64,000 nucleotides of DNA, taken from the NCBI RefSeq assembly GCF_013403865.1, contig NZ_JABFDK010000001.1:1612001-1676000 (forward strand), in the 5' to 3' direction. Positions within the stretch are counted from its first letter, which is position 1. Every line of letters starts with the position of its first letter. The stretch is from Winogradskyella costae. Lineage in GTDB: Bacteria; Bacteroidota; Bacteroidia; Flavobacteriales; Flavobacteriaceae. A program made the translations under genes and the position numbers. The notes under the pieces are model-generated. The model saw nothing but the letters and a program-made list of their open reading frames with translations. It had not been told where the DNA came from and did no database searches. This document shows, piece by piece, positions 1-64,000 of this stretch.

Positions 1-641
1 TCCGGACTCACTTCTTTTGTGTTTTTAATTTTAACTTTTCCAGCGACCGCTTCAATATCTTCTAGTGCGGTAGAGCCCAATCTATATATAATTGGTTCAT
101 CATTTTCAAAACCTATAATCGTAGATTCAATACCGCTTGTACAGTGTCCGCCATCTAAAACCATTTTAATACTATCGATAAAATAGGTTTCCACATGTTC
201 CGCTGTGGTTGGACTAATACTACTAAACGGGTTGGCAGATGGTGCCGCTAAAGGAAAATCTAATTGATTTAATAATTTTAATATCGTGGGGTGATTTGGT
301 ACGCGTACGGCGACAGTATCTTTACCACCTGTAATTAAATCGGGAATCGTATCTAGTTTCTTTAAAACCAAAGTGATGGGGCCAGGCCAAAACGCTTCTG
401 CTAGTAGTTGTGCTTTTTCTGGGATGTAAGCAACAATATTTGGGAGCTGGTCTATAGAAGGAATATGAACAATAAGCGGATTAAAAAATGGACGCTTTTT
501 GGTTTCAAAAATAGACGTTATAGCTTTCTCACTGTAAATGTTTCCAGCTAAACCATAAACAGTTTCTGTTGGTATTGCTACAATGTCTTCTGCATTTAAT
601 AATGCGACAGCTTTTGATATGTCTTTTGAAATAATACTCAT
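1..641 (-). CDS. L-threonylcarbamoyladenylate synthase (Sua5/YciO/YrdC family), 3' part cut by window edge
   Basis: About 213 N-terminal residues are visible, and the reading frame runs off the left edge. The protein starts MSIISKDISKAVALL and contains the family's nucleotide-binding landmarks: PTETVYGLAGN near the N-terminus, a KKRP segment (ETKKRPFFNPLIVHI), SANPFSSISPTTAEHV in the middle, and GIESTIIGF further on. The family makes threonylcarbamoyl-AMP from threonine, bicarbonate and ATP for the t6A37 modification of ANN-decoding tRNAs in the cytoplasm. The visible length already exceeds that of the short TsaC form, so a long Sua5-type protein with a C-terminal domain is possible, but the missing end prevents a decision. 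It is transcribed leftward, away from the ABC-F gene. Confidence 0.9.
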   Translation of the reverse strand, partial: MSIISKDISKAVALLNAEDIVAIPTETVYGLAGNIYSEKAITSIFETKKRPFFNPLIVHIPSIDQLPNIVAYIPEKAQLLAEAFWPGPITLVLKKLDTIPDLITGGKDTVAVRVPNHPTILKLLNQLDFPLAAPSANPFSSISPTTAEHVETYFIDSIKMVLDGGHCTSGIESTIIGFENDEPIIYRLGSTALEDIEAVAGKVKIKNTKEVSP

Positions 642-686
642 AATCTTAAAAATACGACTGCAAAATTACTTCAAAATCTTATACCG

Positions 687-836
687 CTAAGATTTAAGTC
701 GCTTATTTTTCTTTTCTTGACTTTGTTGGTAAAGCGCATAACCTAACACAGCCATTTCTAAACCCAAAATAGCTATTTTGGCTTTTTTACTTCTGGTGAT
801 TGCGCTTGTTAATCCTAATACTTTAGTGATAATCAT
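687..836 (-). CDS. Small hypothetical protein, 49 aa, with hydrophobic segment
   Basis: This short leftward ORF starts ATG at 836 and stops TAG at 687-689, just upstream of the Sua5-type gene on the same strand. The product begins MIITKVLGLTSAITRSKKAK. It has a short hydrophobic stretch (IAILGLEMAVLGYALY, about residues 21-36) and ends in a lysine-rich tail (QQSQEKKNKRLKS). This fits a small single-pass membrane peptide. I do not recognise a family. The sharp amphiphilic layout and lack of conflict with other genes argue for a real gene, but chance cannot be excluded at this length. Confidence 0.45.
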   Translation of the reverse strand: MIITKVLGLTSAITRSKKAKIAILGLEMAVLGYALYQQSQEKKNKRLKS

Positions 837-920
837 AATTATTATAATTTAATGTTATTGATAAATTGGTCATAAAATTAAATGATATTGTAAATATAGG
901 TTGACTGAAACACCATTAGA

Positions 921-951
921 ATTGACTGAAATAAAACGTGATATAATTTTG
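921..951 (+). promoter_or_regulatory. Bacteroidota-type promoter upstream of the ABC-F gene
   Basis: ATTG at 921-924, a 19-nt spacer, then TAATTTTG at 944-951 match the TTTG-N19-TAnnTTTG consensus of the primary sigma factor in Bacteroidota. Transcription would start near 958, about 50 nt before the ATG at 1011. A second TAnnTTTG (TAGTTTTG) lies at 984-991 without a good upstream partner. TTGACTGAAA is directly repeated at 901-910 and 922-931, so the second copy overlaps the -33 box. Confidence 0.55.
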
Positions 952-1010
952 TGCACATTTAAAAATAATGACAAACCATTTAGTAGTTTTGCAAATTCAA
1001 AATTCAGAAC

Positions 1011-2642
1011 ATGATTTCAGTAGATAATTTAGCGGTAGAATTTAGTGGACACACGCTTTTTAGTGATGTGTCGTTTACTATTAATGCCAATGATAAGATT
1101 GCCTTAATGGGTAAAAATGGAGCGGGTAAGTCTACCATGATGAAAATTATTGCTGGTGTGCAAAGTGCTACGCGTGGTAATGTGAGATGTCCTAAAGATG
1201 CTGTTATTGCTTATTTGCCACAGCATTTATTAACGGAAGATGATACTACGGTTTTTGATGAAGCTTCTAAAGCATTTAAGCATGTGTATGAAATGCGTGA
1301 CGAAATGGAAGGTCTTAACAAGCAATTGGAAACTAGAACCGATTACGAGTCTGAGGAGTACATGAAAATTATTGAGCGTGTGTCTGATTTAGGGGAGAAG
1401 TATTACGCTTTAGAAGATGTAAATTATGATGCTGAAGTAGAAAAAGCCTTAAAAGGTTTAGGATTTAAACAGGAAGATTTTACAAGACTTACCAGTGAGT
1501 TTTCTGGTGGTTTCCGTATGCGAATTGAACTGGCTAAGATTTTATTGCAAAAACCAGATTTAATTTTATTAGATGAGCCTACCAATCATATTGATATAGA
1601 ATCGGTGATTTGGTTAGAGGATTTTTTACTGAATAAAGCTGATGCCGTTGTGGTTATTTCTCACGATAGAGCGTTTGTAGATAACATTACCAATCGGACT
1701 ATTGAAGTGACGATGGGGCGTATTTATGATTATAAAGCAAACTATACACATTACCTTCAATTACGAGAAGACAGACGCATACATCAAGTAAAAGCGTACC
1801 AAGAACAGCAAAAATTTATTGCTGATAACATGCAGTTTATTGAGCGTTTTAAAGGCACGTATTCTAAAACCAACCAAGTGACGTCTCGTGAGCGTATGCT
1901 TGAAAAATTACAGATTATTGAGATTGATGATGTAGATACGTCGGCATTAAAATTACGTTTCCCAGCAACGCAGCGTTCTGGTGATTACCCGGTAACGGTT
2001 AAAGAGGTTTCTAAATCTTATGATAATCATATAGTGTTTAATGATGCTAATATGTCTATCGCTAGAGGTGAGAAAGTCTGTTTTGTAGGTCGAAATGGTG
2101 AAGGAAAGTCGACGATGATTAAAGCTATCCTAGGAGAGATTGATGTAGATGGAACTTGTAGTTTAGGTCATAATGTGAAAGTTGGCTATTTTGCGCAGAA
2201 CCAAGCGGCTTTGTTAGATGAAGATTTAACTATTTTTCAGACGGTTGATGATGTAGCTAAAGGCGATGTAAGAACTCAGATTAAAAGTATCTTGGGTGGT
2301 TTTATGTTTAAGGGCGATGATATTGATAAAAAAGTAAGTGTACTTTCTGGTGGTGAAAAAACCAGATTAGCTATGGTGAAGTTATTATTAGAACCTGTGA
2401 ACTTATTAATTCTCGATGAGCCTACAAATCACTTAGATTTAAAATCTAAAGATGTTTTAAAGGAAGCACTTCAGAATTTTGATGGGACTTTAATTTTAGT
2501 TTCTCACGATCGTGATTTTCTACAAGGCTTATCTAAAAAAGTCTTTGAGTTTAAAGAAAAACGTGTTATTGAGCATTTTGAAACAATTGACGCCTATTTA
2601 GAGCGTAATAAAATTGAAAGTATAAAAGCGCTTAACTTATAA
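1011..2642 (+). CDS. ABC-F family ATPase (translation-associated, soluble)
   Basis: A 543-residue protein with two ATP-binding cassettes and no membrane segments, the hallmark of ABC-F proteins, which act at the ribosomal E site as translation factors or antibiotic-resistance factors. Cassette 1 has Walker A GKNGAGKST (about 34-42), signature FSGGFRMRIELA and Walker B LILLDEPTNHID. Cassette 2 has GRNGEGKST, signature LSGGEKTRLAMV and LLILDEPTNHLD. Between them lies the charged linker of the family (region REDRRIHQVKAYQEQQ). The C-terminus is short, without the long coiled coil of Uup. The exact subfamily (EttA, YbiT, Uup or resistance type) cannot be decided by eye. The genomic setting is housekeeping, which favours a general translation role. 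Confidence 0.93.
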   Translation: MISVDNLAVEFSGHTLFSDVSFTINANDKIALMGKNGAGKSTMMKIIAGVQSATRGNVRCPKDAVIAYLPQHLLTEDDTTVFDEASKAFKHVYEMRDEMEGLNKQLETRTDYESEEYMKIIERVSDLGEKYYALEDVNYDAEVEKALKGLGFKQEDFTRLTSEFSGGFRMRIELAKILLQKPDLILLDEPTNHIDIESVIWLEDFLLNKADAVVVISHDRAFVDNITNRTIEVTMGRIYDYKANYTHYLQLREDRRIHQVKAYQEQQKFIADNMQFIERFKGTYSKTNQVTSRERMLEKLQIIEIDDVDTSALKLRFPATQRSGDYPVTVKEVSKSYDNHIVFNDANMSIARGEKVCFVGRNGEGKSTMIKAILGEIDVDGTCSLGHNVKVGYFAQNQAALLDEDLTIFQTVDDVAKGDVRTQIKSILGGFMFKGDDIDKKVSVLSGGEKTRLAMVKLLLEPVNLLILDEPTNHLDLKSKDVLKEALQNFDGTLILVSHDRDFLQGLSKKVFEFKEKRVIEHFETIDAYLERNKIESIKALNL

Positions 2643-2689
2643 ATTCAACAGAATTTTAGACTAAAACATAGGTCTTAGCAGATGCGCCC

Positions 2690-2787
2690 GCGTTAGTGAT
2701 GGAGGCATTTGTTGAAGCTCTTTTTGTATTGTTGCACTTATGCAATACAAAAAAGCGACTGCCGAGAGCACGACCGCTGGGTAACGC
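2690..2787. other. Structured intergenic element with nested inverted repeats (possible small RNA or dispersed repeat)
   Basis: The gap between the ABC-F gene and ygiQ is noticeably richer in G and C than other intergenic DNA and can fold as nested stems. GCGTTA (2690-2695) pairs with TAACGC (2782-2787). GGCA (2704-2707) pairs with TGCC (2760-2763). An 11-bp perfect inner stem, TTTTTGTATTG (2721-2731) with CAATACAAAAA (2743-2753), closes an 11-nt loop. No U-run follows the inner stem, so it is not a standard terminator. No convincing ORF fits. It may be a structured RNA or a copy of a dispersed flavobacterial intergenic repeat; the window holds only one copy. Confidence 0.5.
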
Positions 2788-2838
2788 CCAAATAAAATAC
2801 CTTAACTTTTTGTACTGCCTAAGCGGCAATATTTTAAC

Positions 2839-2846
2839 TACTTTTG
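2839..2846 (+). promoter_or_regulatory. Candidate -7 box almost touching the ygiQ start codon
   Basis: TACTTTTG at 2839-2846 matches TAnnTTTG exactly and ends 4 nt before the GTG at 2851. The best upstream TTTG is at 2809-2812, which leaves a long 26-nt spacer. If used, this promoter would start the transcript at or next to the start codon, giving a leaderless mRNA. Confidence 0.35.
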
Positions 2847-2850
2847 CAAC

Positions 2851-4824
2851 GTGAAGAACGAATTACAACTTTCAGATTGGTTACCTACCACAAACAAAGA
2901 GGTGAAAATTCGCGGATGGGAAGCACTCGATGTTATTCTGTTTAGCGGAGATGCTTATGTAGATCATCCAACATTTGGTCCTGCGGTTATAGGACGTATG
3001 TTAGAGAGTTTTGGGTTACGCGTCGCTATTGTGCCGCAACCTAATGTGAAAGATAATCTTCAGGATTTTGTGAAAATGGGGAAACCAAAACTGTTTTTTG
3101 GTGTTACAGGTGGCTGTATGGATCCTATGATTAGCAATTATAACGCAAATAAAAAACGTAGAGATAAGGATGCATATACGCCTAATGGAGATATTGGGTT
3201 TAGACCCGATTATGCAACAAGCGTTTATACTAATATTTTAAAAGAAAAATGGCCAGATACACCGGTTTTAATTGGTGGTATTGAAGCATCATTACGTCGT
3301 GTTACACATTACGATTTTTGGAGTGATAAGCTAATGCCTTCTATTTTAGAAACGTCTAAAGCAGACATGTTGGTGTACGGCATGGGTGAGCAACCTTTGC
3401 GTGAAGTGGTACGTTTACTAGAAAGAGGCGTGCCTTTTAATAGCATAAATACGGTTTTACAAACGGCAGTGCTTTTAAAAGAAGATGAAAAAATACCGAA
3501 GAATAGTAATTGGGAAGATATTGAAATCTCTTCGCATGAAGTTTGTTTAAAAGACAAGAAGAAATACGCTTCTAATTTTAAGGTGATTGAGCAGGAATCT
3601 AATAAGTTGGCTGCAAGACGAATTTTTCAGAAAATAGGGGATAAGACCTTGATGATTAATCCGCCGTATCCAACCATGACGGAAGCCGAAATTGATGCGT
3701 CTTTCGATTATCCTTATACCCGATTACCACATCCTAAATATAATAAACGAGGACCGATCCCTGCGTTTGAAATGATTAAGTTTTCCATCAATATTCACCG
3801 TGGGTGTTTTGGTGGGTGTAGCTTTTGTACCATTTCGGCACACCAAGGGAAATTTATTGCGTCTCGTAGTCAAGAGTCTATTTTAAAAGAAGTAGATACA
3901 GTGGCTAATATGCCTGATTTTAAAGGGTATTTGTCTGATATTGGTGGACCAAGTGCCAATATGTATCAGATGAAAGGGAAAGTGCAATCTATTTGCGACA
4001 AGTGTGTGGCGCCGAGTTGTATTTCGCCAGTGATTTGTAGTAATTTAGATACCTCTCACAAACCGTTAACGGAATTATACCAAGCGGTAGATAAGCATCC
4101 AAAAGTAAAGAAATCATTTATCGGTTCGGGGATTAGACATGATATGTTGGTGCCAGAATTTAATAAAAATGCCGATCCTAAAGAGTTAGATGATTACACG
4201 GAAGAGGTCATGACGAAGCACGTCTCTGGCCGATTGAAAGTAGCACCAGAGCATACAAGTGATCCTGTATTGAAATTGATGCGTAAACCGTCGTTTAAAT
4301 ACTTCCATAAGTTTAAGGAACGTTTTGATAAGATTAATATTAAGAAGGGTTTAAAGCTTCAATTGATCCCTTATTTTATATCGAATCATCCGGCTTGTGA
4401 AGTGGAAGATATGGCTAATCTAGCTGCTGAAACTAAAGATATGGGTTTCCAGTTAGAGCAAGTACAAGGTTTTACACCAACACCAATGACGGTTGCTACG
4501 GTTATTTATTATAGTGGTTACCATCCTTACACTTTAAAGAAAGTCAACACGCCTATTACTAAAAAGGAAAAGGACGAACAACACCGTTTTTTCTTCTGGT
4601 ACAAGGATGAAAATAAAGCGTGGATTAAAAAGACCTTAAACAAATTAGGCCGTGAGGATTTATTAAGCGTTCTACTTCCAGAGAAAACAGAAAAGTGGCG
4701 TAAAAACAAACCGAAAGGGGATGCTAAAAATACGTTTAATGATGCTGTACCTTTTAATCAGCGTAAAGCCGAAGATAAGGTGAGATTTAAAGGGAAGAAA
4801 CGCCATAAAAAGAAGCGCCGTTAG
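2851..4824 (+). CDS. ygiQ: YgiQ family radical SAM protein
   Basis: A 657-residue protein starting at a GTG codon. The N-terminal domain has the family landmark VILFSGDAYVDHPTFGPAVIGRML (about residues 28-51). The radical SAM core carries CFGGCSFC (about 319-326), whose three cysteines bind the [4Fe-4S] cluster that cleaves S-adenosylmethionine. A second cysteine-rich stretch (CDKCVAPSCISPVIC) follows. The C-terminus is strongly basic (GKKRHKKKRR). The reaction of YgiQ proteins is not firmly established. The GTG start fits because the first residues (WLPTTNKEVKIRGW) belong to the conserved N-terminus. The last 29 codons and the downstream DNA recur in degenerate form about 2.2 kb downstream. 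Confidence 0.93.
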   Translation: MKNELQLSDWLPTTNKEVKIRGWEALDVILFSGDAYVDHPTFGPAVIGRMLESFGLRVAIVPQPNVKDNLQDFVKMGKPKLFFGVTGGCMDPMISNYNANKKRRDKDAYTPNGDIGFRPDYATSVYTNILKEKWPDTPVLIGGIEASLRRVTHYDFWSDKLMPSILETSKADMLVYGMGEQPLREVVRLLERGVPFNSINTVLQTAVLLKEDEKIPKNSNWEDIEISSHEVCLKDKKKYASNFKVIEQESNKLAARRIFQKIGDKTLMINPPYPTMTEAEIDASFDYPYTRLPHPKYNKRGPIPAFEMIKFSINIHRGCFGGCSFCTISAHQGKFIASRSQESILKEVDTVANMPDFKGYLSDIGGPSANMYQMKGKVQSICDKCVAPSCISPVICSNLDTSHKPLTELYQAVDKHPKVKKSFIGSGIRHDMLVPEFNKNADPKELDDYTEEVMTKHVSGRLKVAPEHTSDPVLKLMRKPSFKYFHKFKERFDKINIKKGLKLQLIPYFISNHPACEVEDMANLAAETKDMGFQLEQVQGFTPTPMTVATVIYYSGYHPYTLKKVNTPITKKEKDEQHRFFFWYKDENKAWIKKTLNKLGREDLLSVLLPEKTEKWRKNKPKGDAKNTFNDAVPFNQRKAEDKVRFKGKKRHKKKRR

Positions 4825-4976
4825 TTCTAGGGTGTTTGCTTTAATCGAATGAATGTTTTAAAAGTTTTTGTTCTTGGTCTTTTAGCTCAGGATATGTCCG
4901 CTTATACCCGAGGATAACCCGCTTTAGATACGGATAAGATACGGGTGAGATACGGGGATGCTATGGGTGAACCTAA
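4735..4976 (+). repeat. Copy 1 of duplicated ygiQ 3' end plus downstream spacer
   Basis: This covers the last 29 codons of ygiQ plus about 150 bp after its stop. It aligns over its whole length with 6905-7140. Shared landmarks in order are TTTAATGATG, CCTTTTAATCAGCG, AGTTCT..GGTGTTTGCTTTA, TTTTAGCT and ATACCCGAGGATAACCCGCT, ending at CTATGGGTGAACC. In this copy the coding part is intact. Confidence 0.85.
4904..4976 (+). repeat. 11-bp-period tandem repeat downstream of ygiQ
   Basis: Between the edges ATACCCGAGG and CTATGGGTG the DNA is built of 11-nt units. AGATACGG occurs at 4926-4933, 4937-4944 and 4948-4955, exactly 11 nt apart, with three variable bases between. The corresponding stretch of the second copy (7074-7131) also has 11-nt units, but of a different sequence (ACCCGCTTAnG) and one unit fewer. 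An 11-bp period places units on nearly the same face of the helix. Confidence 0.7.
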
Positions 4977-5165
4977 ATGGTGATATGCCTAAAATCAATT
5001 ACTCAGTCTTTACTACTGTGAAATTATATTAGCGTTCTTAAATACTAAGAAAGGATAGGTGTCAGAAACTCAATTAACTACTAAGTTTGGGTTTTTTGAA
5101 GTGTTAATTATTTCGTGTTTCTGTTGTGATTATATTAATTTTATTGCTCTAAACAATAAATAAAA

Positions 5166-6092
5166 ATGATAAAAAACTACACAATTGCCTTCATGTTATT
5201 ACTTACAGGAGGTGTCTTTAGTCAGGAAACAATTTCCTTTGAAACCAGTGAGTCTTATACTTTAGGAACACTAAACAATCAAAATGGTTGGGAAGTTACA
5301 GAAGATAGCGATGACGCTTTTCTTCAGAATCAGGTTATTTCTAATGAGCAATCTTCAGATGGTGCTTATGCTTTTAAAAATTCTTATGAGTCTGGTTTTG
5401 AACCTCAATGGTTACCAATTTTTGGTGCTGTAAAAAGTTTTGATACTCCAAAATCATTTGAGGATTTTACATTCTCTTACGATGTTATGGTAACCGAAAG
5501 TAATGGAGCAGATTTTGAAATGACACTTTTTGGTATTGATGCTGATGATAATTTTGTTCCTGTAGCAGGTATTGCTATGGAATATCAAGGGTTAATTTAT
5601 ACGATTGATAATATTAATTATACAGCTGCTTATATCGAGGATGCGACATGGACTCCAAATACCTGGGTAAATATTAAAATTGAAGTAACGGCAACTGAAC
5701 TTAAGTATTACTTAAATGATGTATTAGCACATACGCGTAGCAATTTTACGTCTGTTGATATTGTAGGTTTTAATATGTTGCATAACAATTATGGCGGTGA
5801 TGCTTATTACGATAATTTTAGTTTTGAGAGCGGCACCTTAGGTGTTGATGATTTTGCAGATGCTTCAGCGTTTCGCATTTATCCAAATCCGGTTGCTGAT
5901 GAATTAAAAATTACAGGCATTCAGAACGAACAGATTTTACAGTTGTCTATTTATAATTTGAATGGACAGCAATTAATGGAACGTACTTCTGCAGATGTAT
6001 TAGATGTTAGTAGTCTTGCTGCAGGCGTTTATATGTTGAATGTTGTAACAGTAGATGGTAAGACCCATACAGATAAGCTTTTGAAAAAATAG
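5166..6092 (+). CDS. Secreted protein with T9SS type A C-terminal sorting domain
   Basis: 308 residues. A signal peptide (MIKNYTIAFMLLLTGGVFSQ) is followed by a beta-rich region (about 21-235) that looks like a concanavalin/LamG-type jelly roll: acidic and aromatic, with segments such as NGWEVTEDSDDAF and LKYYLNDVLAHTRSNF. The C-terminal about 75 residues are a T9SS sorting domain: FRIYPNPVADELKITG, LSIYNLNGQQL, LDVSSLAAGVYMLNV and a final KLLKK. Such proteins cross the inner membrane by Sec and the outer membrane by the type IX system, then have the tail removed. The binding or enzymatic role is unknown. It lies inside the duplicated ygiQ-tail bracket and is probably an acquired gene. Confidence 0.85.
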   Translation: MIKNYTIAFMLLLTGGVFSQETISFETSESYTLGTLNNQNGWEVTEDSDDAFLQNQVISNEQSSDGAYAFKNSYESGFEPQWLPIFGAVKSFDTPKSFEDFTFSYDVMVTESNGADFEMTLFGIDADDNFVPVAGIAMEYQGLIYTIDNINYTAAYIEDATWTPNTWVNIKIEVTATELKYYLNDVLAHTRSNFTSVDIVGFNMLHNNYGGDAYYDNFSFESGTLGVDDFADASAFRIYPNPVADELKITGIQNEQILQLSIYNLNGQQLMERTSADVLDVSSLAAGVYMLNVVTVDGKTHTDKLLKK

Positions 6093-6116
6093 CGATACGT
6101 AAATCTTATTTAAATG

Positions 6117-6149
6117 GCCTTGATTCTTTTATAATTGAGGCTTTTTTTT
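6117..6149 (+). terminator. Rho-independent terminator after the T9SS-cargo gene
   Basis: A 9-bp stem (6117-6125 with 6133-6141, including two G-U pairs), a 7-nt loop and a run of eight T. It starts 24 nt after the stop codon. Confidence 0.75.
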
Positions 6150-6191
6150 GTTTGGTATTTTTGAAGAAAGAATTCTTTCATCTCAATAATC

Positions 6192-6337
6192 CTTTAGGGG
6201 ACAATCCTAACCGAGAAACATAAATAATTAAATTTATTTTCCCAATACCCAATTTATAAACCCTAAGAATATTATATTTTCCTTTATCAAATGTCCCCTT
6301 GAGCTTGCGGAGACTTGAGGGGGTGTGGAAAAGATGA
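6192..6337. repeat. Left direct repeat flanking the DUF559 gene
   Basis: About 145 bp aligns with 6739-6883 on the other side of the DUF559 gene. Shared blocks in order are GGGGACAATCCTAACC, TACCCAAT, AATATT, ATTTTCCTT, ATCAAATGTCCCCTTGAG and GGGTGTG. It ends 17 nt before the DUF559 start codon. An internal stem-loop (CCCCTTGAG...) sits at its right end. Confidence 0.75.
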
Positions 6338-6353
6338 GTGATAAATTAGTACA

Positions 6354-6719
6354 ATGAAAAACAAAATAATACCATACAACCCAGAGTTAAAAGAACGCGC
6401 TAGACAACTCAGAAAAAATAGCACATTACCTGAAGTCTTATTATGGCAACATATAAAACAGCGTGCTTATGGTGTTCAGTTTCATAGGCAAGTACCAATG
6501 CTAAATTACATTGTAGATTTTTATTGCCATGAAATAGGTTTGGTTATTGAAATTGATGGGGATAGCCATGAGCATCGTTTTATATATGATACCAAACGGC
6601 AAAGTGAACTAGAGGCTTATGATGTTACTTTTTTAAGGTTTTCTAATGAGGAGGTTAAAAAGAATATGTTTAGTGTGTTGTTGGTTATAGAAGAGACGGT
6701 TAGGGAATTGGTTGGGTAA
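6354..6719 (+). CDS. DUF559 domain protein, Vsr-like endonuclease fold
   Basis: A 121-residue protein typical of the DUF559 family: the N-terminal segment RARQLRKNSTLPEVLLWQHIKQ, the core GVQFHRQVPMLNYIVDFYC, then the acidic-hydrophobic strand LVIEIDGDSHEH and ending DVTFLRFSNEEVKKN. The family shares the very-short-patch-repair (PD-(D/E)xK-like) nuclease fold. The visible D and E residues (VDFYC, IEIDG) are the expected metal ligands. In flavobacterial genomes such genes often stand alone. Here it is bracketed by about 145-bp direct repeats, suggesting a small mobile or recombination-prone cassette. Its target is unknown. Confidence 0.85.
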   Translation: MKNKIIPYNPELKERARQLRKNSTLPEVLLWQHIKQRAYGVQFHRQVPMLNYIVDFYCHEIGLVIEIDGDSHEHRFIYDTKRQSELEAYDVTFLRFSNEEVKKNMFSVLLVIEETVRELVG

Positions 6720-6738
6720 GTTGGGAAAACACCCCTAA

Positions 6739-6883
6739 AGTCCCCTCGAGGGGACAATCCTAACCAACAAGCAAAAGTTTTAAAAATTAAAATTGATTTT
6801 ACCATTACCCAATCTGATATCCTATGAATATTCTATTTTCCTTAATCAAATGTCCCCTTGAGGGGACCTTAGGGGTGTGAAAT
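6739..6883. repeat. Right direct repeat flanking the DUF559 gene, with perfect palindrome
   Basis: The partner of 6192-6337. It contains a perfect 16-bp palindrome, GTCCCCTCGAGGGGAC (6740-6755), and a near-perfect relative, GTCCCCTTGAGGGGAC (6852-6867). The two palindromes bracket an AT-rich core of about 95 bp. CACCCCTAAAG before and CTTAGGGGTGTG after extend the inverted symmetry of the unit. Confidence 0.8.
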
Positions 6884-6904
6884 AAGGTTGCTATTTAAAA
6901 CAGT

Positions 6905-7140
6905 TTTAATGATGTTGTTGCCTTTTAATCAGCGAAAACCAGAACATAAGGTGCGATTTGAGGGAAAGAAATACAACTAGAAAAAGCGCCGATAGTTCTT
7001 AGGTGTTTGCTTTATTCTAATTGAAGTTTTATAGTATTTGTTCTTGGCCTTTTAGCTTAGAATAGGTCGGTATATACCCGAGGATAACCCGCTTATGACC
7101 CGCTTAAGACCCGAAGTTACTATGGGTGAACCCTTGGTTT
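6905..7140 (+). pseudogene. Copy 2 of the ygiQ 3' end: degenerate gene fragment plus spacer
   Basis: The sequence parallels 4735-4976. The coding part has a one-base insertion near 6916-6920 that shifts the frame. After the shift it reads PFNQRKPEHKVRFEGKKYN and then an internal TAG, against PFNQRKAEDKVRFKGKKRH in the intact gene. The spacer after it is also conserved, including TTTTAGCT and the 11-bp-period block (7074-7131). It is a gene tail without promoter or start and is not expected to be functional. Similarity is around 75-80% by eye. Confidence 0.8.
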
Positions 7141-7228
7141 GATTTGTATTAAATTTACTGTTTTAATGATACAAGCTCTATGAAAGTCTTAGATATTTAA
7201 TTTTTGCCTATACGTCCTCGTTATGGAT

Positions 7229-7289
7229 TGTTCCTTGAGCAGACATTAGGTGTGTGAAATAGAATTGATATTTAAAACAGTTTTAATGA
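7229..7289. repeat. Third partial copy of the repeat junction
   Basis: The 61 bp at 7229-7289 match 6851-6912: CCTTGAG, TTAGG.GTGTGAAATA and ATTTAAAACAGTTTTAATGA. This includes the junction between the DUF559 flank and the beginning of the ygiQ tail. Beyond 7289 the similarity fades, with only weak resemblance to the tail (ACTTTAAT). The rest of the gap 7141-7354 shows no gene. Confidence 0.65.
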
Positions 7290-7354
7290 ATGCATTACAC
7301 TTTAATAATTAAAAGAATAAGTTTAAGTATTAGATGAGGTTGTCAATGATTTAG

Positions 7355-9136
7355 TTATATCCAAATGTCATCTGAATTGCCAGAACTTAATTTCTCACTA
7401 GCACTTTTTAATTCCAATAAAAGTGGTTCAATTGCATCGAATCTATTTTGTAAAAAATTAAAATAATCTAAATCATATCCTCCATTAATTAGTTTGTCAG
7501 CATTCCCAATATAATGCGTATTTAAAGATTGTTTTAGATTACGGTTTTTAGCTTTTATTTCTCCCAAGTACATTTTTGGTGGTTTATTACTAATTTTGAT
7601 GTTTTCTATTTTGTTAATTCTCACTTTATTCAGAATAGTATCCGAAAAATCAAACTCTGTAGAATCTTTACCAAATTTAGTTTCTATATAATCTGAAGGG
7701 AAGATGTGATGAACATCAACTTTTTCGTTGAAACTAACGTCCGCATTATTGTTTAAGTTTTTAAAAGGTGTTTTATGCCACATATAGTAGTTCAATGCTA
7801 AAAATTTGGCATTTGATTTACTGTCTATTTTTTTAAATTCATCGAAAGAATAATCAATTCTGATTTTTTGCCAATATGTTTTATTTGGAAATTTATTCCG
7901 TGCCAAATTTTTCATTATATCGCAATCTTCTTTTATTACGACATTTGTTGAACCGTGTCTTGCCCCTCCATATCTCGTATCTAAAATAGAACCGTAAAAC
8001 CAGAATTTAAGTAAGTCAAGTTGTTTCTGACTTGCTTGAGAAAACTCTTTATGTTTTAAATTTTGATAAAAAGATAAAATAGGTAAAAGCATTGTTTTAT
8101 AAGGGATTTTATCAATGTCAAACAACCATTTATTTTCAATTAACCAACCTTGAATAGTAGATAAATCCTTCACGGTGTCTTTCCAGTAATCATTGAAATC
8201 TGAACCGTTTAAATCTTTTAAGATAGATTTTTTAGTAACTGCATCATTAGCTACATAGTTGATATATCTAACAGTAGAATCTACTAGCTTCTCATTGAAG
8301 AAAGTGTGTTCTTTTATTGCTTTGTCAATTTCACTTCTTAAATTAAATTCGGTATATACTTTCGCTGTAATTATGTCTGTAAAAGAAAGTGTAAGTCCTT
8401 GTGAATTACTACGTTCAAAATACAAGCAGAATTTCTCAATACTCATATCTAACAATTGAACAGAAATCAATGTCTTTTGTTTTAGAATGGAAGAATTAAA
8501 ATCAGATTTAAGTTGAATTGCAAAATCACGTAGAACTTCTTTTTTCTCGTTATCTAGAGAAAAAGTATCAAGAATTGGATTAATGTATTCATCAAGAAAA
8601 GGCGCTTCTCTATTGCTTCTAGCTTCGTACAAATCTTTTAAACTAATAAATAAAGTCTTTTCATCAGGTTTGCTTGAGTCAAAGCCATCAACATACTCGT
8701 CATACCCTACTTTTATTTTTTTATTTTCATAGTCATAATATTCGTCAGATAATAGTGTGTCTATATCTTTAAACAATAAATTAACAACATCTGGACCTTT
8801 AAGAGTTCTATATATTGAAGTAGCTCTTTGTTGTCCATCTAAAATTGTATAGATATCATCTACTTCAAATTCTTGTTCAGTATACTTTTTAGGAATTGGT
8901 CTTCTTTTTTTAGAGCCTCTTTCTCGTAAGTCTAATTTTTTACAAGCTAAATCAAATTGAGGTTTTGAAAGAATTAAAGAACCAATAAACAAGTCTTTAA
9001 AAATAGAGTCGAATAAAGTTTCTGATTTTTCCAATGGCCATTTGAAATCTCTTTGGAATTCAGGAAGAAGAAGTTTTCCATTATCGTACATTGTTATTAA
9101 TTCTTCTATTGATTTTGTTGGTCTTGAGCTGCTCAT
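7355..9136 (-). CDS. DUF262 protein with C-terminal HNH-like motif (GmrSD-like), last gene of the R-M operon
   Basis: 593 residues. The N-terminus has the DUF262 pattern LLPEFQRDFKWP (about 23-34) and the nucleotide-binding DGQQRATS (100-107), as in the GmrS half of GmrSD type IV restriction enzymes and related ParB/Srx-fold proteins. The middle is helical. The C-terminal part has DVHHIFPSDYI (His pair near 475), which resembles the DUF1524/HNH nuclease motif, followed by NKVRINKIENIKISNK. The gene follows the PLD nuclease after 34 bp on the same strand, so it is probably the last gene of that operon. Its role next to a methylation-based R-M system is unknown: a second nuclease, a methylation-dependent defence, or an accessory factor. 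Confidence 0.8.
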   Translation of the reverse strand: MSSSRPTKSIEELITMYDNGKLLLPEFQRDFKWPLEKSETLFDSIFKDLFIGSLILSKPQFDLACKKLDLRERGSKKRRPIPKKYTEQEFEVDDIYTILDGQQRATSIYRTLKGPDVVNLLFKDIDTLLSDEYYDYENKKIKVGYDEYVDGFDSSKPDEKTLFISLKDLYEARSNREAPFLDEYINPILDTFSLDNEKKEVLRDFAIQLKSDFNSSILKQKTLISVQLLDMSIEKFCLYFERSNSQGLTLSFTDIITAKVYTEFNLRSEIDKAIKEHTFFNEKLVDSTVRYINYVANDAVTKKSILKDLNGSDFNDYWKDTVKDLSTIQGWLIENKWLFDIDKIPYKTMLLPILSFYQNLKHKEFSQASQKQLDLLKFWFYGSILDTRYGGARHGSTNVVIKEDCDIMKNLARNKFPNKTYWQKIRIDYSFDEFKKIDSKSNAKFLALNYYMWHKTPFKNLNNNADVSFNEKVDVHHIFPSDYIETKFGKDSTEFDFSDTILNKVRINKIENIKISNKPPKMYLGEIKAKNRNLKQSLNTHYIGNADKLINGGYDLDYFNFLQNRFDAIEPLLLELKSASEKLSSGNSDDIWI

Positions 9137-9170
9137 AATTTTAATTACGATATTTTTTGGTGAATTTTAA

Positions 9171-10109
9171 TTAAACAGAAAAATCTAAATAGTAAACTCC
9201 TTCCTCGATAATCGATACAGAGATAGTGTCTCTACCATATTTTACTAAATCCTCACGCAATACTCTTTGTCCTAATGGAATATTTAATCTTTCACGTATG
9301 TAAATACCCAATTCGTCTTTATGAGGAAATGAAGCTATTTGTTTTGGTAATTTTATATCGCTATTAGGTAACGGTTGAGAACCTTCCAATCTACCTTGCA
9401 TAATTACTCCATCATCCCAAACAAATTCAATTACTTCCTTAAGTGTTCCTTTTCTACTTTCAGGGTCAGGTTGAAGTATAGGAAATAATTTTGGATATTT
9501 TCTTATGTGCTCCATTCTGATTGGAATGTTAGCATCATTTGGTCTAACATTAGCATCTGCAAATCCCCAATTCAAACCGTGTCCATTGTGAGTTTGACCA
9601 GTTCTAGGGTCATAAAGAATCATTTCACAAACAGCTTTGTCATAAGTTTCCTCAACTTTTTCAGATTCTTTTATTTCTACAGTATTACATTCTCGTGCTG
9701 AATTTAATATTATCTCAATATATCCTTTCATTACGTAAAGTTGATTTTCATCAACTTCTAGTAAGGTTTCTCGATAGTCGTTAAATAAGCCATTTGAAGA
9801 AAAATTTGCCGAACCAATTAACCCTTTGATTGGTGTATTGCCATTAAGCCACAAATAACATTTTGAGTGACAAGCAATATCTGGATAGAAAATTTTTCTG
9901 TTTTCGTTATGAAGTCCAACAAGTTGTTGGTGTAATAGAAATTTTCGATTTTCTTTTTGAAGACCGTAAATTATTGTACTCTTAAAAGGTAGTTCTCCCA
10001 ATTTTTTGATTGGGTCTGGACCCAAAAAACCACTTAATGCAATAAAATCAGTTGCTTGTTGTGGAACTGATTCAAAGAACAGTTTGTTTAGATTTTTATA
10101 GTGTAGCAT
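9171..10109 (-). CDS. NgoFVII-like restriction endonuclease (phospholipase D fold)
   Basis: 312 residues. The N-terminal half carries the PLD-type catalytic motif as a single copy: CHSKCYLWLNG (His81, Lys83) followed by GLIGSANFSSNG (Gly99-Asn102), the H-x-K...G-S-x-N pattern of metal-independent nucleases such as BfiI and NgoFVII, which work as dimers. The C-terminal part (about 160-312), with YDPRTGQTHNGHGLNWG and a lysine/arginine-rich tail, would be the DNA-binding (B3-like) domain. The start overlaps the end of the upstream methyltransferase by 14 bp, implying coupled translation. With two cytosine-C5 methyltransferases beside it, this is the restriction subunit of the system. The recognition sequence cannot be read from the protein. 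Confidence 0.85.
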   Translation of the reverse strand: MLHYKNLNKLFFESVPQQATDFIALSGFLGPDPIKKLGELPFKSTIIYGLQKENRKFLLHQQLVGLHNENRKIFYPDIACHSKCYLWLNGNTPIKGLIGSANFSSNGLFNDYRETLLEVDENQLYVMKGYIEIILNSARECNTVEIKESEKVEETYDKAVCEMILYDPRTGQTHNGHGLNWGFADANVRPNDANIPIRMEHIRKYPKLFPILQPDPESRKGTLKEVIEFVWDDGVIMQGRLEGSQPLPNSDIKLPKQIASFPHKDELGIYIRERLNIPLGQRVLREDLVKYGRDTISVSIIEEGVYYLDFSV

Positions 10110-11370
10110 ATTTTAGTTTAGGTTCGTTTAATTCTTCAAAAAGACCATTTTTCATTCTAAACGTTTTGTCAACAGTTTCAAATATTTCGCATACAGTTTC
10201 TGCAATTACTTTTGAAAATTGAGGCGGAACAGCATTTCCAATCATTTTATATTGATCTCCTCTTGAACCTAAAAATTCAAAATCATCATCAAAAGTTTGT
10301 ATTCTAGCAGCTTCTCTTACTGTAATTGTTCGAGCTTGGTTTGGGTCTGGATGAATATGTCTTAAACCATCTTTATATAAATGAGCAGGAATTGTATTGC
10401 TTGGTTTATCTTCTCGTATAACGTGGTATTTATGAAATTTAGAATCTTTACCAGTTTTTTCTTTATATAATTGAATTAGAGCTTTACTCGAAGTGTATTT
10501 TTCAGTTCCACTCAAAATATCTTCTGTTAGCATTTTAAAGATTTCTATATCTCTTTCACTGTGCATTCTTGGTTCGTGGTTATTTGGTAAAGCCACACCA
10601 TTTAATTTTACTGAATGCGAATGTTTTGGATTTAATTTTGAAGGATATATTTTAGGTAAATTTTCGAAAGCAACTTTAGAATTCATAGGTTCTGAACTTG
10701 CCTTTTCCTTCATAAGTGAATAAAATCTACGAACTTGTTTTGTACTATTTTCGCTTTTTTCCACACCAAAAATGATGACTCTTTTTCTTTTTTGAGGAAC
10801 ATTATAGTATGATGTGTCAAACAAAGCATTTTCTCTTAAGTTTTCAGTTATTTCATAACCGATTTCCTCAAAAGCTTTTCTAACTCTTTTGACAATAGAT
10901 ATTCCGCCTGGTTTTGCAGAAAGAATCCCTTCTACATTTTCAAAAACAAATGCTTTAGGTTGAAAGTGGTTAACCATTTTTACATAACTCTCAAATAAGA
11001 AATTACGATAATCGTCTTGCATGCCATTTTCATCTCTAACTCTTCCAGCCATTGAATATGCTTGACAAGGTGGACCTCCAACAATTAGGTCTACATTTTT
11101 GTCTCCAACGATTTTATCAAGTCCTTCACTTTTTCCAAATTTTGAATCATCAAAACCATTGATTAATTCTTCTGTTCTTTGAATATCGAAATGTAATATA
11201 TTATTGCGGTCTAAATCATAATTCCATTTTATGTTCAATCTCTTTTTAAGAGTTTGAACAGTTGGAAATTCCCAGTCGACAGCAGCTAAAGTATTGTACT
11301 TTTCTGTTTGAAGAAATCCGTCTGTTAATCCACCACAACCAGCGAATAAGTCAATTACGTTAATTTTCAT
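10096..11370 (-). CDS. DNA (cytosine-5-)-methyltransferase 1 of the R-M operon
   Basis: 424 residues with the ordered C5-methyltransferase motifs: motif I DLFAGCGGLTDGF (7-19), motif IV GGPPCQAYSMAGR with catalytic Cys102, motif VI FENVEGIL, motif VIII QKRKRVIIFGV, and motif X YKMIGNAVPPQFS near the C-terminus. The target-recognition region lies between VIII and IX (about 210-340). It transfers methyl from S-adenosylmethionine to cytosine C5 in the recognition site, protecting host DNA from the linked nuclease. It overlaps its neighbours by 11 bp upstream and 14 bp downstream. Confidence 0.93.
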   Translation of the reverse strand: MKINVIDLFAGCGGLTDGFLQTEKYNTLAAVDWEFPTVQTLKKRLNIKWNYDLDRNNILHFDIQRTEELINGFDDSKFGKSEGLDKIVGDKNVDLIVGGPPCQAYSMAGRVRDENGMQDDYRNFLFESYVKMVNHFQPKAFVFENVEGILSAKPGGISIVKRVRKAFEEIGYEITENLRENALFDTSYYNVPQKRKRVIIFGVEKSENSTKQVRRFYSLMKEKASSEPMNSKVAFENLPKIYPSKLNPKHSHSVKLNGVALPNNHEPRMHSERDIEIFKMLTEDILSGTEKYTSSKALIQLYKEKTGKDSKFHKYHVIREDKPSNTIPAHLYKDGLRHIHPDPNQARTITVREAARIQTFDDDFEFLGSRGDQYKMIGNAVPPQFSKVIAETVCEIFETVDKTFRMKNGLFEELNEPKLKYATL

Positions 11371-12436
11371 CTTTCAAATAGTTTATTAAGTGAGTACCAA
11401 GAACTTTTCCTAGTAATGGTGGAACAGCATTTCCAACTTGTCTGTATTGTTGAGTTTTATTACCTAAAAAAACAAACTCGTCTGGAAAGGATTGTAATCT
11501 CGCATTTTCTCTAACGCTAGGAACTCTATTCCATTTATAATGAAAGTGATTTCTATGACCTGTATCTATAGTTTTAGATGGTCTTTTACTGTGATATCTA
11601 GTCCAAGCTTCATTAAATTTTCTAGAATCTCCAACTCCTGGTGGCAAATCTTTATGATTTCCGCCTTCGGGAACTTGTGAAATAACATTTATAACGTGTT
11701 CAGTATGTTGTGTTCCAAGATGGTTTTTTAAAACTTTGTTTCCATTTCGCATTGTTTTCTGATATTGACTAGAAGCTTTTTTGTCGTACGATAATTCTTC
11801 ATTCCCTAAATCGCTGACTAAATTTGGCAAGTCTCCAATTGCATCTTTACAACCAATATATTCTTCTGGTTTATGAGTTTTTTCTGGAAATTCAAAAACT
11901 CCTAATTCTTTTTTTAGTGCTACAAAAAACACTCGTTTTCTTATCTGTGGAACTCCGTAGTCTGGTGCATATAAAAGTTTAGGATTACAGTTATATCCCA
12001 TTTCTTCGCACAATTCAATAATCTCTTTTTTTGCTTTTCCTTTGTATAGATTGAGTAGTCCTGGAACATTTTCAATAATTATAGCTTTTGGATTTACTCT
12101 TTTAGCAAGTTTGAATACAGCATTAAAAAGCGTATTTCTTTCGTCATTTTCATTCCTTGCTCCAGTCAAAGAGAAACCTTGACAAGGTGGTCCAGCGATT
12201 ATAACATCTACTTTATGTTCTCCCTTTGATTCTACAATTTTATCTATTGAGTCGTCTTCGTGCAAGTCTAAAAGAAGTGTTTTAGAATCGTTATGGTTTT
12301 GTTCAAATGTTTTTAAAGCTATTTCTGTATTATCTACACCTAAAATAACGTGGAATCCAGCTTGCTGGAATCCATAAGAGAATCCTCCGCATCCAGAGAA
12401 TAAGTCGATTGCGGTTAATTTTCTATTCATTTTCAA
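11360..12436 (-). CDS. DNA (cytosine-5-)-methyltransferase 2 of the R-M operon
   Basis: 358 residues with motif I DLFSGCGGFSYGFQQAGF (11-28), motif IV AGPPCQGFSLTGARN with catalytic Cys85, motif VI ENVPGLL, motif VIII QIRKRVFFVAL and motif X YRQVGNAVPPLLGK. The target-recognition region differs from that of the neighbouring methyltransferase. Two different C5 enzymes with one nuclease usually mean that each strand of an asymmetric site needs its own methylase, or that the two cover degenerate sites. Its start overlaps the controller-type gene by 14 bp, so expression is probably translationally coupled. Confidence 0.93.
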   Translation of the reverse strand: MKMNRKLTAIDLFSGCGGFSYGFQQAGFHVILGVDNTEIALKTFEQNHNDSKTLLLDLHEDDSIDKIVESKGEHKVDVIIAGPPCQGFSLTGARNENDERNTLFNAVFKLAKRVNPKAIIIENVPGLLNLYKGKAKKEIIELCEEMGYNCNPKLLYAPDYGVPQIRKRVFFVALKKELGVFEFPEKTHKPEEYIGCKDAIGDLPNLVSDLGNEELSYDKKASSQYQKTMRNGNKVLKNHLGTQHTEHVINVISQVPEGGNHKDLPPGVGDSRKFNEAWTRYHSKRPSKTIDTGHRNHFHYKWNRVPSVRENARLQSFPDEFVFLGNKTQQYRQVGNAVPPLLGKVLGTHLINYLKDEN

Positions 12437-12755
12437 AATTTAATTTTGCTTGTTTTACGTTAGTATTTCTGAAATAAGTGGCATTGTTTTCTGCAACTGA
12501 AAAAACTGATTCAGAGCATTTGTATTTTAAAGCTTCTTTTGCAAATTTGTCAGCAAAAAACAAGTCATTAACTTTCTGATTGTCAATTTTCAAGATTTTA
12601 GAAAGCCTTTCGAGTTTTGAAATACTGAACTTCTGTGTTCCATTTTCAATTCGGCAAATTGCACTGGTATTTATACCAATTTGATTACCAAATTCAGTTT
12701 GTGTCCAATCTCGTTTTTCTCGTTCGTTCTTAATAAATTGTCCGAAACCTGCCAT
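12423..12755 (-). CDS. XRE-family HTH regulator, likely controller (C) protein of the R-M operon
   Basis: 110 residues starting at ATG 12755 (MAGFGQFIKNEREKRDW). A Cro/C1-type helix-turn-helix spans about residues 5-60 (TQTEFGNQIGINTSAICRIENG), followed by a C-terminal extension of about 50 residues not usual in the shortest C proteins. An in-frame TTG exists at 12794 but falls inside the likely -7 box, so the ATG is preferred. It is the first gene of the operon and sits beside palindromes that look like its own operators. This matches C proteins that delay nuclease expression until methylation is complete. Confidence 0.85.
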   Translation of the reverse strand: MAGFGQFIKNEREKRDWTQTEFGNQIGINTSAICRIENGTQKFSISKLERLSKILKIDNQKVNDLFFADKFAKEALKYKCSESVFSVAENNATYFRNTNVKQAKLNFENE

Positions 12756-12770
12756 TGTATTTATTTTAAA

Positions 12771-12781
12771 GTCAAGTTGAC
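12771..12781. promoter_or_regulatory. Palindromic operator candidate downstream of the R-M promoter
   Basis: GTCAAGTTGAC is a perfect palindrome of 5-bp half-sites around a central base. It lies just downstream of the likely transcription start and 15 bp before the ATG of the HTH gene. A related half-palindrome GGTCAACTTTTGA lies at 12820-12832, so AGTTGACC (12775-12782) and GGTCAACT (12820-12827) form an inverted pair around the promoter. Confidence 0.6.
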
Positions 12782-12791
12782 CTATTTTTAG

Positions 12792-12827
12792 CAAATGTAA
12801 TTATAATTTGCGAATTTAGGGTCAACT
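12792..12827 (-). promoter_or_regulatory. Promoter of the R-M operon with operator half-site over the -33 region
   Basis: On the minus strand TACATTTG (12799-12792) matches the -7 consensus TAnnTTTG. TTGA (12825-12822) stands 22 nt upstream as a -33 candidate and lies within the GGTCAACT operator copy. A repressor bound there would occlude the -33 box, while one bound at 12771-12781 would block the start site. The promoter fits within the 45 bp between the polA stop codon and the transcript start. Confidence 0.55.
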
Positions 12828-12839
12828 TTTGAAAGAATT

Positions 12840-15692
12840 CTAATGCGCCTCCAACCAATTCAGCCCAGTATCCACCTCAACATCAAGCGGTACATCCAAT
12901 TTAAACGCACTTTCCATTTCGGTTTTAATTAATGTGGTGAGTTCTTCGAGTTCTGGTTTGTAGATGTCAAAGACCAATTCATCATGCACTTGTAAGAGCA
13001 TCTTCGATTTATAATTGCCAGCTTCAAGCTTGTTGAAAATATTAATCATGGCGATTTTAATGATATCGGCAGCACTTCCTTGTATGGGTGCGTTAACGGC
13101 ATTTCGTTCAGCAGCACCTCTAACCACAGCGTTACGCGAGTTGATGTCTTTTAAATACCGACGACGACCCAAAACGGTAGAAACATAGCCATGATCTCTT
13201 GCAAAATCAACTTGCTTACTCATGTAGGCTTTTAATTTTGGATAGGTTTCGTAATAGGTGTCAATGAGTTCTTTGGCTTCACCACGCGATAAATCGGTTT
13301 GGTTACTTAAGCCAAAGGCAGACACGCCATAGATGATTCCGAAATTCACGGTTTTGGCATTGCTACGTTGTTCTCTGGTCACTTCTTCCAGTGGCACACC
13401 AAATACTTTGGATGCGGTTGAGGCATGAATATCTTCGCCGTTTTTAAAGGCTTCAATCATGGTTTCTTCTTCACTTAAAGCGGCAATGATTCGTAATTCT
13501 ATTTGCGAATAATCGGCAGCCAGTAAGGTGTACTCTTCGTTTCTTGGTACAAAGGCTTTACGGACTTGGCGACCACGTTCGGTACGAATTGGGATATTCT
13601 GTAAATTAGGATTGTTACTACTTAAACGCCCTGTTGCTGCAACGGTTTGCATGTAATCGGTATGCACGCGACCTGTAGACGGTTCTACTTGTAAAGGCAA
13701 GGCATCTACGTAGGTACTTTTTAATTTTGAAAGGCCTCTAAAGTCTAAAATCTTCTGAATAATCTCATGGTCTTTTGCTAAATAGGATAAGATATCTTCA
13801 CCTGTTTTATACTGTCCGGTTTTGGTTTTCTTTGGTTTATCTACCAGTTTCATTTTTTCAAACAATACAATACCTAACTGTTTTGGAGATGCAATATTGA
13901 ATTCTTCACCTGCCGTGGCATAGATTTCTTGTTCAAGCGTTGCAATGTCATTATTTAGTGCTTCGGATAAGGAATCTAAAAATTTTGTATCGAGATTGAT
14001 ACCTTCTAATTCCATAGCCGCTAACACACGCAAAAGCGGAATTTCAATCTCATCGAATAATTTTTGGGTATTGGCTTCGCCTAATTCGGTAGTGAAATGT
14101 TCTTTTAGTTGTAAGGTGATATCGGCATCTTCAACGGCGTATTCGGTGAGTTTTTCTAAGGGCACATCGCGCATAGATAACTGGTTCTTTCCTTTTTTAC
14201 CAATCAATTCGGTAATAGAAATTGGAGTGTAGTTCAAATACGTTTCAGCAAGAACATCCATGTTGTGACGCATGTCTGCATTAATTAAATAATGCGCTAA
14301 CATGGTATCGAATAATTTGCCTTTTACCTCAACATTGTATTTGGCTAATACTTTGATATCGTATTTTAAATTCTGACCAATTTTCTCGATGGTTTCGCTT
14401 TCAAAAAATGGTCTTAGTATTTCAATCAGTTCTTGTGCTTCTGTTTTATCTTCTGGAAAAGGTATGTAAAACCCTTTACCGACTTCCCAAGAAAATGCAA
14501 TCCCAACCAATTCTGCGGTTAATGGATTTAAGCCTGTGGTTTCGGTGTCAAAGCACACAGACGTTTGACTCATTAGATTTTTGAGAAACAATTTGGTTGC
14601 CATACCAGGCGCAACGCTTTGGTAAAAATGAGAATAGGTTGCTGAGGTTTTTCTAGTATTTTCTGAAATAGTTTCAGTGGTTGATGGTTCGCCACCTCCA
14701 AATAAAGAGAATTGACCAGCTCCTGCTGATTTTTCTTCCGTAGGAGTGGTTTTCGGTGCTTCCTTTTTATCTGAAGTTGGAGTAGAAGTTCCGGCGGACT
14801 GCATGGCTTCAGCAGCAAAGGTTTTATTAAAATTATCAATGAGACGTCTAAATTCTAACTCTTGAAAAATTTCGGTCACTTTTGGAATATCAGGTTCTGA
14901 CATTTCAAAATCCTCGGCATTAAAATCCACCGGAACATCGAGCATAATGGTGGCTAATTTTTTAGATAATAGCCCGAGTTCTTGATTGGCTTCAATCTTC
15001 TCTTTCATTTTGCCTTTGAGCTCATGTGAATTTGCAAAAAGGTTTTCCATGCTGCCATAAGCCGCTAAAAACTTCTTGGCTGTTTTTTCACCAACACCTG
15101 GTAATCCAGGAATATTATCAGAGGCATCTCCCATCATCCCTAAAAAGTCAATGACTTGTAGTGGATCGGTAACTTCAAATTTCTTTTGAACTTCTGGGAT
15201 ACCCCAAGTTTCATAACCACCTCCAAAAACAGGTCGGTACATAAATATGTTTTCAGAAACCAATTGCGCAAAATCCTTATCTGGAGTCACCATAAAGGTT
15301 TTGTAGCCTTCTTTTTCCGCTTTTTTAGCTAGCGTTCCAATAACATCATCGGCTTCATAGCCTTCTTTCACCATGATAGGAATGTGCATGGCTTCTAGAA
15401 TACTACAAATGTATGGAATAGCTGTTTTTATGCCTTCAGGTGTTTCGTCTCTGTTAGCTTTGTAGGCCTCGAACATTTCCACGCGGTCTGCACTTCCACC
15501 TTTATCAAAACAAACGGCTAAATGATCTGGGCGTTCACGCTTAATGACATCTAATAGGGAATTCATAAAACCCATGATGGCTGAGGTGTCTTCTCCTTTA
15601 GAATTTATTCTTGGGTTTTTTATAAAAGCGTAGTAGCCACGAAAAATAAGGGCGTAAGCATCGACGAGAAATAGGCGTTTTTGGTCTGACAT
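12840..15692 (-). CDS. polA: DNA polymerase I
   Basis: About 950 residues from ATG 15692 (MSDQKRLFLVDAYALIFRG); a possible upstream start at 15719 would add nine poorly fitting residues. Three domains are visible. A 5'-3' (flap) exonuclease occupies about 1-290. A 3'-5' proofreading domain carries VCFDTETTGLNPL with the catalytic D and E preserved. The polymerase domain has ADYSQIELRI (motif A), KTVNFGIIYGVSAFG (O-helix region) and VHDELVF (motif C). It fills gaps in excision repair and removes Okazaki primers. A low-complexity linker (S/T/E/G-rich, about 305-355) separates the first two domains. The R-M operon begins 45-85 bp downstream on the same strand. Confidence 0.96.
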   Translation of the reverse strand: MSDQKRLFLVDAYALIFRGYYAFIKNPRINSKGEDTSAIMGFMNSLLDVIKRERPDHLAVCFDKGGSADRVEMFEAYKANRDETPEGIKTAIPYICSILEAMHIPIMVKEGYEADDVIGTLAKKAEKEGYKTFMVTPDKDFAQLVSENIFMYRPVFGGGYETWGIPEVQKKFEVTDPLQVIDFLGMMGDASDNIPGLPGVGEKTAKKFLAAYGSMENLFANSHELKGKMKEKIEANQELGLLSKKLATIMLDVPVDFNAEDFEMSEPDIPKVTEIFQELEFRRLIDNFNKTFAAEAMQSAGTSTPTSDKKEAPKTTPTEEKSAGAGQFSLFGGGEPSTTETISENTRKTSATYSHFYQSVAPGMATKLFLKNLMSQTSVCFDTETTGLNPLTAELVGIAFSWEVGKGFYIPFPEDKTEAQELIEILRPFFESETIEKIGQNLKYDIKVLAKYNVEVKGKLFDTMLAHYLINADMRHNMDVLAETYLNYTPISITELIGKKGKNQLSMRDVPLEKLTEYAVEDADITLQLKEHFTTELGEANTQKLFDEIEIPLLRVLAAMELEGINLDTKFLDSLSEALNNDIATLEQEIYATAGEEFNIASPKQLGIVLFEKMKLVDKPKKTKTGQYKTGEDILSYLAKDHEIIQKILDFRGLSKLKSTYVDALPLQVEPSTGRVHTDYMQTVAATGRLSSNNPNLQNIPIRTERGRQVRKAFVPRNEEYTLLAADYSQIELRIIAALSEEETMIEAFKNGEDIHASTASKVFGVPLEEVTREQRSNAKTVNFGIIYGVSAFGLSNQTDLSRGEAKELIDTYYETYPKLKAYMSKQVDFARDHGYVSTVLGRRRYLKDINSRNAVVRGAAERNAVNAPIQGSAADIIKIAMINIFNKLEAGNYKSKMLLQVHDELVFDIYKPELEELTTLIKTEMESAFKLDVPLDVEVDTGLNWLEAH

Positions 15693-15762
15693 GTTTTTCA
15701 ATTTGAAAATTAATGTCACCTTGAATGCTGTCGAAAGTTCATTAAAACACTAGGTTTTAAGT

Positions 15763-15780
15763 TTTCGACTGCGCTCGAAA
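15763..15780. repeat. Near-palindromic repeat of the TTTCGA...TCGAAA type
   Basis: TTTCGACTGCGCTCGAAA, followed by TGACA, lies in the divergent gap between polA and the isoaspartyl peptidase gene, with a related CTGTCGAAAG at 15729-15738. From memory, similar motifs recur between genes in many flavobacteria; only this instance is visible here. Confidence 0.4.
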
Positions 15781-15883
15781 TGACAATGGAATACAATTGC
15801 TTAGCTTAAGTAAAACAATAGCCTGCAAATTACAAAAACTAAAGCGTTTATTTAAAAAGCAATTTGTAATTTTCCAAACTTAA

Positions 15884-16822
15884 ATGATACCCATGAAAAC
15901 ATTCTCAATAGCCATTCACGGAGGAGCAGGAACTTTAGTGAAAGGGATGATGACTCCAGAATTAGAAGCACAGTATAAATCGGCATTACAGTCGGCTTTA
16001 AATGAAGGTTATAAACTATTAGACCACGGAAAGTCTGCAATTGAGGCTGTTGAAGAAGCTGTAAAATTATTAGAAAATTCACATTTATTCAATGCCGGAA
16101 AAGGCTCTGTGTTTACAGCTACCGAAACGCATGAAATGGATGCGAGTATCATGGATGGTAAAACCCTGAATGCAGGAGGCGTGAGCTTAATTACAGGAAT
16201 TAAAAACCCGGTGTCTTTGGCTCGTGATGTGATGGAAAAAAGCGAACATGTATTCTTAGCCGGAGATGGAGCCATGCAGTTTGCTAAAGAACTTAATTAT
16301 AAGTTGGAAGATGCATCTTATTTCTATGATGAGTTTCGACACAAACAATGGTTAGAAATTAAAGATACCGACAGTTTTCAGTTAGATCATTCTACAAAAA
16401 AAGACTCTAAATTCGGAACCGTTGGTGCGGTAGCTTGCGATAAAGATGGTAACATCGCAGCAGCAACCTCAACTGGCGGTATGACGAATAAAAAATGGGG
16501 ACGTGTAGGAGATTCTCCAATGATAGGAGCTGGGAATTATGCCAACAACAAAACTTGCGCCATCAGTTGCACCGGAAGCGGTGAGTTTTTTATTAAAGGG
16601 GTTGTGGCTTATGATGTGGCTTGTTTAATGGAGCACAAAGGCATGTCAGTAGAAGACGCTTCAAACGAAGTCATCAATAAAAGAATTCTAGACATTGGTG
16701 GTGATGGTGGTTTAATTGCTGTTGATGCGAAAGGGAATATTGCGATGCCTTTTAATACGGAAGGGATGTATCGTGGACAGAAATCGTCGAATGGTGTTAA
16801 TGAAGTTGCTATTTATGGTTAG
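15884..16822 (+). CDS. Isoaspartyl peptidase / L-asparaginase (Ntn hydrolase, plant type)
   Basis: 312 residues with the family N-terminus FSIAIHGGAGTL and the autocleavage site KFGTVGAVACD. Thr179 becomes the N-terminal nucleophile after the precursor splits into alpha and beta chains. Downstream are GGMTNKKWGRVGDSPMIGAG and CTGSGEFF of the substrate pocket. The enzyme hydrolyses beta-aspartyl dipeptides and asparagine. No signal peptide is visible, so it is cytoplasmic. Its position next to cyanophycinase and cyanophycin synthetase suggests that it splits the beta-Asp-Arg released from cyanophycin. Starts at 15884 or 15893 are both possible; the latter gives MKTFSIAIHGG. Confidence 0.92.
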   Translation: MIPMKTFSIAIHGGAGTLVKGMMTPELEAQYKSALQSALNEGYKLLDHGKSAIEAVEEAVKLLENSHLFNAGKGSVFTATETHEMDASIMDGKTLNAGGVSLITGIKNPVSLARDVMEKSEHVFLAGDGAMQFAKELNYKLEDASYFYDEFRHKQWLEIKDTDSFQLDHSTKKDSKFGTVGAVACDKDGNIAAATSTGGMTNKKWGRVGDSPMIGAGNYANNKTCAISCTGSGEFFIKGVVAYDVACLMEHKGMSVEDASNEVINKRILDIGGDGGLIAVDAKGNIAMPFNTEGMYRGQKSSNGVNEVAIYG

Positions 16823-16954
16823 TTGGAAGTTGTTTAGACCTATTTTTCTATGAAACTCCGTGAAACCACTGCGCATCTCTGTGTAATAACTGCAGAGACT
16901 AAAGCCGTGTCTGGATTTTAGTAAAATATTGAAAACTAAATATATAGTAATGAG

Positions 16955-16979
16955 ATCCCTTTTTTCAAAGGGATTTTTT
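16955..16979 (+). terminator. Terminator after the isoaspartyl peptidase gene
   Basis: ATCCCTTT (16955-16962), a TTTC loop, AAAGGGAT (16967-16974) and a T-run to 16979. The T-run overlaps the stop codon of the convergent cyanophycinase gene. The preceding spacer 16823-16950 holds no gene; its stretch around ACTCCGTGAAACCACTGCG looks like remnant repeat DNA. Confidence 0.7.
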
Positions 16980-17841
16980 AGATGAAGTCGGCTTCAATAG
17001 GTAACACCTTTACTTTTCGCGTTTTAATATTGTATTCATCACCGTTAGACAATACATGAATTGTAAGATTAGCAACAGTCATCGGAGTGCCTTCTTCTAA
17101 TATCTTTTCGTTGTTATGCGTTAAAGTACTTCCGTCAAAAACAATAACCATCCCAGAGCCAATCACCGTACAGTCATTTCCATTTTTAATAATCATACCT
17201 GTATCTTCTGCCAATCCAAGTCCAATTAAATTTGGAAATTTAGCAACAGCCTCAGACTGTCTTCCAAAGCGACCACGACGAACAAAATGAGTATCTATAA
17301 TTAACTCAGGTATCAATCCTAAGCCTTTATACATATTCACAGCACCTTTAATAAATGATTCAGAAGCACTTCCGCCTGCAATCATTTCGTTGGCCATTGC
17401 CATGGCGCCAGCACTTGTACCTGCAATAACAAAACCAGCTTCGTTAACAAAGCGTTCCGCTAGAATGGTGTGGATGATGGTCCCTCCAATTTTATCGGTA
17501 ATCTTAGATTGGTCACCGCCCGAAAACATAACGCAGTTTGCACTTTTTATAAGTTCAATAGCGTGTGGAGTTTCAGAATCTTCCTTAGAGCGAATGTCTA
17601 AAACAGTAACATTTGTACAGCCTAATGTAGAAAATGCGGTTAAGTAATTTTCACCAACCTCCACAGGAATACTAGATGCCGTTGGTATCACCACAATTTT
17701 AGCATCAACCCCTCCAGCTTCTTTAACGACATGGAATAAAATTCCTTCGTCAATAAACTCTAGTGTGTAGATTTCACTTTCTTCAATACCTTTATCTTCA
17801 TTTCCTCCAATAGGTATTAAAGTTCCCTTTATCTTCTGCAT
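16978..17841 (-). CDS. cphB: Cyanophycinase
   Basis: 287 residues of the S51 peptidase family. The nucleophile elbow is GTSAGAMAMA with Ser143, preceded by the substrate loop MFSGGDQSKIT (105-115) and followed by DTHFVRRGRFGRQSEA, whose arginines and histidine line the active site. Cyanophycinase is an exopeptidase that releases beta-Asp-Arg dipeptides from the storage polymer cyanophycin. There is no signal peptide, so this is the intracellular (CphB) type. It is divergent from cphA, with 97 bp between. TAnnTTTG appears on the minus strand as TATTTTTG (17872-17865), about 25 nt before the ATG. Confidence 0.93.
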   Translation of the reverse strand: MQKIKGTLIPIGGNEDKGIEESEIYTLEFIDEGILFHVVKEAGGVDAKIVVIPTASSIPVEVGENYLTAFSTLGCTNVTVLDIRSKEDSETPHAIELIKSANCVMFSGGDQSKITDKIGGTIIHTILAERFVNEAGFVIAGTSAGAMAMANEMIAGGSASESFIKGAVNMYKGLGLIPELIIDTHFVRRGRFGRQSEAVAKFPNLIGLGLAEDTGMIIKNGNDCTVIGSGMVIVFDGSTLTHNNEKILEEGTPMTVANLTIHVLSNGDEYNIKTRKVKVLPIEADFI

Positions 17842-17938
17842 AATTTACATCTAAAAATATAGGCCAAAAATAAGCCATTTTTTTTAGTGAAAAATACTAT
17901 ATTTAGAATCTTTCAATAACTAAAACAAACCAACGAAC

Positions 17939-20581
17939 ATGAAAATACGCGAAATTAATGCGATGAGAGGACCTAATTACTGGTCTGTAAGACGACATAA
18001 ATTAATTGTAATGGTTCTCGATCTTGAAGAGATGGAAGACTTACCTTCAAATAAAATTGAAGGTTTTCCAGAGCGATTAAAAACGATGTTTCCTACAATG
18101 TATTCGCACCGCTGTTCTGAAGGTTGTGAAGGTGGTTTTTTTATGCGAGTTGATGACGGTACTTGGATGGGGCATATTATAGAGCATATTGCTTTAGAGA
18201 TTCAAACCCTTGCAGGAATGGATACGGGCTTTGGAAGAACTAGAGGTTATGGAGAGCACGGTGTTTATAGTGTGGTGTTTTCATATATGGAAGAATCTGT
18301 AGGACGTTTTGCCGCTAAATCTGCTGTGAGAATATGTGAAGCCTTAATTGCTGGTGATGCTTATGATTTGTCTGACGATATTCAGGAAATGAGAGAATTG
18401 CGTGAAGCCGATCGTTTAGGACCTAGTACGGGTTCTATTGTAGAAGAAGCCGAAGCTCGGGGTATTCCTTGGATACGACTAAATAAATATTCATTGTGTC
18501 AGTTGGGTTATGGGGCGAATCAGAAACGGATTCAAGCTACCGTGACATCTGAAACAAGTAGTATTGGTGTAGAGTTGGCTTGCGATAAAGAAGATACTAA
18601 GTTTTTATTAGAACAAGCTGAGGTTGAAGTGCCCCGTGGAGATATTATTCGTCGTGAACGCAGTTTAGAAGAGGCCTGTAACTATGTTGGTTATCCTTTA
18701 GTAATTAAGCCTATTGATGGTAATCATGGTCGCGGTATTACTGTAGATATTCAAAATTATGACGATGCCTTAGCGGCGTTTCACCATGCAAAGGAAAGTT
18801 CAAAAAGTGGAGCCATTATCGTTGAAAAGTTTATTGTTGGTCAAGATTATAGATTATTAGTTATTAATAATAGGTTAGTCGCTGGAGCTATTAGAACTCC
18901 TGCGCATGTTATTGGAGATGGGACATCTACGGTTCAGGAATTAATAGATAAAGTGAATAGCGATCCTCGACGTGGATTTGGACATGAAAACGTATTGACG
19001 AAAATCACTACAAACGAGCTAACACTAACCATTATAAAAGATGCAGGTTATACGTTGGAATCTGTGATTGCAGAAGGTGAGCGTTTAATTTTAAAAGACA
19101 CCGCTAACTTAAGTACAGGAGGAACCGCTGAAGATATTACAGATATTATACATCCTGCAAACGTAAGTATGGCAGAACGTATTTCTAAAATTATTGATTT
19201 AGATATTTGTGGTATCGATATTATGACCACTGATATTTCGCAGCCCTTATCCGAAACCGGAGGAGCTGTGTTAGAAGTTAATGCTGGTCCTGGATTTAGA
19301 ATGCACTTAGCACCAACCTCTGGATTGCCAAGAAATGTAGCCGCTCCAGTAATTGATAAATTATTTCCAAATAAAGGAGACACAGGGCGTATTCCAATTA
19401 TTGCCATTACCGGAACCAACGGAAAGACCACAACGTCTAGATTAATAGCGCATATTGCTAAAATGAATGGTTATCGTGTGGGGTATACTACTAGTGATGG
19501 TGTTTATATTCAGAATCGTTTATTGATGACGGGCGATTGTACTGGCCCTGCAAGTGCAGAATTTGTATTGAAAGATCCTACTGTGAATTTTGCGGTTTTA
19601 GAATGTGCACGTGGTGGTTTACTTAGAGCTGGTTTAGGCTTTAAAAAGTGTGATGTGGCTATTGTAACGAATGTGGCAGCAGATCATTTAGGCTTAAAAG
19701 GGATTCATACTATAGAACAATTAGCAAAAGTAAAAGGAGTTGTGCCAGAAACGGTTTTACCAGATGGCTATGCGATTTTAAATGCTGATGATGATTTAGT
19801 CTACGATATGCGACGCAGTTTGGATTGTAATGTAGCCTTATTTTCTATGGATGAAAACAATCCACATATTAAAGCATTACAACGCTTAAACGGTATTACA
19901 GCAGTTTATGAAAATGGCTATGTCACCATTTGTAGAGGCGAATGGAAAATGCGTCTCATGAAAGCAGAAAACATTCCGTTAACTTATGGTGGGAAAGCAA
20001 AATTTATGATTCAGAACGTGTTAGCAGCCGTTTTAGGGGCGCACGTGCAAGGTATTAGTATTGAAGATATGAAAGCTGGCTTGGAAACGTTTATTCCTTC
20101 GGCTTCGCAGACACCAGGACGTTTAAACTTATTTAAATTTAAGGATTTTTCTATTCTATTAGATTATGCTCATAATCCTGCAGGAATGAGAGCTTTGCAA
20201 GCGTTTACAAATGAACTAGAAGCCACCGTAAAAGTTGGCATCATTGCAGGTATTGGAGACAGACGTGTTGAAGATAACAACGAAATGGGAGCGATTGCCG
20301 CCGACATGTTTGATGAAATTATTATTAGACAAGATAAACGTTTAAGAGGTAAAACAGAGCAAGAATTAATTAAGATGCTCGATGATGGCATTAAGCAACG
20401 AGATCCAAATAAGAAAACGACTATAATTCCATCAGAAAAAGAAGCGATTAAATTTGCTGTTAGGAATGCGGTTAAAGGATCACTTATTATATTGTGTAGT
20501 GACGTGATACCTGATGCTTTAGAGTTGGTGAAGAAATTTAAAGAGCAAGAAGCGAATGGTGAATTAAATTATGCGGATTAA
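17939..20581 (+). CDS. cphA: Cyanophycin synthetase
   Basis: 880 residues, the normal length of CphA1 enzymes. The N-terminal domain (MKIREINAMRGPNYWSVRRH) is followed by an ATP-grasp domain (about 210-475: PLVIKPIDGNHGRGIT, VIEKF-like VEKFIVGQDYRLLVIN, LEVNAGPGFRMHL) that adds aspartate. A Mur-ligase-like domain (GTNGKTTTSR, 492-501; VLECARGGLLRAGLGF; LDYAHNPAGMRALQ) adds arginine to the aspartate side chain. Substrates are Asp, Arg and ATP, and the product is multi-L-arginyl-poly-L-aspartate, a cytoplasmic nitrogen store. The two degradation genes are immediately upstream. Confidence 0.94.
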   Translation: MKIREINAMRGPNYWSVRRHKLIVMVLDLEEMEDLPSNKIEGFPERLKTMFPTMYSHRCSEGCEGGFFMRVDDGTWMGHIIEHIALEIQTLAGMDTGFGRTRGYGEHGVYSVVFSYMEESVGRFAAKSAVRICEALIAGDAYDLSDDIQEMRELREADRLGPSTGSIVEEAEARGIPWIRLNKYSLCQLGYGANQKRIQATVTSETSSIGVELACDKEDTKFLLEQAEVEVPRGDIIRRERSLEEACNYVGYPLVIKPIDGNHGRGITVDIQNYDDALAAFHHAKESSKSGAIIVEKFIVGQDYRLLVINNRLVAGAIRTPAHVIGDGTSTVQELIDKVNSDPRRGFGHENVLTKITTNELTLTIIKDAGYTLESVIAEGERLILKDTANLSTGGTAEDITDIIHPANVSMAERISKIIDLDICGIDIMTTDISQPLSETGGAVLEVNAGPGFRMHLAPTSGLPRNVAAPVIDKLFPNKGDTGRIPIIAITGTNGKTTTSRLIAHIAKMNGYRVGYTTSDGVYIQNRLLMTGDCTGPASAEFVLKDPTVNFAVLECARGGLLRAGLGFKKCDVAIVTNVAADHLGLKGIHTIEQLAKVKGVVPETVLPDGYAILNADDDLVYDMRRSLDCNVALFSMDENNPHIKALQRLNGITAVYENGYVTICRGEWKMRLMKAENIPLTYGGKAKFMIQNVLAAVLGAHVQGISIEDMKAGLETFIPSASQTPGRLNLFKFKDFSILLDYAHNPAGMRALQAFTNELEATVKVGIIAGIGDRRVEDNNEMGAIAADMFDEIIIRQDKRLRGKTEQELIKMLDDGIKQRDPNKKTTIIPSEKEAIKFAVRNAVKGSLIILCSDVIPDALELVKKFKEQEANGELNYAD

Positions 20582-20602
20582 TCCACTAATGATTATATAA
20601 TG

Positions 20603-20635
20603 AAAAAAAGCCGAAACGTGAGTTTCGGCTTTTTT
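20603..20635 (+). terminator. Strong terminator after cphA (bidirectional shape)
   Basis: AGCCGAAAC, a GTGA loop and GTTTCGGCT form a perfect 9-bp stem at 20609-20630, with A7 before and T6 after. It could therefore also stop the convergent small gene that ends at 20665. Confidence 0.85.
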
Positions 20636-20664
20636 AATAAGGTTAATAGCGTTTTTATAATGGC

Positions 20665-20925
20665 TTAACAAAGCTTTATAGTCTTTACTCTAATTTGAAG
20701 ACTTTTTCTGAAAGATTTGATACTGATGATTTCGTTATTCTTTTTACGATTCATTTTTAAAACTTTAGCTTTAATTTCTGGAGAAATAGCAGCTTCATTC
20801 GTTTCAGGCTTTTCCGTTTTAGTAGTTTCAACAATCGTAGTTTCGTTAGTTGTTTTTACATCTTGTTGTGCAAAACTTGTAAGAGACATTGTTAAAAATA
20901 ATATGATGAATAAACCTTTTTTCAT
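20665..20925 (-). CDS. Small secreted hypothetical protein
   Basis: 86 residues. A clear signal peptide, MKKGLFIILFLTMSLTSFAQ, is cleaved before QDVKTTN. The mature part is threonine/glutamate-rich (TTNETTIVETTKTEKPETNEAA), then basic (KAKVLKMNRKKNNE, SFRKSLQIRVKTIK). No family is recognised. The signal peptide and position between terminator and promoter-like DNA support a real gene. An overlapping plus-strand reading at 20717-21004 is judged a shadow. Confidence 0.65.
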   Translation of the reverse strand: MKKGLFIILFLTMSLTSFAQQDVKTTNETTIVETTKTEKPETNEAAISPEIKAKVLKMNRKKNNEIISIKSFRKSLQIRVKTIKLC

Positions 20926-21049
20926 AATTGTAGGAAGCTATATTTGTTTTAACTTCGAGTCAAAGAAACGCAACATATTTAGTGTGATTGAAATTTTTAG
21001 ATGAAATCGGTCGATAAACTGTTAATTGGAAACCGCTCGTAAAAATCAC

Positions 21050-21163
21050 CGATGAAATGCATGATATGCGCTCATAGCCCTTTAGATACGTTGCGTTTTA
21101 AGTTAAACGATATGATTTGTTGGATAAAAAACACTTCCAGATGGAAAATATCGATGAAATGCA
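21050..21163 (+). repeat. Pair of 12-bp direct repeats in the gap before the aldehyde dehydrogenase gene
   Basis: CGATGAAATGCA occurs at 21050-21061 and 21152-21163. The gap 20926-21202 otherwise contains no recognisable gene. Confidence 0.45.
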
Positions 21164-21202
21164 CAAAATAAGCTTGAAGTACCCATAAATAGACAATTAA
21201 TT

Positions 21203-22615
21203 ATGAATGATTTTAGCAATAATCCCTATTATGAATTGTTTTCGAAACAACACATTAATCAGTATGCTGTAGGTAATCGGACTTATAAAGAACGAGTGAA
21301 ACTTTTAAACAAGCTTCAACATGCAATAGAAGTGACTTATAGAACTGAAATCCAAGTTGCATTACAAAACGATTTGGGTAAACCAGTTGTAGAAACCGAG
21401 CTTACAGAAATCTATGCTATTATAGGAGATATAAAATATGCCAAAAAGTACCTGCATCAATGGATGCGGAAGCAACGCGTAGAAACACCAATAGCGATGT
21501 TAGGCTCTAGTTCTTATATAAAGCATGAACCTAAAGGAGTGTGTTTAATTATTTCGCCATGGAATTTTCCTTTCAATCTTACGTTTGGCCCTTTAATATC
21601 TGCAATTGCAGCAGGCAATACCGTTATTATAAAACTATCTGAAATGACGCCTAACTCATCAGCGTTAATGGCTAAGATTGTTGCGGCTCTGTTTTCTGAA
21701 GATGAAGTTGCAGTGCTTCAAGGTGAAGTTGAAGTCTCTACCCAATTATTAAAATTACCTTTTAACCATATCTTTTTTACAGGCTCTCCAAATGTGGGGA
21801 AGATTGTAATGAAAGCCGCATCGGAACATTTGGCATCTGTAACCTTAGAATTGGGTGGGAAATCACCAACTATAATCGATGAAACAGCTAACATAGATAA
21901 AGCCGCAAAGAAAATCATATGGGCTAAGTTTTTAAACTGTGGTCAAATTTGCGTGTCACCAGATTATGTGTTGATTGATGAAAGTGTAAAAACTCAGTTC
22001 ATAGAGGCGTGTAAAAAGTGGCTTGATACGTTTTACAGCGATAATCCAAAAGCATCCGATTCTTATGGAAGGATAGTCACCGATAAACATTTTGAGCGCT
22101 TAAGTTCTTATCTCGAAAATGCAAAAACGCTACAAGCTAAATTTGAAGTCGATGGACAAACCGATAGTGCTTTAAAATATATAGGACCGACTATAATTTC
22201 CGATTTAAAATCAGAAGCTAAATTGCTCGAAGACGAAATTTTTGGACCAATTTTACCGATTGTTACTTATGATAGTTTGGATATGGCCATTGCGTACATT
22301 AATTCTAAACCACGACCATTAGCACTTTATATATATAGTAACAGTAAAGCCAATATGAATACGATTTTAAATAACACCAGGGCAGGAGGTACGTGTATTA
22401 ATAATAGTGTATTGCATTATACCAACCATAATTTACCTTTTGGTGGGGTTAATAATAGTGGTGTTGGGAAAAGTCATGGGTTCTTTGGATTTAAGGCGTT
22501 TAGTAATGAACGCTCGGTAATGACACAACATACGTATGGTGTTACTGAGCTGTTGTTTCCTCCGTATACTGGGTTTAAGGAAAAGTTAGCAAGGTTAACT
22601 ATTAAGTGGTTTTAG
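21203..22615 (+). CDS. Aldehyde dehydrogenase family protein (fatty-aldehyde type)
   Basis: 470 residues, the short ALDH form. Visible landmarks are PWNFPFNLTFGPLISAIAAGN (cofactor region), LSEMTPN, HIFFTGSPNVGK (Rossmann loop), the glutamate motif LELGGKSP, catalytic Cys250 in NCGQICVSPDYV, and EIFGPILPI. The C-terminal tail (LLFPPYTGFKEKLARLTIKWF) is amphipathic, as in membrane-associated ALDH3-type enzymes that oxidise long-chain aldehydes with NAD(P)+. Its last 4 bp overlap the convergent asparaginase gene. The physiological substrate is not known. Confidence 0.92.
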   Translation: MNDFSNNPYYELFSKQHINQYAVGNRTYKERVKLLNKLQHAIEVTYRTEIQVALQNDLGKPVVETELTEIYAIIGDIKYAKKYLHQWMRKQRVETPIAMLGSSSYIKHEPKGVCLIISPWNFPFNLTFGPLISAIAAGNTVIIKLSEMTPNSSALMAKIVAALFSEDEVAVLQGEVEVSTQLLKLPFNHIFFTGSPNVGKIVMKAASEHLASVTLELGGKSPTIIDETANIDKAAKKIIWAKFLNCGQICVSPDYVLIDESVKTQFIEACKKWLDTFYSDNPKASDSYGRIVTDKHFERLSSYLENAKTLQAKFEVDGQTDSALKYIGPTIISDLKSEAKLLEDEIFGPILPIVTYDSLDMAIAYINSKPRPLALYIYSNSKANMNTILNNTRAGGTCINNSVLHYTNHNLPFGGVNNSGVGKSHGFFGFKAFSNERSVMTQHTYGVTELLFPPYTGFKEKLARLTIKWF

Positions 22616-23622
22616 GATTTATTAAAATAATCCGATTGAATATGTTCATTTGTTCCATTGTGGAATTTGGTGATGCTAAATGATTTTTGAATAGAGTAGC
22701 ATCCTGTTTCGCCTTTTTTATTCATAGCCACGTAGCCCACTTGAAAATCCCTAAAATTACTTTTCGGTTTGTTTGTAATTCTTTTAATCGCATCTTCACA
22801 GGCCTGTTGCGGTGATTTGCCTTGTCGCATTAATTCAACCACTAAAAAGCTACCAACCGTTTTAACAATTGCTTCTCCCAAACCTGTAGCAACACAACCA
22901 CCTATGTCATTATCTATAAATAAGCCTGATCCAATAATTGCAGAGTCACCAACACGTCCACCAAGTTTATAGGCTAAACCACTTGTAGTGCAAGCTCCTG
23001 AGATATCACCATTATTATCCATGGCAAGCATGCCTATTGTATCGTGATTTTCTATGTTAATTATGGGTTTATATTTGGCTTCAATTTTCCATTTTTCCCA
23101 AGCTCTTTTTGAGGATTCCGTTAATAAGTCTTCGGATTTAAACCCTTTTGAAACAGCAAATTGTTTGGCGCCTTCGCCAGCGAGCATCACGTGTGGAGTG
23201 TCTTCCATTATTTTCCGAGCTACAGAAACGGCATGTGTAATATTTTGAAGATACATCACAGATCCACAATTGCCATATTTATCCATTATCGAAGCATCTA
23301 AAGTAACATTACCATCTCTGTCCGGTAGACCACCGTTGCCAACGGTTTGATTCTTTTTATTAGCTTCTTCGACCTTGCAACCGTGTTCAACCGCGTCTAG
23401 AGCATTTCCTCCCGTTTGGAGAATTTCCATTGCTTTTGCGGTTGCAGCTTTAACATGCCATGTAGCCACAACTAGTGGTCGTCTCATTGTGTCAACGATA
23501 GCATCTTCGTTTTGGTTTGCTGATTCTTTGGAGATTCCGTCATTACAACTTATTAAAGAACTTCCTATAGCTAAACCAACACCAGTTATAGACGCTGTTT
23601 TAATAAAATTTCTACGCTTCAT
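22612..23622 (-). CDS. N(4)-(beta-N-acetylglucosaminyl)-L-asparaginase (glycosylasparaginase), exported
   Basis: 336 residues. The N-terminus (MKRRNFIKTASITGVGLAIGSSLISC) has a twin-arginine-like RRNF motif, a hydrophobic stretch and a possible lipoprotein cysteine at residue 26. The Ntn-hydrolase cleavage site is NHDTIGMLAMD, with Thr195 as nucleophile, followed by GGRVGDSAIIGSG and ATGLGEA. The HDTIGM motif closely resembles the glycosylasparaginase of Elizabethkingia, which splits the GlcNAc-Asn bond of N-glycans. It is related in fold to the cytoplasmic isoaspartyl peptidase at 15884 but differs in location and substrate. It is convergent with the aldehyde dehydrogenase gene. Confidence 0.9.
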   Translation of the reverse strand: MKRRNFIKTASITGVGLAIGSSLISCNDGISKESANQNEDAIVDTMRRPLVVATWHVKAATAKAMEILQTGGNALDAVEHGCKVEEANKKNQTVGNGGLPDRDGNVTLDASIMDKYGNCGSVMYLQNITHAVSVARKIMEDTPHVMLAGEGAKQFAVSKGFKSEDLLTESSKRAWEKWKIEAKYKPIINIENHDTIGMLAMDNNGDISGACTTSGLAYKLGGRVGDSAIIGSGLFIDNDIGGCVATGLGEAIVKTVGSFLVVELMRQGKSPQQACEDAIKRITNKPKSNFRDFQVGYVAMNKKGETGCYSIQKSFSITKFHNGTNEHIQSDYFNKS

Positions 23623-23936
23623 ACTTAATTTTTTTAGTATTTCTGTAATGCCAGTAAAGGATACGATTGTGGGAAACTATAACACAAATTAAAACCTATA
23701 AAAGGCATTTAGTTTAGGCTTGATTAAAAGAAATGCTGATTTTCAGACATCTAATATAGTAAAATGCGGACCAAGAGTGTTTTTATAAAATTCCCTTTGT
23801 AATATCGCTCTTATTGGCCTAAATTTAAAAACCAAATTTTTAATAAGTTTAAAGTCCTTAAATAAAAACCTTTAACACTTTAATAAGAGAAGTGGCTTGC
23901 CATATCTATTAATTTTGTAAATTCAAAAAGAACAAA
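23623..23936. other. Divergent intergenic region, 314 bp
   Basis: The region separates the leftward asparaginase gene from the rightward phosphoesterase gene. It is AT-rich with no ORF or stem-loop of note. A TAnnTTTG match (TAATTTTG, 23910-23917) lies 20 nt before the phosphoesterase ATG and is the likely -7 box, without a good -33 partner. Confidence 0.5.
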
Positions 23937-25166
23937 ATGATTCGCTGGATACTATTTGCTATTTTATTTATAATAATTACAGTTTATGGCTTTCAAGCTG
24001 TAAGAACTGTAACCAAACAGACTTGGGTCTATTATCTATTCTTTGCAATTGCCATTGTTGTGGTCGGTAATTTTATCTATCAGTTTGTGGCTGCTAGTGA
24101 AGGTCGGGTTTTAACACCATCTAAAAGTTTTGCCTTTGGTTTTTTATTGGCATTTATGGCCTTTAATTTAGTCTTAGTACCAGTTTTAATTGGAGAAGAT
24201 ATTATTAGAGGTGTCATTAGTTTGTATGATAAAGTAGTTACAAAGAATAATACATTTTACGTGCCATCACGTCGGAAATTTGTGAGTCAAGTCGCCTTAG
24301 GATTAGCTGCAATACCGATGTCTTCATTGCTTTATGGTATGTTTAAAGGTAAGTATAACTTTAGAGTCCTTAAATATACATTGCATTACGAAGATCTTCC
24401 AGAAGCCTTTGATGGGTATAAAATAACTCAAATTAGTGATATTCATTCGGGTAGTTTTGATAATCATGAGAAGGTTGAATATGCTGTAGATTTAATCAAT
24501 GAGCAACAATCTGATGTATTATTATTTACAGGTGATATGGTGAATAATAAAGCTTCTGAAATGTTACCTTGGCTTGATACCTTCGGAAGATTGAAAGCTA
24601 AAGATGGTAAATTTTCTGTTTTAGGGAATCATGATTATGGAGATTATGTCGATTGGAATTCACCTGAAGAAAAAGCTCAAAACCTAGAGGATTTAAAAAC
24701 GATACAAAAAGATATTGGTTTCGATTTATTGTTAAACGAAAGTCGCTATCTTGAAAAGAATGGACAGCGCATAGCATTAGTTGGTGTAGAGAATTGGGGA
24801 AAGGGAGGTTTTATAAAAGTAGGGGACTTAGGTAAAGCTGCATCTCAAATTCAGGCCGATGATTTTAAAATATTAATGACACACGATCCAAGTCATTGGG
24901 AGGCAAAAGTATTAAAAGATCCATATCATTACCATTTAACTTTGAGTGGGCACACACATGGTATGCAATTCGGAATTGAGATACCAGGTTGGATAAAATG
25001 GAGTCCCGCGAAATGGCGTTATAAGCAATGGGCAGGGATTTATACAGAGTTAGATCAGCACATTAATGTAAATAGAGGCTTTGGTTACTTAGGATATCCT
25101 GGTCGTGTTGGTATTTGGCCAGAAATCACAGTGATTGAACTCAAAAAAGGGTCGAAAAGTGCGTAA
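23937..25166 (+). CDS. Membrane-anchored metallophosphoesterase
   Basis: 409 residues. The first about 140 residues hold four hydrophobic segments (MIRWILFAILFIIITVYGF; YYLFFAIAIVVVGNFIYQF; SFAFGFLLAFMAFNLVLVPVLI; and the segment before KGKYNF). The C-terminal catalytic domain has all the calcineurin-type metal-binding motifs: ITQISDIHSGSF, LLFTGDMVNN, SVLGNHDYGDY, MTHDPSHW and LSGHTHGMQFG. The closest known group is the YaeI/YkuE-like phosphoesterases that act on lipid-linked phosphates at the membrane. The true substrate is unknown. Confidence 0.9.
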   Translation: MIRWILFAILFIIITVYGFQAVRTVTKQTWVYYLFFAIAIVVVGNFIYQFVAASEGRVLTPSKSFAFGFLLAFMAFNLVLVPVLIGEDIIRGVISLYDKVVTKNNTFYVPSRRKFVSQVALGLAAIPMSSLLYGMFKGKYNFRVLKYTLHYEDLPEAFDGYKITQISDIHSGSFDNHEKVEYAVDLINEQQSDVLLFTGDMVNNKASEMLPWLDTFGRLKAKDGKFSVLGNHDYGDYVDWNSPEEKAQNLEDLKTIQKDIGFDLLLNESRYLEKNGQRIALVGVENWGKGGFIKVGDLGKAASQIQADDFKILMTHDPSHWEAKVLKDPYHYHLTLSGHTHGMQFGIEIPGWIKWSPAKWRYKQWAGIYTELDQHINVNRGFGYLGYPGRVGIWPEITVIELKKGSKSA

Positions 25167-25226
25167 TTGTAAAGAATTGCTTATTTTTATGATATGAGTA
25201 CCTTATTTGTAGCAACTATGCATTAA

Positions 25227-25258
25227 TTGTTTACAAGTTTGAAGTACTTATATATTTG
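25227..25258 (+). promoter_or_regulatory. Promoter of the thioredoxin-fold gene
   Basis: TTG (25227-25229) and TATATTTG (25251-25258), 21 nt apart, fit the Bacteroidota consensus. The ATG is 17 nt further on. Confidence 0.55.
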
Positions 25259-25274
25259 ACTAAAACTAAAATAT

Positions 25275-25571
25275 ATGTCAAAATTTGGGGAATTAATAGA
25301 TGTTGAAATTCCAGTACTTCTGGATTTTTATACCGATAGGGAAGAGCAATCTATGGCTATGCATCCTATTCTTAGAGATGTCGCAGCTGCATTGGGTGAT
25401 AAAGCTAAAGTGATTAAGATTGATGTTGAGAAAAATAAAGAACTCGCTGAAGCATTGCGTGTTAAAGGATTGCCAACCTTAATTATCTACAAGAATGGAG
25501 ATATGAAATGGAGACATAGTGGGCAGCAAGATGTTAATACTCTGATTACTATTATTCAAGAATATATTTAG
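25275..25571 (+). CDS. Thioredoxin-fold protein lacking all cysteines
   Basis: 98 residues with the thioredoxin layout: strand PVLLDFYTD, helix, strand AKVIKIDVEKN, cis-proline motif VKGLPTLIIYKNG and a final helix. The usual WCGPC active site is replaced by TDREEQSMAM (about residues 20-29), and no cysteine occurs anywhere in the protein. It cannot act as a disulfide oxidoreductase and probably serves as a binding or chaperone-like thioredoxin domain. Alignment with the family is clear at the cis-Pro loop. It has its own promoter and lies convergent to the deacetylase gene. Confidence 0.85.
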   Translation: MSKFGELIDVEIPVLLDFYTDREEQSMAMHPILRDVAAALGDKAKVIKIDVEKNKELAEALRVKGLPTLIIYKNGDMKWRHSGQQDVNTLITIIQEYI

Positions 25572-25586
25572 GTGAATCCTAATCTT

Positions 25587-26285
25587 TTAAAATAAGTGTA
25601 GACAAGTGTTGTTTATACTTTTAAATTTAAAACCTCTCTTATCGTAATATTCTAAGACTTTTGGGAGTACATGTTTTAAATGTTGTGAGGCTTTTACGCT
25701 ATCATGAAACACAATAATACTTCCTTTCACAGCGGCAGAGGTTACGTTTTTAAGACAGGCTTCCTCGGTTACAGAATTATCCCAGTCGTAAGATAAAACA
25801 TCCCACAATACAACTTTATAGCCTAATTCTTGAAGCTGCTTATTTTGTTTAGGTTTAATTTTGCCATATGGAGGCCGGAATAACGTTAAACCAGAATTGT
25901 TTTCGTAAGCATCTTGACTGTGCTTATGATATTCTTGAAATTTGGAATTTATAAGATGCTGGGTTTTTTCGACATCATCGATATAATCCTTAACGTTATG
26001 CTTCCAACCTTTTAAGTGGTTGTATGTATGATTGCCAATCGTATGCCCTTCAGATATAATAGACTGAAAGATATCGGGATGTTTCTCAATATTATTACCA
26101 ATACAAAAAAAGGTAGCTTTTGCATTGTAATCATTTAATGTTGAAAGGACCCAATCTGTAATTTCAGGTGTTGGGCCATCATCAAACGTTAAATAAAGCT
26201 CCTTGTTTTTGGTATTGATATTCCAGATAAAATTTGGAAACACTATTTTTACAAAGTCTGGCGTTTTAGCTGGAATAATCTGCAT
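25587..26285 (-). CDS. Polysaccharide deacetylase family protein (NodB domain)
   Basis: 232 residues. The NodB motifs are in order: TFDDGPTPE (motif 1, catalytic Asp pair), GNHTYNHL (motif 2, metal His), FRPPYGKIK (motif 3), LWDVLSYDWDN (motif 4) and IIVFHDS (motif 5). This carbohydrate esterase 4 fold removes N- or O-acetyl groups from glycans such as peptidoglycan or chitin-like polymers with a divalent metal. No clear signal peptide is present. The gene starts 7 nt after the stop of the DUF2723 gene, so the two probably form an operon. Confidence 0.92.
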   Translation of the reverse strand: MQIIPAKTPDFVKIVFPNFIWNINTKNKELYLTFDDGPTPEITDWVLSTLNDYNAKATFFCIGNNIEKHPDIFQSIISEGHTIGNHTYNHLKGWKHNVKDYIDDVEKTQHLINSKFQEYHKHSQDAYENNSGLTLFRPPYGKIKPKQNKQLQELGYKVVLWDVLSYDWDNSVTEEACLKNVTSAAVKGSIIVFHDSVKASQHLKHVLPKVLEYYDKRGFKFKSINNTCLHLF

Positions 26286-26292
26286 ACCCTAA

Positions 26293-29200
26293 TTACTGCT
26301 CTGGTGCTATGAGATCTATGGTATCCTTAATAGCTTCATTAAAATCTATATCACTTGGAATTTCTGGTAGCTCATCTTGACTGTAACGATTCATAAGTTC
26401 ATCGAACAAACTCAAATAGCTATTAAAGGTTTTTGTTTCTTGCAAGGCAAATTCTTTGTCATTATAGATGACTAAAATATCTATCAATGCTCTGTAGCGT
26501 TGGATGTCTAAATAAATGTCCTCACCCGCCATGCGATCTTGGTTTTCAATTGAAAGATTACTGTAGTAAACTAAGTTTTCTTGATATTTTTTAGCGACGT
26601 CTTTGTATAAAGCACGTCCTTTTTCAACATTTCCTATTTCATAATACGCACTAACGTATGGTTCTAATAATGAATAAAAACCAAATTTATCAACAGGCAT
26701 TTTTTCCATAGCAATATCTGCTATTTCTTCAGCTTTATCTAACTCCTTATCATTGATAAGTTGCTCAATTAGGCGCGCTAAATTACCTCTATATGTAATA
26801 CCATTTCTTCTGGTTTCAATATCGTAGTACATCTCTTCACCACTGCCTCCCCATTCCCAGTTCTTAACCATATCGTACATAAGCTCTGGATCTACACGTC
26901 CCATGTCATATGGATTAGCTCGATCTACGGCTGTTTTAATTGGTACGAGTTTATAGCACATACCATCAAGCTGTAAGTAATCTTTTAACCAAACATAATC
27001 TTCAGCACCAAAGGCACCGCCTGTAAAGTAAATAGGACGTTCCCAATTATTGTTAGCAATGATATCTAACATTAAAAGACGGTTTTTATAAATGTAACTA
27101 CCTTCAATTTGAGTGTAGAGGTTGTCCTCTATTTTATTAGCATCCTTTTGCTTAACCACACCATTTTTTAGTACCATTTCCTTATTTACAGGAATACTGA
27201 TACTACGTGTTGGGAAATAATTGGAATTCAATAAATGCTTTGGGTATTGGCTAGAATCTTCACCTTGTTTTTCTGTAACATACTTAAATTTTGTACTAGG
27301 CTTTTCACTAGAAACAAAATCCATAAAATCCTTAATAGGTAACGTGTCATTGGTGATTTCTCTTCTAATAATGACATCTCTTGTGCCTCCTCTATATTGG
27401 TTGTGTGTAAGCTGTGATGGAATGGGTTCACTATCATATGCTTTACGTTTCATTTGATCAATGTACCAATCCGTTTGAAATAAGCTTGTGTTAACGACAC
27501 GTACATCTGTACGCACACCTTCTATTTCTTGCAAATACCACAGTGGGAAGGTATCGTTATCTCCAATGGTAAATAGAATAGCGTTTGGTGCGCAAGACTC
27601 TAAATATTTCCGAGCCATAGAGTTGGTGGTGTACTTACCAGAACGGTCATGATCGTCCCAATTGTTTGCTGCTAAAACTCCCGGAACGATAACAAGGCAA
27701 GCTAATGTTACAACCGGAGCCAAAAGTTTTGTTTTTATGCGCGACTGCAACAAATCGTAAATGGCATACACGCCAAAACCAATCCATATGGCAAAAACAT
27801 AAAATGAGCCTACAACAGAATAATCACGTTCTCTAGGTTCAAAAGGTCTTACATTGGTGTAAAATTGAATGGCTAAACCCGTCAATAGGAAGAATACTAA
27901 CAATACCCAAAAACGCTTTAAGTCAGAGTACATTAAGAAAAAGAAACCTGCTAGTCCTAATATTAAAGGTAAGAAGTAGTAAGTGTTTCTCGCTTTGTTT
28001 TCTAGCACATCTGTGGGTAAATTATCTTGAGATATACCTAAGTGAATGGTGTCTATAGGATTAATTCCAGATATCCAATTTCCGTTTTTATGCGTATACC
28101 GTCCTTGAATGTCATCTTGTCTCCCTGTAAAATTCCACATAAAATAACGCCAGTACATATAACCAAATTGGTATTGAAACATGTACATAATATTGTCCAT
28201 GAAGGTTGGTTTTTCAATAATCAAATACTGTTGACCGTAACGTTTTAAAAATTGATTATAACCGTCATAATCTATTTCTCCATTAGCTACACGCATTCTA
28301 AAGTCGTTGATTAATTGGTCAAATTGTTGTTTTTCTCCCAGGGCATACTGTGCCGATTGTTCTTCTGTTAAACCAGCATTTAGGGCTTCATTGTAAGCAC
28401 GTGTTTGTAAACTTGGATCAACTTTAAAGTCTATTAACCCAGTAAACATCATGTAGTTTTCAGCATGTTCTGAGCTCCACATACGTGGTAGTATAGAGGC
28501 ATGTTCGTGATTGTAATTCTGCTTACTTTTCTCCCAATCGTTTATAATAACGTATTTCCCAAGCTCATCATCGCGTTCGTAATTCTTTTTATCATCAATA
28601 AATGGTTCATCCTTATCTGCTCCAGAATAGACTTCTGTAAAGAAAGGACCATAGAATAAATGTGTTTCAGGGTATTGTTCCAAGTTGTAATACGCCAAGA
28701 GCTCTCTCGCATCTGAAGGGTTGTTTTCATTAATCACAACCTGAGCATTTGCACGAATAGGAAGCATCATCCAAGATGAGAACCCTATAAAAATAAACAT
28801 AAGGCATAGCACTAATGTGTTGGTGTGCTTCATGCCCTTTTTACGGGTGTAATTCAGGCCAAAATAAAACAAGGCAATAACCATTAAACCAGTAATAATA
28901 GTTCCTGAGTTAAATGGTAAACCGATAGTGTTTACAAAAAACACTTCTAAATATCCAAAAAGTTTTAAGGTTGAGGGCAATAGAAATTTAAATATAAAAA
29001 GTAGAATTGCGGCGGAGGCAATATTTGCAATAATGAAATTCTTAACCGTAATTGTTTTATAATTTTTAAAATAATAGAGTAGGCCAATTGCAGGAATCGT
29101 TAATAATCCCATAAAATGAACTCCAAAGGATAAACCAATAACAAAAGCTATGAGAACGAGCCAACGGTTGCCTCGCGGCTCATTCATATCTTGTTCCCAA

Positions 29201-29691
29201 CGGAGTCCTAAATAAAATAAGACAGCCATTATTAATGTGGCCATGGCATACACTTCTGTTTCTACAGCATTAAACCAAAATGAATCGGTAAATGTAAATG
29301 CTAAACTACCAACTAAAGCACTTCCTAAAATAGCATAGGCTTTATTGGGGTTTTTATCTTCATTGTATTTAGTAAGTTTTACAAGCAGTAAAGTAATGGT
29401 CCAAAACATAAAAAGTATGGTAAATGCACTTGCAACACCACTCATCATGTTCATTATGGCTCCAATCTGCGAAGGTTCTAAAGCAAACATGGAGAAAAAC
29501 GCACCAAACATTTGAAATAAAGGTGCTCCTGGTGGATGTCCTACTTGTAGTTTAGATGAGGTTAATATATACTCACCCGCATCCCAAAAACTAACTGTTG
29601 GTTCTATGGTAAGTGCATAAACGACGCATGCTACGGCAAAAACAACCCATCCTAATATGTTGTTCCACTTTTTAAAGTTAAAATCTGTCAT
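26293..29691 (-). CDS. DUF2723 multi-pass membrane protein (glycosyltransferase-117 / PMT-like)
   Basis: 1132 residues. The N-terminal part (about 1-290) contains many hydrophobic helices and the DUF2723 signature TVSFWDAGEYILTSSKLQVGHPPGAPLFQM, in which the D/E pair recalls the catalytic loop of protein O-mannosyltransferases. Another helix cluster lies at about 560-650, followed by a soluble region with IGDNDTFPLWYLQEIEGVRTDVRVVN and a C-terminal helical repeat-like part. In Bacteroidota these proteins are thought to glycosylate exported proteins, using a lipid-linked sugar donor on the periplasmic side; that role is inferred from fold and literature. It is co-directional and nearly contiguous with the polysaccharide deacetylase gene. 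Confidence 0.88.
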   Translation of the reverse strand: MTDFNFKKWNNILGWVVFAVACVVYALTIEPTVSFWDAGEYILTSSKLQVGHPPGAPLFQMFGAFFSMFALEPSQIGAIMNMMSGVASAFTILFMFWTITLLLVKLTKYNEDKNPNKAYAILGSALVGSLAFTFTDSFWFNAVETEVYAMATLIMAVLFYLGLRWEQDMNEPRGNRWLVLIAFVIGLSFGVHFMGLLTIPAIGLLYYFKNYKTITVKNFIIANIASAAILLFIFKFLLPSTLKLFGYLEVFFVNTIGLPFNSGTIITGLMVIALFYFGLNYTRKKGMKHTNTLVLCLMFIFIGFSSWMMLPIRANAQVVINENNPSDARELLAYYNLEQYPETHLFYGPFFTEVYSGADKDEPFIDDKKNYERDDELGKYVIINDWEKSKQNYNHEHASILPRMWSSEHAENYMMFTGLIDFKVDPSLQTRAYNEALNAGLTEEQSAQYALGEKQQFDQLINDFRMRVANGEIDYDGYNQFLKRYGQQYLIIEKPTFMDNIMYMFQYQFGYMYWRYFMWNFTGRQDDIQGRYTHKNGNWISGINPIDTIHLGISQDNLPTDVLENKARNTYYFLPLILGLAGFFFLMYSDLKRFWVLLVFFLLTGLAIQFYTNVRPFEPRERDYSVVGSFYVFAIWIGFGVYAIYDLLQSRIKTKLLAPVVTLACLVIVPGVLAANNWDDHDRSGKYTTNSMARKYLESCAPNAILFTIGDNDTFPLWYLQEIEGVRTDVRVVNTSLFQTDWYIDQMKRKAYDSEPIPSQLTHNQYRGGTRDVIIRREITNDTLPIKDFMDFVSSEKPSTKFKYVTEKQGEDSSQYPKHLLNSNYFPTRSISIPVNKEMVLKNGVVKQKDANKIEDNLYTQIEGSYIYKNRLLMLDIIANNNWERPIYFTGGAFGAEDYVWLKDYLQLDGMCYKLVPIKTAVDRANPYDMGRVDPELMYDMVKNWEWGGSGEEMYYDIETRRNGITYRGNLARLIEQLINDKELDKAEEIADIAMEKMPVDKFGFYSLLEPYVSAYYEIGNVEKGRALYKDVAKKYQENLVYYSNLSIENQDRMAGEDIYLDIQRYRALIDILVIYNDKEFALQETKTFNSYLSLFDELMNRYSQDELPEIPSDIDFNEAIKDTIDLIAPEQ

Positions 29692-29792
29692 GAAAACTTT
29701 GCTTATTAATGCTCGCGAATTTACTAATTATTAGCCAAACGTGCTCATTTTTAAGGTAACGTTAAGTATTTTTAAAAATTTTCCTGTTTTTT

Positions 29793-29823
29793 TTTGCAGA
29801 AGTAAAACTTTGTATTAAATTTG
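29793..29823 (+). promoter_or_regulatory. Consensus promoter of the tRNA-Gln gene
   Basis: TTTG (29793-29796), exactly 19 nt, then TAAATTTG (29816-29823): a perfect match to the Bacteroidota consensus. It ends 19 nt before the tRNA. Confidence 0.8.
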
Positions 29824-29842
29824 CACCCTCAAAATAAGAGAT

Positions 29843-29919
29843 TGGCCTATGGTGTAACTGGCTAACACATCTGTTTTTGGTACAGAAGAGTCTAGGTTCG
29901 AAACCTAGTAGGCCAACCA
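29843..29919 (+). tRNA. tRNA-Gln (anticodon UUG), CCA encoded
   Basis: The acceptor stem TGGCCTA pairs with TAGGCCA (29909-29915). The D-stem GTGT/ACAC is present. The anticodon stem TCTGT/ACAGA encloses the loop TTTTGGT with anticodon TTG. The T-arm is CTAGG-TTCGAAA-CCTAG. The discriminator A and CCA (29917-29919) are encoded. It decodes CAA and, by wobble, CAG. Confidence 0.95.
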
Positions 29920-29926
29920 AAGTTTA

Positions 29927-29960
29927 AATCCTAATTCGATTACGAGTTAGGATTTTTTTT
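29927..29960 (+). terminator. Terminator of the tRNA-Gln transcript
   Basis: AATCCTAATTCG, loop ATTA and CGAGTTAGGATT form a 12-bp stem with one G-U pair, followed by a long T-run. It begins 8 nt after the CCA. Confidence 0.85.
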
Positions 29961-30038
29961 ATTTAAGACATTGTCTAATGCGCTGAGAAACCATGTTAAA
30001 CGCAGTAGTTTTATGGAGTAGAACGATTGGAAAAGAGA

Positions 30039-30067
30039 AATCCTAATCAATACTGATTAGGATTTTT
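30039..30067 (+). terminator. Second, similar terminator
   Basis: AATCCTAATCA, loop ATAC, TGATTAGGATT and T4-6 form an 11-bp perfect stem. It shares its outer 8 bp with the terminator at 29927. The 75 bp between them contain no gene that I can see, so it may be the remnant of a second tRNA-type unit or a fail-safe terminator. Confidence 0.75.
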
Positions 30068-30153
30068 TCATGGTACTTCTAAAATTAAGACGTGTCTTTT
30101 AAAAAACTATTAGTCTTAACTTTGAGATTATAGAAATCTAGATTCTTTCCGAA

Positions 30154-30978
30154 TTAGATTTTAAAAGTAATAACTGGTCGCTTGGCATGGTTTACTAAGT
30201 CCTCACTGATGCTTCCGTTAAAAAAATGTGCAATACCTTGTCTGCCATGAGTGCTAATGCCAATGAGATCTGCGTCTAAGTCTTTAGAGACATTTAAAAT
30301 ACCTTGTTCTACAGTATGATCATTGTGTATAATAATGGTGTAATTATCAAATGTTTGGCCAGATATAAAATCATTGATTCTCGATTTGGCCTCGTAAGAC
30401 GTCATAAAGTTGCTAGAGGTTATAACGAGTAGTAAGTGTATTTTAGCCCCAAAAGCCTGTGCGAACTTCACGGCTTGCATGTAGGTTTCTTTATTATCAT
30501 TTTTAAAGTCTGATGCAAATACAAAATCTGATACTTCAAAATTTTCATGTTCATTTTTTATCACTAATACGGGGACATCAGAAGAGCGTACTACTTTTTC
30601 TGCATTAGAGCCCACAAACATTTCCTTCATACCTGTAGCTCCGTGAGATCCCATAACTATTAGGTCGATGTTAAGTTCTTTACAAGAATCCTTAATTTCG
30701 TTAAAAGTGATATCAGCTTTTACAGTTTCGTGAACTGTTATGTTTTCTAAATAGTCTTGAGCCATGAGATTTTTAAATCTTTTTTGGGCTAACTTCATAA
30801 AAAATAAAGTTTCAGGAATATCACTTTGTGCTTGGCCAGGGTCCGTTTGCTGCATAGGAATCTCCATCATATGTAATAAATAGATCTCTGCGTTATGCGC
30901 TTTAGCAAGTATGGCGGCTACCTTTAATGCGTTTTCTGCTTGTTCGGAGAAATCAGTTGGAACGAGTATTCTATTCAT
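30154..30978 (-). CDS. Universal stress protein, tandem UspA domains
   Basis: 274 residues with two UspA domains. Domain 1 (about 1-145) starts MNRILVPTDFSEQAENALKVA and ends with the ATP-binding pattern GSHGATGMKEMFVGSNAEKVVRSS. Domain 2 (about 150-274) has the corresponding STHGRQGIAHFFNGSISEDLVNHA. Both GxxG...G(S) loops look capable of nucleotide binding. Such cytoplasmic proteins accumulate under starvation and redox or respiratory stress; the molecular task is unclear. It stands alone between a terminator pair and the rimP promoter region. Confidence 0.93.
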   Translation of the reverse strand: MNRILVPTDFSEQAENALKVAAILAKAHNAEIYLLHMMEIPMQQTDPGQAQSDIPETLFFMKLAQKRFKNLMAQDYLENITVHETVKADITFNEIKDSCKELNIDLIVMGSHGATGMKEMFVGSNAEKVVRSSDVPVLVIKNEHENFEVSDFVFASDFKNDNKETYMQAVKFAQAFGAKIHLLLVITSSNFMTSYEAKSRINDFISGQTFDNYTIIIHNDHTVEQGILNVSKDLDADLIGISTHGRQGIAHFFNGSISEDLVNHAKRPVITFKI

Positions 30979-31036
30979 GTTTATTGGTTTATGTTAGTCC
31001 TTCTAAATTTAAGGAAATAAATCCGTATTACATAGC

Positions 31037-31068
31037 TTGGGTGATTTAATATAAAATTCGTATATTTG
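31037..31068 (+). promoter_or_regulatory. Promoter of the rimP-nusA-infB operon
   Basis: TTGG (31037-31040), a 20-nt spacer and TATATTTG (31061-31068). The transcript would start near 31075, giving a leader of about 58 nt before the rimP ATG. Confidence 0.65.
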
Positions 31069-31086
31069 CACCGTTATTTACTAAAA

Positions 31087-31140
31087 ATGAATAAGCGAGA
31101 GGACGAAAAGTCCTCTCTTTTTATATCAACAAATGTTTAA
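31087..31140 (+). promoter_or_regulatory. Leader uORF (17 codons) overlapping the rimP start
   Basis: ATG at 31087 opens a reading frame MNKREDEKSSLFISTNV, stopping at TAA 31138-31140. It therefore overlaps the first 8 nt of rimP (ATG 31133) in another frame. The hairpin at 31097-31117 lies wholly within the uORF, so a ribosome translating it would melt the hairpin and end right at the rimP start. Whether it is translated is inference. Confidence 0.45.
31097..31122 (+). terminator. Terminator-like hairpin in the rimP leader (possible attenuator)
   Basis: GAGAGGAC, loop GAAAA, GTCCTCTC and five T form a perfect 8-bp GC-containing stem with a U-tract. It is located after the promoter and before the rimP start codon, the position of an attenuator. 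Confidence 0.7.
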
Positions 31141-31597
31141 GAAAATAGTAGAAGACTTATTAGAAAACGCATTAGAAGAAAGACAAGATCTGTTCTTAAT
31201 AGATTTTACTTTGTCTGGAGATAATGCGGTTAAAGTAGTAATAGACGGTGATAATGGTGTGTTAGTAGAAGACTGTATGTTTATAAGTCGAGCTATTGAA
31301 AACAACATAGATAGAGAAGAATATGATTTTTCTTTAGAAGTTTTATCTTCTGGTGCAGCATCTCCATTAACTTTGCCTAGACAGTATAATAAGCATATAG
31401 GTAGAAATTTAGAGGTAAAAACCTTAGATCATCAAGATTTAGAAGGAGAGCTTACAGAAGTAAGCGAAGATGGAGTGGTTTTAAGCTGGAAAGCTAGAGA
31501 GCCAAAACCAGTAGGGAAAGGAAAAGTAACAGTCGCTAAAACAGCAGCTATTGCTTTCGATAATATTAAAGAAGCGAAAGTTAAAATAAAATTTTAA
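31133..31597 (+). CDS. rimP: Ribosome maturation factor RimP
   Basis: 154 residues with the two-domain RimP layout. The N-terminal alpha/beta domain includes VKVVIDGDNGVLVEDCMFISRAIE and FSLEVLSSGAASPLTLPRQYNKHIGRNLEV, where the SPG-type turn of other RimPs appears as SGAASP. The C-terminal SH3-like barrel ends KTAAIAFDNIKEAKVKIKF. It helps assembly of the 30S subunit. It is the first gene of the classic rimP-nusA-infB operon and is followed by nusA after 13 bp. The leader carries a hairpin and uORF that may regulate the whole operon. Confidence 0.93.
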   Translation: MFKKIVEDLLENALEERQDLFLIDFTLSGDNAVKVVIDGDNGVLVEDCMFISRAIENNIDREEYDFSLEVLSSGAASPLTLPRQYNKHIGRNLEVKTLDHQDLEGELTEVSEDGVVLSWKAREPKPVGKGKVTVAKTAAIAFDNIKEAKVKIKF

Positions 31598-31610
31598 TTC
31601 ATATCAATAT

Positions 31611-32843
31611 ATGGAAAATATAGCGTTAATTGAGTCATTTTCAGAATTTAAAGACGACAAATTAATAGATAGAGTTACGCTAATGGCAATTCTTGAGGAT
31701 GTATTACGTAATGCATTGAAGAAGAAGTATGGTGATGACGACAACTTTGATATCATTATAAACCCAGATAAAGGTGATTTAGAAATTTGGAGAAACCGTA
31801 TCGTCGTTGCTGATGGTGAGGTAGAAGAGCCAAATCAAGAAATTGAATTATCAGAAGCTCAGAAAATTGAGCCTGATTTTGAAGTTGGTGAAGATGTTGC
31901 TGAAGAAGTGAAATTAATTGACCTTGGAAGACGTTCAATTTTAGCTTTGAGACAAAATTTAATTTCTAAAATTCACGAACACGATAATACAAACATTTAC
32001 AAGCACTTTAAAGAGCTTGAAGGTGAGATTTATACAGCAGAAGTTCATCATATTCGTCATAGAGCAATCATTTTGTTAGATGATGATGGTAATGAAATTA
32101 TACTTCCAAAAGACAAGCAAATTCCTTCGGATTTCTTCAGAAAAGGAGAAAATGTGAGAGGGATTATTGAAAGTGTTGAATTAAAAGGAAGTAAGCCAGC
32201 AATTGTAATGTCTAGAACCTCTCCTGTATTTCTTGAGAAATTATTTGAGCAAGAAATACCAGAAGTTTTTGATGGCTTAATTACAGTTAAAAAGGTGGTG
32301 CGTATTCCTGGTGAAAAAGCGAAGGTTGCAGTAGATTCTTATGATGATAGAATTGACCCAGTTGGTGCTTGTGTTGGTATGAAAGGTTCAAGAATTCACG
32401 GTATTGTGCGTGAGTTAGGGAATGAAAACATTGACGTTATTAATTACACTAACAATATTCAACTTTTTGTAACAAGAGCATTAAGCCCGGCAAGAGTAAC
32501 ATCTTTGAAATTAGATGAAGAAAATATGCGAGCTGAAGTGTTATTGAAACCAGAAGAAGTTTCAAAAGCTATTGGTAGAGGTGGTCACAACATTCGTTTG
32601 GCTGGTCAGTTAACAGGTTACGAAATAGACGTGTTTAGAGAAGGAGCAGAAGAAGATGTTGAATTAAAAGAATTCTCAGACGAAATAGAAGGTTGGGTAA
32701 TTTCAGAATTTAGCAAAGCTGGTTTAGATACTGCAAAGAGTATTTTAGAACAGGATATTGTTGATTTAGTGAAGCGTACAGATTTAGAAGAAGAAACAAT
32801 CTTAGATGTCATTAGAATTCTAAGAGAGGAATTTGAAGAATAA
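31611..32843 (+). CDS. nusA: Transcription termination/antitermination factor NusA
   Basis: 410 residues. The N-terminal RNA-polymerase-binding domain (ALIESFSEFKDDKLIDRVTLMAILEDVLRNALKKKYG) is followed by an S1 domain (about 130-200, EIYTAEVHHIRHRAIILL). Two KH domains follow, with VGACVGMKGSRIHGIVRELGNENIDVI and IGRGGHNIRLAGQLTGYEIDV. The long C-terminal acidic repeats of the E. coli protein are missing, as in other Bacteroidota. It modulates pausing, termination and rRNA antitermination. Confidence 0.95.
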   Translation: MENIALIESFSEFKDDKLIDRVTLMAILEDVLRNALKKKYGDDDNFDIIINPDKGDLEIWRNRIVVADGEVEEPNQEIELSEAQKIEPDFEVGEDVAEEVKLIDLGRRSILALRQNLISKIHEHDNTNIYKHFKELEGEIYTAEVHHIRHRAIILLDDDGNEIILPKDKQIPSDFFRKGENVRGIIESVELKGSKPAIVMSRTSPVFLEKLFEQEIPEVFDGLITVKKVVRIPGEKAKVAVDSYDDRIDPVGACVGMKGSRIHGIVRELGNENIDVINYTNNIQLFVTRALSPARVTSLKLDEENMRAEVLLKPEEVSKAIGRGGHNIRLAGQLTGYEIDVFREGAEEDVELKEFSDEIEGWVISEFSKAGLDTAKSILEQDIVDLVKRTDLEEETILDVIRILREEFEE

Positions 32844-32855
32844 TATCCATTTATT

Positions 32856-32885
32856 TTCAAAATGAATTTTGTAATTCATTTTGAA
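32856..32885 (+). other. Intercistronic hairpin between nusA and infB
   Basis: TTCAAAATGAATT, loop TTGT and AATTCATTTTGAA form a perfect 13-bp AT-rich stem without a U-tract. It is probably an mRNA stabilising or processing structure rather than a terminator, because infB must be read through. Confidence 0.55.
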
Positions 32886-32929
32886 GTTGAATTGGTATAA
32901 CATATATTTAAGTATTTTACAGGCAATTT

Positions 32930-35764
32930 ATGGCTCAAACAACAAGATTAAATAAAGTATTAAGGGAATTGAATATCTCAATAGACCGTGCTGTGGATTT
33001 TTTAGAATCCAAAGGTGTGGAAATTGAAAAAAGTCCCAATACTAAAATTTCAGCAGAGGTTTACAAAACGCTTTCAGATGAATTTCAGACAGATGCATCT
33101 AAGCGTGAAAAAGCTCAAGAAGTAAGTGAAGCAAAACTCAAAGAGAAAGAGGAGCTTCGCGAACAAAGAGAACGCGAAATTGAAGAGAAGCAAAAGCAAA
33201 AAGCAGAAAGAGAATCTGTGGTTAAGGCTAAAGCTGAGTTAAGTGGCCCAAAACAAGTCGGTAAAATTGACTTAGATAAGAAGCCAAAAACTGAAAAAGA
33301 GGAGGAGCCTAAAGCTGCAGAGATTAAGGAAACTCCTAAAGCAGAACAACCTGAGGTAAAGTCTGAAACACCTAAGGAAGAACCAAAAGCTGCTGAGAAA
33401 CCTAAAGAGGTAGAAAAGCCTAAAGAAGTGGAGAAACCTAAAGCGACTGAAAAAGTTGAAAAGGTGGAAACAGTTGAGAAGGTCCAAAGGGTACCAGAGG
33501 TTAGTAAAATTGAAAGAGAGGTCGAAGCTAATAAGCCAAAACCGAAAGTGGATCTTAAAAAAGAGGAAGCTGCTAAAGCTTCAACTGAACCAGTAGAAGA
33601 AACACTTAAGACTCAATATAAAAAATTAACAGGGCCAACTACAACAGGTAAAAAAATTGATTTATCTCAATTTAATAAACCTAAGAAGAAAAAAGTAGAA
33701 ACGGCTAAACCTGGTGATGCTAATAAACGTAAAAGACGTAGAATTAGTAAAACGGGCAGTGATACATCTAGCAAACCAAACTTCGATAATAAAAGAGGTA
33801 GTGGACCAAGAGGTCGCGGAGGTAATGCTGCAAGACCAAAAGTGGTTAAGGAAGAGCCGAGTGAAGAAGATGTTCAAAAACAAATCCGTGAAACTTTAGA
33901 AAAGCTTCAAGGAAAGTCTAATAAAGGTAAAGGAGCTAAATATCGTAGAGATAAGAGAGATCAACACCGCCAACAATCGGAAATAGACCAAGAAATTGCA
34001 GCAGCAGAAAGTAAAACTATTAAGGTTACTGAATTTGTTACTGTAAGTGAAATGGCTACGATGATGGAAGTTGGAGTAACACAAGTTATTTCAGCATGTA
34101 TGTCTTTAGGTATGATGGTTACCATGAACCAAAGATTAGATGCAGAAACATTAACTATCGTTGCCGAAGAGTTTGGTTTTGATGTCGAATTTATCAAAGC
34201 AGATATAGAAGAATCAATTGTAGTTGTTGAAGACGATCCAAAAGATTTAGTTGAAAGAGCACCAATTGTTACCGTCATGGGTCACGTTGATCATGGTAAA
34301 ACTTCATTATTAGATTATATACGTAAAGAAAATGTAATCGCTGGTGAATCTGGAGGTATAACGCAGCACATTGGTGCTTATGGAGTACAGTTAGAAAATG
34401 GTCAGAAAATAGCGTTTTTAGATACACCAGGTCACGAAGCCTTTACAGCGATGCGTGCTCGTGGTGCACAAGTAACAGATATTGCTATTATAGTAGTTGC
34501 AGCGGATGATGCTATAATGCCTCAAACGAAAGAAGCGATTTCTCATGCACAAGCTGCAGGAGTGCCAATCGTTTTTGCGATAAACAAAATTGATAAGCCA
34601 GATGCAAATCCTGAAAAGGTAAAAGAGCAATTGGCACAAATGAACTTGTTAGTAGAAGATTGGGGTGGAAAAATTCAATCTCATGATATCTCTGCTAAAC
34701 AAGGAACAGGTGTTAAGGATTTACTTGAAAAAGTATTGCTTGAAGCCGAACTTTTAGAATTAAAAGCGAATCCTAATAAAGCCGCAAGCGGAACTGTTGT
34801 TGAAGCGTATTTAGATAAAGGTAGAGGTTATGTGTCAACTATTTTAGTACAAGCAGGTACATTAAAAGTTGGTGATTATGTTTTAGCTGGTAAGAATAGT
34901 GGTAAGGTAAAAGCCATGCAAGATGAGCGTGGACATGATGTTAAAGAAGCTGGTCCTGCAACTCCTGTATCTATTCTAGGTTTAGATGGAGCACCACAGG
35001 CGGGGGACAAGTTTAATGTTTTCTCTGATGAGCGTGAAGCGAAACAAATAGCAACGAAACGTGCACAGTTACAACGTGAACAATCCGTTAGAACACAACG
35101 TCATATTACACTTGATGAAATTGGTAGACGTATTGCCCTTGGTGATTTCCAAGAATTGAATATTATCCTTAAAGGTGATGTGGATGGTTCTGTTGAAGCA
35201 TTAACAGATTCTTTCCAGAAATTATCTACTGAAGAAATTCAAGTTAATATTATACATAAAGGTGTGGGTGCTATTACAGAAAGTGATGTATTGTTAGCAA
35301 CAGCCTCAGACGCTATTATTGTTGGATTTAATGTACGTCCTGTTGGAAATGCAAGAATGATTGCAGATAAGGAAGAGATTGATATCAGAACCTACTCAAT
35401 TATCTATGCAGCCATTAATGATCTTAAAGACGCTATGGAAGGTATGTTGTCTCCAGAAGTTAAAGAAGAGGTTACAGGTACAGCTGAAATTAGAGAAATA
35501 TTTAAAGTATCTAAAATTGGAAACATTGCAGGTTGTATGGTAATGAACGGTAAAATCTTTAGAAATTCTGGAATCAGAATTATTAGAGATGGTGTGGTTG
35601 TTCATACAGGTACATTAGAAGCTCTAAGACGTTTCAAAGATGACGTTAGAGAAGTTTCTAAAGGTTATGACTGTGGTATGCAAATTAAAGGCTATAACGA
35701 CATTACAGAAGGTGATGTTATTGAAGCCTTCCAAGAAGTAGAAGTTAAGAAAAAATTGAAGTAA
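32930..35764 (+). CDS. infB: Translation initiation factor IF-2
   Basis: 944 residues. The N-terminal IF2 subdomain ([29 protein letters not shown]) is followed by a long lysine/glutamate/proline-rich disordered linker (about 60-330) with repeats such as [19 protein letters not shown]. The GTPase core has GHVDHGKT (G1, about 450-457), the switch region [29 protein letters not shown] (G3) and NKIDKPDA (G4), and ends in the conserved domains III-IV (VEVKKKLK). It brings initiator tRNA to the 30S subunit. It is third in the operon, closed by the terminator at 35791. Confidence 0.96.
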
Positions 35765-35790
35765 TATATATTCAATTTATAGAAACAAAA

Positions 35791-35818
35791 AAACCGACAA
35801 TTAATTGTCGGTTTTTTT
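35791..35818 (+). terminator. Terminator of the rimP-nusA-infB operon
   Basis: AAACCGACAATT/AATTGTCGGTTT forms a perfect 24-nt palindrome, with additional T to 35818. The preceding A-run makes it potentially bidirectional toward the convergent SPOR gene. Confidence 0.85.
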
Positions 35819-35839
35819 ATGCGGTTAAGTGAAATGCTA

Positions 35840-36217
35840 TTAATCCGTTTTAGGCTGAAAAATAATAGCGTTCATATATTCCTTTTTAATTTTTGCCCAA
35901 GCACGATCGGCTTCTAAACGATTAACAAAGTTGCCTACCCAAACTTTATAATTTGGAGTGTTCCAAACTATTTCTGCTGGCCACTCATCAAATAGATTTA
36001 AAAAGTTTTGTTTCTCACGTTGCGCCATATCGATATCCACATTTTGGTACACTTGAATTCTAAATACTTTTGATGTTTTAATATCCTTTTTGTATTCTAA
36101 CAATTTATCAATGTCACTATCTTGGCTAACTTTAACCACTCCTTCTTGTGCAGGTAGGGCAACGGTTAGGCTAAAACCTAAAATTAAAAGTGCAAAAGTT
36201 TTATTTTTCAATTTCAT
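35840..36217 (-). CDS. SPOR domain-containing secreted protein
   Basis: 125 residues. A signal peptide (MKLKNKTFALLILGFSLTVALPAQ) is followed by a short linker and a SPOR-type domain (about 50-120): FRIQVYQNVDIDMAQREKQNFL, then EIVWNTPNYKVWVGNFVNRLEADRAWAKIKKEYMNAIIF. SPOR domains bind denuded peptidoglycan strands at division sites or in the periplasm. It is convergent with infB and divergent from the act operon. Confidence 0.82.
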   Translation of the reverse strand: MKLKNKTFALLILGFSLTVALPAQEGVVKVSQDSDIDKLLEYKKDIKTSKVFRIQVYQNVDIDMAQREKQNFLNLFDEWPAEIVWNTPNYKVWVGNFVNRLEADRAWAKIKKEYMNAIIFQPKTD

Positions 36218-36234
36218 AAGTTAAATTTATTAGG

Positions 36235-36267
36235 CAAAGGTAGAATTTTCAAGTCAATCAATGCAAA
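36235..36267 (-). promoter_or_regulatory. Promoter of the SPOR gene
   Basis: On the minus strand TTTG (36267-36264), 21 nt, then TACCTTTG (36242-36235), 17 nt before the ATG. Confidence 0.6.
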
Positions 36268-36403
36268 TTTTTTTATTGTCATTTCAATTGTAATCAATTG
36301 CGATTCAAGCTGTCGATAATTACGGAACGAATATTCACACATAAAATTTTAAAATGCTTTATTTAGAATTAGTATAAATTATCTATTAACACTTCTCTAA
36401 GAT

Positions 36404-36433
36404 TTTCAAAATCGACTTTAAATGTTACTTTTG
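36404..36433 (+). promoter_or_regulatory. Promoter of the act-cox operon
   Basis: TTTC (36404-36407), an 18-nt spacer and TACTTTTG (36426-36433). The start near 36440 precedes both possible actA start codons (36471 and 36516). Confidence 0.5.
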
Positions 36434-36515
36434 CCTGAGTTTTTTACAAACATCTTTTTTCACTTTTTTAATGAAAAAACCGTACCAAAGTTTAGAAGAT
36501 AATCCAACTTATAAT

Positions 36516-37802
36516 ATGAAACAGGTGATTTACTGTAGTTTAACCTCGAAGATTTTTAGTCTTTGTCTTGTTCTATTGCTTTCTTTTTCAACCTCCCTTA
36601 TAGCTCAAGAAGGTGATCCAGTGAATGGGAAATCGCTCTTTAATTCTAATTGTGCCGCGTGTCATAAGTTAGATAAGCCAATGACTGGTCCGGCTTTACG
36701 TAATGTAGAGGCTAGATTAGCAGATGAGCAAGGTTTAGATCGCACATGGATTAATGCATGGATTAGAAATAGTTCGTCATTAATTAAAAGTGGTGATGCA
36801 TACGCTGTAAAGATTTACAACGAATACAATCAAACAGCAATGACTGCTTTTCCTCAGTTAAGCGATCAGGATATTTCTGATATGTTAGCTTACACGGCGG
36901 CGCCGGCTCCTGAGCCTGTGGTTGCGCCTGTAGCTGAAGGTGGTCCTGTGCAAGAAGGCGGTGTGTCAAATGATTTAATTCTTGGGGCGTTAGCTTTATT
37001 ATTTGCATTATTAGCAATAGCCTTAGTATTAGTGAATCGTACTTTAAACCGTTTTGCAGAGGCTAAAGATATTAAGGTTGTAACTGAGCAAGAAAAAAGA
37101 ACGCCTTTATGGAAAGCTTTTGTTCAAAATCAATTTTTAGTATTGGTAACGGCTATTATCTTTTTATTAGCTAGTGGTTATTTTGTTTATGGTTATTTTA
37201 TGCAGGTAGGTGTAGATCAAGGTTACGAGCCTGTTCAGCCTATTCATTATTCACATAGAATTCATGCTGGTGATAATGGTATCGATTGTAAGTACTGTCA
37301 CTCTTCTGCTAGAGTGAGTAAAACTTCTGGTATTCCATCATTAAATGTGTGTATGAATTGTCATAAGTCAATTTCGGAAGTCGCACCAGAAACATTAGCT
37401 GAAGGCACTGACTATGGTGTTGATTATAATGCTGAAATCCAAAAGTTATATGATGCTGTGGGATGGGATGGTACAGGTTACACCGGAGATTCTAAACCAG
37501 TAAAATGGATACGTATTCATAATTTGCCAGACTTTGCTTATTTCAATCACTCACAGCACGTAGAGGTTGGTGGTATTGAATGTCAGACATGTCATGGTCC
37601 TGTTGAGGAAATGGAGATTATGTATCAGCACTCTCCTTTAACTATGGGGTGGTGTATTAACTGTCACAGAGAAACAAATGTAAAAGTTAAGGATAACGAT
37701 TATTATACTAAAATTCACGAAGAACTATCTAAGAAGTATGGTGTAGAAGAGTTAACTGTTGCACAAATGGGTGGTTTAGAATGTGGTAAATGTCATTACT
37801 AA
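36516..37802 (+). CDS. actA: Alternative complex III subunit ActA, multiheme cytochrome c with fused monoheme domain
   Basis: The preferred start at 36516 gives MKQVIYCSLTSKIFSLCLVLLLSFSTSLIAQ, a normal signal peptide; ATG 36471 would add 15 residues. Six CxxCH haem sites are visible. CAACH lies in an N-terminal class-I-like domain; then come two hydrophobic segments (LILGALALLFALLAIALVLV; FLVLVTAIIFLLASGYFVYGY); and then CKYCH, CMNCH, CQTCH, CINCH and the C-terminal CGKCH. ActA passes electrons from the quinol-oxidising part of the complex to cytochrome acceptors on the periplasmic side. It heads the act operon with 150 bp before actB. Confidence 0.9.
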   Translation: MKQVIYCSLTSKIFSLCLVLLLSFSTSLIAQEGDPVNGKSLFNSNCAACHKLDKPMTGPALRNVEARLADEQGLDRTWINAWIRNSSSLIKSGDAYAVKIYNEYNQTAMTAFPQLSDQDISDMLAYTAAPAPEPVVAPVAEGGPVQEGGVSNDLILGALALLFALLAIALVLVNRTLNRFAEAKDIKVVTEQEKRTPLWKAFVQNQFLVLVTAIIFLLASGYFVYGYFMQVGVDQGYEPVQPIHYSHRIHAGDNGIDCKYCHSSARVSKTSGIPSLNVCMNCHKSISEVAPETLAEGTDYGVDYNAEIQKLYDAVGWDGTGYTGDSKPVKWIRIHNLPDFAYFNHSQHVEVGGIECQTCHGPVEEMEIMYQHSPLTMGWCINCHRETNVKVKDNDYYTKIHEELSKKYGVEELTVAQMGGLECGKCHY

Positions 37803-37952
37803 AATGCCTTTAGTATAATTTTTGAGGAATTAGAAATTATAGTAAAGAGAAAGAAAATAAAATTTAAAGAGTTAAATATTTAGATGGAATTGATTAAAGT
37901 TTTTCAAAGCTTAAATCTTAAATTCGTAAATCGAAAATTATAAATAAACACT

Positions 37953-40900
37953 ATGTCATCAAACAAGAAATACTGGAAAAGTGTTGAAGAGCTAAACGAG
38001 AATAGCTCTATTGTTGAGGCGCTTCAACAGAATGAATTTGTGGAAGAGATTCCGACAGATGAATTTTTGGGAGATAAAGATTCATTAGAGTCTTCGTCTA
38101 CATCGCGTCGTGATTTCTTAAAATACGTTGGTTTTAGTACTGCAGCAGCTTCCTTAGCCGCGTGTGAAGGTCCAGTGATTAAGTCAATTCCTTATATAGT
38201 GCAACCAACGGAAATTATTCCTGGTGTTGCTAACTATTATGCAACTACAATTGCGGATGGTTTTGATTTTGCCAGTGTTTTAGTTAAGACAAGAGAGGGG
38301 CGTCCTATTAAAATTGAAAATAATACGGATGCATCATCTAATGGTATTGCAAATGCTAGAGTTAACGCTTCAGTATTAGGATTGTATGACAACCTTAGGG
38401 TGAAGTCACCAATGAAAGGTGAGTCTACAATCTCGTGGGATACTTTTATGTCAGAAACGGCTTCGAAATTAAATGGACTTAATGGAAAACCAATTGTGTT
38501 ATTAACACAATCAATGCCTAGTCCATCAACAGATAAATTAATTGCAACATTTAAATCTAAATACGGAAATGTAAACCACGTATCTTATGATGCGGTTTCA
38601 GATTCTGCAACTTTAGATGCATACCAAGCAAAGTATGGCTCTAGGGGAATGGCTAATTACGATTTCTCAAAAGCTATGACGATTGTTGCTGTTGGTGCTG
38701 ATTTCTTAGGGGATTGGCAAGGTGGTGGCTTTGAGTCAGCATATGCAAAAAAACGTATTCCGGCTAATGGTAAAATGTCTAGACATATTCAATTTGAATC
38801 TAATATGTCTTTATCGGGTGCCAATGCAGATAAGCGTATTCCATTAACACCTAGTCAACAAAAATTAGCACTTGCTAAGTTGTATAGTTATGTTACAGGT
38901 GTTGCGTTGCCAGGATCTTTACCAGAAGCTTTAGATAAAGCAGTAAAGGATGCAGCAAAAGAATTAAGTCAAGCTGGTAGTAATGCAGTTGTTGTTACTG
39001 GAATTCAAGATGTCAATGCACAAACAACAGTTTTAGAAATTAACGAGCATTTAAGAAGTAAAGCTTTTGATCCTAAAACAACTGTTAAGACGAGACTTGG
39101 AAGTAATAAAGCAGTAACAGAATTAGTAGCTGATATGAAGGCTGGTAAAATTGGGGCAATCATCATGAATGGTGTTAATCCAATGTATACATTACCAAAT
39201 GCTTCAGATTTTAAGGAAGGATTAGAAAAGACAGAATTATCGATTGCGTTTTCGATGAAACAAGACGAAACGTCATCAAATTGTCAATATATTGCTGCTA
39301 CGCCACATAATTTAGAATCTTGGGGTGATTTCGAATTTAAATCTGGTCATTATTCTATGATGCAGCCAACAATTCGTCCTTTATTTGATACGAAGCAATT
39401 TCAAGAGGTATTAATGAGCTGGACGGAAACGTCAGGTTCTTATAGAGATTATTTAAAGTCTGTTTGGACAGCAGGTATATTAAATGGGTCTTCATTTAAT
39501 AAAGCTGTTCAAGATGGTGTTTTTGTTTCTGGCTCAACTAGAACAGGATTGGCAACAACGACTTCTACAACAACAGAATTAGCGGATAAAAAAGATAGAA
39601 CATTTTTAGGTGGTGTTATTCATGATGTTGCTGTAGGTGTTGGAATAAAAGAAGAAGACAAAGACGAATATAAGACAACAACATCTACCACTGTAAATGG
39701 TGTAGATACGGCATCTGTTTTATCAGGTGGTGCGGCGGCAAGAGCTCTTGCAGCTTCTGCTAAAGATGGTAATTTAGAGTTGTCATTTTATACTAAAGTA
39801 GGTATGGGAGATGGCCAACAAGCTAATAACCCATGGTTACAAGAATTCCCGGATCCTATTACAAGAACATCTTGGGACAATTACATTACAGTATCTCAGG
39901 CTGATGCTAAAACTTATGAGTTAGTTAACGAGAATGTTGCTAATGGCGGTCTTAACGGAAGTTATGTTGATGTCACTGTTAATGGTGTTACTGTTCCTAA
40001 GGTACCCGTATTAATTCAACCAGGTCAAGCAAAAGGATCGGTTGGTATGGCATTTGGTTTTGGTAGAACTTCAAAAGCGCTTAAAGAGGAGATGAAGACT
40101 GGTGTTAATGCTTACCCATTATACCAAGGGTTTAACTCAGTTCAAGAAGTAACTATTAGTAAAGTAGCTGGTCAGCATGAGTTTGCTTGTGTTCAGTTAC
40201 ATAATACGCTAATGGGACGTGGTGATATCATCAAAGAGACTACATTAGAGATATTCAATACAAAAGATAAGAAGCATTGGAATTCAATTCCTCAGGTTTC
40301 ATTGAATCATATAGAAACTCCTGTAACATCTCCTGATGTAGATTTATGGGATGAATTTGATCGTTCTATAGGTCATCATTTTAATTTATCAATTGACTTA
40401 AACGCTTGTACAGGTTGTGGATCATGTGTTATTGCATGTCACGCTGAAAACAACGTGCCAGTTGTTGGTAAATCAGAAATGAGACGTAGTAGAGATATGC
40501 ACTGGTTGCGTATTGATCGTTATTATTCTTCTGAAGATACTTTTAAGGATGATTTAGATAAGAAAAATAACATTTCAGGATTAGGTAGTTCATTAAGTGA
40601 ATTTGGTGAATTAGAGAATCCTGCTGAGAGTCCACAAGTGGTATTCCAACCCGTAATGTGTCAACATTGTAATCATGCACCTTGTGAAACTGTTTGTCCT
40701 GTTGCAGCAACAGCTCACGGTCGTCAAGGTCAAAACCACATGGCTTATAACCGTTGTGTAGGTACTAGATATTGTGCAAACAACTGTCCTTACAAAGTAC
40801 GTCGTTTCAACTGGTTCTTATACAATAAGAATGATGAGTTTGATTACTATATGAACGATGATTTGGGTCGTATGGTATTAAACCCAGACGTCGTAGTGAG

Positions 40901-41183
40901 ATCTCGTGGGGTTATGGAGAAATGTTCTATGTGTATTCAAAAAACACAAAAAACGATTCTTGATGCTAAGCGTGATGGACGCCTTGTTAAAGATGGTGAA
41001 TTCCAAACAGCGTGTTCAGCGGCATGTGGAAATGGAGCTATGATTTTCGGGGATATTAATGACAAAGAGAGTCAAATTACAGCATTAAAAGAAGACGATC
41101 GTATGTATCATTTATTAGAGTATGTGGGTACAAAACCTAACGTAATCTATCAGACAAAAGTGAGAAATACATCAAAAGCGTAA
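37953..41183 (+). CDS. actB: Alternative complex III subunit ActB (molybdopterin-oxidoreductase-like, Fe-S protein)
   Basis: 1076 residues. A twin-arginine-like motif SRRDFLKYVGFSTAAASLAAC lies unusually far in (residues 51-71), after a charged N-terminal extension, as typical for this TAT-variant family. The large B1 domain resembles molybdopterin oxidoreductases but in known complexes lacks the cofactor. The C-terminal B2 domain carries four cysteine clusters for Fe-S centres: CTGCGSCVIAC, CQHCNHAPCETVCPV, CVGTRYCANNCPY and CSMCIQ...CSAAC. It transfers electrons within the quinol:cytochrome c oxidoreductase. It is followed by actC after 27 bp. Confidence 0.93.
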   Translation: MSSNKKYWKSVEELNENSSIVEALQQNEFVEEIPTDEFLGDKDSLESSSTSRRDFLKYVGFSTAAASLAACEGPVIKSIPYIVQPTEIIPGVANYYATTIADGFDFASVLVKTREGRPIKIENNTDASSNGIANARVNASVLGLYDNLRVKSPMKGESTISWDTFMSETASKLNGLNGKPIVLLTQSMPSPSTDKLIATFKSKYGNVNHVSYDAVSDSATLDAYQAKYGSRGMANYDFSKAMTIVAVGADFLGDWQGGGFESAYAKKRIPANGKMSRHIQFESNMSLSGANADKRIPLTPSQQKLALAKLYSYVTGVALPGSLPEALDKAVKDAAKELSQAGSNAVVVTGIQDVNAQTTVLEINEHLRSKAFDPKTTVKTRLGSNKAVTELVADMKAGKIGAIIMNGVNPMYTLPNASDFKEGLEKTELSIAFSMKQDETSSNCQYIAATPHNLESWGDFEFKSGHYSMMQPTIRPLFDTKQFQEVLMSWTETSGSYRDYLKSVWTAGILNGSSFNKAVQDGVFVSGSTRTGLATTTSTTTELADKKDRTFLGGVIHDVAVGVGIKEEDKDEYKTTTSTTVNGVDTASVLSGGAAARALAASAKDGNLELSFYTKVGMGDGQQANNPWLQEFPDPITRTSWDNYITVSQADAKTYELVNENVANGGLNGSYVDVTVNGVTVPKVPVLIQPGQAKGSVGMAFGFGRTSKALKEEMKTGVNAYPLYQGFNSVQEVTISKVAGQHEFACVQLHNTLMGRGDIIKETTLEIFNTKDKKHWNSIPQVSLNHIETPVTSPDVDLWDEFDRSIGHHFNLSIDLNACTGCGSCVIACHAENNVPVVGKSEMRRSRDMHWLRIDRYYSSEDTFKDDLDKKNNISGLGSSLSEFGELENPAESPQVVFQPVMCQHCNHAPCETVCPVAATAHGRQGQNHMAYNRCVGTRYCANNCPYKVRRFNWFLYNKNDEFDYYMNDDLGRMVLNPDVVVRSRGVMEKCSMCIQKTQKTILDAKRDGRLVKDGEFQTACSAACGNGAMIFGDINDKESQITALKEDDRMYHLLEYVGTKPNVIYQTKVRNTSKA

Positions 41184-41210
41184 ATTAAATTAAGAAACAA
41201 GTATATAATT

Positions 41211-42944
41211 ATGGCGTCTCATTACGAAGCACCTATTAGAAGACCTTTAGTAACTGGAGAAAAATCGTATCACGATGTTACAGTTGATGTCGCAAGACCT
41301 GTTGAAGGCAAGGCCAACCGTGCATGGTGGATTGTTTTCAGTATAGCTTTGGTCGCATTCCTTTGGGGAATAGGTTGTATTATTTATACAGTATCTACGG
41401 GTATTGGAGTTTGGGGTCTGAACAAGACTGTGAATTGGGCTTGGGATATTACTAACTTCGTTTGGTGGGTTGGTATTGGTCACGCAGGAACACTTATTTC
41501 TGCGGTACTATTATTATTCCGTCAAAAATGGAGGATGGCAATTAACCGTTCTGCGGAAGCTATGACAATCTTCGCGGTTTTTCAAGCAGGTTTATTTCCA
41601 ATTATTCACATGGGTCGTCCTTGGTTGGCGTATTGGGTTTTACCAATTCCAAACCAATTCGGGTCATTATGGGTAAACTTTAACTCACCTTTACTTTGGG
41701 ATGTATTTGCAATCTCGACGTATTTATCGGTATCATTAGTATTCTGGTGGACAGGTTTATTACCAGATTTCGCAATGTTGAGAGATAGAGCTGTTCGTCC
41801 TTTCCAAAAGAAAATCTACGCTTTAGTGAGTTTTGGTTGGTCTGGTCGTGCAAAAGATTGGCAACGTTTTGAGGAAGTATCTTTAGTCCTTGCTGGTTTA
41901 GCAACACCTTTAGTACTTTCTGTACACACTATTGTATCTTTTGATTTCGCCACATCGATTGTTCCAGGATGGCATACTACAATTTTCCCTCCTTACTTCG
42001 TTGCAGGGGCAATTTTCTCTGGATTCGCCATGGTAAACACACTTCTTATTATTATGAGAAAAGTGTGTAATTTAGAAGATTATATCACAGTACAACATAT
42101 CGAGTTAATGAACATTGTAATTATGCTTACAGGTTCTATCGTGGGTGTTGCATATATTACAGAGTTATTTATTGCGTGGTACTCTGGGGTAGAATATGAG
42201 CAGTTTGCATTCTTAAATAGAGCGACTGGTCCTTATTGGTGGGCATACTGGTGTATGATGAGTTTTAACGTCTTCTCACCACAATTTATGTGGTCTAAGA
42301 AACTTAGAACAAGTATCATGTTCTCATTCTTTATTTCTATTGTAGTAAATATAGGTATGTGGTTTGAACGTTTTGTAATTATAGTAACATCATTACATAG
42401 AGATTATTTGCCATCATCTTGGACAATGTTTTCTCCAACGTTTGTAGATATTGGAATTTTCATCGGAACTATTGGTTTCTTCTTTGTATTGTTCTTGTTA
42501 TATGCACGTACATTCCCTGTAATTGCACAGGCTGAAATTAAAACAATATTAAAATCTTCAGGTGAACGTTATAAGCGCATAAGAGAGAATGGAGAAACAC
42601 TTTCTGGTACTGGTGCAGATTCTAGAACATCTAATTTTAAGATTCCAGAGCAAACGACAGCTTCAAAGCCACTTCAAGATACCACTGAGAAATTAGGTAA
42701 CTTATTGGAAGGTGTTGGTAGATTCGATGCTTCATTACAAACGGCTGACGATTTAAAAGTTATTAATGGAATCGGTCCTAAAATGGAAGAAGTACTTAAT
42801 AACATTGGTATCTTTACTTATGCACAAGTAAGTAAAATGACAAAGAGAGAATATGACTTGTTAGACGAAATTACAGGTTCTTTCCCAGGAAGAGCAGAAC
42901 GTGATGATTGGTCAGGACAAGCTAAAAACTTAATAAACAACTAA
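41211..42944 (+). CDS. actC: Alternative complex III subunit ActC (NrfD/PsrC family) with C-terminal helix-hairpin-helix extension
   Basis: 577 residues. The first about 450 form an NrfD/PsrC-type membrane protein with about ten hydrophobic helices that binds menaquinol and, with ActF, forms the membrane core. After the last helix (GFFFVLFLLYARTFPVI) comes a hydrophilic linker, then about 65 residues (from about 510) reading DDLKVINGIGPKMEEVLNNIGIFTYAQVSKM. That is the GxGPK helix-hairpin-helix pattern otherwise found in DNA-binding and ribosomal-L21-associated domains. This tail is additional to the basic ActC fold. Downstream actD begins 8 bp after the stop. Confidence 0.92.
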   Translation: MASHYEAPIRRPLVTGEKSYHDVTVDVARPVEGKANRAWWIVFSIALVAFLWGIGCIIYTVSTGIGVWGLNKTVNWAWDITNFVWWVGIGHAGTLISAVLLLFRQKWRMAINRSAEAMTIFAVFQAGLFPIIHMGRPWLAYWVLPIPNQFGSLWVNFNSPLLWDVFAISTYLSVSLVFWWTGLLPDFAMLRDRAVRPFQKKIYALVSFGWSGRAKDWQRFEEVSLVLAGLATPLVLSVHTIVSFDFATSIVPGWHTTIFPPYFVAGAIFSGFAMVNTLLIIMRKVCNLEDYITVQHIELMNIVIMLTGSIVGVAYITELFIAWYSGVEYEQFAFLNRATGPYWWAYWCMMSFNVFSPQFMWSKKLRTSIMFSFFISIVVNIGMWFERFVIIVTSLHRDYLPSSWTMFSPTFVDIGIFIGTIGFFFVLFLLYARTFPVIAQAEIKTILKSSGERYKRIRENGETLSGTGADSRTSNFKIPEQTTASKPLQDTTEKLGNLLEGVGRFDASLQTADDLKVINGIGPKMEEVLNNIGIFTYAQVSKMTKREYDLLDEITGSFPGRAERDDWSGQAKNLINN

Positions 42945-42952
42945 TATAGTCT

Positions 42953-43492
42953 ATGGAAGCTTCGAAAGTAATTCATGCTATTTATACCGATGATGATGTT
43001 TTAATGTCAGCCGTTAAAACGGTAAAGGCAGAACGATATCACATTGAAGAGATATACACACCTTTTCCAGTTCATGGACTAGACAAGGCAATGGGATTAG
43101 CACCAACGCGTTTAGCTATTACAGCATTTCTATATGGTGCTGTTGGTTTAGCAGTTGCCACTGTAATGATGAACTATATAATGATCCAAGATTGGCCTCA
43201 AGATATTGGTGGTAAACCTAGTTTTAGTTTTTTAGAAAACATGCCAGCTTTTGTTCCAATTATGTTTGAGCTTACAGTGTTCTTTTCAGCGCATTTAATG
43301 GTGATAACATTTTACATGAGAAGTAAAATATGGCCATTTAAAAAAGCTGAAAATCCAGATCCTAGAACTACAGATGACCATTTTTTAATGGAAATTGCAG
43401 TTCATAATAACGAAGAATCATTAACCAATCTGTTGAAAGATACAGGTGCAGTTGAGATAAACATTGTTAACAAAGATGAAGATGCACATTAA
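42953..43492 (+). CDS. actD: Alternative complex III subunit ActD (DUF3341)
   Basis: 179 residues of the DUF3341 family: an N-terminal soluble domain (VIHAIYTDDDVLMSAVKTV, EEIYTPFPVHGLDKAMGL), then two transmembrane helices (TAFLYGAVGLAVATVMMNYIM and FVPIMFELTVFFSAHLMVITFYM) and a short cytoplasmic tail. It is a small structural subunit of the complex. It is tightly packed between actC and actE. Confidence 0.92.
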   Translation: MEASKVIHAIYTDDDVLMSAVKTVKAERYHIEEIYTPFPVHGLDKAMGLAPTRLAITAFLYGAVGLAVATVMMNYIMIQDWPQDIGGKPSFSFLENMPAFVPIMFELTVFFSAHLMVITFYMRSKIWPFKKAENPDPRTTDDHFLMEIAVHNNEESLTNLLKDTGAVEINIVNKDEDAH

Positions 43493-43493
43493 T

Positions 43494-44054
43494 ATGAAGA
43501 AAGCCACAAAATATATCGTTGTATTAGCAGTGTTGGTTAGCTTTATGTCTTGCCAAAAGAACTCTAGGCCGAACTACCAGTATATGCCTAACATGTACGA
43601 ATCAATTGGTTATGAAGCCTATCAAGAATCTGATGCATTTGCAAACGGTGTTGAAGCACAATTGCCAGCTGAAGGTTCTATACCAAGAGGTGATTTTATG
43701 CCTTTTGAAATTGAAAACACTAATGAAGGCTACGCATTTGCTAAAGCGAACCTAACAAGTCCATTAGATTCTACTCAAGTTGATTATGATAGAGCAGGTC
43801 CGTTATATGGTATATACTGTGGTATTTGTCATGGTAACAAAGGTGATGGAAAAGGTAAATTGGTACAACGTGAAAAGATTTTAGGTGTGCCGAGTTATGC
43901 AGATGTTGGTAGAGCAATTACAGAAGGTAGTATCTATCATACCCTTTATTACGGTAAGAATACAATGGGTTCTTATGCTAACCAATTGAATGAAGAAGAA
44001 CGTTGGCAAGTTGTTGCATATGTTCAGAAGCTTAAGGCAGATTTAGAAAAGTAA
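43494..44054 (+). CDS. actE: Alternative complex III subunit ActE, monoheme cytochrome c lipoprotein
   Basis: The start at 43494, 1 nt after the actD stop, gives a lipoprotein signal peptide MKKATKYIVVLAVLVSFMSC with a lipobox-like cysteine at residue 20; an upstream ATG at 43464 would overlap actD. The periplasmic domain has one haem site, CGICHGNKGDGKGK, and the distal region NTMGSYANQLNEEERWQVVAYVQKL with the methionine axial ligand. It carries electrons from ActA to the terminal oxidase or a soluble cytochrome. Confidence 0.92.
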   Translation: MKKATKYIVVLAVLVSFMSCQKNSRPNYQYMPNMYESIGYEAYQESDAFANGVEAQLPAEGSIPRGDFMPFEIENTNEGYAFAKANLTSPLDSTQVDYDRAGPLYGIYCGICHGNKGDGKGKLVQREKILGVPSYADVGRAITEGSIYHTLYYGKNTMGSYANQLNEEERWQVVAYVQKLKADLEK

Positions 44055-44076
44055 GATTTAGATAAAGATTATATAA

Positions 44077-45444
44077 ATGGAATATAAAATTTCAAATCGA
44101 TTAAGAACAGGAGCTATCATTTTAATGATCTTGGGAGTATTAGGTGTTGGTTATGGCTTTATGGATGCGTATAGTGTTAATGAAGACAATATAACTGAAT
44201 TTCTAGCAAACGAGGATCATCATGGAGATGAACATGCTACCGAATCGCATGGAGAAGAGCACGATATGTCCACAGCACATGCTGAGGAAAGTCATGCAGA
44301 TGATGCACATGGTGCCGAAGTTGAAGCTGAAGGTCATGAAATGACTCATGAAGAACATGTGTTACACCAATTACATAATAGACCATATGCAGCGCTATAT
44401 GTAGCGGCATTCTTTTTCTTTATGATTTCACTTGGTGTTTTAGCATTCTATGCAATTCAGTATGCTGCTCAAGCAGGATGGTCACCAGTACTATTTAGAG
44501 TCATGGAAGGTATTACATCATATGTTTTGCCAGGTGGTGCACTTGTATTACTAATTGCGTTTTTTGCAGATAGTCATATATTTATTTGGATGGATGAAAA
44601 TGTGGTAGCACATGATGCCATAATTCAAAATAAGTCTGGTTGGTTAGATAAAACCTGGTTTATGATTAGAGGATTGATCTTCTTAGGAGGTTGGTCAGCT
44701 TACCGTCATTTCTCAAGAAAATTTTCTGTAGCACAAGACCTTGCTGATATTAATGATAATAGCAACTTTAAGAAGAACTTCAGAATATCTGCAGCATTCT
44801 TAGTATTTTATATCTATACTGAGTCAATTATGTCTTGGGATTGGATAATGAGTGTGGATCCACACTGGTTTAGTACCTTATTTGGATGGTATGTATTTGC
44901 AAGTATGTTTGTAAGTGGTATTACAGTTATAGCTTTAATTACTATTTTCTTAAAATCTAAAGGATTACTACCATTTGTAAATGATAGTCATATTCATGAT
45001 TTAGCTAAATTTATGTTTGGTATTAGTATTTTCTGGACGTATTTATGGTTCTCTCAATTCATGCTAATATGGTATGCTAATATTCCAGAAGAAGTGACTT
45101 ACTTTGTTACACGTATAGAGGATTATAATTTACCATTCTTCGGTATGGTTGCAATGAACTTTTTATTCCCATTATTACTTTTAATGAATAGCGATTATAA
45201 ACGTATTCCTTGGTTTGTAGTGATGGCAGGTGTTGTAATACTATTTGGACATTATCTAGACATATTCAATATGATTATGCCAGCAACAGTAGGAGATAGA
45301 TGGTTTATTGGTTTTCCTGAGATAGGATCAGTATTGTTTTTCGGTGGGTTATTTATGCTTATCGTATTTACATCACTTGGTAAATATCCATTATTAGCAA
45401 AAGGGAGTCCTTTTATTAAGGAAAGTGAACATTTCCATTATTAA
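44077..45444 (+). CDS. actF: Alternative complex III subunit ActF (NrfD-like membrane subunit)
   Basis: 455 residues with ten or so transmembrane helices, homologous in layout to ActC. The periplasmic loop after helix 1 (about 45-95) is strikingly rich in His, Asp and Glu (EDHHGDEHATESHGEEHD...), which could bind metal ions or protons. Later landmarks are YTESIMSWDWIMSVDPHW and FWTYLWFSQFMLIWYANIPEE. It builds the membrane half of the complex together with ActC. It is followed by coxB after 24 bp. Confidence 0.92.
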   Translation: MEYKISNRLRTGAIILMILGVLGVGYGFMDAYSVNEDNITEFLANEDHHGDEHATESHGEEHDMSTAHAEESHADDAHGAEVEAEGHEMTHEEHVLHQLHNRPYAALYVAAFFFFMISLGVLAFYAIQYAAQAGWSPVLFRVMEGITSYVLPGGALVLLIAFFADSHIFIWMDENVVAHDAIIQNKSGWLDKTWFMIRGLIFLGGWSAYRHFSRKFSVAQDLADINDNSNFKKNFRISAAFLVFYIYTESIMSWDWIMSVDPHWFSTLFGWYVFASMFVSGITVIALITIFLKSKGLLPFVNDSHIHDLAKFMFGISIFWTYLWFSQFMLIWYANIPEEVTYFVTRIEDYNLPFFGMVAMNFLFPLLLLMNSDYKRIPWFVVMAGVVILFGHYLDIFNMIMPATVGDRWFIGFPEIGSVLFFGGLFMLIVFTSLGKYPLLAKGSPFIKESEHFHY

Positions 45445-45468
45445 TATTAAATAAGAAAAGAAACGATA

Positions 45469-46527
45469 ATGACGGCTTTATTAACGATAATAATTGTAAT
45501 TTTTGTAGCGGTTGCCATTTGGCAAATGGTGAAGATATTTGATCTAGCCCAAGTAGGTACAACAAATACACAAGTTGCAGACGATCAAGATAACAAGATC
45601 AATGGTTACTTAATGATGGGGTTCTTAGTATTCATCTATTTGATTACTATACTTTGCTTTTGGTATATTGGAGATCTACCTTTAATGTCTAATGCGGCAT
45701 CAGAACATGGTTCAGAAGTTGATAATCTTATGATTATCTCTATGGTTGTTATTTTTGTAGTACAAACCATAACACAGTTTTTATTACACTATTTCGCTTT
45801 TAAATACAAAGGTGAAAAAGGTAAGAAAGCATTTTTCTATGCCGATAACAATACTTTGGAGTTTATATGGACAATTATTCCTGTTATCGTATTGGCTGGA
45901 TTAATTATCTACGGTTTATTTACTTGGAACGATATTATGAATGTCGATGAAGATGAAGACCCAATGGTTATTGAATTATATGCACAACAATTTAGCTGGA
46001 AAGCTAGATATAGTGGTAATGATAATGTTTTAGGTAAAGCTAATGTAAGATTAATTGATATAGATCGTGCTAATGTTTTGGGTGTAGATGAAGAAGATCC
46101 TAATGCTCAGGATGATGTTATAGTATCAGAACTGCATTTACCAGTAGGTCAACAAGTAGTTTTTAAAATGCGTTCTCAAGATGTTTTACACTCAGCTTAT
46201 ATGCCGCATTTTAGAGCCCAAATGAACTGTGTTCCTGGTATGGTAACACAATTCGCTTTTACTCCAACAGTAACTACGGCTGATATGCGTCAAAATCCAG
46301 ACATTGTTGAGAAAGTTAAAAACATTAATGACCTTAGAAATGAGAGAAAAGTAGAGATTGAAGAATCGGGTCAAGAATTAATATACGAATTTGATTACTT
46401 ACTATTATGTAATAAAATTTGTGGAAAGTCGCACTACAATATGCAAATGAAGATTATTGTAGAGACTCAAGAAGAATTTGATGCATGGATGAAAGAACAA
46501 ACTACATTCCCAAATTCATTAAATTAA
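45469..46527 (+). CDS. coxB: Cytochrome c oxidase subunit II
   Basis: 352 residues. Three hydrophobic segments lie in the N-terminal third (LLTIIIVIFVAVAIWQM; GYLMMGFLVFIYLITILCF; and the helix around VIVLAGLIIYGLF). The periplasmic cupredoxin domain holds the CuA ligands: VLHSAYMPHFRAQMNC and CNKICGKSHYNMQM (Cys-x3-Cys-x3-His). It accepts electrons from cytochrome c and hands them to subunit I. No fused cytochrome c domain is present, so it is not a caa3-type subunit. Confidence 0.94.
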   Translation: MTALLTIIIVIFVAVAIWQMVKIFDLAQVGTTNTQVADDQDNKINGYLMMGFLVFIYLITILCFWYIGDLPLMSNAASEHGSEVDNLMIISMVVIFVVQTITQFLLHYFAFKYKGEKGKKAFFYADNNTLEFIWTIIPVIVLAGLIIYGLFTWNDIMNVDEDEDPMVIELYAQQFSWKARYSGNDNVLGKANVRLIDIDRANVLGVDEEDPNAQDDVIVSELHLPVGQQVVFKMRSQDVLHSAYMPHFRAQMNCVPGMVTQFAFTPTVTTADMRQNPDIVEKVKNINDLRNERKVEIEESGQELIYEFDYLLLCNKICGKSHYNMQMKIIVETQEEFDAWMKEQTTFPNSLN

Positions 46528-46557
46528 CTAAGGTTTTAAGAAAAAGATAAACAGATT

Positions 46558-48351
46558 ATGTCAGCAATATTAGATACACACGGTCACGACGATCACGACG
46601 TACATCACCACAAAGAAACATTTGTAACCAAGTACATCTTTAGTCAAGATCACAAAATGATTGCTAAGCAGTACCTTGTTACAGGTACTCTAATGGGTGT
46701 TATTGGTGTTTTGATGTCTATAATGTTTCGTATGCAAATTGCATGGCCAGAAGAGCCAAATGTATTATTTGAGGCATTATTAGGTAAATGGGCTCCTGAC
46801 GGAGTTATGGATGCTGATGTTTATTTAGCATTAGTAACTATACATGGTACTATCATGGTATTCTTCGTATTAACGGCAGGATTGAGTGGTACCTTTAGTA
46901 ACCTATTAATCCCATTGCAGATTGGTGCACGTGATATGGCTTCAGGATTCCTTAATATGGTATCGTATTGGTTATTTTTCATATCATGTGTTATAATGAT
47001 TAGTTCGTTATTTGTAGAGGCTGGACCAGCAGCTGCAGGTTGGACAATTTACCCGCCATTATCGGCGTTACCAATGGCTTCTGGTGGTTCTGGATTAGGT
47101 ATGACCTTATGGTTGGTATCCATGGCTATCTTTATTGCATCGTCATTACTTGGGTCGTTAAATTACATTGTAACAGTAATTAACATGCGTACAAAAGGTA
47201 TGTCTATGACGAGATTACCTCTTACAATATGGGCATTTTTTGTAACTGCTGTTATTGGAGTGGTATCATTCCCTGTATTATTATCAGCGGCATTATTATT
47301 AATAATGGATAGAAGTTTTGGTACATCATTCTTCTTATCAGATATTTTTATACAAGGTGAAGTATTACATTATCAAGGTGGATCACCAGTATTATTTGAA
47401 CACTTATTTTGGTTCTTAGGACACCCGGAAGTATATATCGTTATTTTACCAGCAATGGGATTAGTATCTGAAATTATGGCGTCGAGTTCACGTAAGCCAA
47501 TCTTTGGATATCGTGCAATGATTGCTTCAATTTTAGCTATTGCATTCTTGTCAACTATTGTTTGGGGTCACCATATGTTTATTTCTGGTATGAATCCTTT
47601 CTTAGGATCTGTATTTACATTTACAACATTATTAATTGCGATTCCTTCAGCTGTAAAAGCCTTTAACTGGATAACAACACTCTGGAAAGGGAACCTACAA
47701 ATGAATCCGGCTATGCTGTTTTCTATCGGTTTTGTTTCTACATTTATTACAGGTGGTTTAACAGGAATTATCCTAGGAGATAGTGCTTTAGATATTAATG
47801 TTCATGATACGTATTTCGTAATTGCGCATTTCCACTTAGTAATGGGTATTTCAGCTCTTTATGGAATGTTTGCAGGGATTTACCATTGGTATCCAAAAAT
47901 GTTTGGACGTATGCTAAACAAAAATTTAGGGTATTTACATTTCTGGATTACGGCAATTTGTGCTTACGGAGTATTTTTCCCAATGCACTTTATCGGAATG
48001 GCAGGTTTACCAAGACGTTATTATACTAACTCTAACTTCCCATTATTTGATGATTTAGCAAACACTAATGTGATCATTACGATATTTGCAATCATTGGAG
48101 GTTTGGCTCAGATTATTTACTTATACAACTTCTTTGTGAGTATGTTCTATGGTAAGAAAGCGGTTCAAAACCCATGGAGATCTACAACTTTAGAGTGGAC
48201 AACACCAGTAGAACACATACATGGTAACTGGCCAGGTGCGATACCACACGTTTACCGTTGGTCTTACGATTATAGTAAGCCAGGACATGATGTGGATTTT
48301 GTACCTCAGAATGTGCCTTTAATGGAAGGTGAAGAAGAGCTTCAACATTAG
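46558..48351 (+). CDS. coxA: Cytochrome c oxidase subunit I
   Basis: 597 residues of the haem-copper oxidase family. A His/Asp-rich N-terminal tail (DTHGHDDHDVHHHKE) precedes twelve or more helices. The haem and copper ligands include TIHGTIMVFFVLTAG, GHPEVYIVILPAMG (CuB histidine, and the glutamate characteristic of A-type oxidases), WGHHMFISGM, DTYFVIAHFHLVMG and FPMHFIGMAGLPRRYY. It reduces O2 to water and pumps protons. Subunits III and IV are not in this window. The gene ends the act-cox run at a strong terminator. Confidence 0.95.
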   Translation: MSAILDTHGHDDHDVHHHKETFVTKYIFSQDHKMIAKQYLVTGTLMGVIGVLMSIMFRMQIAWPEEPNVLFEALLGKWAPDGVMDADVYLALVTIHGTIMVFFVLTAGLSGTFSNLLIPLQIGARDMASGFLNMVSYWLFFISCVIMISSLFVEAGPAAAGWTIYPPLSALPMASGGSGLGMTLWLVSMAIFIASSLLGSLNYIVTVINMRTKGMSMTRLPLTIWAFFVTAVIGVVSFPVLLSAALLLIMDRSFGTSFFLSDIFIQGEVLHYQGGSPVLFEHLFWFLGHPEVYIVILPAMGLVSEIMASSSRKPIFGYRAMIASILAIAFLSTIVWGHHMFISGMNPFLGSVFTFTTLLIAIPSAVKAFNWITTLWKGNLQMNPAMLFSIGFVSTFITGGLTGIILGDSALDINVHDTYFVIAHFHLVMGISALYGMFAGIYHWYPKMFGRMLNKNLGYLHFWITAICAYGVFFPMHFIGMAGLPRRYYTNSNFPLFDDLANTNVIITIFAIIGGLAQIIYLYNFFVSMFYGKKAVQNPWRSTTLEWTTPVEHIHGNWPGAIPHVYRWSYDYSKPGHDVDFVPQNVPLMEGEEELQH

Positions 48352-48390
48352 ATAATTTCCTTTGAAAAAAGGAACTTTATAATAGATTAG

Positions 48391-48425
48391 AAAAGACCTT
48401 TGGATAGCTATCCAAAGGTCTTTTT
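48391..48425 (+). terminator. Terminator of the act-cox operon
   Basis: A perfect palindrome of 34 nt (48391-48424) with arms AAAAGACCTTTGGATAG and its complement, followed by T. A TAnnTTTG match (TATATTTG, 48429-48436) directly after it may be the -7 box for ruvB. Confidence 0.85.
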
Positions 48426-48520
48426 CTTTATATTTGTTTACCATAGTTGAGCATTCTAAATATGTTTCAGAATGTTTTTTTATAATTTAAATAAGATTCC
48501 CACTTGCGTGAGAAGTATAG

Positions 48521-49543
48521 ATGAACGAAAACCTAAATCCAAATAGCGATAATTTCAGTCCAGAAGAGCTAGATGTCGAAAAGAAATTAAGACCATTAAC
48601 GTTTGAAGACTTTACAGGCCAGGATCAGGTACTCGAAAATTTACTGGTGTTTGTACAAGCTGCTAATTTAAGAGGTGAAGCATTAGACCATACCTTATTT
48701 CACGGACCTCCCGGTCTTGGGAAAACAACCTTAGCACATATTTTGGCTAATGAGTTAGATGTTGGTATTAAAGTTACTTCTGGGCCAGTTTTAGATAAGC
48801 CTGGTGATCTAGCAGGTCTTCTTACTAACTTAGATGAACGTGATGTTTTATTTATTGATGAAATTCATCGTTTAAGTCCAATTGTAGAAGAGTATTTATA
48901 TTCGGCAATGGAAGATTACAAAATAGACATCATGATTGAATCTGGGCCAAATGCTAGAACGGTTCAATTGAGTCTAAATCCATTTACATTAATTGGTGCC
49001 ACGACACGTTCAGGATTGTTAACAGCACCCATGCGTGCTCGATTTGGTATTCAAAGTCGGTTACAATATTATAAAACCGATTTGCTCACAACAATTGTGC
49101 AACGTAGTGCGTCTATTTTAAATATGCCAATATCTATGGAAGCTGCTATTGAAATTGCGGGTAGAAGTAGAGGAACACCTCGTATTGCCAATGCCTTATT
49201 AAGACGTGTTAGAGATTTTGCTCAAATAAAAGGGAATGGTAAGATTGATATCGCCATCGCTAAATTTGCATTAAAAGCGCTGAATGTTGATGCTTACGGA
49301 TTAGATGAAATGGATAATAAGATATTAACTACTATCATTGAAAAATTCAAAGGTGGGCCAGTTGGTATCAGCACTATTGCTACGGCTGTAAGTGAAAGTA
49401 CAGAAACGATAGAAGAAGTATATGAACCTTTTTTAATTCAACAAGGCTTTATAATGCGAACACCTCGTGGACGTGAAGTTACAGAACAAGCTTATAAACA
49501 TTTGGGCAAGGTAAAAGGACCAACACAAGGAGGTTTGTTTTAA
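48521..49543 (+). CDS. ruvB: Holliday junction branch migration ATPase RuvB
   Basis: 340 residues. The AAA+ core has GPPGLGKTT (62-70), [10 protein letters not shown] (Walker B), the RuvB hairpin region [35 protein letters not shown] (sensor 1 and arginine finger region) and a C-terminal winged helix ([17 protein letters not shown]). It forms hexamers that drive branch migration with RuvA, whose gene lies at 58285 rather than next to ruvB. Confidence 0.96.
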
Positions 49544-49606
49544 AATCGTATAGATTCTTAGTAGCTAACCTGTTTTAAACTTAATTTAAATACCGCTAAT
49601 TATATA

Positions 49607-50938
49607 TTGAAATCAGAAAGCAACATACCTACGGTTCCTTTAAGTCGATTTTTTAAACACTCTTTAGAGATTCTTAAAAATCCACTGCCTTTTCATCATC
49701 AAAACTTTGAAGCGCAAGGTGATGTTTTCAGATTAAAAATTGGATTTAAAAATAGTGTGGTCTTTGTTAGAGATGCGGCCTTTGCAGAATATGTCCTTCA
49801 AAAGAATCAAAAGAATTATACCAAATCTAAAATCCAAACAGAAGATTTAGTAAAATATGTTGGTACCGGATTGTTAACTGCAGAAGGAGAGCATTGGAAG
49901 AAACAACGCAAACTCATTCAGCCAGCCTTTCATAAAAAACAATTAGCAAATCTTTTAGATAGTATTAAAAATGCTATTCTTTCCGAATATAGCAAGATTA
50001 CTACGAATGCTACTATAGACATATTTCCCATTCTTAATGACTTGGCATTTCAAGCCGTTGTAAAATCATTGTTTAGTAGTGCGGCTAATCAAGACGATAT
50101 TAATCGGTTGCAATATATTACAGAAGCTGCTCAAAAAATGCTTGTTAAAGAGTTACGCCAACCGTATTTAGGATGGTGGTTTAATGTGAGTGGAGAAATT
50201 CAAAAACACATAGATTTAACCGGTGAGGCACGACAAATACTAAAACGTATTGTCAACGAACGAAGAGCTTCTGAAGTAAAGGAAAATGATTTATTAGACA
50301 TGCTGTTAGAGGCTAGATATGATGATGGCAATCCAATGGAAGAAGAGCAGCTCATTGATGAAATCTTAATTCTATTTACGGCAGGTCATGAAACTACGTC
50401 TAACGCGCTCACATTCATAACACAACTCTTGGCGTTACATCCTGAGTGGCAAGAAAAAATTCTAAAAGAACGGGTTATAATTCTTTCAAATAGCGATGAT
50501 TTAATGGACTTGGTAACCCAATCTAAAATTTGTCAGCAAGTTATAGAAGAAGGCATGCGATTATATCCACCAGTGTACTTTATAGATCGTGTAAACAAAG
50601 AAGCGGATACTTTTAATGACATGGATTTTGAAGCTGGATGTAATCTTTTATTCTCTGTTTATGAAATGCATCGTCATCCTAAATTATGGGAGCAACCCGA
50701 TGCCTTTTTACCTGAACGTTTTAGTGAAGGTGGTCGTAAATTTTCATCTCACTATTTTCCTTTTGGAGCAGGTCCACGGAAATGCATTGGAAATAATTTT
50801 GCCATGTTCGAAATGATTATTGCGGTTTCAGAATTGGTTTCTGCCTTTAAGGTAATTCCAAAGTTTGATACCATTGATATCACACCATTAATCACTCTAA
50901 AACCTAAAAATGCTTTTTTAAAGTTTGAAAAACGATAG
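49607..50938 (+). CDS. Cytochrome P450
   Basis: 443 residues starting at TTG 49607; no in-frame ATG exists near the N-terminus, and a stop lies upstream at 49562. P450 landmarks are [17 protein letters not shown] (C-helix), [15 protein letters not shown] (I-helix, O2 activation), [15 protein letters not shown] (ExxR) and the haem loop [19 protein letters not shown] with Cys393. No signal anchor is present, so it is a soluble bacterial P450 related to the CYP102/CYP4-like clan. Electron partner and substrate are unknown. The queG start follows the stop codon by 2 nt, so the two are co-transcribed. Confidence 0.92.
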
Positions 50939-50940
50939 TA

Positions 50941-51864
50941 GTGTTAAACCATAAAGCTAAATACAGTGAGATGATTAAAGCCGAAGCCAAACGCCTCGGT
51001 TTTTTGTCTTGTGGCATTAGTAAGGCTGAATTCCTAGAAACCGAAGCACCACGATTAGAAGCATGGTTAAATAAGAATATGAATGGTGAAATGCATTATA
51101 TGGAAAACCATTTCGATAAGCGTTTAGATCCAACATTACTTGTTGAAGGTTCAAAAAGTGTGGTGTCTTTACTGTTGAATTATTATCCGTCAGAAACTCA
51201 AACGGACGATTCTTATAAGCTTTCCAAATATGCTTACGGAAACGATTATCATCATGTCATAAAACACAAGCTAAAGTCATTATTGTATTTTATTCAAGAT
51301 GAAATAGGAGAGGTTGGCGGACGTGCTTTTGTTGATTCCGCACCAGTTTTAGATAAAGCTTGGGCTGCAAAGTCTGGTTTGGGTTGGATAGGTAAACATT
51401 CAAATTTATTAACCCAACAAGTAGGTTCTTTTTATTTTATAGCCGAATTAATCATAGACTTAGAATTAGAATACGACCATATAACGACAGATCATTGTGG
51501 TACGTGCACTAAATGCATAGATGCTTGCCCAACTGAAGCCATTACAGAACCGTATGTGGTGGATGGAAGTAAATGTATTTCCTATTTCACCATAGAACTT
51601 AAAGAAAATTTACCCACAGAATTTAAAGGCAAATTTGACGATTGGATGTTTGGATGTGATGTTTGCCAAGATGTTTGTCCTTGGAATAAATTTAGCAAAC
51701 CACACAATGAGCCTTTATTTAATCCGCATCCTGAATTACTGGATATGACCAAAAAGGATTGGGAAGAAATTACAGAAGATACCTTTAAAAAAGTGTTTCA
51801 GAAATCGGCTGTAAAACGGACTAAGTTTCCTGGTTTAGAACGGAATATTAAATTCTTAAAATAG
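50941..51864 (+). CDS. queG: Epoxyqueuosine reductase
   Basis: 307 residues from a GTG codon ([31 protein letters not shown]). The N-terminal cobalamin-binding domain contains [27 protein letters not shown]. The ferredoxin domain has [16 protein letters not shown] and [13 protein letters not shown] for two [4Fe-4S] clusters. It reduces epoxyqueuosine to queuosine at the wobble position of tRNAs with GUN anticodons. Its last 31 codons are repeated in diverged form after the next gene (52575-52670). The C-terminus reads [19 protein letters not shown]. Confidence 0.94.
51772..51864 (+). repeat. Copy 1 of the duplicated queG 3' end
   Basis: The last 31 codons including the stop. They align with 52575-52670 at about 87% over 90 nt by eye. 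The translated copies read [19 protein letters not shown] here and [19 protein letters not shown] in the second copy. Confidence 0.85.
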
Positions 51865-51869
51865 TAAGT

Positions 51870-52571
51870 ATGAAATTATACTATATTTTAGTTTTTCTAA
51901 TTTTATGTTTTAGTTGTTCCTCTAAAAGAAATTCTGTTTATTTTGAGAGTATTCCCAGTCAATATGCTGATAATGACTATAAATTTGATTTGGATAATGT
52001 AGTTTACCCAGTAAATAGAGAGGTCTTATATCAATGCACTATTGAACATAATAACAAGCTTTTAGATACAGATTTGAGATATGTAAGGATGATAATTCAA
52101 GGAACCACAAAACCTTTCTCTAGTTTTGATCCGACTTATAATCAAACAGTTGTTAAGTATGAATATTTAGATCACAGCAAAAAACAGATTACTAGAGAAA
52201 GAACAGGTTTGGTTGAAAATAAAATCAATATATGGTTACATCCGCCACGTCAAACAGACTTGCATGTATTGCAGCTTTCTGCTTTTCCATATATAAAATT
52301 GAATGCTATTAAAAATTGGAAATGGAAACTTGTCGGTACTTATGGTAGTTATGAGAGCGTAGAGTTAACGCATCATTACAAGAAAAATGAAGAGCGCATT
52401 TATGATTCCAATTTAGGTCAGCTTAAATGTATTTTGGTTGATGCTATAACTAAGAGTCGTATTGGTAAAACGACAGCAGAATTCTTATATAATGACGAAT
52501 TGGGTTTTGTAAAAATGAAGTTTTCTACAATTGAAGATACTACGATCACACTAGAAATGATAAAAGAATAA
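51870..52571 (+). CDS. Putative lipoprotein of unknown function
   Basis: 233 residues. A lipoprotein signal peptide MKLYYILVFLILCFSC carries its lipobox cysteine at residue 16. The remainder is beta-rich and polar (NREVLYQCTIEHNNKLLDT, WLHPPRQTDLHVLQLSAFPYIKL, NWKWKLVGTYGSYESVELTHHY), as in surface-exposed or periplasmic lipoproteins. No family is recognised. It sits between queG and a copy of the queG tail, so it was probably inserted there. Confidence 0.78.
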   Translation: MKLYYILVFLILCFSCSSKRNSVYFESIPSQYADNDYKFDLDNVVYPVNREVLYQCTIEHNNKLLDTDLRYVRMIIQGTTKPFSSFDPTYNQTVVKYEYLDHSKKQITRERTGLVENKINIWLHPPRQTDLHVLQLSAFPYIKLNAIKNWKWKLVGTYGSYESVELTHHYKKNEERIYDSNLGQLKCILVDAITKSRIGKTTAEFLYNDELGFVKMKFSTIEDTTITLEMIKE

Positions 52572-52574
52572 ATA

Positions 52575-52670
52575 ACTGAAGTCACCCTTAAAAAAGTGTT
52601 TCAGAAATCGGCTGTAAAACGCACTAAGTTTCTTGGTTTAGAGTGGAATATTAAGTTTTTGAAGGATTAA
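52575..52670 (+). pseudogene. Copy 2 of the queG 3' end (orphan gene tail)
   Basis: The frame from 52575 to the TAA at 52668-52670 reads [19 protein letters not shown], then LGLEWNIKFLKD, against [30 protein letters not shown] in queG. Most differences are synonymous or mild, so the copy is recent or has come from a related species. It has no start codon and begins only 3 nt after the lipoprotein stop codon. Confidence 0.85.
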
Positions 52671-52728
52671 TATACCCAAAATATCAAATCATTAATTTCG
52701 TTATATTTGTATAAGAACATAATATACT

Positions 52729-52964
52729 ATGGATATTCAATTAGAAAAATATAAGTTAATGGAATGGTTGGTTTGAATGACGAAACCATTATTTCTAAAT
52801 TAAAAGAGATTAAATCAAATTTATCTAATACTTCGGATTGGAATGAGGGTATTTCAGATACGGAAAAACTGCTAATTGAAGCTGGATTTAAAGATATTGA
52901 AGCAGGAAATACAAAGACTCATAACCAAGTAATGGAAGAAATTAAGGCTGCTTATGATATTTAA
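52729..52964 (+). pseudogene. Frameshifted antitoxin gene of a type II toxin-antitoxin pair
   Basis: ATG 52729 begins MDIQLEKYKLMEWLV and stops at a TGA. In a different frame the sequence continues VGLNDETIISKLKEIKSNL to the TAA at 52962. The two parts join as ...MEWLVGLNDETII..., a typical small flavobacterial antitoxin, if one GGTT unit is restored at about 52764-52772. An ATG in the second frame (52764) could give a 66-residue remnant. TATATTTG (52702-52709) is a plausible -7 box. Confidence 0.65.
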
Positions 52965-52966
52965 TC

Positions 52967-53239
52967 ATGGAATTATAAAGAGATTTTAGAATACCTTAAA
53001 ATACAATGGACAAAAAGGTAGTTAATAGCTTTTAAGGAATTAACTAACGATGTTTTGTTCAAAATTCAAAAAAGGCAAATTGTATTCTCTATTGTCAATA
53101 AAGCATTAGGAATTAGAAAAATTGTTCTTCGCAAAAACGTCTCCTTATTTTACAAGGAAGATAAAAACAACATTTACTTAATTACTTTTTTAATAATAAA
53201 ATGAATCCAGAGCGTCTGAGCGATCTATTGAAGCAATAA
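52967..53239 (+). pseudogene. Degraded RelE/ParE-like toxin gene
   Basis: Directly after the antitoxin remnant. Reading across frames gives YKEILEYLKIQW, then KELTNDVLFKIQKRQIVFSIVNKALGIRKIVLRKNVSLFYKEDKNN in three stretches, then NKMNPERLSDLLKQ and TAA at 53237-53239. The ...EYL..W....F...I..I...P....RK.....ivlYK.....i.l..ff..R.nP.... pattern is that of the ParE/RelE superfamily. Several one-base indels (near 53018, 53034 and 53192) and a missing N-terminus inactivate it. The region 53240-53321 holds nothing further. Confidence 0.7.
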
Positions 53240-53321
53240 CGATACTCGATTGAATTTTACATTATAGATATTGTAAAAATCAGATTTGAAATGGACTTAG
53301 TTTTTAAAAGATTAAATAGTA

Positions 53322-55691
53322 TTACTTAAACGTAAAGCCCATAGAATATTTAAAAGTAAAATTATCGCTCGATTTGTCAAGATTGTGATACCCATACCGA
53401 TAGAAAGCACCAACACCAATCCCTAAGTAACCAATATTTAAGTACGGAATTTTAATAATATTCTGAAGTTCTAGTCCTGTTTCTAAAAATAACTCTTCTT
53501 TGGTTTTAAATTCAATATTCTGATGATATGCCGTATGATCTAAACTTCCTATTCCGAGATTATTATAGAGCAGAACATCAGGCTGAAATTGGCCTTTGTT
53601 GTTAAATAGCCGTCCGAAGTTATGTGTTATGAACAAATTAGCATAGCGATCAGATAAAAACTCATAGGGTGTTACGGTTTGAAAATAATTCTTCACCACA
53701 AAAGGAATTTTTTTGTCTAAAGTTCCTTCGCCTGTAAATAGTAATCCATAAGGTAGCGCACTATCTATATAACCCAAGTCTAAGCGATATGTTGTTTTTC
53801 CAAGTCCTTTAGTTATAAAACTATGATCTAATGTAAAGCGTAATTTGTTATAATTAAAATCACTGTCAAAAGTACCTTTTAATCCTCTCGAGTAAATCAG
53901 GTTAAAAACGGGTGCATCGCTAGGTAGTCTGGTTGTTATTCCGAAGGTTCTTACTAGTTGTTCATTAACATGATAGCCAATACCGACATTGATTTCAGAA
54001 TTGGTATAATTTGTCATTGGTAATCCATTAGTCATAAATTGATAATCGTAAAGCGGAGTCACATCAGCAGTATTAAAACCCAAATTCCAATTTATATTCC
54101 GCCAAAGTTTCATCTCTGTATGAATACTAAAGGATTCTAGAGCGTCCATTTGACTTGCAATCCAATTGCGTTGAACAAAAGGGTTATCAGTAGTATTTCC
54201 AGAATAGGTTCCTGTTTCTCGTAAATCATTCTTGTATTTTAAGCTTACTGAAATATCTTTCTCTCCAGGAACATTGACTAAAACCTCTCCTCCATATTTC
54301 CAAGTGTGGTCTTTAAACCCATAGGCACCATAGCCACCAATAGACACGTGTTTAAAAATATCATCATTTGTATAAAGTCCAAGCCCTAATCTTGTGCCTT
54401 CGTATTTATTATATCTAATTAGATGTTTTAGGTCTAGATCAACATATTTTAATGGAATTCTCCACTTAGCCAAACTAGGAGCCCACTTTAAAAACTTGTC
54501 CAATTTCAATTCCTCCCCAATACTATCCATTAACACATAAGTGCGCCGTTCTTTTACATCTAATGTATCCTTTCTGTACTGATCCCAATATTGAGAATAT
54601 CGACCTTCTACTCCATCAGGTAAGGTGAGCGAAACTAATGGGAAGTCTTTCTTTTCTAGTGGAGTATTTAGGTTAATTTCAGATAAATAACTTTTACCGA
54701 CATACTTAAAACTGCCAAAGCCTTCACCTAGAATAATAACGAAATTTAACTGTTCTGGAAACCAATGGTCGTTGTCTATAAATTTATATTTCTGCTGAAT
54801 CATAAAATCTATTTTTCCAGAATTATAAGTTGAGGCATTAACACTTTCTACTGCATATTGGTTAGAATTAATATAAAGCAAACCTTCTAAGCCTTCAAAG
54901 TTGCGATTTGCTCTAGGTTCAAAAGAAATAACAAATACAGTGTCTTGTCCTTTTACGTATTCGTCTTTTAGTCTAAATTTATATTTGTTCGTACTCCCTT
55001 TTGAAATGGGATTTAGGTAGTTTGTTTCAAACAGAGAGATGTGCTCATCGTAAAAAGAAAAAGGTTGAAAACTATTGGCTAAAACAGCAAAATTAGGATT
55101 TTTAAAACCTGAAGTTCTTCTAGCAATAACACTATCTTCAGAAAATTTTGGTTTTAAATATTTATGCTTAGCAATGGTTTCTGTAATAAAAAAATAAGAA
55201 TCTTTAAAAATTGAATCAACGGCTTTAAGCGAATCACTTTCGAGTTGGTCTTCATTGATGTCGACATAAACTTTGTCATAAGATTTATAGGTGAAGGAAT
55301 TTAGGTTTTCAGGATTATTACGCTCTTTAGTAGCCACCGCTAATCTAATAATCCGATGTGCCGGATTTTCTCTATCAATAACCACTTCATCAAGTTCGCT
55401 AACAGCTTGCTTTAGCGTAATGATTTCGCTTTTTATATTTGCGATCCTTAAGATTTTTGTCTCATAACTGACATAACTTATGGTGATTTGCTTAATATCT
55501 GAATTAACAAAAAAGACACCATCAATATCAGTTGCAGTCCCTTTATGAGGGGAGTCATTAAAAATAATATTAGCAAATGGAATTACGGTACCACTATCTT
55601 CATCAATAAGTTTGAATTTTTTTAAGGATTGACTATAACTTGTTAAACTTAAAAAAACGAATACAATGGTTAATGCTACTACTTTTTTCAT
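53322..55691 (-). CDS. DUF5686 family outer-membrane protein with CarboxypepD_reg-like domain
   Basis: About 789 residues from ATG 55691 (MKKVVALTIVFVFLSLTSYSQ, a signal peptide). An upstream ATG at 55715 would add eight residues before it. The first about 100 mature residues form a CarboxypepD-regulatory-like beta sandwich (VIPFANIIFNDSPHKGTATDIDGVF). The rest is a DUF5686-type beta-barrel-like region with alternating hydrophobic strands and a C-terminal strand ending in YSMGFTFK. It is an outer-membrane component of unknown function, common in Bacteroidota. Confidence 0.88.
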   Translation of the reverse strand: MKKVVALTIVFVFLSLTSYSQSLKKFKLIDEDSGTVIPFANIIFNDSPHKGTATDIDGVFFVNSDIKQITISYVSYETKILRIANIKSEIITLKQAVSELDEVVIDRENPAHRIIRLAVATKERNNPENLNSFTYKSYDKVYVDINEDQLESDSLKAVDSIFKDSYFFITETIAKHKYLKPKFSEDSVIARRTSGFKNPNFAVLANSFQPFSFYDEHISLFETNYLNPISKGSTNKYKFRLKDEYVKGQDTVFVISFEPRANRNFEGLEGLLYINSNQYAVESVNASTYNSGKIDFMIQQKYKFIDNDHWFPEQLNFVIILGEGFGSFKYVGKSYLSEINLNTPLEKKDFPLVSLTLPDGVEGRYSQYWDQYRKDTLDVKERRTYVLMDSIGEELKLDKFLKWAPSLAKWRIPLKYVDLDLKHLIRYNKYEGTRLGLGLYTNDDIFKHVSIGGYGAYGFKDHTWKYGGEVLVNVPGEKDISVSLKYKNDLRETGTYSGNTTDNPFVQRNWIASQMDALESFSIHTEMKLWRNINWNLGFNTADVTPLYDYQFMTNGLPMTNYTNSEINVGIGYHVNEQLVRTFGITTRLPSDAPVFNLIYSRGLKGTFDSDFNYNKLRFTLDHSFITKGLGKTTYRLDLGYIDSALPYGLLFTGEGTLDKKIPFVVKNYFQTVTPYEFLSDRYANLFITHNFGRLFNNKGQFQPDVLLYNNLGIGSLDHTAYHQNIEFKTKEELFLETGLELQNIIKIPYLNIGYLGIGVGAFYRYGYHNLDKSSDNFTFKYSMGFTFK

Positions 55692-55796
55692 TTTACAACG
55701 TGTTAGGTGCAACAATGTAGTAAATTATCGATGAATTGATTAAACGTAATCTTTATTTTTAAAAAGACAGAAACCAAAGACGAACGTTCATTTTCT

Positions 55797-55804
55797 TATA
55801 TTTG
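55797..55804 (+). promoter_or_regulatory. Candidate -7 box for maeB
   Basis: TATATTTG at 55797-55804 matches the consensus and lies 48 nt before the maeB ATG. No clear -33 partner is seen. Confidence 0.45.
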
Positions 55805-55852
55805 CAGCTTGTATTAAATGCATTTTTGTTTAATATCTAACCCATTCAAATT

Positions 55853-58144
55853 ATGAGCAAACAAAGCAAACGTTTAGAAGCCTTAGTATATCACGCAAAA
55901 CCAACTCCTGGTAAAATTAAAGTTGTACCAACAAAAAAATATGCGTCGCAACGCGATTTGTCTTTAGCCTATTCACCAGGTGTTGCTGAGCCCTGTTTAG
56001 AGATAGCCAAAGATGTAGAAAATGTCTATAAATACACGGCTAAAGGAAACCTCGTCGCCGTAATTTCTAACGGAACTGCGGTTTTAGGTTTAGGAAATAT
56101 TGGTCCAGAAGCCTCTAAACCAGTGATGGAAGGTAAAGGGTTACTGTTTAAGATATTTGCAGACATTGATGTGTTTGATATTGAAGTTGACACGGAAGAT
56201 GTTGAAGCATTTATTGCAACAGTTAAAAATATAGCACCAACTTTTGGTGGTATTAACCTAGAAGATATAAAAGCTCCAGAAGCTTTTGAAATAGAACGCC
56301 GCTTAAAGGAAGAATTAGATATTCCTGTAATGCACGATGATCAGCATGGTACAGCAATCATTTCGGCAGCAGCGTTGCTAAATGCTTTAGAAATTGCTAA
56401 AAAGAAAATAGAAGACGTCACCATAGTGGTTAGTGGCGCAGGCGCTGCGGCAATCTCTTGTACACGTTTATACCAAGCATTTGGTGCAAAGCGTGAAAAC
56501 ATAGTGATGTTAGATAGTAAAGGCGTGATCAGAGATGATAGAACTAGTTTAACCTCTGAAAAAGCTGAATTTGCAACCCATCGAAAAATAGATACTTTAG
56601 AAGAAGCGATGCAAAATGCAGATGTGTTTGTTGGTTTATCTCAACCAGATATTGTAACGCCAGAGATGCTGCTAACTATGTCGGCTAATCCTATTGTGTT
56701 TGCGATGGCAAATCCAAACCCAGAAATTCAATACCAATTAGCGATAGATACTAGAGAAGATATCATTATGGCAACGGGTCGTAGTGATCATCCTAACCAA
56801 GTGAATAATGTTTTAGGATTTCCTTTTATTTTTAGAGGAGCTTTAGATGTTAGAGCAACAAAAATTAACGAAGCTATGAAAATGGCAGCCGTTAAAGCTT
56901 TGTCTGATCTGGCAAAAGAATCCGTGCCAGAACAAGTGAATATCGCTTACGCAGAAACAAAATTAACTTTTGGTAAGGAGTATATTATTCCAAAACCATT
57001 TGATCCAAGATTAATTGCTGTAGTGCCGCCAGCAGTTGCTAAAGCAGCAATGGAAAGTGGAGTTGCAAAAGAGCCTATAGAAGATTGGGATCGTTATAGA
57101 AACTCATTATTAGAACGATTAGGGTCCGATAATAAATTGGTGCGTATGCTGATGGGTAGAGCAAAAACCAACCCAAAACGTGTTGTTTTTGCTGAAGCAG
57201 ATCAGTTAGATGTTTTAAAAGCAGCACAGATTGCTTACGAAGAAGGCATTGCGCATCCCATCCTTCTGGGTAGAAAGAAAGTCATTTTAGAATTGATGGC
57301 AGAGATTGAGTTTAATGCTGACGATGTTGCTATTATAGATCCAAAATCAGACAAAGAAACCAATCGTAAAAATCGATATGCAAAAGCATATTGGGAAAAG
57401 CGAAAACGTCAAGGAGTCACCATTTATTCTGCAGAAAAAGTAATGCGCGAGCGTAATTATTTTGCCGCAATGATGGTCAATGTTGGTGATGCAGATGCAT
57501 TAATTACAGGGTACTCTCGTAATTATCCATCAGTGGTAAGACCTATGTTAGAGCTAATAGGTATGGCAGATGGTGTTTCAAGAGTAGCAACGACCAATGT
57601 AATGATGACGCAACGTGGTCCAATGTTTTTAAGTGATACCTCTATAAATATTGATCCTTCAGCTAAAGACTTGGCTAAAATTGCGCGTATGACATCGCGA
57701 GTTTCAAAAATGTTTGGAATAGAGTCGGTTACGGCAATGATTTCGTATTCTAACTTCGGCTCTTCAGACAATCCAAGGGCGGAAAAAGTAAGAGAAGCTG
57801 TTGCGTATTTACATAAAGCACATCCAGAAATGGTTGTTGATGGTGAATTGCAAACGGATTTTGCACTTAATCAGAAAATGCTTCAGGATATTTTTCCATT
57901 TTCAAAGCTGGCAGGTCGAAAAGTTAATACCTTAATTTTTCCGAATTTAGATTCGGCAAATATTACGTATAAATTATTAAAGGAACTTAATAATGCAGAA
58001 TCTATTGGGCCAATTATGATGGGAATGCGCAAGCCTGTTCATATTTTGCAACTAGGTGCCAGCGTAGATGAGATTGTAAACATGACTGCAATAGCAGTTA
58101 TTGATGCACAAGAACGAGAAAAAAGGACGCCTAGGTTGGGGTAA
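55853..58144 (+). CDS. maeB: NADP-dependent malic enzyme with C-terminal phosphotransacetylase-like domain
   Basis: 763 residues, the usual length of the MaeB hybrid. The N-terminal malic enzyme domain (about 1-420) has SLAYSPGVAEPC, VMHDDQHGTAIISAAALLNAL and the dinucleotide-binding IVVSGAGAAAISC. The C-terminal half (about 430-763) is a phosphate acetyltransferase-like domain (VVFAEADQLDVLKAAQIA, YAKAYWEKRKRQGVT, NTLIFPNLDSANITYKLL), which in known enzymes is regulatory, not catalytic. It converts malate and NADP+ to pyruvate, CO2 and NADPH. It precedes ruvA and sprA in the order usual for flavobacteria. Confidence 0.95.
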   Translation: MSKQSKRLEALVYHAKPTPGKIKVVPTKKYASQRDLSLAYSPGVAEPCLEIAKDVENVYKYTAKGNLVAVISNGTAVLGLGNIGPEASKPVMEGKGLLFKIFADIDVFDIEVDTEDVEAFIATVKNIAPTFGGINLEDIKAPEAFEIERRLKEELDIPVMHDDQHGTAIISAAALLNALEIAKKKIEDVTIVVSGAGAAAISCTRLYQAFGAKRENIVMLDSKGVIRDDRTSLTSEKAEFATHRKIDTLEEAMQNADVFVGLSQPDIVTPEMLLTMSANPIVFAMANPNPEIQYQLAIDTREDIIMATGRSDHPNQVNNVLGFPFIFRGALDVRATKINEAMKMAAVKALSDLAKESVPEQVNIAYAETKLTFGKEYIIPKPFDPRLIAVVPPAVAKAAMESGVAKEPIEDWDRYRNSLLERLGSDNKLVRMLMGRAKTNPKRVVFAEADQLDVLKAAQIAYEEGIAHPILLGRKKVILELMAEIEFNADDVAIIDPKSDKETNRKNRYAKAYWEKRKRQGVTIYSAEKVMRERNYFAAMMVNVGDADALITGYSRNYPSVVRPMLELIGMADGVSRVATTNVMMTQRGPMFLSDTSINIDPSAKDLAKIARMTSRVSKMFGIESVTAMISYSNFGSSDNPRAEKVREAVAYLHKAHPEMVVDGELQTDFALNQKMLQDIFPFSKLAGRKVNTLIFPNLDSANITYKLLKELNNAESIGPIMMGMRKPVHILQLGASVDEIVNMTAIAVIDAQEREKRTPRLG

Positions 58145-58254
58145 TCTTGTCTTTTAAGATTTACTGAAATGTGACTAAGCTCTTAAAAAGCCTAATGTAA
58201 TTGCATCGATCTTTCATACTAGAATTCTAAGTGTTCTAATGAAAATAATTTTAT

Positions 58255-58262
58255 TACATTTG
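58255..58262 (+). promoter_or_regulatory. Candidate -7 box for ruvA-sprA
   Basis: TACATTTG matches TAnnTTTG and lies 22 nt before the ruvA ATG at 58285. The corresponding -33 position is weak. Confidence 0.45.
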
Positions 58263-58284
58263 GTTTTTCAACATTTCGTCATAA

Positions 58285-58866
58285 ATGATTACACACATAG
58301 AGGGTAAACTTGTAGAAAAAAATCCGACAGACATTGTTATAGATTGCAATGGTGTCGGTTATTTTATTAATATATCATTACATACGTATTCTCAAATTCC
58401 AGATAAAGAGCATATAAGAGTTTACACATATCTTCAAGTTCGTGAAGACTCTCACAGTTTATATGGGTTTTCGTCTAATGTTGAACGCGAAATTTTTAAA
58501 CTACTAATTTCTGTAAGTGGCATTGGTACTAACACAGCGCGTACTATGCTGTCGTCGTTATCCCCAGATCAAGTAAAAGAAGGTATTGCGGGTGGAGATG
58601 TAGCTTTAATTCAAAGCGTAAAAGGTATAGGGTTAAAAACAGCACAGCGTGTTATTATTGATCTCAAGGATAAAGTGTTAAAAGTCTATGGTATGGACGA
58701 ACTTTCTGCTATAGCAAACAATACACACAAAGATGAAGCGTTATCAGCATTAGATGTTTTAGGATTTAATAAAAAACAATCCGAAAAAGTTGTCGATAAA
58801 ATTTTACAAGCCCAACCAGACGCCCAAGTGGAGCAAATTATAAAAGAAGCTCTAAAAAACTTATAA
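58285..58866 (+). CDS. ruvA: Holliday junction DNA helicase subunit RuvA
   Basis: 193 residues: an N-terminal OB fold (MITHIEGKLVEKNPTDIVIDCNGVGYFINIS), tandem helix-hairpin-helix motifs (LLISVSGIGTNTARTMLS, IQSVKGIGLKTAQRVIIDLKDK) and a C-terminal domain that contacts RuvB (ALSALDVLGFNKKQSEKVVDKIL). It binds four-way junctions and loads RuvB. Its stop codon overlaps the sprA start by one base (TAATG), so the genes are translationally coupled. Confidence 0.96.
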   Translation: MITHIEGKLVEKNPTDIVIDCNGVGYFINISLHTYSQIPDKEHIRVYTYLQVREDSHSLYGFSSNVEREIFKLLISVSGIGTNTARTMLSSLSPDQVKEGIAGGDVALIQSVKGIGLKTAQRVIIDLKDKVLKVYGMDELSAIANNTHKDEALSALDVLGFNKKQSEKVVDKILQAQPDAQVEQIIKEALKNL

Positions 58867-61800
58867 TGCAATTGAATAAAACTCTACATAAACAGCGCTT
58901 CTCCTATCGATACTTATGCATATTAGCTTTTACAATGCTAATTGGTAATTCGGTTATTGCTCAGGAAACAGAAACAGAACAAGACTCTACAAAGACAACA
59001 TTTGCATTTGGAAAATTAAAGATGCCAAATCCAAATAGCATTGTTTCAAAATACACCTATGACCCTGTTTTAGACCGTTATGTCTACTCTGAAAAAATAG
59101 GGAATTTTAATATTAACTACCCTTTAATACTTACACCAGAAGAATTCCAAAAACTAGTGTTAGAAGAAAAATTAAAGGACTATTATAAGAAAATGGCTGA
59201 TGCTAAAGCTGGACAAAAAGAGGGTTCAGAAGAAGATCAGAAAAATTTATTGCCCGAATTTTACGTGAATTCAGGCTTATTTGAAACCATATTTGGTGGC
59301 AATACCATAAATATTATTCCACAAGGTTCTGTGGAGGTCGATTTAGGAATATTATTCTCAAAACAAGATAACCCTTCCTTTTCCCCAAGAAACAGAACGA
59401 ATTTTACTTTCGATTTTGACCAAAGAATTAGTTTAAGTTTATTAGGTAAAGTGGGAACTCGTCTTCAAGTAACAGCTAATTATGATACCGAAGCTACTTT
59501 TGATTTTCAGCAAGTTGTAAAGTTAGAGTATACTCCAACCGAAGACGATATCATCCGTAAAATTGAAGTCGGTAATGTTAGTATGCCTCTTAATAGTTCA
59601 TTAATTACAGGTGCTCAAAGTCTTTTTGGTGTTAAAACAGAATTGCAATTTGGTAAAACTAGAGTTACGGCAGTATTTTCTGAGCAGCAATCGCAATCTA
59701 CATCAGTTGTAGCTGAAGGTGGTGGAACTGTTGAAGAATTTGAGTTTTTTGCACAAGACTACGATGAAAATAGACACTTCTTTTTAGCGCAACATTTTAG
59801 CGAAACTTATGATAAAGCGTTACTACAATATCCTTTTATAGATAACCAAGGACTTCAAATTACGAGAGTAGAAGTTTGGGTAACCAATAGAAACAATCAA
59901 ACTGATAATGTAAGAAATATTGTAGCATTTCAAGATTTAGGTGAATCAAACAATTCACCAGATAAAACAGGCTTACCTTTTGATAACTTGGGCAACCCAA
60001 TTCCAGGTTTTCCAGCTGCAACATTTTTTAACGTCCCAGCAAATTCATTTCCAAACAATAAAAATAATGATTTAGACCCAACAGCAATTGGAACGACATC
60101 TATATTGAATCAAAATGTAAGAGATATCACTAATGTAGAAGCTGGTATTTCTGTTAGTGCAAACGAAGGTTTCGATTATGGAAAATTAGAATCTGCGCGA
60201 AAGTTAGTTGAAGGACAAGAGTATGTTTTAAATGAAAAATTAGGATATATTTCTTTAAATCAACGTTTACTTAATGATGAAGTTTTGGCTGTTGCATTTC
60301 AATATACTATTGGAGGTGAGGTGTTTCAGGTGGGTGAATTTGCCAATGATGGTGTCGATGCTACGACGGTAGATAATACATCCGGAACAGAAGTTGTGAA
60401 TAACCAAAGTTTGGTTCTTAAAATGTTAAAAAGTGCAGTCACTTCAGTAAATCAGCCGATTTGGGATCTAATGATGAAAAATATTTATGATACGGGTGCT
60501 TACCAATTAGATCAAGAAGATTTTACATTAAATATCTTTTATACAGAATCGTCGGCGCTAAACTATATAACACCAGTTGTTGTTGGTGGCGTAGAGGTTC
60601 CGTTTCCAACTTTTGATAATAACACCGTTAATACCGCTGATGATACTGAAATAAGCGAAACCCCATTAATTCGACTTTTCCATTTAGATAAATTGAATTA
60701 CAATGGCGACCCGCAAGAGCAGGGGGATGGTTTCTTTGATTATGTAGAAGGTGTTACGGTATTATCACAAAACGGTAAGATCATCTTTACCAAATCGCAA
60801 CCTTTTGGACGTTATTTATTCGATGTTCTAGATGATGATGGTAATCCAAATAATAACGACTTGGACTACGAAGATATAGCTGATACGCAAAGTGGTTATA
60901 ATGAGAATCAAAAGAAATATGTTTATGATATTCTTTATAAATCTACTAAAACAGCGGCTTTAGATGAAGCGGAGAAGAATAAATTCCAAATAAAAGGGCG
61001 TTATAAGAGTAGTGGTGGAGATAGTGGTATTCCTTTAAATGCGTTTAACGTGCCGAGAGGTTCCGTAACTGTAACAGCAGGTGGACGAACACTTGTAGAG
61101 GGTGTCGATTACACTGTAAATTATGCATTAGGTCGTGTAGAAATTTTAGATGAAGCTTTAAAAGCCTCTAATACTCCAATTAATGTATCAGTAGAAAATA
61201 ATGCTGTTTTTGGTCAACAAACAAAACGATTTACAGGGATTAATGTAGAGCATCAATTTGATGATAATTTTGTTTTAGGGGCAACATTATTAAATCTTAA
61301 TGAGCGACCAATAACGCAAAAAGCCAATTATAACTCAGAACCAATAAATAACACCATTTTTGGATTTAATGGAAACTATTCAACAGAGGTTCCTTTTTTA
61401 ACACGAATGGTTAACAAGTTACCAAACATAGATACAGATGTCCCCTCGGACCTTTCAATACGGGGTGAATTTGCCTATTTATTGCCTGGAGCTTCAAATG
61501 GTGCTGATTTTAATGGAGAAGCGACAGCTTATATTGATGATTTTGAAGGTACACAAGGTTCTATTAATTTATTGAGTCCCTTATCATGGACTTTATCTAG
61601 TAGGCCAGTAGATTTACCAAATACAATTCCTGGAAGCGACGCTAACGGCATTGAAAACGGTTATGGTAGAGCACTTTTAAATTGGTATACAATCGACCCT
61701 ATCTTTTATAGCAACCAACGTCCTGATGGCATTACAGATGATGATGTCTCAGACTTGTATACACGTCGTATTTTTATTGAAGAAATTTTCAATCAAGACA

Positions 61801-64000
61801 TTGTTCAAGGGCAGACATCGGTAATCAATACATTAGATTTAGCGTATTATCCAACAGAGCGTGGTCCGTATAACTTTGATCCGGGAGCAGCTAATGGTAA
61901 CGCTTTAGATCCAACAAGAAGTTGGGCAGGTATTACAAGGCAAATCACCTCTACTGATTTTGAACAAGCCAATGTTGAATACATTGAATTTTGGGTGCAA
62001 GACCCATTTTTAGATAATCCAGGAAATACAGGAGGTAAATTATATCTTAACCTTGGTAATATCTCAGAAGATATTTTAAAAGATGGTAAAAAACAATTTG
62101 AAAACGGCTTACCAGAAAATGGTGATGTTTCAACATTAACTAGAACTGATTTTGGAAGTGTGGTGCCACAAAATCAGTCACTAATTTACACGTTTGGTAC
62201 TACAGGTGCAGAGCGCACAAATCAGGATGTAGGTTTTGATGGTTTTAATGATGCCGAAGAATTGTCTGAATTCGGAGCACAATTTGGAGAAGATCCTTCA
62301 AATGATAATTATCAGTACTATTTAAACACAGATGGTGATATTTTTAACCGCTATAAAAAATATAACGGTACAGAAGGTAACACGCCAGAGACTTTTTCAG
62401 ATACTAATAGAGGTTCTACAACACAACCAGATGTTGAAGATATCAATAGGGATAATACGATGAACACTATTGATAGTTATTATCAGTATGAGGTAGATAT
62501 TACTCCATCTAGTTTAAATTTAGATAACCCTTACATCAATGATGTTAAGGAAAATGTGCAAGTTACTTTACCTAATGGTGATATTAGGAGTGATGTAAAA
62601 TGGTATCAGTTTAGAATTCCTATTGCAGATAGCGATATACGTGAAGCTGTTAATGGAATAACCGATATTCGATCTATACGATTTGCACGTTTATTTGTGT
62701 CTGATTTTACACAAAATACGGTCTTACGTTTTGCAACTCTAGATTTAGTGCGTAGCGATTGGAGACGTTATACGTTGGATTTAGATAATGATGATACTAA
62801 CGAAAGTCCAAACGCAGAATTTAATGTTGGTGTTGTTGGTGTACAAGATAATGCGGGTTATGAACGGCCACCGGGAGTTGAGCAAGAAGAACTTAATAAT
62901 AACAATACAATTGTAAGGCAAAATGAACAATCATTAGTCCTTCAGGCTTGTGAGCTAAGGCCTACGGATTCTCGTGGGGTCTACAAAAATATTAATGTAG
63001 ATATGCGTCAGTATAAGAAACTGCGAATGTTTACACATGCAGAAGCTCAAGAAGGGTCGATGTTAGAGGCAGGTGAAATGATTGCATTCATAAGAATGGG
63101 TAATGATTTTACTCAGAATTATTATCAGATAGAAGTGCCGTTGTTACCATCAACTGACGCAGAAGGAAGTGTTAGAGAACGTATTTGGCCAGAACAAAAT
63201 GAAATTAATATTCCTTTAGAGTTTTTACAAAAAATTAAAGCACTTGGAATTTCTAATCCTAATTTAAATAATGAAGATCCTACGTTTTATAATATAGTAG
63301 ATGGTGTGCTTGATGAAACACCATTGACGACTTTAAATCAACCTTATAATGATATTGTTGGAACTCAAAAACAACGTATTGCTATTAAAGGAAATCCAAA
63401 CTTTGGTGATATTAGAGTGTTAATGGTAGGTGTTAAAAACTCTGGTTCAACGGGAATGAATTCGTGCGGTGAATTTTGGTTTAATGAACTGCGTATGTCT
63501 GATATGGAAAATGAAGGTGGTTGGGCAGCTGTTTTAAGTATGGATACTAAAATTGCAGATTTTGCAAGTATAAGTGCAACAGGAAGAAGAAGTACTGTTG
63601 GTTTTGGTGGTATTGAGCAGGGGCCAAGTGAACGAAGTTTAGAAGATGTGGCACAATACGATGTGGTTACTAATGTGCAGTTGGGACAATTATTACCGAA
63701 AAAATGGGGAGTTCAGTTGCCGTTTAACTATGCTCAGAGTGAAGAGATGATTACTCCTAAATTCGATCAATTATATAATGATCTTACTTTAGAATCAAGA
63801 TTGGATGCAGCAAATTCTAGTGCAGAAGAAGATATAATTAGGTCACAATCCGAGGATTATACTAAACGAAAAAGTATTAATTTTATTGGAGTAAGAAAAC
63901 AGAAAACGGGGGATTCTAAAAGCCGTTTTTATGATGTAGAAAACCTTACATTAAATTACTCCTATAATAAGGTAGAACATCGTGATTTTGAAATAGAGAA
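58866..64000 (+). CDS. sprA: SprA, outer-membrane translocon of the type IX secretion / gliding system (5' part)
   Basis: The reading frame stays open for 1,711 codons and runs off the right edge; full SprA proteins have about 2,400 residues. The N-terminus (MQLNKTLHKQRFSYRYLCILAFTMLIGNSVIAQ) contains a signal peptide after a short basic extension. Characteristic stretches are SVEVDLGILFSKQDNPSFSPRNR, RISLSLLGKVGTRLQVTANYDTEATFDFQQ and SLFGVKTELQFGKTRVTAVFSEQQSQ. SprA forms the very large single-chain beta barrel through which T9SS cargo leaves the cell, so it would export proteins such as the one at 5166-6092. Confidence 0.95.
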   Translation, partial: MQLNKTLHKQRFSYRYLCILAFTMLIGNSVIAQETETEQDSTKTTFAFGKLKMPNPNSIVSKYTYDPVLDRYVYSEKIGNFNINYPLILTPEEFQKLVLEEKLKDYYKKMADAKAGQKEGSEEDQKNLLPEFYVNSGLFETIFGGNTINIIPQGSVEVDLGILFSKQDNPSFSPRNRTNFTFDFDQRISLSLLGKVGTRLQVTANYDTEATFDFQQVVKLEYTPTEDDIIRKIEVGNVSMPLNSSLITGAQSLFGVKTELQFGKTRVTAVFSEQQSQSTSVVAEGGGTVEEFEFFAQDYDENRHFFLAQHFSETYDKALLQYPFIDNQGLQITRVEVWVTNRNNQTDNVRNIVAFQDLGESNNSPDKTGLPFDNLGNPIPGFPAATFFNVPANSFPNNKNNDLDPTAIGTTSILNQNVRDITNVEAGISVSANEGFDYGKLESARKLVEGQEYVLNEKLGYISLNQRLLNDEVLAVAFQYTIGGEVFQVGEFANDGVDATTVDNTSGTEVVNNQSLVLKMLKSAVTSVNQPIWDLMMKNIYDTGAYQLDQEDFTLNIFYTESSALNYITPVVVGGVEVPFPTFDNNTVNTADDTEISETPLIRLFHLDKLNYNGDPQEQGDGFFDYVEGVTVLSQNGKIIFTKSQPFGRYLFDVLDDDGNPNNNDLDYEDIADTQSGYNENQKKYVYDILYKSTKTAALDEAEKNKFQIKGRYKSSGGDSGIPLNAFNVPRGSVTVTAGGRTLVEGVDYTVNYALGRVEILDEALKASNTPINVSVENNAVFGQQTKRFTGINVEHQFDDNFVLGATLLNLNERPITQKANYNSEPINNTIFGFNGNYSTEVPFLTRMVNKLPNIDTDVPSDLSIRGEFAYLLPGASNGADFNGEATAYIDDFEGTQGSINLLSPLSWTLSSRPVDLPNTIPGSDANGIENGYGRALLNWYTIDPIFYSNQRPDGITDDDVSDLYTRRIFIEEIFNQDIVQGQTSVINTLDLAYYPTERGPYNFDPGAANGNALDPTRSWAGITRQITSTDFEQANVEYIEFWVQDPFLDNPGNTGGKLYLNLGNISEDILKDGKKQFENGLPENGDVSTLTRTDFGSVVPQNQSLIYTFGTTGAERTNQDVGFDGFNDAEELSEFGAQFGEDPSNDNYQYYLNTDGDIFNRYKKYNGTEGNTPETFSDTNRGSTTQPDVEDINRDNTMNTIDSYYQYEVDITPSSLNLDNPYINDVKENVQVTLPNGDIRSDVKWYQFRIPIADSDIREAVNGITDIRSIRFARLFVSDFTQNTVLRFATLDLVRSDWRRYTLDLDNDDTNESPNAEFNVGVVGVQDNAGYERPPGVEQEELNNNNTIVRQNEQSLVLQACELRPTDSRGVYKNINVDMRQYKKLRMFTHAEAQEGSMLEAGEMIAFIRMGNDFTQNYYQIEVPLLPSTDAEGSVRERIWPEQNEINIPLEFLQKIKALGISNPNLNNEDPTFYNIVDGVLDETPLTTLNQPYNDIVGTQKQRIAIKGNPNFGDIRVLMVGVKNSGSTGMNSCGEFWFNELRMSDMENEGGWAAVLSMDTKIADFASISATGRRSTVGFGGIEQGPSERSLEDVAQYDVVTNVQLGQLLPKKWGVQLPFNYAQSEEMITPKFDQLYNDLTLESRLDAANSSAEEDIIRSQSEDYTKRKSINFIGVRKQKTGDSKSRFYDVENLTLNYSYNKVEHRDFEIE

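What the first reader, a model, noticed from the sequence alone, without database searches (positions are those of the whole stretch)
51772..52670. Second case of gene-tail duplication: queG 3' end copied behind a lipoprotein gene
The final 31 codons of queG reappear, diverged at about 13% of positions but in frame with a stop, immediately after the lipoprotein gene 51870-52571. As at ygiQ, an intact housekeeping gene, cargo and tail copy follow each other in direct orientation. Two independent cases in 50 kb hint at a common process, for instance recombination-driven insertion anchored in 3' ends.
Basis: partly seen in the sequence, partly recalled or inferred. Interest (0 to 1): 0.75.

Follow-up and report, generated by a model that had tools for sequence, protein, structure and literature searches.

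The report
Gene-swap site marked by leftover tails
In marine Winogradskyella bacteria, foreign genes are repeatedly inserted at the end of the housekeeping gene queG, apparently by ordinary recombination rather than by a dedicated mobile element, and an insertion can leave behind the old end of queG as a scar that records the event.

Summary
The last ~33 codons of queG recur at window 52566-52670, directly behind a 233-aa lipoprotein gene (85-87% identity, in frame to a stop). queG-maeB is an insertion hotspot in Winogradskyella: of 60 genus genomes, 23 have queG and maeB within 300 bp, 31 carry 0.9-11.8 kb of varied cargo, and in 6 maeB was not reached. Nine of the 60 hold ten queG tails behind cargo; reverse strand 0. 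The tail is the displaced native end of the resident queG: from the tail rightwards the window is collinear with G032, whose intact queG ends there. The P450-queG side left of the cargo groups with another species, against the coxA-like+ruvB tree. Tail and intact end differ mostly at third codon positions (89 of 129, 8 tails), so they diverged as working alleles in different lineages. Tail starts vary (72-184 nt) and no tyrosine integrase lies in the interval. Best reading: foreign DNA enters by homologous recombination anchored in queG, with a non-homologous right joint. dprA shows similar anatomy, ygiQ possibly. The mechanism is known in outline; new are the housekeeping-gene setting and the ordered scar record.

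The parts
49607..50938 (+). cytochrome P450 gene; left part of the apparent imported tract
   Evidence: Identity to G005 jumps from 79-90% in ruvB to ~98% at ~49580 and stays 89-99% to ~51500; P450 tree (G056 left out) groups G000 with G005 (100/99) and rejects G000+G032+G014 (AU p 5e-6), while coxA-like+ruvB rejects G000+G005 (p 4e-5)
50941..51864 (+). queG, epoxyqueuosine reductase: anchor gene, mosaic
   Evidence: TIGR00276 equivalog 336.6 bits, cut-off 200; identity to G005 98.2% in nt 1-450, 92.7% in 451-700, 89.0% in 701-921
51763..51864 (+). 3' end of the intact queG, the copy now in use
   Evidence: repeat partner of the tail
51870..52571 (+). cargo: 233-aa lipoprotein of unknown function, intact
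   Evidence: Cys16 invariant in 23 aligned sequences; 25 relatives in 5.8 billion proteins, 22 of them 223-241 aa; no Pfam or NCBIfam match; predicted mostly beta (mean pLDDT 78.7); behind queG also in G014, G006, G352
52566..52670 (+). displaced native queG 3' end (tail scar)
   Evidence: Tail plus downstream collinear with G032 queG -104..+3520 at 90%; 335 nt at 95%; 9 of 14 differences from own queG at codon position 3
52671..53310 (.). remains of an older cargo, shared with G032, beginning also in G056
   Evidence: 93.5% to G032; 70.6% over 245 nt to G056; no match in the other 4 loci tested
53265..53313 (+). possible second, eroded queG tail just before the DUF5686 gene (inconclusive)
   Evidence: Alignment score to queG ends reached by 2 of 2498 random 86-nt windows of contig C11; an earlier, gap-poor scoring with ten queG ends was not unusual (52 of 2884 windows as high)
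53322..55715 (-). DUF5686/CarbopepD outer-membrane gene, an older occupant of the site
   Evidence: Clusters with orthologues; those scanned give PF18939 in 14 members; such a gene abuts queG at 1-7 bp in 7 genus genomes (in G057 by ORF size only)
55853..58144 (+). maeB (NADP malic enzyme), right border of the hotspot
   Evidence: NF009501 profile match 769 bits, below its cut-off of 1178; within 300 bp of queG in 23 of 60 genus genomes
   Evidence: TIGR03904 equivalog 778 bits
6921..7109 (+). ygiQ tail copy (with ~115 nt beyond the stop)
   Evidence: 79-81% to 4750-4939

Best explanation
The queG-maeB junction is an integrase-free insertion hotspot. A piece of DNA from a relative, carrying the queG region plus whatever follows queG there (here P450-queG-lipoprotein), pairs with the resident queG region by RecA-dependent homologous recombination on its left side. 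Its right end has no homology and is joined illegitimately inside the resident queG near its 3' end. The incoming DNA supplies a complete queG 3' end, so queG stays functional. The cut-off end of the old queG, with all older cargo and maeB behind it, is left to the right of the new cargo as a tail scar. Repeating this stacks cargo, newest next to queG. Shown: tail = native end, foreign left flank, xenologous divergence, variable joints, no tyrosine integrase in the interval. Inferred: RecA, the uptake route (transformation is plausible, comEC and dprA are present), that flank and cargo came together, and whether the right joint forms on linear DNA (homology-facilitated illegitimate recombination, HFIR) or after circularisation and a single crossover.
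For: Tail plus right side collinear with G032's intact queG and what follows it. Foreign P450-queG flank: identity switch at ~49580 and tree conflict; G014, the other carrier, groups with G002 in P450 and queG 1-450 (100/99 each) where coxA-like+ruvB puts it with G032 (100/99). Tail/own differences at third codon positions 89 of 129 pooled over 8 of the 10 tails (p 1e-16), individually p<0.05 in 7 of 8; working queG pairs give 76%. Ten tails in 9 of 60 genomes behind different cargo, reverse strand 0. By the same kind of protein search, second C-terminal-only matches: queG 7 of 60 genomes, dprA 1 of 60, ruvB none among the listed rows of 60 genomes (list cut, ruvB incomplete in G046); Fisher p 0.013 against ruvB, 0.06 against dprA. 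Tail starts 184, 132, 127, 118, 114, 105, 104, 80, 79, 72 nt before the gene end. Four tails lie at native spacing from the old neighbour: 47 bp to maeB in G013 and G034 (empty sites 44-52 bp in 10 of 23), 4-7 bp to DUF5686 in G003 and G056 (1-7 bp in 7 genomes without tail). G034: behind the sugar operon comes a decayed piece resembling the DUF5686 C-terminus (E 1e-12 to G002, 1e-4 to G032, 5e-4 to G019; not significant to G058, G035, G001), the gene that follows the same operon in G002 and G058; then a queG tail and an older cargo collinear with G011. Similar anatomy at dprA. 0 of 50 PF00589 matches in the 9 tail-bearing genomes lie between queG and maeB. Precedents.
Against: No living donor with G005-like P450-queG followed by the lipoprotein was found, so the foreign flank and the cargo may have come in two steps. 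G000 and G014 share the same lipoprotein-tail joint although their flanks differ, which a single simple import into each does not explain. The queG 3' half gives no resolved tree, so 'foreign 3' end' is inferred, not shown. In 4 of 9 tails compared the own queG is the best nucleotide hit. Classic linear HFIR deletes resident DNA and mostly shows 3-10 bp microhomology; I found 1-5 matches in the 10 nt left of 8 joints, about chance, and without donors microhomology cannot be judged. 23 of the 31 cargo-bearing genomes show no tail.
Confidence: 0.74

Rival explanations
1. Cargo plus tail is an integrase-free cassette: the tail serves as a portable right-hand homology arm (or cargo+tail excises as a circle through tail x queG recombination), so the unit re-enters any queG by homologous recombination alone.
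For: Identical lipoprotein-tail joint in G000 and G014 with different left flanks (G005-like, G002-like) and different right neighbours (640-bp cargo remnant, DUF5686 end). Single crossover of trimmed, re-ligated linear DNA duplicated 109-950 bp of a gene's 3' part in E. coli, ten times more often than HFIR (PMC3240628 passages).
Against: The joint may be inherited from a common ancestor of G000, G014 and G032 with loss in G032. Present tail-queG identity (80-91% in 8 of 9 tails compared, 68% in the oldest) over ~100 nt is poor for RecA. No free circle was looked for.
Confidence: 0.2
2. Site-specific element: a tyrosine integrase inserts islands into the queG 3' end, and the tail is attR.
For: Anatomy (intact gene, cargo, gene tail in direct orientation) is that of islands in gene 3' ends (recalled).
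Against: 0 of 50 integrase matches in the interval; no phage DNA match for window 51700-52750; tail starts vary 72-184 nt; the left flank is recombined for ~2 kb. Other recombinase families were not all excluded: only 25 of 59 cargo Pfam families were displayed, plus 19 cargo proteins scanned singly without one.
Confidence: 0.05
3. Local duplication of the own queG end, followed by decay of the copy.
For: Direct orientation; in 4 of 9 tails compared the own queG is the best hit (G003, G013, G018 and the first G034 tail).
Against: Third-position bias (69%) close to that of working alleles (76%); tail continuous with the native right side of a sister species.
Confidence: 0.03
4. Tails are kept because the queG 3' end carries a promoter or terminator needed by what follows.
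For: Tails persist while drifting; queG-maeB spacers are often only ~50 bp.
Against: A promoter-like motif TA(T/C)(C/A)TTTG lies within 60 bp of maeB in 46 of 54 genomes, 21 of 23 empty sites among them (recalled as the Bacteroidota -7 type), so it sits in the spacer rather than the tail; no terminator-like site in tail or queG end; no Rfam match in window 49000-56000; 23 of 31 cargo-bearing loci lack a tail.
Confidence: 0.04

Closest known systems
Homology-facilitated illegitimate recombination (S. pneumoniae, A. baylyi, P. stutzeri; E. coli conjugation, PMC3240628, passages read)
   Same: One homologous end, one illegitimate end; the E. coli screen mostly gave duplications of 109-950 bp of the gene's 3' part by single crossover, the same anatomy as here
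   Different: Laboratory constructs; classical HFIR shows deletion of resident DNA and microhomology, neither shown here
Sequential displacement of T6SS effector-immunity modules in V. cholerae (PMC5361080, passages read) and rhs tip displacement (named there)
   Same: Anchor in a shared 5' part, new module enters, old 3' parts pushed back and stacked; a mechanism akin to HFIR proposed there
   Different: There the anchor leads into a variable toxin gene and its 3' part changes; here it is a housekeeping enzyme that stays the same, and cargo is unrelated metabolic, envelope and signalling genes
[quoted passage not shown]
   Same: Conserved flanks, varied cargo, no integrase, incongruent flanking core gene
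   Different: Model there is double homologous exchange in both flanks, which by itself leaves no scar; here one-sided events leave tails that order the insertions

Membership tests
Integrase-less recombination hotspot (PMC5635113) | Varied accessory cargo between the same two core genes in many genomes | tested here: met
   queG-maeB: 23 of 60 within 300 bp, 31 with cargo, 6 not reached; cargo differs. The paper's statistical hotspot threshold was not applied
Integrase-less recombination hotspot (PMC5635113) | No integrase or mobile-element proteins in the interval | tested here: met
   PF00589: 0 of 50 matches in 9 genomes inside the interval; other mobile-element families only partly covered
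Integrase-less recombination hotspot (PMC5635113) | Phylogenetic incongruence in the flanking core gene | tested here: met
   queG 1-450 rejects the clade found by coxA-like+ruvB (7 genomes)
Homology-facilitated illegitimate recombination | Homologous tract on one side of the insert | tested here: met
   ~2-kb G005-like tract, switch at ~49580
Homology-facilitated illegitimate recombination | Non-homologous joint on the other side, often with 3-10 bp microhomology | tested here: inconclusive
   Joints at varied positions; microhomology not assessable without donors
Homology-facilitated illegitimate recombination | RecA dependence | not testable with these tools
   needs mutants
Integrative element in a gene 3' end | Integrase gene in the element | tested here: not met
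   tyrosine integrases (PF00589) only
Integrative element in a gene 3' end | Constant attachment core | tested here: not met
   ten tail starts from 72 to 184 nt
T6SS/rhs-type sequential displacement | Stacked old 3' ends ordered by age | tested here: met
   one genome, G034: tail of 85 bits behind the cargo next to queG, tail of 15 bits next to maeB
T6SS/rhs-type sequential displacement | Anchor gene is a polymorphic toxin | tested here: not met
   anchor is QueG, TIGR00276

The most novel reading that the evidence does not exclude
Gene tails turn cargo into integrase-free cassettes. Once a cargo ends in a copy of the anchor gene's 3' end, it carries homology arms on both sides and can be inserted into any relative's queG, whatever lies downstream, without loss of resident cargo. 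The housekeeping gene end thus acts like an attachment site read by RecA, and arrays grow in order of arrival at queG, dprA and perhaps ygiQ alike.
Probability: 0.22. Interest if true: 0.75.

Novelty: new variant of a known kind. Interest (0 to 1): 0.55.

Why it matters
Many insertion hotspots in bacteria lack recognisable mobile elements (PMC5635113), and how their genes arrive is mostly inferred from statistics on flanking genes. A tail scar is a physical receipt of a single import: it marks the joint, shows which end is native, and orders successive imports. A tail scan would make one-sided recombination countable across genomes, separate it from integrase islands, and show how cargo is added without loss of what was there.

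Tried and rejected
Rejected after tests. Chance or artefact. Local duplication. Tyrosine-integrase island. Phage origin: no DNA match among 50,697 phage records. Plasmid-borne cargo: only two distant Hymenobacter matches, 29-32%. Regulatory need for the tail. A fourth C11 candidate (1127424) was dropped: its ~400-nt partial copy is a neighbouring ORF of 161-171 aa in 8 genus genomes, own included. Two further C-terminal downstream rows were too short to count: 29194 (52 nt) and 86142 (23 nt).

Led nowhere. The queG 3' half is too short to place the new end on a tree; the maeB tree had too few rows. Right-joint microhomology. Literature: no paper in the held library holds queG + insertion site + integration; Winogradskyella + horizontal gene transfer + recombination gave 2 papers, off topic by title and abstract; the listings showed nothing on gene-tail scars. 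These searches cover open-licence PMC only.

Full report
What is there. The window lies on contig C11 (bases 1,612,001-1,676,000) of a 4.13-Mb genome whose same-genus relatives include named Winogradskyella (Flavobacteriaceae) genomes. Order on the + strand: ruvB, P450, queG (50941-51864), a lipoprotein gene (51870-52571), a copy of the queG end (52566-52670), ~640 bp of decayed DNA, a DUF5686-type outer-membrane gene on the minus strand (53322-55715), maeB (55853-58144). The copy is 85% identical over 105 nt, spans queG residues 275-307 in frame, and ends in its own stop.

The site is a hotspot. I compared queG and its downstream side in 60 genus genomes (a sample drawn evenly by the tool; own genome included). 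In 23 of 60 maeB starts within 300 bp of the queG stop, ten of them at 44-52 bp; in 31 there are 0.9-11.8 kb between; in 6 maeB was not found on the stretch fetched. The cargo includes DUF5686 genes, a LacI/TonB/MFS/PfkB/alpha-amylase-type sugar operon, GAF-histidine kinases, peptidase-C39 ABC exporters with HlyD, thioredoxin-like proteins, DUF4136 and fasciclin-domain proteins and the lipoprotein. 103 of 117 cargo ORFs of at least 100 aa (own genome's cargo not among them) went into the joint Pfam scan; 14 large, repeated or G057 ones were left out to fit the limit, and only 25 of 59 families were displayed.

Tails. A profile of the 60 queG ends found ten tails in 9 of 60 genomes: G000, G003, G013, G014, G017, G018, G030 (weak, E 2e-5), G034 (two, the second E 6e-4) and G056; none on the reverse strand. 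For comparison with other genes I use the protein search alone: second, C-terminal-only matches occur for queG in 7 of 60 genomes, for dprA in 1 of 60, for ruvB in none among the listed rows (the list was cut, and ruvB is incomplete in G046); Fisher p 0.013 and 0.06. Tails begin 72 to 184 nt before the gene end, so there is no common attachment core.

Which copy is native. G032 has no lipoprotein match. So the tail is the old queG end of the resident locus. In four other tails the distance to the old neighbour is native: 47 bp to maeB in G013 and G034, 4-7 bp to the DUF5686 gene in G003 and G056, as in genomes where queG itself abuts those genes.

The other side is foreign. In coxA-like+ruvB the own genome groups with G014+G032 (87/90; G000+G005 rejected, AU p 4e-5); in P450 it groups with G005 (100/99; G000+G032+G014 rejected, p 5e-6); queG 1-450 also rejects the latter, though its G000+G005 branch has only 66/65 support (6 or 7 genomes). 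Identity to G005 jumps at ~49580, at the ruvB-P450 border, and falls off after ~51500 inside queG. G014, the other carrier with a tail, has P450 and queG 1-450 like G002 but coxA-like+ruvB like G032.

Alleles, not duplicates. Between tail and own queG end, 89 of 129 differences in 8 tails (the two weakest, G030 and the second G034 tail, left out) fall on third codon positions; 80 of 116 without G014, which shares the joint with G000. 7 of 8 tails are individually biased at p<0.05, G056 is not. Working queG pairs give 76%. A decaying duplicate would give about a third. In 4 of 9 tails compared the own queG is nevertheless the best nucleotide hit, which I report as a result against; with ~100 nt the ranking is weak.

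Donor structure in one case. In G034 the sugar operon next to queG is followed by a decayed piece resembling the DUF5686 C-terminus (66% over 213 nt to G002, E 1e-12; E 1e-4 to G032, 5e-4 to G019; not significant to G058, G035 and G001; the translated likeness to G058 is by eye). A DUF5686 gene follows the same operon in G002 and G058. Then come a queG tail, a DUF4136-fasciclin cargo collinear with G011 (84.5%), a second, far more decayed queG tail (E 6e-4), and maeB at 47 bp. This reads as: resident queG-DUF4136-fasciclin-maeB with its own older scar, then import of queG'-operon-part of DUF5686 joined into the resident queG end.

The lipoprotein belongs to this site. Close orthologues occur in G000, G014 and G006 (frame-broken) in the genus and, frame-broken, in G352 of another genus, each directly behind queG; 10 more distant relatives (25-37%; 9 in the family sample, 1 in the genus, G059) have no queG within the ~1.5-kb flanks held. 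Cargo divergence between carriers is near that of maeB (92.4 vs 89.9 for G000-G014; 79.5 vs 81.5 for G000-G006). So the lipoprotein looks like an old allele of this site circulating or surviving patchily, not a newcomer from a distant source.

Generality. In 1.696 Mb of contig C11 (1349 ORFs of at least 100 aa) there were 13 C-terminal partial matches downstream, 8 upstream, 2 N-terminal upstream and 2 downstream. After setting aside reciprocal paralogue pairs (my judgement), a conserved neighbour ORF, and matches below 60 nt (29194, 86142 and three N-terminal ones), what remains is queG, ygiQ and dprA as tails, no heads upstream, and one 88-nt N-terminal downstream repeat. dprA has a ~570-nt displaced end 4.2 kb downstream, with 74 of 119 differences at third positions. 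The DNA 171 bp behind it matches, at 70-74%, what lies ~200 bp behind intact dprA in 2 of 6 relatives (G005, G056), with no such match listed for the other four: similar anatomy, less firmly shown. At ygiQ the tail is real but shows no significant third-position bias (8 of 16) and lies in a repeat-rich patch, so I rate it possible to probable only.

Mechanism. The anatomy is that of one-anchor recombination. HFIR on linear DNA fits the long foreign left tract. The route seen in E. coli, where trimmed linear DNA is re-ligated and integrates by a single crossover duplicating 109-950 bp of the gene's 3' part (PMC3240628, passages read), fits the duplication and the lack of loss downstream. comEC and dprA are present; competence is reported in two Riemerella species of the family but was not seen in Flavobacterium johnsoniae (PMC7965970, abstract read), so transformation is plausible, not shown. 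Why tails are short (at most 184 nt at queG) is unexplained; loss of longer repeats by recombination is my guess.

Novelty. Sequential displacement with stacked 3' parts is described for T6SS, and named for rhs (PMC5361080, passages read), and integrase-free hotspots with recombining flanks in general (PMC5635113, passages read); illegitimate recombination assisted by homology is proposed for small variable segments (PMC2884548, passages read). I found no description of tail scars at housekeeping genes in the listings of the searches made. I call it a new variant of a known kind.

Noticed in passing
G000 C11:1273446-1279290 (L186:13446-19290), outside the window: dprA is followed by cargo and a displaced ~570-nt dprA 3' end; 171 bp behind it the DNA resembles the native dprA downstream region in 2 of 6 relatives, G005 and G056.
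   Followed up: partly
window 6191-7306; L276:7756-10129: Repeat-rich patch behind ygiQ; in G056 three ygiQ tail copies spaced ~0.9-0.96 kb lie among units resembling window 6320-7231, while that genome's full ygiQ homologue is on another contig.
   Followed up: partly
window 53265-53313: Possible second, eroded queG tail directly before the DUF5686 gene, which would make the window a two-layer stack.
   Followed up: partly
G000 C11:1127424-1129057: 373-aa gene followed by an ORF resembling its C-terminal third, the pair present in 8 genus genomes: a domain duplication, not a scar.
   Followed up: yes
G056 L265, P450 left of queG: G056 has a far more divergent P450 (67% identity) at the same place, so the left side of queG is also exchanged.
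   Followed up: no
within 60 bp upstream of maeB: Promoter-like motif TA(T/C)(C/A)TTTG in 46 of 54 genomes with maeB in reach.
   Followed up: partly
G002, G034, G058, G035, G021 (L120, L114, L124, L132, L157): The minus-strand LacI-type gene of the sugar operon ends overlapping the queG stop by about 4 bp in five genomes, by about 17 bp in two more (G001, G023).
   Followed up: no
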